DNA of 22,527 nucleotides, from the IMG/VR virus record IMGVR_UViG_3300032285_001198, positions 1 to 22,527 of that record; one strand, 5' to 3'. This DNA comes from a virus. The notes under the pieces are model-generated. The model had not been told where the DNA came from. It did not search any database and saw only the letters and a list, made by a program, of their open reading frames with translations. Each line of letters opens with the position of its first letter. Position 1 is the first letter of the stretch. The position numbers were made by a program, and so were the translations under genes. Of this stretch, positions 1-22,527 are shown one piece after another.

Positions 1-19
1 AGTTTAAGCAGAAGATATT

Positions 20-817
20 ATGTGTAAAGAGATACTATTAAATCATTTAGTCATGCAGTCAGCATTATATGATTTACCATCTGAAAAAGAAAGACAAAGA
101 AGTAATACAGAGTTAGCAAATCTATTTGGTAATATTATTGCTAATAGTAATATAGATTCATTCTTTGAGATAGGTGCTTTAAATGCAGAGTTTTCAATGT
201 TTATTAAAGATCACGTAAAAAATGTTGTGGCATTTGAAGCAAGCCCACGTAACTATAAAAATGCTAAAGACTCACTATCTGATATTGAATATTTAAAAAT
301 GGCTGTATCAGATATTGATGGAGAGGTTGAATTTAATATTGCCACATCCACTAAGTCTGGTTCTGGAGCAATAAATGTAGGAGCAGACTCTATGATGTCA
401 AGAATTGATAATCAAGATATTATTTATAATGTAAATAAAGTGCCTTCTACAAAGCTAGATACTTTTATTAAAAATAAAAAATGGGATAACCAAACTAATG
501 CCTTATGGATAGATGTAGAAGGTGCATCATTTAAAGTTCTCTCAGGAGCAGAAAACACTTTGGCAAATACTAAAGTTATCTTTATTGAGATGGAGCAATC
601 AACGTTTTGGAAGGATCAAGCTTTAGTTGATGAAATAAACAAGATTTTATGTAACAAGAACTTTGTTCCAATTGCAAGAGATTTTGAATATGAAAATCAA
701 TTTAATGTAGTCTATGTGTCAGAAGATATTTTATATTCTTCTGCAGTTGATATATCATTACAAATGTTTTATGCTGGAATTGTAACTAAGGGGTCTAGTT
801 ATGTCCAAAAAATCTAA
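20..817 (+). CDS. FkbM-family SAM-dependent methyltransferase
   Basis: This 265-residue protein has the layout of FkbM-type (Methyltransf_21) methyltransferases, which transfer a methyl group from SAM, often to a sugar hydroxyl. Seen: motif I FFEIGALNAEFS (about 48-59), the acidic strand-2 motif VAFEASP (70-76), the post-I strand YLKMAVSDIDGEVEF (91-105), STKLDTF (143-149), the LWIDVEGAS motif (162-170) typical of the family, and FIEME (189-193). An in-frame stop at bases 5-7 fixes the reading frame, and the first ATG is taken as the start; the upstream AGAAG is a weak ribosome site. The gene overlaps the glycosyltransferase by 17 bases, so the two are probably translated together and may act on the same glycan. 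The substrate cannot be read; methylation of a virion or host-surface sugar is inference. Confidence 0.82.
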   Translation: MCKEILLNHLVMQSALYDLPSEKERQRSNTELANLFGNIIANSNIDSFFEIGALNAEFSMFIKDHVKNVVAFEASPRNYKNAKDSLSDIEYLKMAVSDIDGEVEFNIATSTKSGSGAINVGADSMMSRIDNQDIIYNVNKVPSTKLDTFIKNKKWDNQTNALWIDVEGASFKVLSGAENTLANTKVIFIEMEQSTFWKDQALVDEINKILCNKNFVPIARDFEYENQFNVVYVSEDILYSSAVDISLQMFYAGIVTKGSSYVQKI

Positions 818-1538
818 ATCAGTATTTATTGCTACCCCAATGTATGGCGGTATGTGTCATGGATCATATGCTAAAAGTGTATTTAATACCATGAAATTTT
901 TATTAGACAACGGTATAGAAGTACAATACAGAGACATGTACAATAACTCTATTATCACTGAGGCAAGAGATTTATTTACACATATGTTCTTAAACTCAGG
1001 TTGTGACTATTTATTTTTTATTGATGCTGATCAATCATTTAAACCAGAAGATGTTTTGCGTATGATTGAAGAAGATAAAGATATGATTGGTGGAGTTGTG
1101 CCAAAGAAAAGAATGAACTGGGAATCTGTATCTGAAGCTGTTAAGCATGGAGTTCCTTCAGATATGCTGAGCAAGTTTAGTGGAGAGTTTAACTTAGCAT
1201 TAATGCCAGGACAAGAGCAACCAGAAGATTTTACAAAATCTTTTGAGGTATCTCATATTGGTACTGGAATGATGATTATTAAAAAGTCAGTATTTGAGAA
1301 GTTAAAGTCATCTACTAGAGAGTATACGTATACTGGTTCAGGAGTTCTTGGTGCAAATCCAGGGGATAAAATGAATGAGTATTGGAATACTAACATTTCA
1401 GATGAAGGAACACTAATGGGAGAAGATGTAAACTTCTGCTATATGTGGAGAAAACTAGGTGGCAAGGTTTATGCTGCTCCATATGCAAAAACAACACATG
1501 TAGGCTCTTACGAGTTTTCTGGAACATTAAATCCATAA
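801..1538 (+). CDS. Glycosyltransferase, GT-A fold (GT2-like)
   Basis: A 245-residue protein that looks like a nucleotide-sugar-dependent glycosyltransferase. Seen: an N-terminal strand SVFIATPMYGG (7-17), a helix and second strand ending in the basic/acidic YRDMYNNSIITEARD (43-57), and a DXD-type metal/nucleotide motif in YLFFIDADQSF (Asp75-Ala-Asp77). Further on are a GTGMMIIKKSVFEKL segment, GEDVNFCYMWRKLGG with the expected ED acceptor-site acid pair, and a late His (TTHVGS). AAGGGG lies 7 bases before the ATG, supporting this start although it falls inside the methyltransferase gene. It is the last gene before a terminator. Acceptor and sugar are unknown; phage-encoded enzymes of this type may modify virion proteins, DNA bases or host surface glycans. 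Confidence 0.8.
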   Translation: MSKKSKSVFIATPMYGGMCHGSYAKSVFNTMKFLLDNGIEVQYRDMYNNSIITEARDLFTHMFLNSGCDYLFFIDADQSFKPEDVLRMIEEDKDMIGGVVPKKRMNWESVSEAVKHGVPSDMLSKFSGEFNLALMPGQEQPEDFTKSFEVSHIGTGMMIIKKSVFEKLKSSTREYTYTGSGVLGANPGDKMNEYWNTNISDEGTLMGEDVNFCYMWRKLGGKVYAAPYAKTTHVGSYEFSGTLNP

Positions 1539-1562
1539 TACTGCTTTATTAAACTTAAAGTG

Positions 1563-1596
1563 CTATACCTAATCTTAAGGTATAGTCTTTTTGTTT
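1563..1596 (+). terminator. Rho-independent terminator after the glycosyltransferase
   Basis: CTATACCT (1563-1570) pairs perfectly with AGGTATAG (1578-1585) around a 7-base loop, followed by the T-rich tract TCTTTTTGTTTT. The stem is AT-rich but long and the T tract is good. It separates the sugar-modifying gene pair from the reductase promoter immediately downstream. Confidence 0.78.
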
Positions 1597-1601
1597 TACG
1601 C

Positions 1602-1630
1602 TTGAAACTATTAAATAATTATGTTATACT
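1602..1630 (+). promoter_or_regulatory. Sigma-70-type promoter of the ribonucleotide reductase
   Basis: TTGAAA (1602-1607) and TATACT (1625-1630) are separated by exactly 17 bases, and the -10 is preceded by TGT, giving the extended form TGTTATACT. Of the promoters seen here it is the only one with a clear -35 element at proper spacing. Transcription would start near 1637, leaving a leader of about 54 bases with a hairpin and an SD (GAAAGG, 1677-1682). Confidence 0.75.
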
Positions 1631-1637
1631 TAGGTAC

Positions 1638-1658
1638 TACTTCAGAAAACATGAAGTA
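1638..1658 (+). promoter_or_regulatory. Hairpin in the reductase 5' leader
   Basis: TACTTCA (1638-1644) and TGAAGTA (1652-1658) form a perfect 7-bp stem with a 7-base loop right at the predicted transcript 5' end; a run of five T follows at 1667-1671. It could protect the mRNA end or act as a weak attenuator. It is far too small for a cobalamin riboswitch. A 7-bp inverted repeat can also arise by chance. Confidence 0.35.
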
Positions 1659-1690
1659 CTCATCTATTTTTACTTTGAAAGGTATATAAA

Positions 1691-3715
1691 ATGTCAGAAA
1701 GCGTATTTTCATTCCGTCTATCAGAAGATTTTGTGAGCAAGTATCAGTTCACTCCAGCACCATTTGGATTCTCAGATGCAGGATCTAATTCGCTTGGAGA
1801 GATTACTTTTATTCGCACATATTCTCGTGTTAAGGAAGACGGTACAAAAGAACGCTGGCATGAAGTTTGTCGTCGTGTAATTGAGGGTATGTATTCAGTG
1901 CAAAAGAACCATGCCAAAGATAATCGTCTACCATGGAATGATAATAAAGCACAGAAATCTGCACAAGAAGCCTTTCAAAGAATGTTTGAGTTAAAGTGGA
2001 CTCCACCAGGTCGTGGCCTATGGGCATTTGGTACCCCTATGACTATGGAGAAGCGTAACTCAGCATCCCTTCAAAACTGTGCAATGGTTTCAACCAGAGA
2101 CCTTGACCGTAATGATCCTGGTGCATTATTTGCTTGGGTAATGGATGCTTTGATGCTGGGTATTGGAGTTGGATTTGATACCCTTGGACAAGATAAGCAG
2201 ATGCCTATCTATGCACCAACAGAACCAGCATCAACTTATGATATTCCTGATACTCGTGAAGGATGGGTTGAATCAGTTCGTCTTTTGATTAACTCATTTC
2301 TACGTCAGAATCAATCAATCCAGCTTTTCAACTATGATCTCATCCGTCCTCTAGGTGCCCCTATTAAGGGCTTTGGAGGCGTTGCAAGCGGTCCAGCACC
2401 ACTTATTGATCTCCATACACGTATCCGCAATGTAATTGGCTCTAGAGCAGGAGAGATGCTTGATTCTCGTGCTATTGTAGACATCATTAATCTTATTGGT
2501 ACCTGTGTTGTTTCTGGCAACGTTCGTCGTTCTGCTACCCTTGCTCTTGGTGCTCCAAATGATAAAGATTTTATTAATCTAAAAAATGCAGAAGTTTTTC
2601 CAGAACGTAACTCATACGATCCAGAAAATCCAGGTTGGGCGTATATGTCTAATAACTCAATCTCTGCTGAGATTGGAACAAAGTATGAAGACTATGTTGA
2701 TCTAATTGCAAACAATGGAGAACCTGGTTTTATCTGGCTTGATGTTGCTCGTAACTATGGTCGCTTAGTAGATCCAGCAGATGGCAAGGATTATCGTGTA
2801 ATGGGTATGAATCCATGTGCTGAGATGGACCTTGAAAGTGGAGAAATGTGTACTCTTGTTGAAGTTCATTTAAATCGTCATGAGTCTAAGGAAGACTTTT
2901 TAAAGACATTGAAATTTGCATACCTTTATGGAAAGACTGTAACACTAATGCCAACACATTGGCCACAAACAAACGGTATCATGCAACGCAATCGTCGCAT
3001 TGGAACATCTCTTACAGGAATAGCTTCTTTTGCTGATGAGCATGGCTTGCCTATTGTCCGTGAGTGGATGGATGAAGGATACAATAAGATTCGTCATTAT
3101 GATAACAAATATTCAGAATGGCTTTGTGTTCGTGAATCAATTCGTGTAACAACAGTTAAGCCTTCAGGATCTGTATCTCTTCTTTCTGGTGCGACTCCTG
3201 GTGTTCATTGGGGTCCTGGAGGAGCTTTTTATCTTCGTGCTATTCGTTTTGGAAAGCAAGATCAAATGATGCATTTGTTTAAAGCAGCAGGGTACAAAAT
3301 TGAAGATGATATTTACTCAGAAGATACCTCAGTAGTATACTTCCCAATTAAGTCAGGACACAAGCGTTCTGAAAAAGAAGTAAGCCTATTTGAGAAGATT
3401 GGACTAGCTGCAACATCTCAGAAGTATTGGTCTGATAATGGAGTTTCTGTAACCTTATCTTTTGACAAAGAAACAGAAAAGCAGTTTGTTGCTCCAGCAC
3501 TACATATGTATGAAGGTCAGCTAAAGGCTGTTTCATTTCTTCCAATGGGAAATAAGATTTACCCTCAGCAACCATACTCTGAGATTACAGAGGAAGAATA
3601 TAATGCCTATATTGGAAAAATTGCAACAATTGATTGGTCTGCAATTTATGACGGTATTGAGAACCTTGACGCACTGGGAGAAAAATACTGTAATAACGAT
3701 AACTGTTTGATCTAG
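1691..3715 (+). CDS. nrdJ: Adenosylcobalamin-dependent (class II) ribonucleoside-triphosphate reductase, monomeric
   Basis: A 674-residue class II ribonucleotide reductase that reduces ribonucleotides to deoxyribonucleotides for phage DNA synthesis, using a radical generated from adenosylcobalamin. Seen: LQNCAMVSTRD (Cys130), GIGVGFDTLG (157-166), GNVRRSATLALG (276-287), NPCAE (374-378), EMCTLVEVHLN (Cys387), KPSGSVSLLSGATPGVHW (490-507), and the C-terminal YCNNDNCLI (Cys667, Cys672). Compared with the Lactobacillus leichmannii monomeric enzyme (Cys119, Cys408, Cys419, Cys731, Cys736), both internal spacings match: 11 residues from the radical Cys376 to Cys387, and 5 between the tail cysteines. 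Asn374 and Glu378 complete the active site. It is somewhat shorter than the ~739-residue type enzyme. GAAAGG 8 bases before ATG supports the start. Arginine is mostly CGT, unlike the AGA-rich upstream genes. Its place beside head genes is unusual. Confidence 0.94.
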   Translation: MSESVFSFRLSEDFVSKYQFTPAPFGFSDAGSNSLGEITFIRTYSRVKEDGTKERWHEVCRRVIEGMYSVQKNHAKDNRLPWNDNKAQKSAQEAFQRMFELKWTPPGRGLWAFGTPMTMEKRNSASLQNCAMVSTRDLDRNDPGALFAWVMDALMLGIGVGFDTLGQDKQMPIYAPTEPASTYDIPDTREGWVESVRLLINSFLRQNQSIQLFNYDLIRPLGAPIKGFGGVASGPAPLIDLHTRIRNVIGSRAGEMLDSRAIVDIINLIGTCVVSGNVRRSATLALGAPNDKDFINLKNAEVFPERNSYDPENPGWAYMSNNSISAEIGTKYEDYVDLIANNGEPGFIWLDVARNYGRLVDPADGKDYRVMGMNPCAEMDLESGEMCTLVEVHLNRHESKEDFLKTLKFAYLYGKTVTLMPTHWPQTNGIMQRNRRIGTSLTGIASFADEHGLPIVREWMDEGYNKIRHYDNKYSEWLCVRESIRVTTVKPSGSVSLLSGATPGVHWGPGGAFYLRAIRFGKQDQMMHLFKAAGYKIEDDIYSEDTSVVYFPIKSGHKRSEKEVSLFEKIGLAATSQKYWSDNGVSVTLSFDKETEKQFVAPALHMYEGQLKAVSFLPMGNKIYPQQPYSEITEEEYNAYIGKIATIDWSAIYDGIENLDALGEKYCNNDNCLI

Positions 3716-3722
3716 TAATATA

Positions 3723-3731
3723 TGGTACAAT
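3723..3731 (+). promoter_or_regulatory. Extended -10 promoter of the HNH gene (nearly leaderless)
   Basis: TGGTACAAT is a TGn plus -10 variant whose last base lies only 6 bases before the ATG at 3738. No SD is present. This spacing predicts that the transcript starts at or next to the start codon. No convincing -35 is seen at 16-18 bases. It shares the ATGGTA core with the promoters at 4366, 12727 and 13448. Confidence 0.5.
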
Positions 3732-3737
3732 TATCAT

Positions 3738-4343
3738 ATGATTGATAATGTACAAAGTTCTCATAAGATGTGCTCTATAGTTGGTTGTGGTAAAGAAAAA
3801 CATGCAAAGATGCTTTGCCACAATCACTACAGAGAGCTTATACGTAGATCATCAGGAGTAAAAGCACAAGCAGTAAGACCAGATAAGTGCGTTGTTAAAG
3901 ATTGTAATAAAAAACATTACTCTATGGATTATTGTGCCTCTCATTATGCAAGACTTAAATCTGCTGCAGGAATCCAAGAAGAGCTTCCAATTAAGGTTCT
4001 TATTTATGGAAAAGAAAACTGTGATGTTCCATTTTGCAAAAACAAGCATAAAGCAAAGGGTCTGTGTGCAACTCATGATTCTACAAAAAGAAACTACAGT
4101 CTAACATCAGAACAGTTAGTACAAATGTTATCTAGATTATGTGAAGTTTGCGGGGCTGCAGATAATCTTACTATAGACCATGATCATTCATGCTGCAATT
4201 CTAGAACTTCTTGTGGTAAATGTGTAAGAGGAACTGTTTGTCAGCACTGCAATAGATCAATGGGTCAGGCAAAGGACAATATTCAAATTCTAAGAAGCCT
4301 TGCTGACTATCTTGAGAGGTATAGTAGCAATAATGGTTTGTAG
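3738..4343 (+). CDS. Recombination endonuclease VII-like HNH nuclease with three N-terminal Cys/His modules
   Basis: A 201-residue protein. The C-terminal part matches the endonuclease VII (His-Me finger) pattern: CEVCG (135-139), the LTIDHDHSC active-site region with Asp147-His148-Asp149-His150, VRGTVCQHCNRSMG (163-176) with the second zinc CxxC pair and the conserved Asn172, and a helical tail. Ahead of it are three copies of a C-x4-C-x3/4-H-x5-C-x2-H module: C12/C17/H22/C27/H30, C51/C56/H60/C66/H69 and C95/C100/H104/C110/H113. These look like small zinc-binding units, probably for DNA recognition. The gene starts 22 bases after the reductase stop, has its own likely promoter and no SD. It may be a free-standing homing endonuclease that settled beside the reductase, or a junction-resolving nuclease for packaging; the sequence does not decide. 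Confidence 0.85.
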   Translation: MIDNVQSSHKMCSIVGCGKEKHAKMLCHNHYRELIRRSSGVKAQAVRPDKCVVKDCNKKHYSMDYCASHYARLKSAAGIQEELPIKVLIYGKENCDVPFCKNKHKAKGLCATHDSTKRNYSLTSEQLVQMLSRLCEVCGAADNLTIDHDHSCCNSRTSCGKCVRGTVCQHCNRSMGQAKDNIQILRSLADYLERYSSNNGL

Positions 4344-4365
4344 TATGACCAAATTACTCAACTTA

Positions 4366-4374
4366 TGGTATACT
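4366..4374 (+). promoter_or_regulatory. Extended -10 promoter of the pre-portal gene (nearly leaderless)
   Basis: TGGTATACT ends 7 bases before the ATG at 4382. No SD is present. Because the -10 hexamer occupies 4369-4374, an upstream ATG at 4376 would lie ahead of the expected transcription start, which argues for 4382 as the true start. Confidence 0.6.
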
Positions 4375-4381
4375 TATGGTT

Positions 4382-4789
4382 ATGAGTAATACAAATAATC
4401 CATTAATCAACCCAAAGACTGGTTTGCCAATCATTGGAAATGTACGTAAAAAGGTCATTGAGAAGAACTACGATTGGGGACTTTATGTGTATAAAAAGTC
4501 TTCTGGAAAGTGGTTTACAGATGGCAACGGTAATGTTTTAAACATTGAGTCAATGCGTAATGACGTTTCTAAGATTGCTGAACTAAAGAGTGCAGCAAAG
4601 CACTATGGTGATCCAGGAGATGGTGAAGCAGTATTTGTTGCTGGATTAACTCGCATTACAGATGAACAACATTCAGAACAAATTGATCGTATGGCAAATG
4701 GTTTAATTCCTTCAATGAATGATCTTGGTGCATGGCAAGCAGCACAGAAGACACTTGAGGTTTCTGGAAGAGAGGCATTTGATGAGTGA
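4382..4789 (+). CDS. Unknown small protein encoded directly before the portal
   Basis: A 135-residue soluble protein that I do not recognise. It begins MSNTNNPLINPKTGLPIIGN, continues with a YDWGLYVYKKSSGKWF segment (aromatic, beta-like) and SMRNDVSKIAELKSAAKHYG, and ends in a charged helical tail. There is no membrane segment, Cys pair or recognisable catalytic motif. The ATG at 4382 is preferred over 4376 because 4376 lies too close to the -10 element. Its end overlaps the portal gene by 8 bases (ATGAGTGA), so its translation is probably coupled to that of the portal. The position is one where many phages place a terminase subunit, but no HTH or ATPase motif supports that. A head or packaging accessory role is inference from location only. 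Confidence 0.75.
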   Translation: MSNTNNPLINPKTGLPIIGNVRKKVIEKNYDWGLYVYKKSSGKWFTDGNGNVLNIESMRNDVSKIAELKSAAKHYGDPGDGEAVFVAGLTRITDEQHSEQIDRMANGLIPSMNDLGAWQAAQKTLEVSGREAFDE

Positions 4790-6389
4790 GGATAGAGAAT
4801 TCACATATATTTCTGCAAGTTTAAATACGCAGGAAGAAAAAGATAATCCTTTTAAAGAACAAGATCCATTTAATAAAACATGGGATGTACTCAAAGATTA
4901 TTCTGGTCTTGACCAAAACTTTCGTCGTAGAACAGCAAGAAACATTGGTAAGGCTGCAGATGTAAGTAGTCAAGGATACGTTGATTCAGCTAATGCAACA
5001 CCAACAGGTGTAGATGCTGGATCAAAACAGATTAATCCTGGAACGGTATATAGAAATGGTTATGGTCTATTTGATGTAATTACTCCTCCATACAATCTAT
5101 ATGAACTTGCAAATTTCTATGATACTTCATTTGCTAACCATGCTGCTATTGATGCAAAGGTTGCAAATATTGTTGGACTTGGATATACCTTTGAGGTAAC
5201 AGATCGTACAATGCTTTCTTTTGAAGGTAAAGAACAAAGTGCTGTAGACAAAGCACGCAAGCGCATTGAAAAGATGAAACTTGAGATGCGTGACTGGCTT
5301 GAAAACCTTAATGATGATGATTCTTTTACAAAGACAATGGAAAAGGTTTATACAGATCTTGAATCTACTGGAAATGGATATATTGAAGTAGGTCGTACAG
5401 TAAATGGTGATATTGGTTATATTGGCCATATTCCAGCAAGCACAATTCGCATTCGTCGTTTACGTGATGGTTTTATGCAGATCATTGGTCAGAAGGTTGT
5501 TTACTTTAGAAATTTTGGAGCAAAGAATCCAAATCCTGCTACACAAGATCCACGACCAAATGAAATTATACACCTAAAAGAATATTCTCCACTAAACACA
5601 TATTATGGCATTCCTGATATTGTTGCAGCACTTCCATCACTTATTGGTGATCAACTTGCTTCACAGTATAATATTGACTATTTTGAAAATAAAGCTGTTC
5701 CTAGATATGTTGTAACTCTTAAGGGTGCTAAGCTTTCTAATGAAGCAGAAGATAAGATGTTCCGTTTCTTGCAGACAGGTTTAAAGGCTCAGTCACACAG
5801 AACACTTTATATCCCACTTCCTGGTGATACAGATCAAAATAAAGTTGACTTCAAAATGGAGCCAATTGAAAATGGTATTCAGGATGGTTCATTTAAAGAG
5901 TATCGCAAGCAAAATCGTGATGATATTCTTGTAGCACACCAGGTTCCAATTTCAAAACTTGGCGGTACAGATTCAGCAGCAATTGCTGCATCAATTGCAC
6001 AAGACCGTACATTTAAGGAACAAGTTTCACGTCCTGCTCAGGGACATCTAAACAAGGTCATCAATAAAATCATCAAGGAAAAAACAGATGTTCTTGAGTT
6101 GAAGTTTAATGAGCTTACACTTACAGATGAGATTACTCAATCACAGATTCTTGAGCGTTATGTTAAGACTCAAGTAATGATGCCAAATGAAGCACGTGAA
6201 GCAATTGGCCTTCCTCAACATCCAGATGGAGATGCTCCATTTGTAATGTCTCCAAGACAAGCAACAGATGCTGCTGCAAATCTTGCTGGTAACAGAGCAA
6301 GAGATACAGCAAGAACAAATAGTCAATCTGATGGATCTGCAACTACAACTGGTCGTAATCCAAAGGGTGAAGGTAGAGCGTCTCAATAA
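4782..6389 (+). CDS. Portal protein (PBSX/XkdE-like)
   Basis: A 535-residue portal protein, which forms the dodecameric channel at one capsid vertex through which DNA is packaged and ejected. Seen: a disordered N-terminus (about 1-75); a region containing YGLFDVITPPYNLYELANF and ANHAAIDAKVANIVGLG; an alpha/beta body with STGNGYIEVGRTVNGDIGYI and HIPASTIRIRR; NEIIHLKEYSPLNTYYGIPD; and the diagnostic KQNRDDILVAHQVPISKLG near residue 390, followed by the long helix expected of the stem/wing. The tail is Ala/Thr/Arg-rich and low complexity. A longer frame opens at 4719, but GAGAGG (4770-4775) sits 6 bases before the ATG at 4782, so this start is used. The gene overlaps the preceding gene by 8 bases. 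The order portal, XkdF-like protease, capsid matches PBSX XkdE-F-G. Confidence 0.92.
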   Translation: MSEDREFTYISASLNTQEEKDNPFKEQDPFNKTWDVLKDYSGLDQNFRRRTARNIGKAADVSSQGYVDSANATPTGVDAGSKQINPGTVYRNGYGLFDVITPPYNLYELANFYDTSFANHAAIDAKVANIVGLGYTFEVTDRTMLSFEGKEQSAVDKARKRIEKMKLEMRDWLENLNDDDSFTKTMEKVYTDLESTGNGYIEVGRTVNGDIGYIGHIPASTIRIRRLRDGFMQIIGQKVVYFRNFGAKNPNPATQDPRPNEIIHLKEYSPLNTYYGIPDIVAALPSLIGDQLASQYNIDYFENKAVPRYVVTLKGAKLSNEAEDKMFRFLQTGLKAQSHRTLYIPLPGDTDQNKVDFKMEPIENGIQDGSFKEYRKQNRDDILVAHQVPISKLGGTDSAAIAASIAQDRTFKEQVSRPAQGHLNKVINKIIKEKTDVLELKFNELTLTDEITQSQILERYVKTQVMMPNEAREAIGLPQHPDGDAPFVMSPRQATDAAANLAGNRARDTARTNSQSDGSATTTGRNPKGEGRASQ

Positions 6390-6411
6390 TTGAGAAATGT
6401 TGTAAAAGGTT

Positions 6412-6420
6412 TGGTATAAT
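6412..6420 (+). promoter_or_regulatory. Extended -10 promoter of the protease/scaffold/capsid unit
   Basis: TGGTATAAT has a perfect -10 hexamer at 6415-6420, 9 bases before the ATG at 6430. A TTGAGA at 6390-6395 could serve as a -35 at the long spacing of 19. There is no SD before 6430, so the mRNA would have only a 2-3 base leader. This promoter would serve protease, scaffold and capsid as far as the hairpin at 8910. Confidence 0.68.
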
Positions 6421-6429
6421 AGAATCGTC

Positions 6430-7737
6430 ATGAATATAAATAAAGCACACTGGTCAACCGACGGCGATAACGTTCGTCTATCAATGCCTCTCACAAAGGT
6501 TGATCAAGAACGTCGTATTGTTTCAGGTTTTGCTTCTTTGGATAATCTAGATAAGCAAGATGATATTGTAACAACAGAGGCTTCTATGGCAGCATTTGCT
6601 AAATTCCGTGGGAACATTAGAGAAATGCACCAGCCATCAGCAGTTGGTAAGATGGTTTCATTTAAAGAAGATAAGTATTTTGATCCAGAGACAAAGAAGT
6701 TCTATAAGGGCGTATTTGTTTCAGCGTATATTTCAAAGGGTGCACAGGATGCCTGGGAGAAAGTTCTAGACGGAACATATACAGGTTTTTCTATTGGGGG
6801 ACGAATGAATAAGTGGGATGATGCTTATGATGAAAAATCAGATAAGCCAATTAGAGTTATTAAGGAATATGATTTAGTTGAGTTGAGTCTTGTAGATTCC
6901 CCAGCTAATCAGTTTGCAAATATCGTATCAGTTGAAAAAGTTGACGGTGTAGATACACTAACAGGTTCATCAGCAGATACAATTGTTGAAAACGTATTCT
7001 GGGATGCAGAATCTGGAATCGTTACAATCTCTGAAAATGAAACAGAGCTTAGCCCAGTTTCTGGTGAAGAGATGAAAAATATTGGATTTGTTGAAAAGAA
7101 TGACTCAGAAAAAACCACAATGATAAAGTTCTTAGTTGATAGTGCAAAAGGCATTAGAACAATTAAGATAGCAAAGGAGGATAATCCTATGACAGAAGAA
7201 ACAACAACAGTTGTTGATGCTCCAGAAGCACCAGCAGCAGACGTAGTTAATGAAGTTGAGGTTGCTCCAGAGGCTCCAGCAGAGGCTGTAGCAGATGCAC
7301 CAGAGGTTGTAGCAGAAGTTGCAACTGAAGAGGCACCAGCAGCAGTTGAAGATGGTAGTGCTCCTTCTATTGAAGAAGAAACAGAGAAAGCTGATGAAGC
7401 AATTGTTGAGGTTGCAACAGCAACAGCAGAAGTTGCTAAGGCAGTTTCTGAAATTCAGAACTCTGTAACTAATGCCTTGAGCGATCTTGCAGCAACAGTA
7501 AAGTCTTTGCAGACAAACGTTGATGCAATTACAAAGTCTCTTGAATCCGTAACAAATGAAGTTAAGGAAGTTAAGGGAAACTTTAACGAGTTTGGAAAGA
7601 CAGTTGATGCCGTAGTTGCAGATACAGCTTTCCGCAAGTCTGGCGATCTCGGCGAGATTGTACAGGAATCACCAAAAGTGATTCAGAAATCCCTATGGGG
7701 CGGACGTTTCCTCACAAATTCCGACCTATTTAACTAA
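6430..7737 (+). CDS. Prohead protease (XkdF-like) fused to scaffold domain
   Basis: A 435-residue protein in two parts. Residues 1-170 resemble the XkdF/HK97-type prohead serine protease that digests the scaffold during capsid maturation: RRIVSGFASLDNLDKQDDIV (29-48), REMHQPS with His67, TGFSIGGR with Ser121, and LVELSLVDSPANQF with Glu151. The His-Ser-Glu set is my proposed catalytic triad. Residues 171-250 form a linker. Residues 254-435 are Ala/Glu/Val/Pro-rich, then a likely coiled coil (about 315-400), and a conserved-looking aromatic C-terminus (SLWGGRFLTNSDLFN), as in scaffolding proteins that bind the capsid protein. The gene has no SD and probably begins almost at the mRNA 5' end. 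A strong internal ribosome site at 7173 indicates separate scaffold production. Confidence 0.88.
   Translation: MNINKAHWSTDGDNVRLSMPLTKVDQERRIVSGFASLDNLDKQDDIVTTEASMAAFAKFRGNIREMHQPSAVGKMVSFKEDKYFDPETKKFYKGVFVSAYISKGAQDAWEKVLDGTYTGFSIGGRMNKWDDAYDEKSDKPIRVIKEYDLVELSLVDSPANQFANIVSVEKVDGVDTLTGSSADTIVENVFWDAESGIVTISENETELSPVSGEEMKNIGFVEKNDSEKTTMIKFLVDSAKGIRTIKIAKEDNPMTEETTTVVDAPEAPAADVVNEVEVAPEAPAEAVADAPEVVAEVATEEAPAAVEDGSAPSIEEETEKADEAIVEVATATAEVAKAVSEIQNSVTNALSDLAATVKSLQTNVDAITKSLESVTNEVKEVKGNFNEFGKTVDAVVADTAFRKSGDLGEIVQESPKVIQKSLWGGRFLTNSDLFN
7173..7180 (+). promoter_or_regulatory. Internal ribosome binding site for the nested scaffold
   Basis: AAAGGAGG is a near-perfect SD placed 8 bases before an in-frame ATG at 7189, deep inside the protease gene. 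Only the capsid gene has a comparably strong site here. The protease start itself has none. Confidence 0.72.
7189..7737 (+). CDS. Nested capsid scaffolding protein (internal in-frame start)
   Basis: Starting at the ATG of residue 254 of the protease fusion, this frame encodes 182 residues: MTEETTTVVDAPEAP, an acidic Ala/Pro/Val/Glu-rich stretch with repeated APEAP and EVAPEAP-like units, a long predicted coiled coil (VEVATATAEVAKAVSEI and after), and the SLWGGRFLTNSDLFN end. The composition is that of an internal scaffold that guides capsid assembly and is then degraded. The SD at 7173-7180 at ideal distance is the direct evidence. The arrangement is the same as lambda C/Nu3, where protease and scaffold share the C-terminus; from that analogy the short form should far outnumber the fusion. 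The weak point is that Met254 could simply be an internal Met with a chance SD. Confidence 0.65.
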   Translation: MTEETTTVVDAPEAPAADVVNEVEVAPEAPAEAVADAPEVVAEVATEEAPAAVEDGSAPSIEEETEKADEAIVEVATATAEVAKAVSEIQNSVTNALSDLAATVKSLQTNVDAITKSLESVTNEVKEVKGNFNEFGKTVDAVVADTAFRKSGDLGEIVQESPKVIQKSLWGGRFLTNSDLFN

Positions 7738-7749
7738 AACAAAATCACT

Positions 7750-7758
7750 AGGAGGTGA
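7750..7758 (+). promoter_or_regulatory. Consensus ribosome binding site of the capsid gene
   Basis: AGGAGGTGA is fully complementary to the 16S anti-SD. It decides the start at ATG 7764 (GGAGG to ATG 8 bases) over an in-frame GTG at 7755 that overlaps the SD itself. It is the strongest SD in the window, fitting the most abundant virion protein. Confidence 0.85.
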
Positions 7759-7763
7759 ACAAT

Positions 7764-8891
7764 ATGTCAGAACAAAACAACACAGAGATCCTAAAGTCTT
7801 TTTCTCACCCAACAGGTGATGGCGTTGCAGTATCAGGTAACATTGGTGGTGCAGTAGCTCAGGGACCTAATGGAAATCTTTCTCCAACAACTGTAATGGG
7901 TAACATTGCAACAGCTAATTTTGGAGATTTTTCTGGACCAAACGCAGTAAACCCATCTGGAACTCCAGGAGGCGTTCTACTACCAGAGCAGGCTCGTCGC
8001 TTTATTGATTACGTATGGGATGCAACTGTACTAGCTCAAGATGGACGTAGAGTTACAATGCGTGCTAATACTATGGAACTAGAGAAGGTCAACGTTGGAG
8101 AGCGTGTCATCCGTGCAGCTGCACAGGCACAGCCTACATTTACAAATGCAGGTGCAACATTCTCTAAGGTAGAGCTTACAACCAAGAAGATTCGTCTTGA
8201 CTGGGAAGTTTCAACAGAAGCACTAGAAGACAATATTGAAGGCGGAGCATTGGAAGATCATCTAGTTCGCTTGATGACTACAGCTTTTGCTAATGACATT
8301 GAAGATCTTGCGATCAACGGTGATGGATCAACAGGAAACTTCCTTTCAATCATGGAAGGTTTCGTACACAAGGTTACAGCTGGAGGATCAGACGCACATG
8401 AGGCACTAGTAACAGTTGCTGACAATGCATGGACTCCATCAGTTATGCAGGAGATCATCCTAGCAATGCCACGTAAGTACCGTGCAGTAAAGAACAACCT
8501 AAAGTTCTATGCTGGTACTGACGCATTCCAGGGAATCGTAAAGCACAACGGTACACTTGCTGATGCTATTGCAGATGCATTCTCTTCATACCCAGCTGGT
8601 ACTCCAGCTAACCGTCAGGCATACCTTGATGGAAATGGTCAGACATTCGGTGGAGCACGTACAACACGTGTTCTTGGTGTTGACGTTCAGGAAGTTCCTT
8701 ACTACCCAGCAGGTTATGTAGATCTTACATTCCCTTCAAACCGTGTATGGGGATTCCAGCGTGATATCACTGTAAACCGTTTCTACCAACCAAAGAAGGA
8801 TACAATTGAATACACAGTATTCGTCCGCTTTGGTCTTCAGTGGGAAGAGCTTGATGCAGTTGCTTACGCAGATGCAGCATCAGATTCATAA
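7764..8891 (+). CDS. Major capsid protein, HK97 fold
   Basis: A 375-residue major capsid protein. Seen: a glycine/asparagine-rich N-arm (about 1-65) that ends in GTPGGVLLPEQARRFIDYVW; an E-loop-like segment with VGERVIRAAAQAQPTF; TKKIRLDWEVSTEALEDNI followed by the long spine helix DHLVRLMTTAFANDIEDLAI and the NGDG motif; an A-domain with WTPSVMQEIILAMPRKY; LKFYAGTDAFQGI; and a C-terminal VLGVDVQEVPYYPAG and NRVWGFQRDITVNRFYQPK. Its length is normal for the fold. It lies 26 bases after the scaffold with no promoter between, so it is transcribed with it and boosted by its SD. A hairpin follows the gene. Arginine is nearly always CGT, consistent with high expression. Confidence 0.95.
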   Translation: MSEQNNTEILKSFSHPTGDGVAVSGNIGGAVAQGPNGNLSPTTVMGNIATANFGDFSGPNAVNPSGTPGGVLLPEQARRFIDYVWDATVLAQDGRRVTMRANTMELEKVNVGERVIRAAAQAQPTFTNAGATFSKVELTTKKIRLDWEVSTEALEDNIEGGALEDHLVRLMTTAFANDIEDLAINGDGSTGNFLSIMEGFVHKVTAGGSDAHEALVTVADNAWTPSVMQEIILAMPRKYRAVKNNLKFYAGTDAFQGIVKHNGTLADAIADAFSSYPAGTPANRQAYLDGNGQTFGGARTTRVLGVDVQEVPYYPAGYVDLTFPSNRVWGFQRDITVNRFYQPKKDTIEYTVFVRFGLQWEELDAVAYADAASDS

Positions 8892-8909
8892 TCTCTGATT
8901 AAATTGACG

Positions 8910-8937
8910 AGGGAGACAGCGTAAAAACTGTCTCCCT
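8910..8937 (+). terminator. Hairpin terminator after the capsid gene
   Basis: AGGGAGACAG (8910-8919) pairs perfectly over 10 bp with CTGTCTCCCT (8928-8937) around the 8-base loop CGTAAAAA. The stem is strong, but only TTAG follows instead of a T run, so it may terminate only partly or mainly protect the capsid mRNA 3' end. Confidence 0.62.
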
Positions 8938-8948
8938 TAGTCATATTC

Positions 8949-8957
8949 TGATATAAT
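8949..8957 (+). promoter_or_regulatory. Extended -10 promoter of the connector gene cluster
   Basis: TGATATAAT with a perfect hexamer at 8952-8957 sits between the capsid hairpin and the connector genes. Transcription would begin near 8964, on the SD GGAGG itself, leaving a leader of about 10 bases. No -35 is recognisable. Confidence 0.62.
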
Positions 8958-8973
8958 AGCAGTGGAGGTCATA

Positions 8974-9312
8974 ATGTCATTAATAGATGAATTAAATAAG
9001 AAAACTGTGTTTGAACTAAAGTCATACGCAAAAAAGAACAATATTGACCTATTTGGCGTAAAAACAAAAAATGAAATTTTAGAAGTAATATTTAGTTTTG
9101 TACCAAAAGAAAAAGAAGAATTAATAGTTGAGCATAAAGCACCAGCAGAAAAGGTAGCGATTTATTCACTTCGTAACGTGAACTGGGTTGGTGTTGGAGC
9201 TTTAACTAAGGGGTATAACATAGTCACTAAGGAGGAAGCTGATAAATGGATTACAAACAAGTCTGTTCGTACAGCTACCCCAGAAGAAGTGAAGAGAGCA
9301 TACGGTAAATAA
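8974..9312 (+). CDS. Small SAP/Rho-N-like protein after the capsid gene
   Basis: A 112-residue protein. GGAGG at 8964-8968 lies 5 bases before ATG 8974 and rules out the GTG at 8962, which precedes the SD. The first 35 residues (LIDELNKKTVFELKSYAKK, then DLFGVKTKNEILEVI) have the helix-loop-helix pattern of SAP, HeH or Rho N-terminal domains, small folds that bind nucleic acid or act as assembly modules. The second half (VAIYSLRNVNWVGVG, then KGYNIVTKEEADKWI and TATPEEVKRAYGK) looks like a small mixed alpha/beta domain. Proteins of this kind often stand between capsid and adaptor genes in actinophages. A role in the head or neck is inferred from position. The stop codon shares one base with the next ATG. 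Confidence 0.75.
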   Translation: MSLIDELNKKTVFELKSYAKKNNIDLFGVKTKNEILEVIFSFVPKEKEELIVEHKAPAEKVAIYSLRNVNWVGVGALTKGYNIVTKEEADKWITNKSVRTATPEEVKRAYGK

Positions 9313-10220
9313 TGGAAGTCCCAAGAATACCACCATATCCAATTATAACAACTTGGACATTACCAATACCCAACTATGAGTATATAGTTTATGTAGAAGA
9401 TTTAGTTGATCACTCAATTGAAGAAACACATATGTTTTCAAATGCTAGCTCACAACTAGTTTACCAACTACCGCTAGAAAAGGTACAGTTTGATCGCCGA
9501 TTCTTGATTAGATTTTATGATACAGAGCATGAGCATATTCTTTATGAAGAAAACCTTGATGTTATCAGACCATATGTAAATCCAGCAAATTTAGGTACTA
9601 CTGCATCAGAAATAGCAGAATATAAGATGCTTGAATTAGTTGCAAGATCAATTATTGATTCACAAATTGTTGATGGTTTTTATAATGAAAAACATATTGT
9701 TCAAACAGTAGGTCTTGGAACAGACTATTTTCCAGTCTGGGAAGACCTTAATAGAGTTTTAAAAGTTTATGAAAATAACGATTTAGTATATGATATTGAT
9801 GATACAACTATAGGAGACTATAAGTATATTGTTACCCTTGACAACTCAGCAGTTCAAAGAGTTGAGCCTGATCTTTATAATCGTTCTGAGGCTAGACCAA
9901 TAACTTTGCCTGTATCTCCAGGAAACTTAGCATTCTATGGATATGCTGGAGTAGCATTTCCTCAAGGTTATGACTATACATTTATTTTAGATATAGGATA
10001 TAAAGCGATACCACCTGATATTGAATATGCAGCAACTTTGCTTATTGATGATTTAAAGTGTGGAAAGCTTGATTATTATAAGAGATATGTTACCTCATAC
10101 AATACAGATCAGTTCAAGATTCAATTTGATAAAATGCTTTTTGACGGTACTGGAAATATGATTGTTGATAAGATTCTTCAGAAGTACCAAAAGAATATTA
10201 CTAAGATAGGCATAATTTAA
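9312..10220 (+). CDS. Putative head-tail adaptor (connector)
   Basis: A 302-residue protein, called from position and pattern. The N-terminal ~95 residues are beta-rich and proline-rich (VPRIPPYPIITTWTLPIPNY). From about 100 on, helical segments (SEIAEYKMLELVARSIID) and the C-terminal region PPDIEYAATLLIDDLKCGKL, KRYVTSYNTDQFKIQFDKM, GTGNMIVDKILQKY resemble the helical bundle of gp6/gp15-type adaptors that dock under the portal. It is about three times longer than the small HK97 gp6, because of the extra N-terminal domain. It starts within the TAATG that ends the previous gene and has no clear SD, so translation is probably by reinitiation. Confidence 0.6.
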   Translation: MEVPRIPPYPIITTWTLPIPNYEYIVYVEDLVDHSIEETHMFSNASSQLVYQLPLEKVQFDRRFLIRFYDTEHEHILYEENLDVIRPYVNPANLGTTASEIAEYKMLELVARSIIDSQIVDGFYNEKHIVQTVGLGTDYFPVWEDLNRVLKVYENNDLVYDIDDTTIGDYKYIVTLDNSAVQRVEPDLYNRSEARPITLPVSPGNLAFYGYAGVAFPQGYDYTFILDIGYKAIPPDIEYAATLLIDDLKCGKLDYYKRYVTSYNTDQFKIQFDKMLFDGTGNMIVDKILQKYQKNITKIGII

Positions 10221-10666
10221 TGCTATGCGAATCAACAGATTTTATCTATCCAATGCTTGCAGACATATACTATCCCCTCGTTGAACAGGGAGCATATGGA
10301 AATGTCAAAAAGCAATGGATTCTTGATAGATCTGTAGCTTGTAATTTTGCACCATTTGGAAGAGCAGGTAAAGAAGAAGTTATGCCAAATGTTAATATCA
10401 CTAAAGATAATGTTTTGCTTGGAAGAACAAAAACAGACCTAAGAGTTAGCTCAATTAATTCAAGAAACTCTATAACAAACGTTTTGGTAACAAATATAAG
10501 AACATCAGAAGAAGATTCAATATATTTAGAGACATCTGGATCAAGAGATGGAAGATCAACAATATATGAAATAGCAACAACTGAAGCAATTGTTGGTCCA
10601 TTTGGAAATATTGAATATCATAAAGTTGTTTTGAGAAGATCAGAAAATCAGGCAAGTGATCTCTAA
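10220..10666 (+). CDS. Putative head-closure (stopper) protein
   Basis: A 148-residue, mainly beta protein in the position where siphoviruses encode the head-closure or stopper protein, between adaptor and neck genes. Seen: a start MLCESTDFIYPMLADIYYPL, a VKKQWILDRSVACNFAP strand pair, a basic flexible loop around GRAGKEEVMPNVNITKD, TDLRVSS, and a C-terminal strand set ending VVLRRSENQ. Size and beta content fit small SPP1 gp16-like barrel proteins. I see no family-defining motif, so the call is mostly positional. It is joined to both neighbours by TAATG overlaps. Confidence 0.5.
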   Translation: MLCESTDFIYPMLADIYYPLVEQGAYGNVKKQWILDRSVACNFAPFGRAGKEEVMPNVNITKDNVLLGRTKTDLRVSSINSRNSITNVLVTNIRTSEEDSIYLETSGSRDGRSTIYEIATTEAIVGPFGNIEYHKVVLRRSENQASDL

Positions 10667-11337
10667 TGAAAATTATAATGAATGATGCTATTTTTAAAAA
10701 AGATATGAAGAATATTATTGAATACTCTATTGGATTTTTAGAAGGTATACAAGTGGGAAAAACACAATTTTTGCATAATATGGGAATGTTAACTACAGAA
10801 ATATTAAAAGAATATATTGACTCAAATGCCAGGGTAAATCCAAAAGCACTACACCATATTTATGAATGGTCAAAAGTGGGAAGTCCTGATGCACGTCTAT
10901 ATAATATAAACTATACAATAAGCAACCTTGGCCTTTCGTTTCTGTCAACCATGAAGCAATCAACATCAATTAAAGATGGCTCATCAGTACCTTTTTATAA
11001 TAAGGCAAAAATAATGGAAGAAGGCATACCAGTAATAATCCAACCAAAGCAGTCAGATGTTTTGGTTTTTGAGGATAACGGAGAAACTGTCTTTACTAAA
11101 GGCAAGGTTGTAATTACAAATCCTGGTGGTAATGAAACTAAAGGATCTTTTCAAAAAGTAGTTGATACATTTTTTAATAAATATTTTACGCAAGCATTTT
11201 TAAAAACAAGCGGGATACAAGAATATTTAACCAATCCAGTTGTATATCAAAGAGGATTGGCCAATGGAAAAAAATCTGGAAGATCAAAAGGTCTACAAGT
11301 AGGATATAGATGGATAACGAATGCGGGGATTAAATAA
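10666..11337 (+). CDS. Putative neck / tail-completion protein
   Basis: A 223-residue protein in the slot of HK97 gp10-like tail-completion proteins. Seen: an N-terminal helical region (KKDMKNIIEYSIGFLEGI, MLTTEILKEYIDSNARV), ALHHIYEWSKVGSPDARLY (about 66-84), which I associate with phage neck proteins, a beta core (IPVIIQPKQSDVLVFED and TVFTKGKVVITNP), and a C-terminal helical and basic region ending with VGYRWITNAGIK. A second in-frame ATG at 10678 is possible, but the TAATG junction favours 10666. Arginine is mostly AGA here, in contrast to the capsid gene. Confidence 0.5.
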   Translation: MKIIMNDAIFKKDMKNIIEYSIGFLEGIQVGKTQFLHNMGMLTTEILKEYIDSNARVNPKALHHIYEWSKVGSPDARLYNINYTISNLGLSFLSTMKQSTSIKDGSSVPFYNKAKIMEEGIPVIIQPKQSDVLVFEDNGETVFTKGKVVITNPGGNETKGSFQKVVDTFFNKYFTQAFLKTSGIQEYLTNPVVYQRGLANGKKSGRSKGLQVGYRWITNAGIK

Positions 11338-11945
11338 TGGCTAATGATTCATTGTTAAATACACCAGTTTTATGGATTAATAAATATTTGCAAGAAAATG
11401 TTACACAGCTAACAAACTTACCTAAGATGCCATTTTTTCCATCAACACCATCAATTTTAGATGATCTAACGGGTTCATTTCCAGAAGGTGGAACAATGGC
11501 TGTTTGGGATAGAATGGTTAAGATGAATAGAAAGACTCTTCCACATATTAAAAATGAAGAGATTTTGTACTACTTTTATGCAACTGCTGAAAATAGTATT
11601 GAAAATATGGTCAAAATTCAAGAAGCTGTTTTGAGATTAATGGATAGATTTGATGAAACTGCAGAAGAAATAAATAACTGGTGCTCTAATACTAGAATAA
11701 ATATAGGTACTACAGGTCAACCAGAATATATAGATAATATCTTCTATTTTCATAATTTTAAGGTTTATCAGCTTCAAGAGACAAGAGACATCATAAACTT
11801 TGGCACAGCCCGCACATATGGTGGCAATAAGATTATCATTGATTTTGAATACCATCAAAAGCCAGTCTTAGACGCCAACTCCAAGGATACTATAATGGGG
11901 TCTAACTGGAAGCCAGAGCAATTAGCCTCAAAACGCTTACTTTAA
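11337..11945 (+). CDS. Putative tail terminator protein
   Basis: A 202-residue protein, the last of the head-tail joining genes and directly before the tail tube gene, where the tail terminator (gpU-like) usually stands. It has an N-terminal SLLNTPVLWINKYLQEN helix, a helical centre (AENSIENMVKIQEAVLRLMD), and a beta end (NIFYFHNFKVYQLQETRD, GGNKIIIDFEYHQKPVL), a plausible alpha/beta mix for that family. GCGGGGA precedes the TAATG start. No motif proves the function. It ends 15 bases before the promoter of the tube gene and no terminator is seen between. Confidence 0.5.
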   Translation: MANDSLLNTPVLWINKYLQENVTQLTNLPKMPFFPSTPSILDDLTGSFPEGGTMAVWDRMVKMNRKTLPHIKNEEILYYFYATAENSIENMVKIQEAVLRLMDRFDETAEEINNWCSNTRINIGTTGQPEYIDNIFYFHNFKVYQLQETRDIINFGTARTYGGNKIIIDFEYHQKPVLDANSKDTIMGSNWKPEQLASKRLL

Positions 11946-11960
11946 TACCATATAAAAGAC

Positions 11961-11969
11961 TGTTATAAT
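11961..11969 (+). promoter_or_regulatory. Extended -10 promoter of the tail tube gene
   Basis: TGTTATAAT with a perfect hexamer at 11964-11969. No good -35 is present. Transcription near 11976 would give a leader of about 57 bases that carries the SD AGAGGTGA (12021-12028). I see no strong secondary structure in that leader. Confidence 0.65.
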
Positions 11970-12032
11970 TGACTTGAGGAAACACAACGCCGTACAATTA
12001 AATATCTATTTTTTAAAGAAAGAGGTGAATAA

Positions 12033-12668
12033 ATGGCATATAGTCGTGGAACGTCTACCAACATTATCGTTGGTGCAGCAGCACTCTTTGTTGCAGACAC
12101 AACTTTGACTCCAGGTACACTGGAGCCTTTTGTATCAAGCGAATCATTCAGAGAAACACTTGCTGATGATGCAACTTACACAAACGTAGGTTACACCATG
12201 AACGGTCTTGAATTGCAGTTCCAGCCTGACTTCGGTGAAGTACAGGTTGACCAAATTCTTGACGTTGCTAAGCTATACAAGCAGGGTATGAAGGTTAACC
12301 TTGCAACAGCTTTTGCTGAGGCTACACTAGAGAATCTTCTTTTGTCTCTAGCATACTCAGATTCAAAGCTAACAGGAACTAAGTCAACATCTGCTGGACA
12401 GGCTCTTGACCTTTCAGCAGGAGATATCGGTGAATGCCCAGTTGAGCGAGGAATCGTTGCAGTTGGTCCAGGAACTGGTGACTGTGCAGACTCTGCTTAT
12501 GTAGAGCGTGTATACTCAGCATACCGTGCACTCTCAATTGAGAATGTAACAGTATCAGCTAAGCGTGACTCAGCTTCAATGTTTGAAGTTTCATTCCGTC
12601 TTCTTCCAGAGGACACAACTGGTTCATATGGTAAGATCGTAGATCGTACTTGGACAGCAGCTTCATAA
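12033..12668 (+). CDS. Major tail tube protein
   Basis: A 211-residue protein with the features of a major tail protein that polymerises into the tail tube: TSTNIIVGAAALFVADTTLT at the N-terminus, a beta-rich body with YTNVGYTMNGLELQFQPDFG and EVQVDQILDVAKLYKQGMKV, a helix (EATLENLLLSLAYSD), and a C-terminal strand region (LSIENVTVSAKRDSASMFEV, FRLLPEDTTGSYGKIVDRTW). It is transcribed as a single-gene unit between its own promoter and a strong terminator. It uses mostly CGT for arginine, as does the capsid gene, which suits a protein made in hundreds of copies. Position before the chaperones and tape measure supports the call strongly. Confidence 0.85.
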   Translation: MAYSRGTSTNIIVGAAALFVADTTLTPGTLEPFVSSESFRETLADDATYTNVGYTMNGLELQFQPDFGEVQVDQILDVAKLYKQGMKVNLATAFAEATLENLLLSLAYSDSKLTGTKSTSAGQALDLSAGDIGECPVERGIVAVGPGTGDCADSAYVERVYSAYRALSIENVTVSAKRDSASMFEVSFRLLPEDTTGSYGKIVDRTWTAAS

Positions 12669-12690
12669 TAACAATTTAATAATACGACTT

Positions 12691-12725
12691 AGCCCATCTC
12701 ATAACGAGGTGGGCTTTGTTGTTTT
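12691..12725 (+). terminator. Rho-independent terminator after the tail tube gene
   Basis: AGCCCATCTC (12691-12700) pairs with GAGGTGGGCT (12706-12715), a 10-bp stem with one T-G wobble and a 5-base loop, followed by TTGTTGTTTT. It is the best terminator in the window and isolates the abundant tube message from the chaperone genes. Confidence 0.9.
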
Positions 12726-12726
12726 A

Positions 12727-12735
12727 TGGTAAACT
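12727..12735 (+). promoter_or_regulatory. Extended -10 promoter of the long chaperone gene (nearly leaderless)
   Basis: TGGTAAACT (hexamer TAAACT at 12730-12735) ends 9 bases before ATG 12745. It directly follows the terminator T tract, and no SD or -35 is present. The hexamer is weaker than TATAAT, so low expression is expected. Confidence 0.5.
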
Positions 12736-12744
12736 TGATATATC

Positions 12745-13455
12745 ATGGCAACTACAGTATATAAAACAAAAAATATTTATTTATTTGACGGTACAGAAAT
12801 AGAGATAATGCCCCTTAAGATTAAGTATCTTAGGGAATTTATGGATGCCTTTGATAAAATCAAAGATACAAAAAATGATGATGAAGCAATGTTAGTATTA
12901 CTAGAATGTACAAGAATAGCTATGAAGCAATATTTTCCACAGATATCAAAAAGCATAAATGAACTTGAAGATAACCTAGATTTGCCCACAGTCCACGAGA
13001 TACTAGACATAGCAGGAAATATTAAAATTGGTGCTAATTTAGAAGATGATGTAAAGACTCAAGTGCAAAAAGGAGATCCTGGACCATCATGGGATGACTT
13101 TGATTTAGCAAAGCTTGAATCAGAGGTATTTTTGCTGGGGATATGGAAAGATTACAATGAGTTAGAACTATCACTATCTTTATCTGAAATGATGGCAATC
13201 ATATCAAGTAAAAGAGATTTAGACTATCAAGAAAAAAAGTTTTTTGCAGCAATACAAGGAGTTGATCTAGAAGGAGAATCTGATAAAGGTCAACAAGAGT
13301 GGGAAAATTTAAAGGCAAGAGTATTTAGTGGTGGAGCAACAAATGATAGTAATGATGTATTAGCATTACAAGGACAGAATGCACAAAAGGCAGGGTTTGG
13401 TATTGGTATGGGTCTTGACTATGAAGATGCTAGAGACCCTTCTCTCATGGTATAA
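12745..13455 (+). CDS. Tail assembly chaperone, long form (G plus T domains in one frame)
   Basis: A 236-residue protein. Residues 1-105 form the G-like chaperone domain (MATTV, LFDGTEIEIMPLKIKYLREF, LLECTRIAMKQYFPQI, LDLPTVHEILDIAG). Residues 106-236 form an additional domain of the T type (WDDFDLAKLESEVFLLGIW, ISSKRDLDYQEKKFFAAIQG, KARVFSGG, GFGIGMGLDYEDA). In most siphoviruses G and GT are made from one locus by a -1 ribosomal frameshift; here both domains are in one uninterrupted frame, and no canonical slippery heptamer is seen at the domain border. The gene has no SD and a probable near-leaderless mRNA. The protein should bind the tape measure and deliver tube subunits during tail assembly. 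Its final codons lie inside the promoter of the paralogue downstream. Confidence 0.78.
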   Translation: MATTVYKTKNIYLFDGTEIEIMPLKIKYLREFMDAFDKIKDTKNDDEAMLVLLECTRIAMKQYFPQISKSINELEDNLDLPTVHEILDIAGNIKIGANLEDDVKTQVQKGDPGPSWDDFDLAKLESEVFLLGIWKDYNELELSLSLSEMMAIISSKRDLDYQEKKFFAAIQGVDLEGESDKGQQEWENLKARVFSGGATNDSNDVLALQGQNAQKAGFGIGMGLDYEDARDPSLMV

Positions 13456-13456
13456 T
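13448..13456 (+). promoter_or_regulatory. Extended -10 promoter of the short chaperone gene
   Basis: TGGTATAAT has a perfect hexamer at 13451-13456 and overlaps the stop codon of the long chaperone gene (TAA 13453-13455). Transcription near 13463 gives a leader of about 20 bases that includes GGGAGG. It is a better -10 than that of the first copy. Confidence 0.65.
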
Positions 13457-13470
13457 TGATACAAACCTAT

Positions 13471-13476
13471 GGGAGG
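13471..13476 (+). promoter_or_regulatory. Ribosome binding site of the short chaperone gene
   Basis: GGGAGG, 7 bases before ATG 13484, decides this start over an ATG at 13469 that overlaps the SD. The chosen start also gives a protein beginning MATTV like its paralogue. Confidence 0.78.
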
Positions 13477-13483
13477 GATCAAC

Positions 13484-13810
13484 ATGGCAACAACTGTGCA
13501 TGAAGCGCATAAGATCAAGCTAATTGATGGTACAGAAATAACCTTAAGACCACTTAAGATTTCACTTTTGCGAAAGTTTATGAAAAAGTTTGAGGGTATT
13601 GCAGCAGTAGTAGATGATAACGATAAGTCAATCAATCTACTCATGGAATGTGTACTAATAGCAATGGAGCAATATAAGCCAGAGTTAGCAGGAGATATTG
13701 CTGCACTGGAAGAAATTATTGATTTGCCTACTGTCTATGAAATTGTTGAAACAGCATCAGGAATTAAACTATCTGATGCAGCATCAATTTTTAGCGGTAA
13801 TGAAGAATAA
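13484..13810 (+). CDS. Tail assembly chaperone, short form (G domain only)
   Basis: A 108-residue paralogue of the N-terminal domain of the preceding gene (MATTV, KLIDGTEITLRPLKISLLRK, LLMECVLIAMEQYKPEL, IDLPTVYEIVETASGIKL). It stops shortly after the domain, and the tape measure gene starts 24 bases later, so no room remains for a frameshifted T extension. It has its own perfect extended -10 promoter and a strong SD, so it should be made in larger amounts than the long form. That is the ratio expected of G over GT. Its role would be to coat the tape measure protein and keep it soluble while the tube polymerises. The function is inferred from position and homology within the window. Confidence 0.75.
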   Translation: MATTVHEAHKIKLIDGTEITLRPLKISLLRKFMKKFEGIAAVVDDNDKSINLLMECVLIAMEQYKPELAGDIAALEEIIDLPTVYEIVETASGIKLSDAASIFSGNEE

Positions 13811-13834
13811 TAACTAAATAAAGAGGTATGCTGA

Positions 13835-16800
13835 ATGGCTGATGTCCAGTCTAATATTAAAGTAAGTATTGATACTACTGATGCACTTTCTAGTATCAAA
13901 AACTTACAGAGACAGATATCAGCCTTTCACACCTCAATGGCAAAAAGTGGTGCTGCAGCAAATGCAGTTACTGCTGGTATGCAACAATCATTAATTAATT
14001 CAATTAATGCTACGGGCAAATTCTCTGCCCAGATGAAAACAATAAAGACAACTACTGAATCATTTACTAGTTCTTTAGAAAAAAACAAGTTTTCACTAGG
14101 AGAATATTTCAGATATGCTGGTGGAGCATCTAAATCTTTTGGCAGACTTTTTAAAACTGAATTTGAAACAATAAATAAAGTTGCTAGAGAAAATGTAAAA
14201 GACCTTCAAACACAATATATTAAGATGGGCCGTGATGCTAATGGCTCAATGAGGGCAATTGCTGTAAGACCACTATCTCTTGATATGAATGATCTTGCAA
14301 CAAAAACAATGATTGCTTCTGAAAAGCAGGCATTGCTTAATCAACTTTTAAAGCAGGGTTCTACAAACCTTCTCAACTTTGGTAAGAATACACAGTGGGC
14401 TGGTCGTCAGCTCATGGTTGGTTTTACAGTTCCATTAATTACCGTTGGTTCTCAAGCTGCAAAAACATTTATGGATATGGAAACACAAGCAATTCGTTTT
14501 AAAAAGGTGTATGGAGATTTATTTACACCAGCAGCAGAGACTAAACAAGCATTAGATGGAATTACAGAGCTTGGAAAGCAGTTTACTAAATATGGAGTTG
14601 CTGTTTCATCTACAGTTGGATTAGCAGCAGATGCCGCCGCTGCAGGTTTTCAAGGTGTTGATCTGCAGCGTCAAACAACAGCAGCAACAAGACTTTCTAT
14701 TTTAGGTCAAATTGATAACCAGCAAGCACTATCAACTACTATCTCGTTACAAAATGCATTTGGAACATCCAGTGCTGACCTAGCAAACAATATTGACTTT
14801 TTAAATGCAGTTGAAAACCAGACTGTAACCTCTCTTGATGATATTACTACTGCAATTCCAAAGGTTGCACCAGTTATTAAACAAATGGGTGGAAATGTAA
14901 AAGACCTTGCCTTCTTCCTTACAGCAATGAAGGAAGGTGGAATTAACGCATCTGAGGGTGCAAATGCGCTTAAGTCTGGACTTGCATCTATGATTAATCC
15001 AACAGCAAAAGCATCAGCAATGCTTGCTGGATTTGGAATTAATATTAAAAAAATTGTTGTAGATAATAAGGGCGATCTAAAGAAAACAGTTATTGATTTT
15101 GCTACTGCATTAAATCAGCTTGATCCGCTAAATCGTGCACAAGCTATTGAGCAGATGTTTGGTAAGTTCCAGTTTGCACGTATTTCAACTTTGTTTGCAA
15201 ATGTAACTAAACAAGGTAATCAAGCATCTAAGGTTCTTGATTTAGCTGGCGCATCAGTTCAAGATCTTGCAAATCTATCAGAAAAAGAATTAGGTATTAC
15301 AGCAGATTCAGCAATGAATAAGTTTAAAAAATCTATTGAAGATTTAAAACTTTCTTTAGTTCCAGTTGGAGAAGAATTCTTAAAAGCAGTTACTCCTATT
15401 GCACAAACTGTTTCTGATATATTAGATAAGTTTAATAATCTTGGTTCTGGAACTAAAAGAACTATTGTTATTTTAACAACAGTTATTGCTGGACTTGGAC
15501 CAATTTTACTTATGACCTTTGGTTTGCTTGCTAATGGTGTTGCTAATATAATTAAGGGTTTTGCAGCAATGAAGACCCTATTTAATAAAACAGGACAATC
15601 AACTGCAACTCTTGGCACTGAAGTAAAATATATGACTCTTGAGCAGAGAAATGCTGCAGCTGTTGCTGCATCACTTGATCAAATTCATAGAAACCTTGCA
15701 CAAACATTTACTGCGGAAGCAGCATCAGTAGACTTACTTACAAATGCTTATTCTAGAGCTATTGCAAAACAAAATCAATTTATACCTACAGGAATTCCAA
15801 TGGGCCGTGGTCCAATCAAGAAGAGGGCTAAAGGTAAGCCTAGAATTATTGGCGGTACTGGAAATCAAGATTCAGAACTTTCATTACTAATGCCTGGCGA
15901 AACAGTAATACCAACAGATATGAGTAAGAAGTATGGCGCTCTAATCAATGGAATGATTGCTGATAATATTCCTGGTTATGCAGAAGGTTTAAAGTCTAGT
16001 TTTATTACAAATACTTCTACATCTGCAGTAGCATCTCATTTTGATGTTACAGCTCCAAGCGAACTTGCAAAAACAATTAGACTGGTTGGAGATGAGCTTA
16101 AAGGATTTTCAACAACAATCCTTAAACTTACAAATAGTGTAAGTGGTTCAGGATATGATTTAGTAAAAAGCCAAGAAGAATTAATTAGCTCAGTTAAAGA
16201 TGAAAATGCTGTACTATCTGGCGGAAGATCTTTTGGCGGTACAACAACTCTTGGTACAGGATCAAGAAACACAATGTTTAATGCAATTGGCATTAAGGGA
16301 GAACCATTTACTCTGGACGCTTTAGTTGAAGCAGGAGATAAAGCAACTACATCATTACAAAAAGATAAAGGTGCAATAACTAAACATACGGCAGAGCTTG
16401 AACAACTTTCTAAAGAAGGAGCAGTTGCAAAAAGTTTATTACAAGATTCAAATACTGCAACTAAATCAAGAATTGAATACATGAGAACTAATGCTAAGCA
16501 GGCAATTACTGAGGGAATTCTAGCAGATGCTAGAATAAAAATTGATGGAAAAAGAATTACTGTAGATCAAGCAAACACTATTGCTAATGAAAGAATTGCA
16601 AAAGTAGATGCTGAATTAGCACAACTTAAGCAATCTGGAATAGCACCAGAACAACAAATATTAGCAGCAAAACGTAAATATTTAGCAGCAATGATAAAGT
16701 CTGGAACTGGTGAGTTTGTTATTGCACCATCAGGAACTGGCGGAGGAGTTGCTAGAGATACGGCTACAGGAAGACCACGAAGTTCAAATAGAGTTAATTT

Positions 16801-19174
16801 CTTAAATCAAAAAGTAGGAGAAAGACAAGCAGCCTATGGTGGACGTGGAGCAGTTCAGATATCAGCCTTAGTAGCAAAAGATTTTGCACTTAAAGGAAAA
16901 AGTTTAGTTGAGTCAGCTACAGCTGCACTTATTAGTGGCGCAAGATCAGCTCTTCGCATTGCCTCACCATCTAAAGAAATGCATGATGCAGGATCTAATG
17001 CAGGAAAAAGTTTAGTAGAAGGTGTAAAGTCTAAAAATAAAGATGCTAATATAGCAGGACAAAATCTTGGAACTTCTATTATTTCTGGAGCAGATGCTAG
17101 AAGAGCAACACGAGCTGCAGGAGCAGCACCTATAGGACCAGCAACGCCATCAGGAGCAACTTTACTTCCAATGACAACTCCTTTAGCACCAACAATGTTT
17201 TCAAGAATGAAGGGCATGACTGGAAAAATTGCTGGTAAGTTTGCTGGAAGAGGAGCAGGACTAGGTATAGCAAGTAACTCTGCTATGATAGCAGCATCTT
17301 TCTTACCTGGAAAAATGGGAGAACTTGCACAAAAGATTATGCCAGCAGTATTTGGTTTTCAAGCACTTTCAATGATTTTGAAGTTTTTGCCAGGACCATT
17401 TAAATTAGTTACTGTTGGACTTGCAGCGACGTATGGAATTATAAAACTGCTTAATGCAGCAAGAGAACGTGAAAGACTAGCAATTGAGGGTCTTGCAGAT
17501 GCTGCAACAATGTCTGAAAAGAAGTTAAAAACTCTTGGAGATTTTTTTGGTATAGTTCCAACAAAGATTGATTATTTATCTAGAAATGGTAGCACCACAA
17601 CAGGAGCAACACCACAACAGCAAGCACAAATTGATACTTTACAAAAAGATAAAAACTTCCAAAAAGATTTCAAAAATGATATTACATCTTTAAAGAAGGC
17701 ATCAGCTGCACAAGCAAAACTAGTTTTTGATTCTATTGGTATACAGTTACAAGGTTCAGGTTTTGCTAAAGAACAAATAGATCTCATAGTAAAAGCACTT
17801 CAAGAAGAATCTGGTAAAACTAATGTTAAGTTTGATTTTGCTAATATTGACCTTACAACAGATAAAGGAATATTAAATTTTGATAAAAACTTTGGAGATA
17901 TTTTAAAACAAATTGATTCTGGAGTTAACCAAGTTTATAGCAGTTTTAAATCTTTTAGTGGCAAAACTGGACAGTGGACTGGTGGCGTAGTAACAGAAAT
18001 ATCTAAAGAAGCTAAAATAAACCTTAAGTTAGCAGCAGATGCTGCAGCTGGTTTTATGAATAGCTTAACTGCACAATTAAAAAATGGAACTATATCTGTA
18101 GATCAATTTAATCAAGGATTTGCAAGAATTAATTCAGCAATCCAATCAATGCCAAAGCCAGAACAAGTTCTTTTATTAAATGCAGTATTTAAAATTTTAC
18201 CAAAAAATGTTCAAACAGCATCTTCTGGAATAACAGATACTTCACAAAAAATGGCTATTCTAGAAGCACAGTCACTAGGTTTAACAGATGCTGCTCTTGG
18301 ATTAGCAGGAGCATTTAAAATACTTAATTCACCAGATGTTTTTGGTCCAGATAATGCAATTAGTAAATATAATGCACAAAATAAGATTAATGTAATTATA
18401 AAACAAGTAAATGATGCTAAAGCAGCAATTAAAAAAGCATTAGGTTCAGGAATCAGCACCAAAGACTACATAGATCCAACTGCTGGTATAAATGGTTCAG
18501 GAAAAGCTGATAATCCTTATCTCAAAATACTTCAAAAAGAAATTGATGCACTTAAAGCTAAGCGTGATGCACAAAAAGATGCAAATGATGAAGTACAAAG
18601 ACAAATTGACCTAGAGATGAAAATGCAGGATCTTTCTAATCAAGCAACTCAGGCTAAGATTTCTGGTAATTATCTACAAGCAGCAATGCTTGGACAACAG
18701 GCACAAAATACACAAATGGCTTTTAATAAAGAAACAGAACTAAGAAAGAAAGATGCTGAAATTGCTGCATTGCAAGCAAGATATGATGCTATTAAGGGTG
18801 GTGCAGCTCTTACTAAGGAAGAGAAGGCAAAGATACCTAAGAAGGCCAATGGAGGCCTTATAAAAGGTCCTGGAACAGGGCGCTCTGACTCAATTAAAGC
18901 ATCTCTTGGATATGCAGGTGGAGGATCTATCCGTGTTTCAAATGGAGAGTTTATTGTAAAGGCTTCATCTGTTGGACAATATGGACTTACTAATATGAAT
19001 GCAGTAAATAATGGTACAGCAGATATCAGCACAAATTCTGGCGGTACCGTGTATAATATAAATATGCCTATTACTGCTAACCAGTCAGATCCAAAGGCAG
19101 TGGGCGAATATGTAATTAATAAGCTTAAGGTTGAGCTTAATAAAAATAATAAGAGCAATAGGGTGGTGATCTAA
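13835..19174 (+). CDS. Tape measure protein
   Basis: At 1779 residues this is the largest complete gene here; it sets tail length and enters the cell during DNA injection. Seen: an N-terminal helical/coiled region (about 1-190); a TP901-type tape-measure domain (about 190-430) with WAGRQLMVGFTVPLI and GINASEGANALKSGL; a hydrophobic segment at about 543-576 (VILTTVIAGLGPILLMTFGL); an internal GG-rich module at about 670-715 with LLMPGETVIPTDMSKKYG; a long helical stretch; SPSKEMHDAGSNAGKSLVEG near 1048; a second hydrophobic region at about 1165-1210; and a C-terminal module with GGLIKGPGTGRSDS and GGGSIRVSNGEFIVK (about 1670-1710) related to the internal one. No lysozyme or peptidase motif was found. 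GAGG at 13823-13826 supports the start. It shares one base with the next gene. Confidence 0.93.
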   Translation: MADVQSNIKVSIDTTDALSSIKNLQRQISAFHTSMAKSGAAANAVTAGMQQSLINSINATGKFSAQMKTIKTTTESFTSSLEKNKFSLGEYFRYAGGASKSFGRLFKTEFETINKVARENVKDLQTQYIKMGRDANGSMRAIAVRPLSLDMNDLATKTMIASEKQALLNQLLKQGSTNLLNFGKNTQWAGRQLMVGFTVPLITVGSQAAKTFMDMETQAIRFKKVYGDLFTPAAETKQALDGITELGKQFTKYGVAVSSTVGLAADAAAAGFQGVDLQRQTTAATRLSILGQIDNQQALSTTISLQNAFGTSSADLANNIDFLNAVENQTVTSLDDITTAIPKVAPVIKQMGGNVKDLAFFLTAMKEGGINASEGANALKSGLASMINPTAKASAMLAGFGINIKKIVVDNKGDLKKTVIDFATALNQLDPLNRAQAIEQMFGKFQFARISTLFANVTKQGNQASKVLDLAGASVQDLANLSEKELGITADSAMNKFKKSIEDLKLSLVPVGEEFLKAVTPIAQTVSDILDKFNNLGSGTKRTIVILTTVIAGLGPILLMTFGLLANGVANIIKGFAAMKTLFNKTGQSTATLGTEVKYMTLEQRNAAAVAASLDQIHRNLAQTFTAEAASVDLLTNAYSRAIAKQNQFIPTGIPMGRGPIKKRAKGKPRIIGGTGNQDSELSLLMPGETVIPTDMSKKYGALINGMIADNIPGYAEGLKSSFITNTSTSAVASHFDVTAPSELAKTIRLVGDELKGFSTTILKLTNSVSGSGYDLVKSQEELISSVKDENAVLSGGRSFGGTTTLGTGSRNTMFNAIGIKGEPFTLDALVEAGDKATTSLQKDKGAITKHTAELEQLSKEGAVAKSLLQDSNTATKSRIEYMRTNAKQAITEGILADARIKIDGKRITVDQANTIANERIAKVDAELAQLKQSGIAPEQQILAAKRKYLAAMIKSGTGEFVIAPSGTGGGVARDTATGRPRSSNRVNFLNQKVGERQAAYGGRGAVQISALVAKDFALKGKSLVESATAALISGARSALRIASPSKEMHDAGSNAGKSLVEGVKSKNKDANIAGQNLGTSIISGADARRATRAAGAAPIGPATPSGATLLPMTTPLAPTMFSRMKGMTGKIAGKFAGRGAGLGIASNSAMIAASFLPGKMGELAQKIMPAVFGFQALSMILKFLPGPFKLVTVGLAATYGIIKLLNAARERERLAIEGLADAATMSEKKLKTLGDFFGIVPTKIDYLSRNGSTTTGATPQQQAQIDTLQKDKNFQKDFKNDITSLKKASAAQAKLVFDSIGIQLQGSGFAKEQIDLIVKALQEESGKTNVKFDFANIDLTTDKGILNFDKNFGDILKQIDSGVNQVYSSFKSFSGKTGQWTGGVVTEISKEAKINLKLAADAAAGFMNSLTAQLKNGTISVDQFNQGFARINSAIQSMPKPEQVLLLNAVFKILPKNVQTASSGITDTSQKMAILEAQSLGLTDAALGLAGAFKILNSPDVFGPDNAISKYNAQNKINVIIKQVNDAKAAIKKALGSGISTKDYIDPTAGINGSGKADNPYLKILQKEIDALKAKRDAQKDANDEVQRQIDLEMKMQDLSNQATQAKISGNYLQAAMLGQQAQNTQMAFNKETELRKKDAEIAALQARYDAIKGGAALTKEEKAKIPKKANGGLIKGPGTGRSDSIKASLGYAGGGSIRVSNGEFIVKASSVGQYGLTNMNAVNNGTADISTNSGGTVYNINMPITANQSDPKAVGEYVINKLKVELNKNNKSNRVVI

Positions 19175-19668
19175 TGGCATATGCATTACAGTCAGCAATA
19201 CATGTATCTTTAGATAATTCCACATGGTATAAACTTACAGACCATAATAGAAAAGAAGTTCAGGTTACGCCAGAGCTTATTGAAAGCTCATCACGTATGG
19301 CTAATGGAAAGCTTAGAAAGTATGTTGTTGCTCAAAAATATAAGATTTCAACATCTTGGAGCTTTGTTCCATCAAAAACGGCTTTAACTGTTGATGGTAA
19401 CTACGGTGCAGCATGGCTTGAATCATTTTATCAATCCAATGTTGGTATTCCAATGTATGTTAAAGTAATTAGTTCAGAGATTGATCCAGATGCATCAATT
19501 GGTGGAATACCTTCAGATTCTAACTATAAAGGTTCTTCAACTGGTTTTAAGGTTTATAATGTTTTTATATCTGATTTTAATTCAACAACTATTAAAAGAA
19601 CACCAGATAGAGGACTAGTTAAAGGTTCAGATTATGTTGATATGAATATTGAATTTACGGAGATCTAA
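19174..19668 (+). CDS. Small minor tail protein (distal-tail position)
   Basis: A 164-residue beta-rich protein between the tape measure and the hub-like protein, the usual position of a distal tail protein, though it is shorter than most of those. Seen: SAIHVSLDNSTWYKLTDHNR at the start, KISTSWSFVPSKTALTVDG (about 57-75) and AAWLESFYQSNVGIPMYVKV in the middle, and FKVYNVFISDFNSTTIKR before an acidic strand end. The pattern of a tube-like domain with a TSWS-x-VPS turn is one I associate with minor tail proteins of actinophages. Start and stop are both in TAATG overlaps, so it is translationally coupled to both neighbours. AGGGTGG lies upstream of the ATG. Confidence 0.6.
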   Translation: MAYALQSAIHVSLDNSTWYKLTDHNRKEVQVTPELIESSSRMANGKLRKYVVAQKYKISTSWSFVPSKTALTVDGNYGAAWLESFYQSNVGIPMYVKVISSEIDPDASIGGIPSDSNYKGSSTGFKVYNVFISDFNSTTIKRTPDRGLVKGSDYVDMNIEFTEI

Positions 19669-22527
19669 TGTTAAATGTAGGTACATTAACACAAAATCAA
19701 AGTACTGATATATTCAAGAACTCAGAATCTATTAATTTAATACCAGTAGTTTCTGCTGAGTGGAACCATAATTTATTTAATACTCCATACCTTACCGTTG
19801 CTGGAATAGGAACAAAAATTTCAGGATCTCTTACATCTGGAACTGTTGCTAGTGTAACTTCTGGAGCTAAACCAAACTTTACAACTAAAAGTTTTAATAT
19901 GGCTAATGGCAAGGGATCAGCAGAATATACTATTACAGCAACAGGTGGTCTAGCATATAAGATAATTACATATGTAAAAACTAGTGATGCAATACCAGTT
20001 ATGATCACTGGCTCAGCTAAAGGATCTGATACACAATATGGATCTGAACAAACTGAAGCAGATTCTCTTGGATGGACTAAAATAGTTACATATATTGGTT
20101 CAAATGGAGAAGATGGAATAGCTTCATTTGTTTATACACTTAAGGCTAATTCTTTAAGCGGTACAAATATAAATCCAACAGTATCATTTACAGTACCAGA
20201 GATATACGAAACAACATTCTTTGATTATCAGTATCACTCACTATGGCCTACAGAAAATGCTTTTACATATTTTAGACCAGGTGAATCTTATGTAGCAACT
20301 GGAGATGCAAACTTTGCTTTCCCTTCTAATTATAGAAAAATAACATCATCTGTTCTTAATGGATACTCAACTGCAACATATTCACCAGTTAGTCCAATTG
20401 TACAAAACCCATCTTTTTTCTTAGCATCATCACCAGTGCCAGTTTTAAAGACTGCTTTGCCTACAGATATTTCTCCATATAAGTATTTTGTTTCTGATAA
20501 AACATCAAAAAGTATAACTGCTATATATGAGAAGCCAATTACAACAAATAAAATTGTTCTTAAGTTTAATACAATTATGACAACACCAACAATTAATATT
20601 GCTCTTAATGGTTCAAATATATCTGTTGATTCAAGTGCAAATATATCTTTAGCTAATAATGGATCAAATCCTTTTAATGGCGTGCTTACATTATACTGGA
20701 CTGGAACTGCATGGACTAAAACAAAATGGTCTGATATGCCTAAATTTAGCTCAACAGGATCTTTAGCAAAAGCAACAACAATAAGCAAGATAACTGTAAC
20801 AGAAATATCACGAACAATTAATTCAGGCTTTTCATCATTAACTGGTGCATCAAATTCAAGTACAAATATTGGTGCAGATTTTAACAGAATGCATTTAGTA
20901 GAAGTTTCTCCAAGACTTGAGATTGATCTATCTGATTTTGTACAAGATATAAGTATAGATAAATCACTAGATTCAGGAAACAGTGCTTTGCCTATTTCAT
21001 CTATAAATACAAATGATGCACGTATAGTATTGTCTGGCATACCAGCAATGAATGGATCAACACTTGTACCAATTTTTTCTAGCCAAAGCGATCAGACTTC
21101 AACTATATTATCAAACTTACTTAGAAAAAATGTAAAGTTTTATATTAATTTTAACCTAAAGACTTACTCAAGTCTTAGTGGAGGAACAACTACATCAAAT
21201 AAATATATTCCTGGAGGAATATTTTATTCAGATTCTTGGGATGAAAATGATATTCAAGATGTTAATATTCAGTGCTTTGATATTTCACGGTACTTACAAG
21301 CAACACCAGTACCAGATTATGTAGCTAACCTAAAGAATGTATTTGAGGTAATAACAAGCATACTTGATCTAGCTGGTTTTACTGATTATGACTATGATTC
21401 ATTATATGCTATATGTAATAGTAAAACAGCACCTCTTGATATATCTTATTACTATTGTAATTCAAAAGACTCAACCATTATTGATGCACTAAATCAAATA
21501 TTTATTGCATATCAAATTGGTGCATATATTGATGAGTATGGAATTATGAAATTTATTAGTCTTTCAAAGATTCTTGATCCTTCAACATCTTCTTTACTTT
21601 CAATAACTGATTCAGATATTACTCAAGGTGGTTTTTCAATATCTAATAAAGCAAAGCCAGGAAAAATATCTTTAAGATATCAAACCCCAAAAATTAAACA
21701 GTCTCCATCATTACAAAATATAAAAAACCTTAATGTTAAAAATTCTCCATCTTTTGTATATACAACCTCAAATGATGTTGTATGGCAACAGCAAACAATT
21801 GACTCAGTTGGTTTTAACTACCTTGATGCTGATATGGCAGCAGATGATAATGTATTTAAAATCAATAATAATGATCTATTAGATATATTCCATACATTTA
21901 ATTTAAATAATGATGGATATGCTGTTATTGAAAATGAAATCGTTTCATTTGTATATAAAGAATATAAGATATCTAACCTTGCAGAGACAGACTATGTTTA
22001 TGTGTCAGTTAAAAATAATCTTGAGTTATCTTCTGAAATAGATAATTTTATCAAGCAATATAGCATTGGTCTCACACTATCTGACGGAACAGAAAAACAG
22101 GACTATGACATATTAGTAACACCAACAGGAAACATAACAAATGTACAAAGAGGTATGTTTGGAACTTCACCTTCAGTACATGGAAGAATTGTTGATTTAG
22201 AATCTGGTGGATTATCAGAAGAAAAAATAACAAAAAATTACTCAAATATATCTTCGTCTAATGTTGCACAAATTATTAACGATAAAACTTTCAATACTGG
22301 AGATCTTACAGATAGCCTACCAAGTATTGATAAAATACAAGTATCAACTTCTGGTAATTATAAAACAATTATATATCCAACAGATATATACGATATTGGC
22401 TATAGCACGTATTCAGTAAAATTTGAGCTTCCAGAACAAAGCGTTTGCTCTGCAGGTTTATTCTTTAATATGGAAAGCCATCAGTCAACAACAGGAGCAT
22501 ACTTTGTACAGCTTGCTAGATATAATC
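19668..22527 (+). CDS. Large hub-like minor tail protein with carbohydrate-binding-like modules (partial, runs off the window)
   Basis: The frame is open for 953 codons and is cut by the window edge. The start is in a TAATG overlap with CGGAG upstream. Residues about 45-180 have the strand pattern of a carbohydrate-binding jelly roll (SAEYTITATGGLAYKIITYV, LGWTKIVTYIG, FTVPEIYETTFF). A middle part from about 405 (MHLVEVSPRLEIDLSDFVQD) through DALNQIFIAYQIGAYIDEYG resembles tail-hub proteins that cap the tube. ITNVQRGMFGTSPSVHG (about 824-840) is a motif I associate with such proteins. From about 905, STYSVKFELPEQSVCSAGLF starts what looks like a second lectin-like module. Very Ser/Thr/Asn-rich. 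The likely role is tail tip, contacting the host surface; the receptor is unknown. Confidence 0.72.
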   Translation, partial: MLNVGTLTQNQSTDIFKNSESINLIPVVSAEWNHNLFNTPYLTVAGIGTKISGSLTSGTVASVTSGAKPNFTTKSFNMANGKGSAEYTITATGGLAYKIITYVKTSDAIPVMITGSAKGSDTQYGSEQTEADSLGWTKIVTYIGSNGEDGIASFVYTLKANSLSGTNINPTVSFTVPEIYETTFFDYQYHSLWPTENAFTYFRPGESYVATGDANFAFPSNYRKITSSVLNGYSTATYSPVSPIVQNPSFFLASSPVPVLKTALPTDISPYKYFVSDKTSKSITAIYEKPITTNKIVLKFNTIMTTPTINIALNGSNISVDSSANISLANNGSNPFNGVLTLYWTGTAWTKTKWSDMPKFSSTGSLAKATTISKITVTEISRTINSGFSSLTGASNSSTNIGADFNRMHLVEVSPRLEIDLSDFVQDISIDKSLDSGNSALPISSINTNDARIVLSGIPAMNGSTLVPIFSSQSDQTSTILSNLLRKNVKFYINFNLKTYSSLSGGTTTSNKYIPGGIFYSDSWDENDIQDVNIQCFDISRYLQATPVPDYVANLKNVFEVITSILDLAGFTDYDYDSLYAICNSKTAPLDISYYYCNSKDSTIIDALNQIFIAYQIGAYIDEYGIMKFISLSKILDPSTSSLLSITDSDITQGGFSISNKAKPGKISLRYQTPKIKQSPSLQNIKNLNVKNSPSFVYTTSNDVVWQQQTIDSVGFNYLDADMAADDNVFKINNNDLLDIFHTFNLNNDGYAVIENEIVSFVYKEYKISNLAETDYVYVSVKNNLELSSEIDNFIKQYSIGLTLSDGTEKQDYDILVTPTGNITNVQRGMFGTSPSVHGRIVDLESGGLSEEKITKNYSNISSSNVAQIINDKTFNTGDLTDSLPSIDKIQVSTSGNYKTIIYPTDIYDIGYSTYSVKFELPEQSVCSAGLFFNMESHQSTTGAYFVQLARYN

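Follow-up and report, generated by a model that had tools for sequence, protein, structure and literature searches.

Paralogous genes for G and GT tail assembly chaperones, probably in place of a programmed frameshift, in uncultured siphovirus-type phages

Introduction

Most long-tailed phages produce two forms of tail assembly chaperone from one gene by means of a programmed ribosome slip, and few recoding events are, to our knowledge, as conserved as this G/GT frameshift. The tape measure protein of phage lambda is bound by many molecules of gpG and few of gpGT (approximately 30:1), and tail tube protein is brought in by the T domain (PMC5009743). When G and T are permanently fused in phage TP901-1, the particles look normal and are non-infectious, and the authors connect this with a requirement for G and GT in a specific ratio (PMC4493119); a phage with nothing but the fused gene should therefore fall short, and another source of G would be expected. 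T4-like phages are described as having a short gene alongside a long fusion gene, with no frameshift (PMC10274946, citing Vladimirov, Gautam and Davidson 2022).

The DNA analysed here, termed "the window", is a stretch of 22,527 nucleotides from a viral metagenomic record (IMGVR_UViG_3300032285_001198, positions 1 to 22,527) that is filled by the head-tail module of an uncultured tailed phage, including portal, protease, capsid, major tail protein and tape measure genes. An initial annotation, made from the sequence alone, had proposed that two duplicated genes in this module supply G and GT in place of a frameshift, each from its own copy of a promoter. Here we report the relationship of these genes to one another and to frameshifting loci, their distribution among uncultured phages, and the signals at which they start. 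We conclude that the pair very probably encodes G and GT, the tail assembly chaperones supplied in other long-tailed phages by one frameshifted locus.

Results

Organization of the locus

Both chaperone genes lie directly between the major tail protein and tape measure genes (Table 1), and no third copy was found in the window record. The start of the short gene was placed at 13484 by its conservation in relatives; an ATG listed at 13469 sits just 5' of the Shine-Dalgarno (SD) sequence. The region preceding the head genes (20-3715) encodes an FkbM-type methyltransferase and a B12-dependent ribonucleotide reductase, together with a weak match to glycosyltransferase family 2.

Table 1. Features of the tail assembly chaperone locus in the window
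Feature	Position	Strand	Remarks
Major tail protein gene, Ig-domain type	12033..12668	+	phrog_2175, E 7e-33; same position in all relatives
Intrinsic terminator, between major tail protein and long chaperone genes	12691..12724	+	-24.4 kcal/mol, z -8.0
Extended -10 of long gene, TGG TAAACT	12727..12735	+	ends 9 nt before ATG; predicted leaderless-type promoter
Long tail assembly chaperone (GT form), 236 aa	12745..13455	+	G domain, linker and T domain in one frame
Layout of long protein			G domain, residues 1-~100; linker; T domain, residues ~116-194 and C-terminal tail
Extended -10 of short gene, TGG TATAAT	13448..13456	+	overlaps 3' end of long gene
Shine-Dalgarno of short gene, GGGAGGG	13471..13477	+	dG -10.7
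Short tail assembly chaperone (G form), 108 aa	13484..13810	+	G domain alone
Tape measure protein gene	13835..19174	+	phrog_10030, E 9e-91; PF10145

Paralogy and domain identity

The initial annotation had read the two genes as paralogues, the first joining a G domain to a T-like domain in one frame and the second confined to G, and sequence comparison upheld this at each point. The long and short proteins share 47% identity over 97 aa (residues 1-97; E 2e-28), and profiles of the two families (58 long and 52 short sequences) align in hhalign with a probability of 99.9 and E 2e-36; the short form thus corresponds to the N-terminal domain of the long form, each G-domain paralogue having its own set of invariant residues. 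Within the 236-aa open frame, residues 1-104 match phrog_10504 and residues 133-193 match phrog_10474 (E 1e-14). The short gene encodes G alone, the tape measure gene starting at 13835, 24 nt past its stop codon. From these sequence relationships, the region spanning residues ~116-194 of the long protein is judged homologous to T.

A model of the long protein has a fold matching viral tail chaperones, among them, weakly, the GT protein of phage N15; the models of the long and short proteins are of moderate confidence (mean pLDDT 70.5 for the long protein and 66.8). Profile searches of solved structures gave no match to the long protein and only chance-level matches to the short one, and a fold search of the PDB was uninformative.

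Comparison with frameshifting relatives

Among isolates, the nearest are Streptomyces phages (family Stanwilliamsviridae), with G genes that likewise match phrog_10504; homologues recovered by sequence came from these and from Trinavirus phages. Like the window, Stanwilliamsviridae (Coruscant, Samisti12, Yaboi, SparkleGoddess, TunaTartare) have the locus after the major tail protein gene and before the tape measure gene, encode homologous G and T domains, and have a terminator and a TGNTATAAT promoter with an SD sequence before G. Unlike the window, they have a single G gene, neither a fused gene nor a second G, and T is reached from this one G/T locus in the -1 frame after G. In each of 11 representatives, no stop codon interrupts the T frame back to a slip site (CCCGGAA or CCCAAAT) at conserved LNDP codons, and in most of these phages the conservation of the T frame (W[DE]xL[ND]L..LE.E.F) extends 5' of the first possible T-frame start codon, which argues for frameshifting in these relatives. 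A joined frameshift coding sequence is annotated in Yaboi and TunaTartare, and also in the more distant Trinavirus NiceHouse.

The long protein of the window aligns end to end with the frameshifted G-T product of these phages, so that the long gene is a genuine in-frame GT; its C-terminal part is colinear with the -1-frame T of all 11 frameshifting relatives, upholding the relationship to T first suggested for it. Frameshifting loci came only from the Streptomyces-type group, which also takes in metagenomic contigs, L173 among them. L173 (IMGVR_UViG_3300007790_000100) has a frameshifting G/T locus with a CCCAAAT slip site and groups with Loccivirinae in the G tree.

Search for a remaining frameshift

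At the junction between the G domain and the remainder of the long gene, no conserved in-frame slippery heptamer was present among 133 diverse long genes, and synonymous conservation was not raised there, with no hotspot. Frames shifted past the end of the G domain remain open for a median of 8 codons (-1) or 2 codons (+1). The slip motif (CCCAAA or CCCGGA) occurs in 11/11 frameshifting genes, in 0/113 long genes and in 0/23 short genes, the last two figures covering those genes that could be scored. Heptamers such as AAAAAAG or TTTTTTG do occur in some long genes, by chance of A+T-rich codons. A hidden frameshift in either gene, sought through heptamers, synonymous sites and shifted-frame lengths, left nothing conserved and was rejected. 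The long form is encoded in a single open frame, not by a shift out of the short gene, in agreement with the initial annotation, and neither gene in the window keeps a CCCAAAT or CCCGGAA slip site.

Distribution and phylogeny

Searches of IMG/VR retrieved 307 loci bearing both genes (a count that takes in the window and two copies of it), of which 180 are distinct in sequence; the survey of relatives thereby established that the gene pair is conserved. All show the same order, with the major tail protein (where the contig reaches it) followed by the fused GT and then G. Apparent single-copy loci stop at contig ends (L026, L048, L060, L073, L183, L189, L200, L218 and L318, and also L225 and L258). 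No relatives were found in contigs of cellular genomes.

In a tree of G domains, the short copies (n=26) form one clade and the frameshifting G sequences (n=12) another, each with 100/100 support; the placement of the long copies relative to these groups is weakly supported. Long and short copies from the same phage do not pair, which points to one old duplication without gene conversion.

Some relatives carry an HNH endonuclease gene inserted after the long gene and before the short one, which even so retains its promoter and SD sequence immediately upstream. The inserted gene encodes 180 aa (L110:5416-5958; also in L029, L065, L111 and L112) and has a leaderless-type -10 of its own, TGATATACT, 6 nt 5' of its ATG. 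An HNH/endonuclease VII-type gene of the same family lies elsewhere in the window (3738-4340).

Start signals of the two genes

The start regions of the two genes differ consistently across 130 diverse loci. In 114/130 loci the long gene has an extended -10 element, TGNTANNNT, whose end lies 5-9 nt 5' of the ATG, compared with 5/684 control ORFs (other ORFs from the same loci; because these were called mechanically and some have wrong starts, the control rate is approximate). The long gene has no SD sequence (median dG -2.9). The element TGNTATAAT precedes the short gene in 126/130 loci, mostly 23-38 nt 5' of the ATG, compared with 38/684 of the same controls, and the short gene has a strong SD sequence (median dG -10.2). 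The SD sequence of the short gene is the stronger of the two in 128/130 loci, and the -10 hexamer is TATAAT in 30/114 long genes versus 126/128 short genes. The window conforms to this pattern and to the contrast initially drawn from it alone: a weak -10 (TAAACT) without SD (dG -2.9) before the long gene, and a perfect -10 (TATAAT) with GGGAGGG (dG -10.7) before the short one.

In the 114 of 130 loci, the position of the long-gene -10 and the absence of an SD sequence fit a leaderless mRNA, predicted to start at the start codon or within 5 nt of it, a feature unnoticed in the initial annotation. Overlooked as well was the strong terminator at 12691-12724, which by a strict rule occurs at the same place in 95/130 relatives. 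Since the G gene of the Streptomyces-type phages likewise starts behind a terminator, TGNTATAAT and an SD sequence, the start region of the short gene looks ancestral and that of the long gene altered.

The promoter itself had been thought to be duplicated. The likeness is real, 13/15 bases agreeing between 12726-12740 and 13447-13461, which are the only perfect matches in the window to the combined pattern; copying need not be invoked, as a single extended -10 consensus (TGNTATAAT) suffices to explain it. No -35 boxes were recognisable, and a simple sigma-70 scan did not return either promoter. At 6412-6430 of the window, TGGTATAAT lies 9 nt 5' of the ATG of a prohead protease-like gene and constitutes another leaderless-type start, which suggests that the phage uses such starts more than once.

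Discussion

Frameshifting was most likely ancestral. We propose that an ancestor with the usual locus, G followed by T in the -1 frame, duplicated G; one copy would then have become the in-frame G-T fusion now seen as the long gene, and the other would have lost T to become the short gene. The slip site disappeared from both copies, a loss evident from comparison with the frameshifting relatives, the order of these events being the one we infer. The long gene would be transcribed from a leaderless-type extended -10 promoter behind the terminator, without an SD sequence, and the short gene from its own consensus extended -10 promoter with a strong SD sequence; the short gene may in addition be translated from mRNA begun at the long promoter. 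Conservation of the motifs argues for promoter activity at both start regions. G would accumulate in excess over GT and coat the tape measure protein, with GT, the scarcer form, recruiting the major tail protein, by analogy with lambda and TP901-1, from which chaperone activity of the pair is also presumed. With the long gene fused, the short gene would be the obvious separate source of G, and the G:GT ratio would be set by promoter and initiation signals, replacing recoding. Overall, we think it likely that a large, uncultured, actinophage-like clade of siphovirus type has lost the near-universal G/GT frameshift in favor of transcription and initiation control, with a leaderless and scarce GT and an abundant G made from a consensus promoter and strong SD sequence.

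Other readings of the locus can be weighed against the same observations. The long gene might still yield both forms by hidden recoding, through a non-canonical -1 or +1 shift or internal termination, the short gene being a paralogue with another job, e.g., as a specialised tape-measure chaperone or a regulator. Divergence of the G domains to 47% identity, with separate invariant residues, and the chance AAAAAAG or TTTTTTG heptamers of some long genes would agree with this, which we nevertheless hold to be improbable: the junction has neither a conserved heptamer nor a synonymous hotspot, any shifted frame is short and of unconserved length, and wherever a contig extends as far as the short gene, that gene is present. 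Still less can be said for an artefact, in which an indel error produced the long frame and misassembly the second gene. Such an origin might be entertained for the window itself, a single metagenomic contig, and is refuted by the survey, the same structure recurring in 180 distinct sequences from many metagenomes; we give it practically no weight.

A rather less remote, if still unlikely, explanation accepts that both proteins act and places control of their ratio mainly after translation or in mRNA decay, the start signals reflecting only the layout of an operon behind a terminator. A leaderless start would be natural where a promoter is squeezed in after a terminator, and leaderless translation can be efficient in actinobacteria, leaderless mRNAs of M. 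tuberculosis showing no overall difference in mRNA:protein ratio (PMC3898074). Leaderless translation is thus not always weak, and the case for the direction of the ratio depends more on the strength of the promoters, the SD sequence and read-through. Layout alone sits poorly with an SD difference that runs in the same direction in 128/130 genomes, and with the weaker -10 of the long gene (TATAAT in 30/114, against 126/128 for the short gene). Replacement of the frameshift by a gene pair with separate start signals is the reading we prefer.

The pair would resemble lambda gpG and gpGT in that G binds the tape measure, T recruits the tube and G is in excess (the roles in the window being assigned by inference), and differs from them in that lambda uses a single locus with a -1 frameshift. 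T4 gp26 and gp51, which we take to be the chaperone pair of that phage, show weak similarity (20%, E 2e-6). T4-like phages have contractile tails, and the genes for gp26 and gp51 are divergently oriented, in contrast to the tandem, co-oriented pair in the siphovirus-type operon of the window, with its leaderless/SD split and frameshifting sister group. The two share production of short and long forms from two genes with no frameshift, as reported for T4-like phages in PMC10274946. The proposal that a duplication replaced the frameshift is supported for the window clade and is not without precedent, since T4-like phages with separate genes are already reported in that source. In the literature searched, most of it outside subscription journals, we found no report of a two-gene replacement in a siphovirus-type operon. 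The present case of such an operon is apparently new and independent of the T4-like phages; new also are its breadth among uncultured phages, the tandem layout and the leaderless/SD split.

The frameshifting sister group makes the replacement visible. For annotation, it follows that a fused GT and a separate G should be sought where a slippery site is absent, for example in cluster DJ phages, which have no identified chaperone gene (PMC12859696). A frameshift-free clade beside sisters that keep the frameshift renders testable whether the slip itself is needed or only the protein ratio, and in the window clade the ratio should reside in two start regions, each of which can be measured and swapped on its own.
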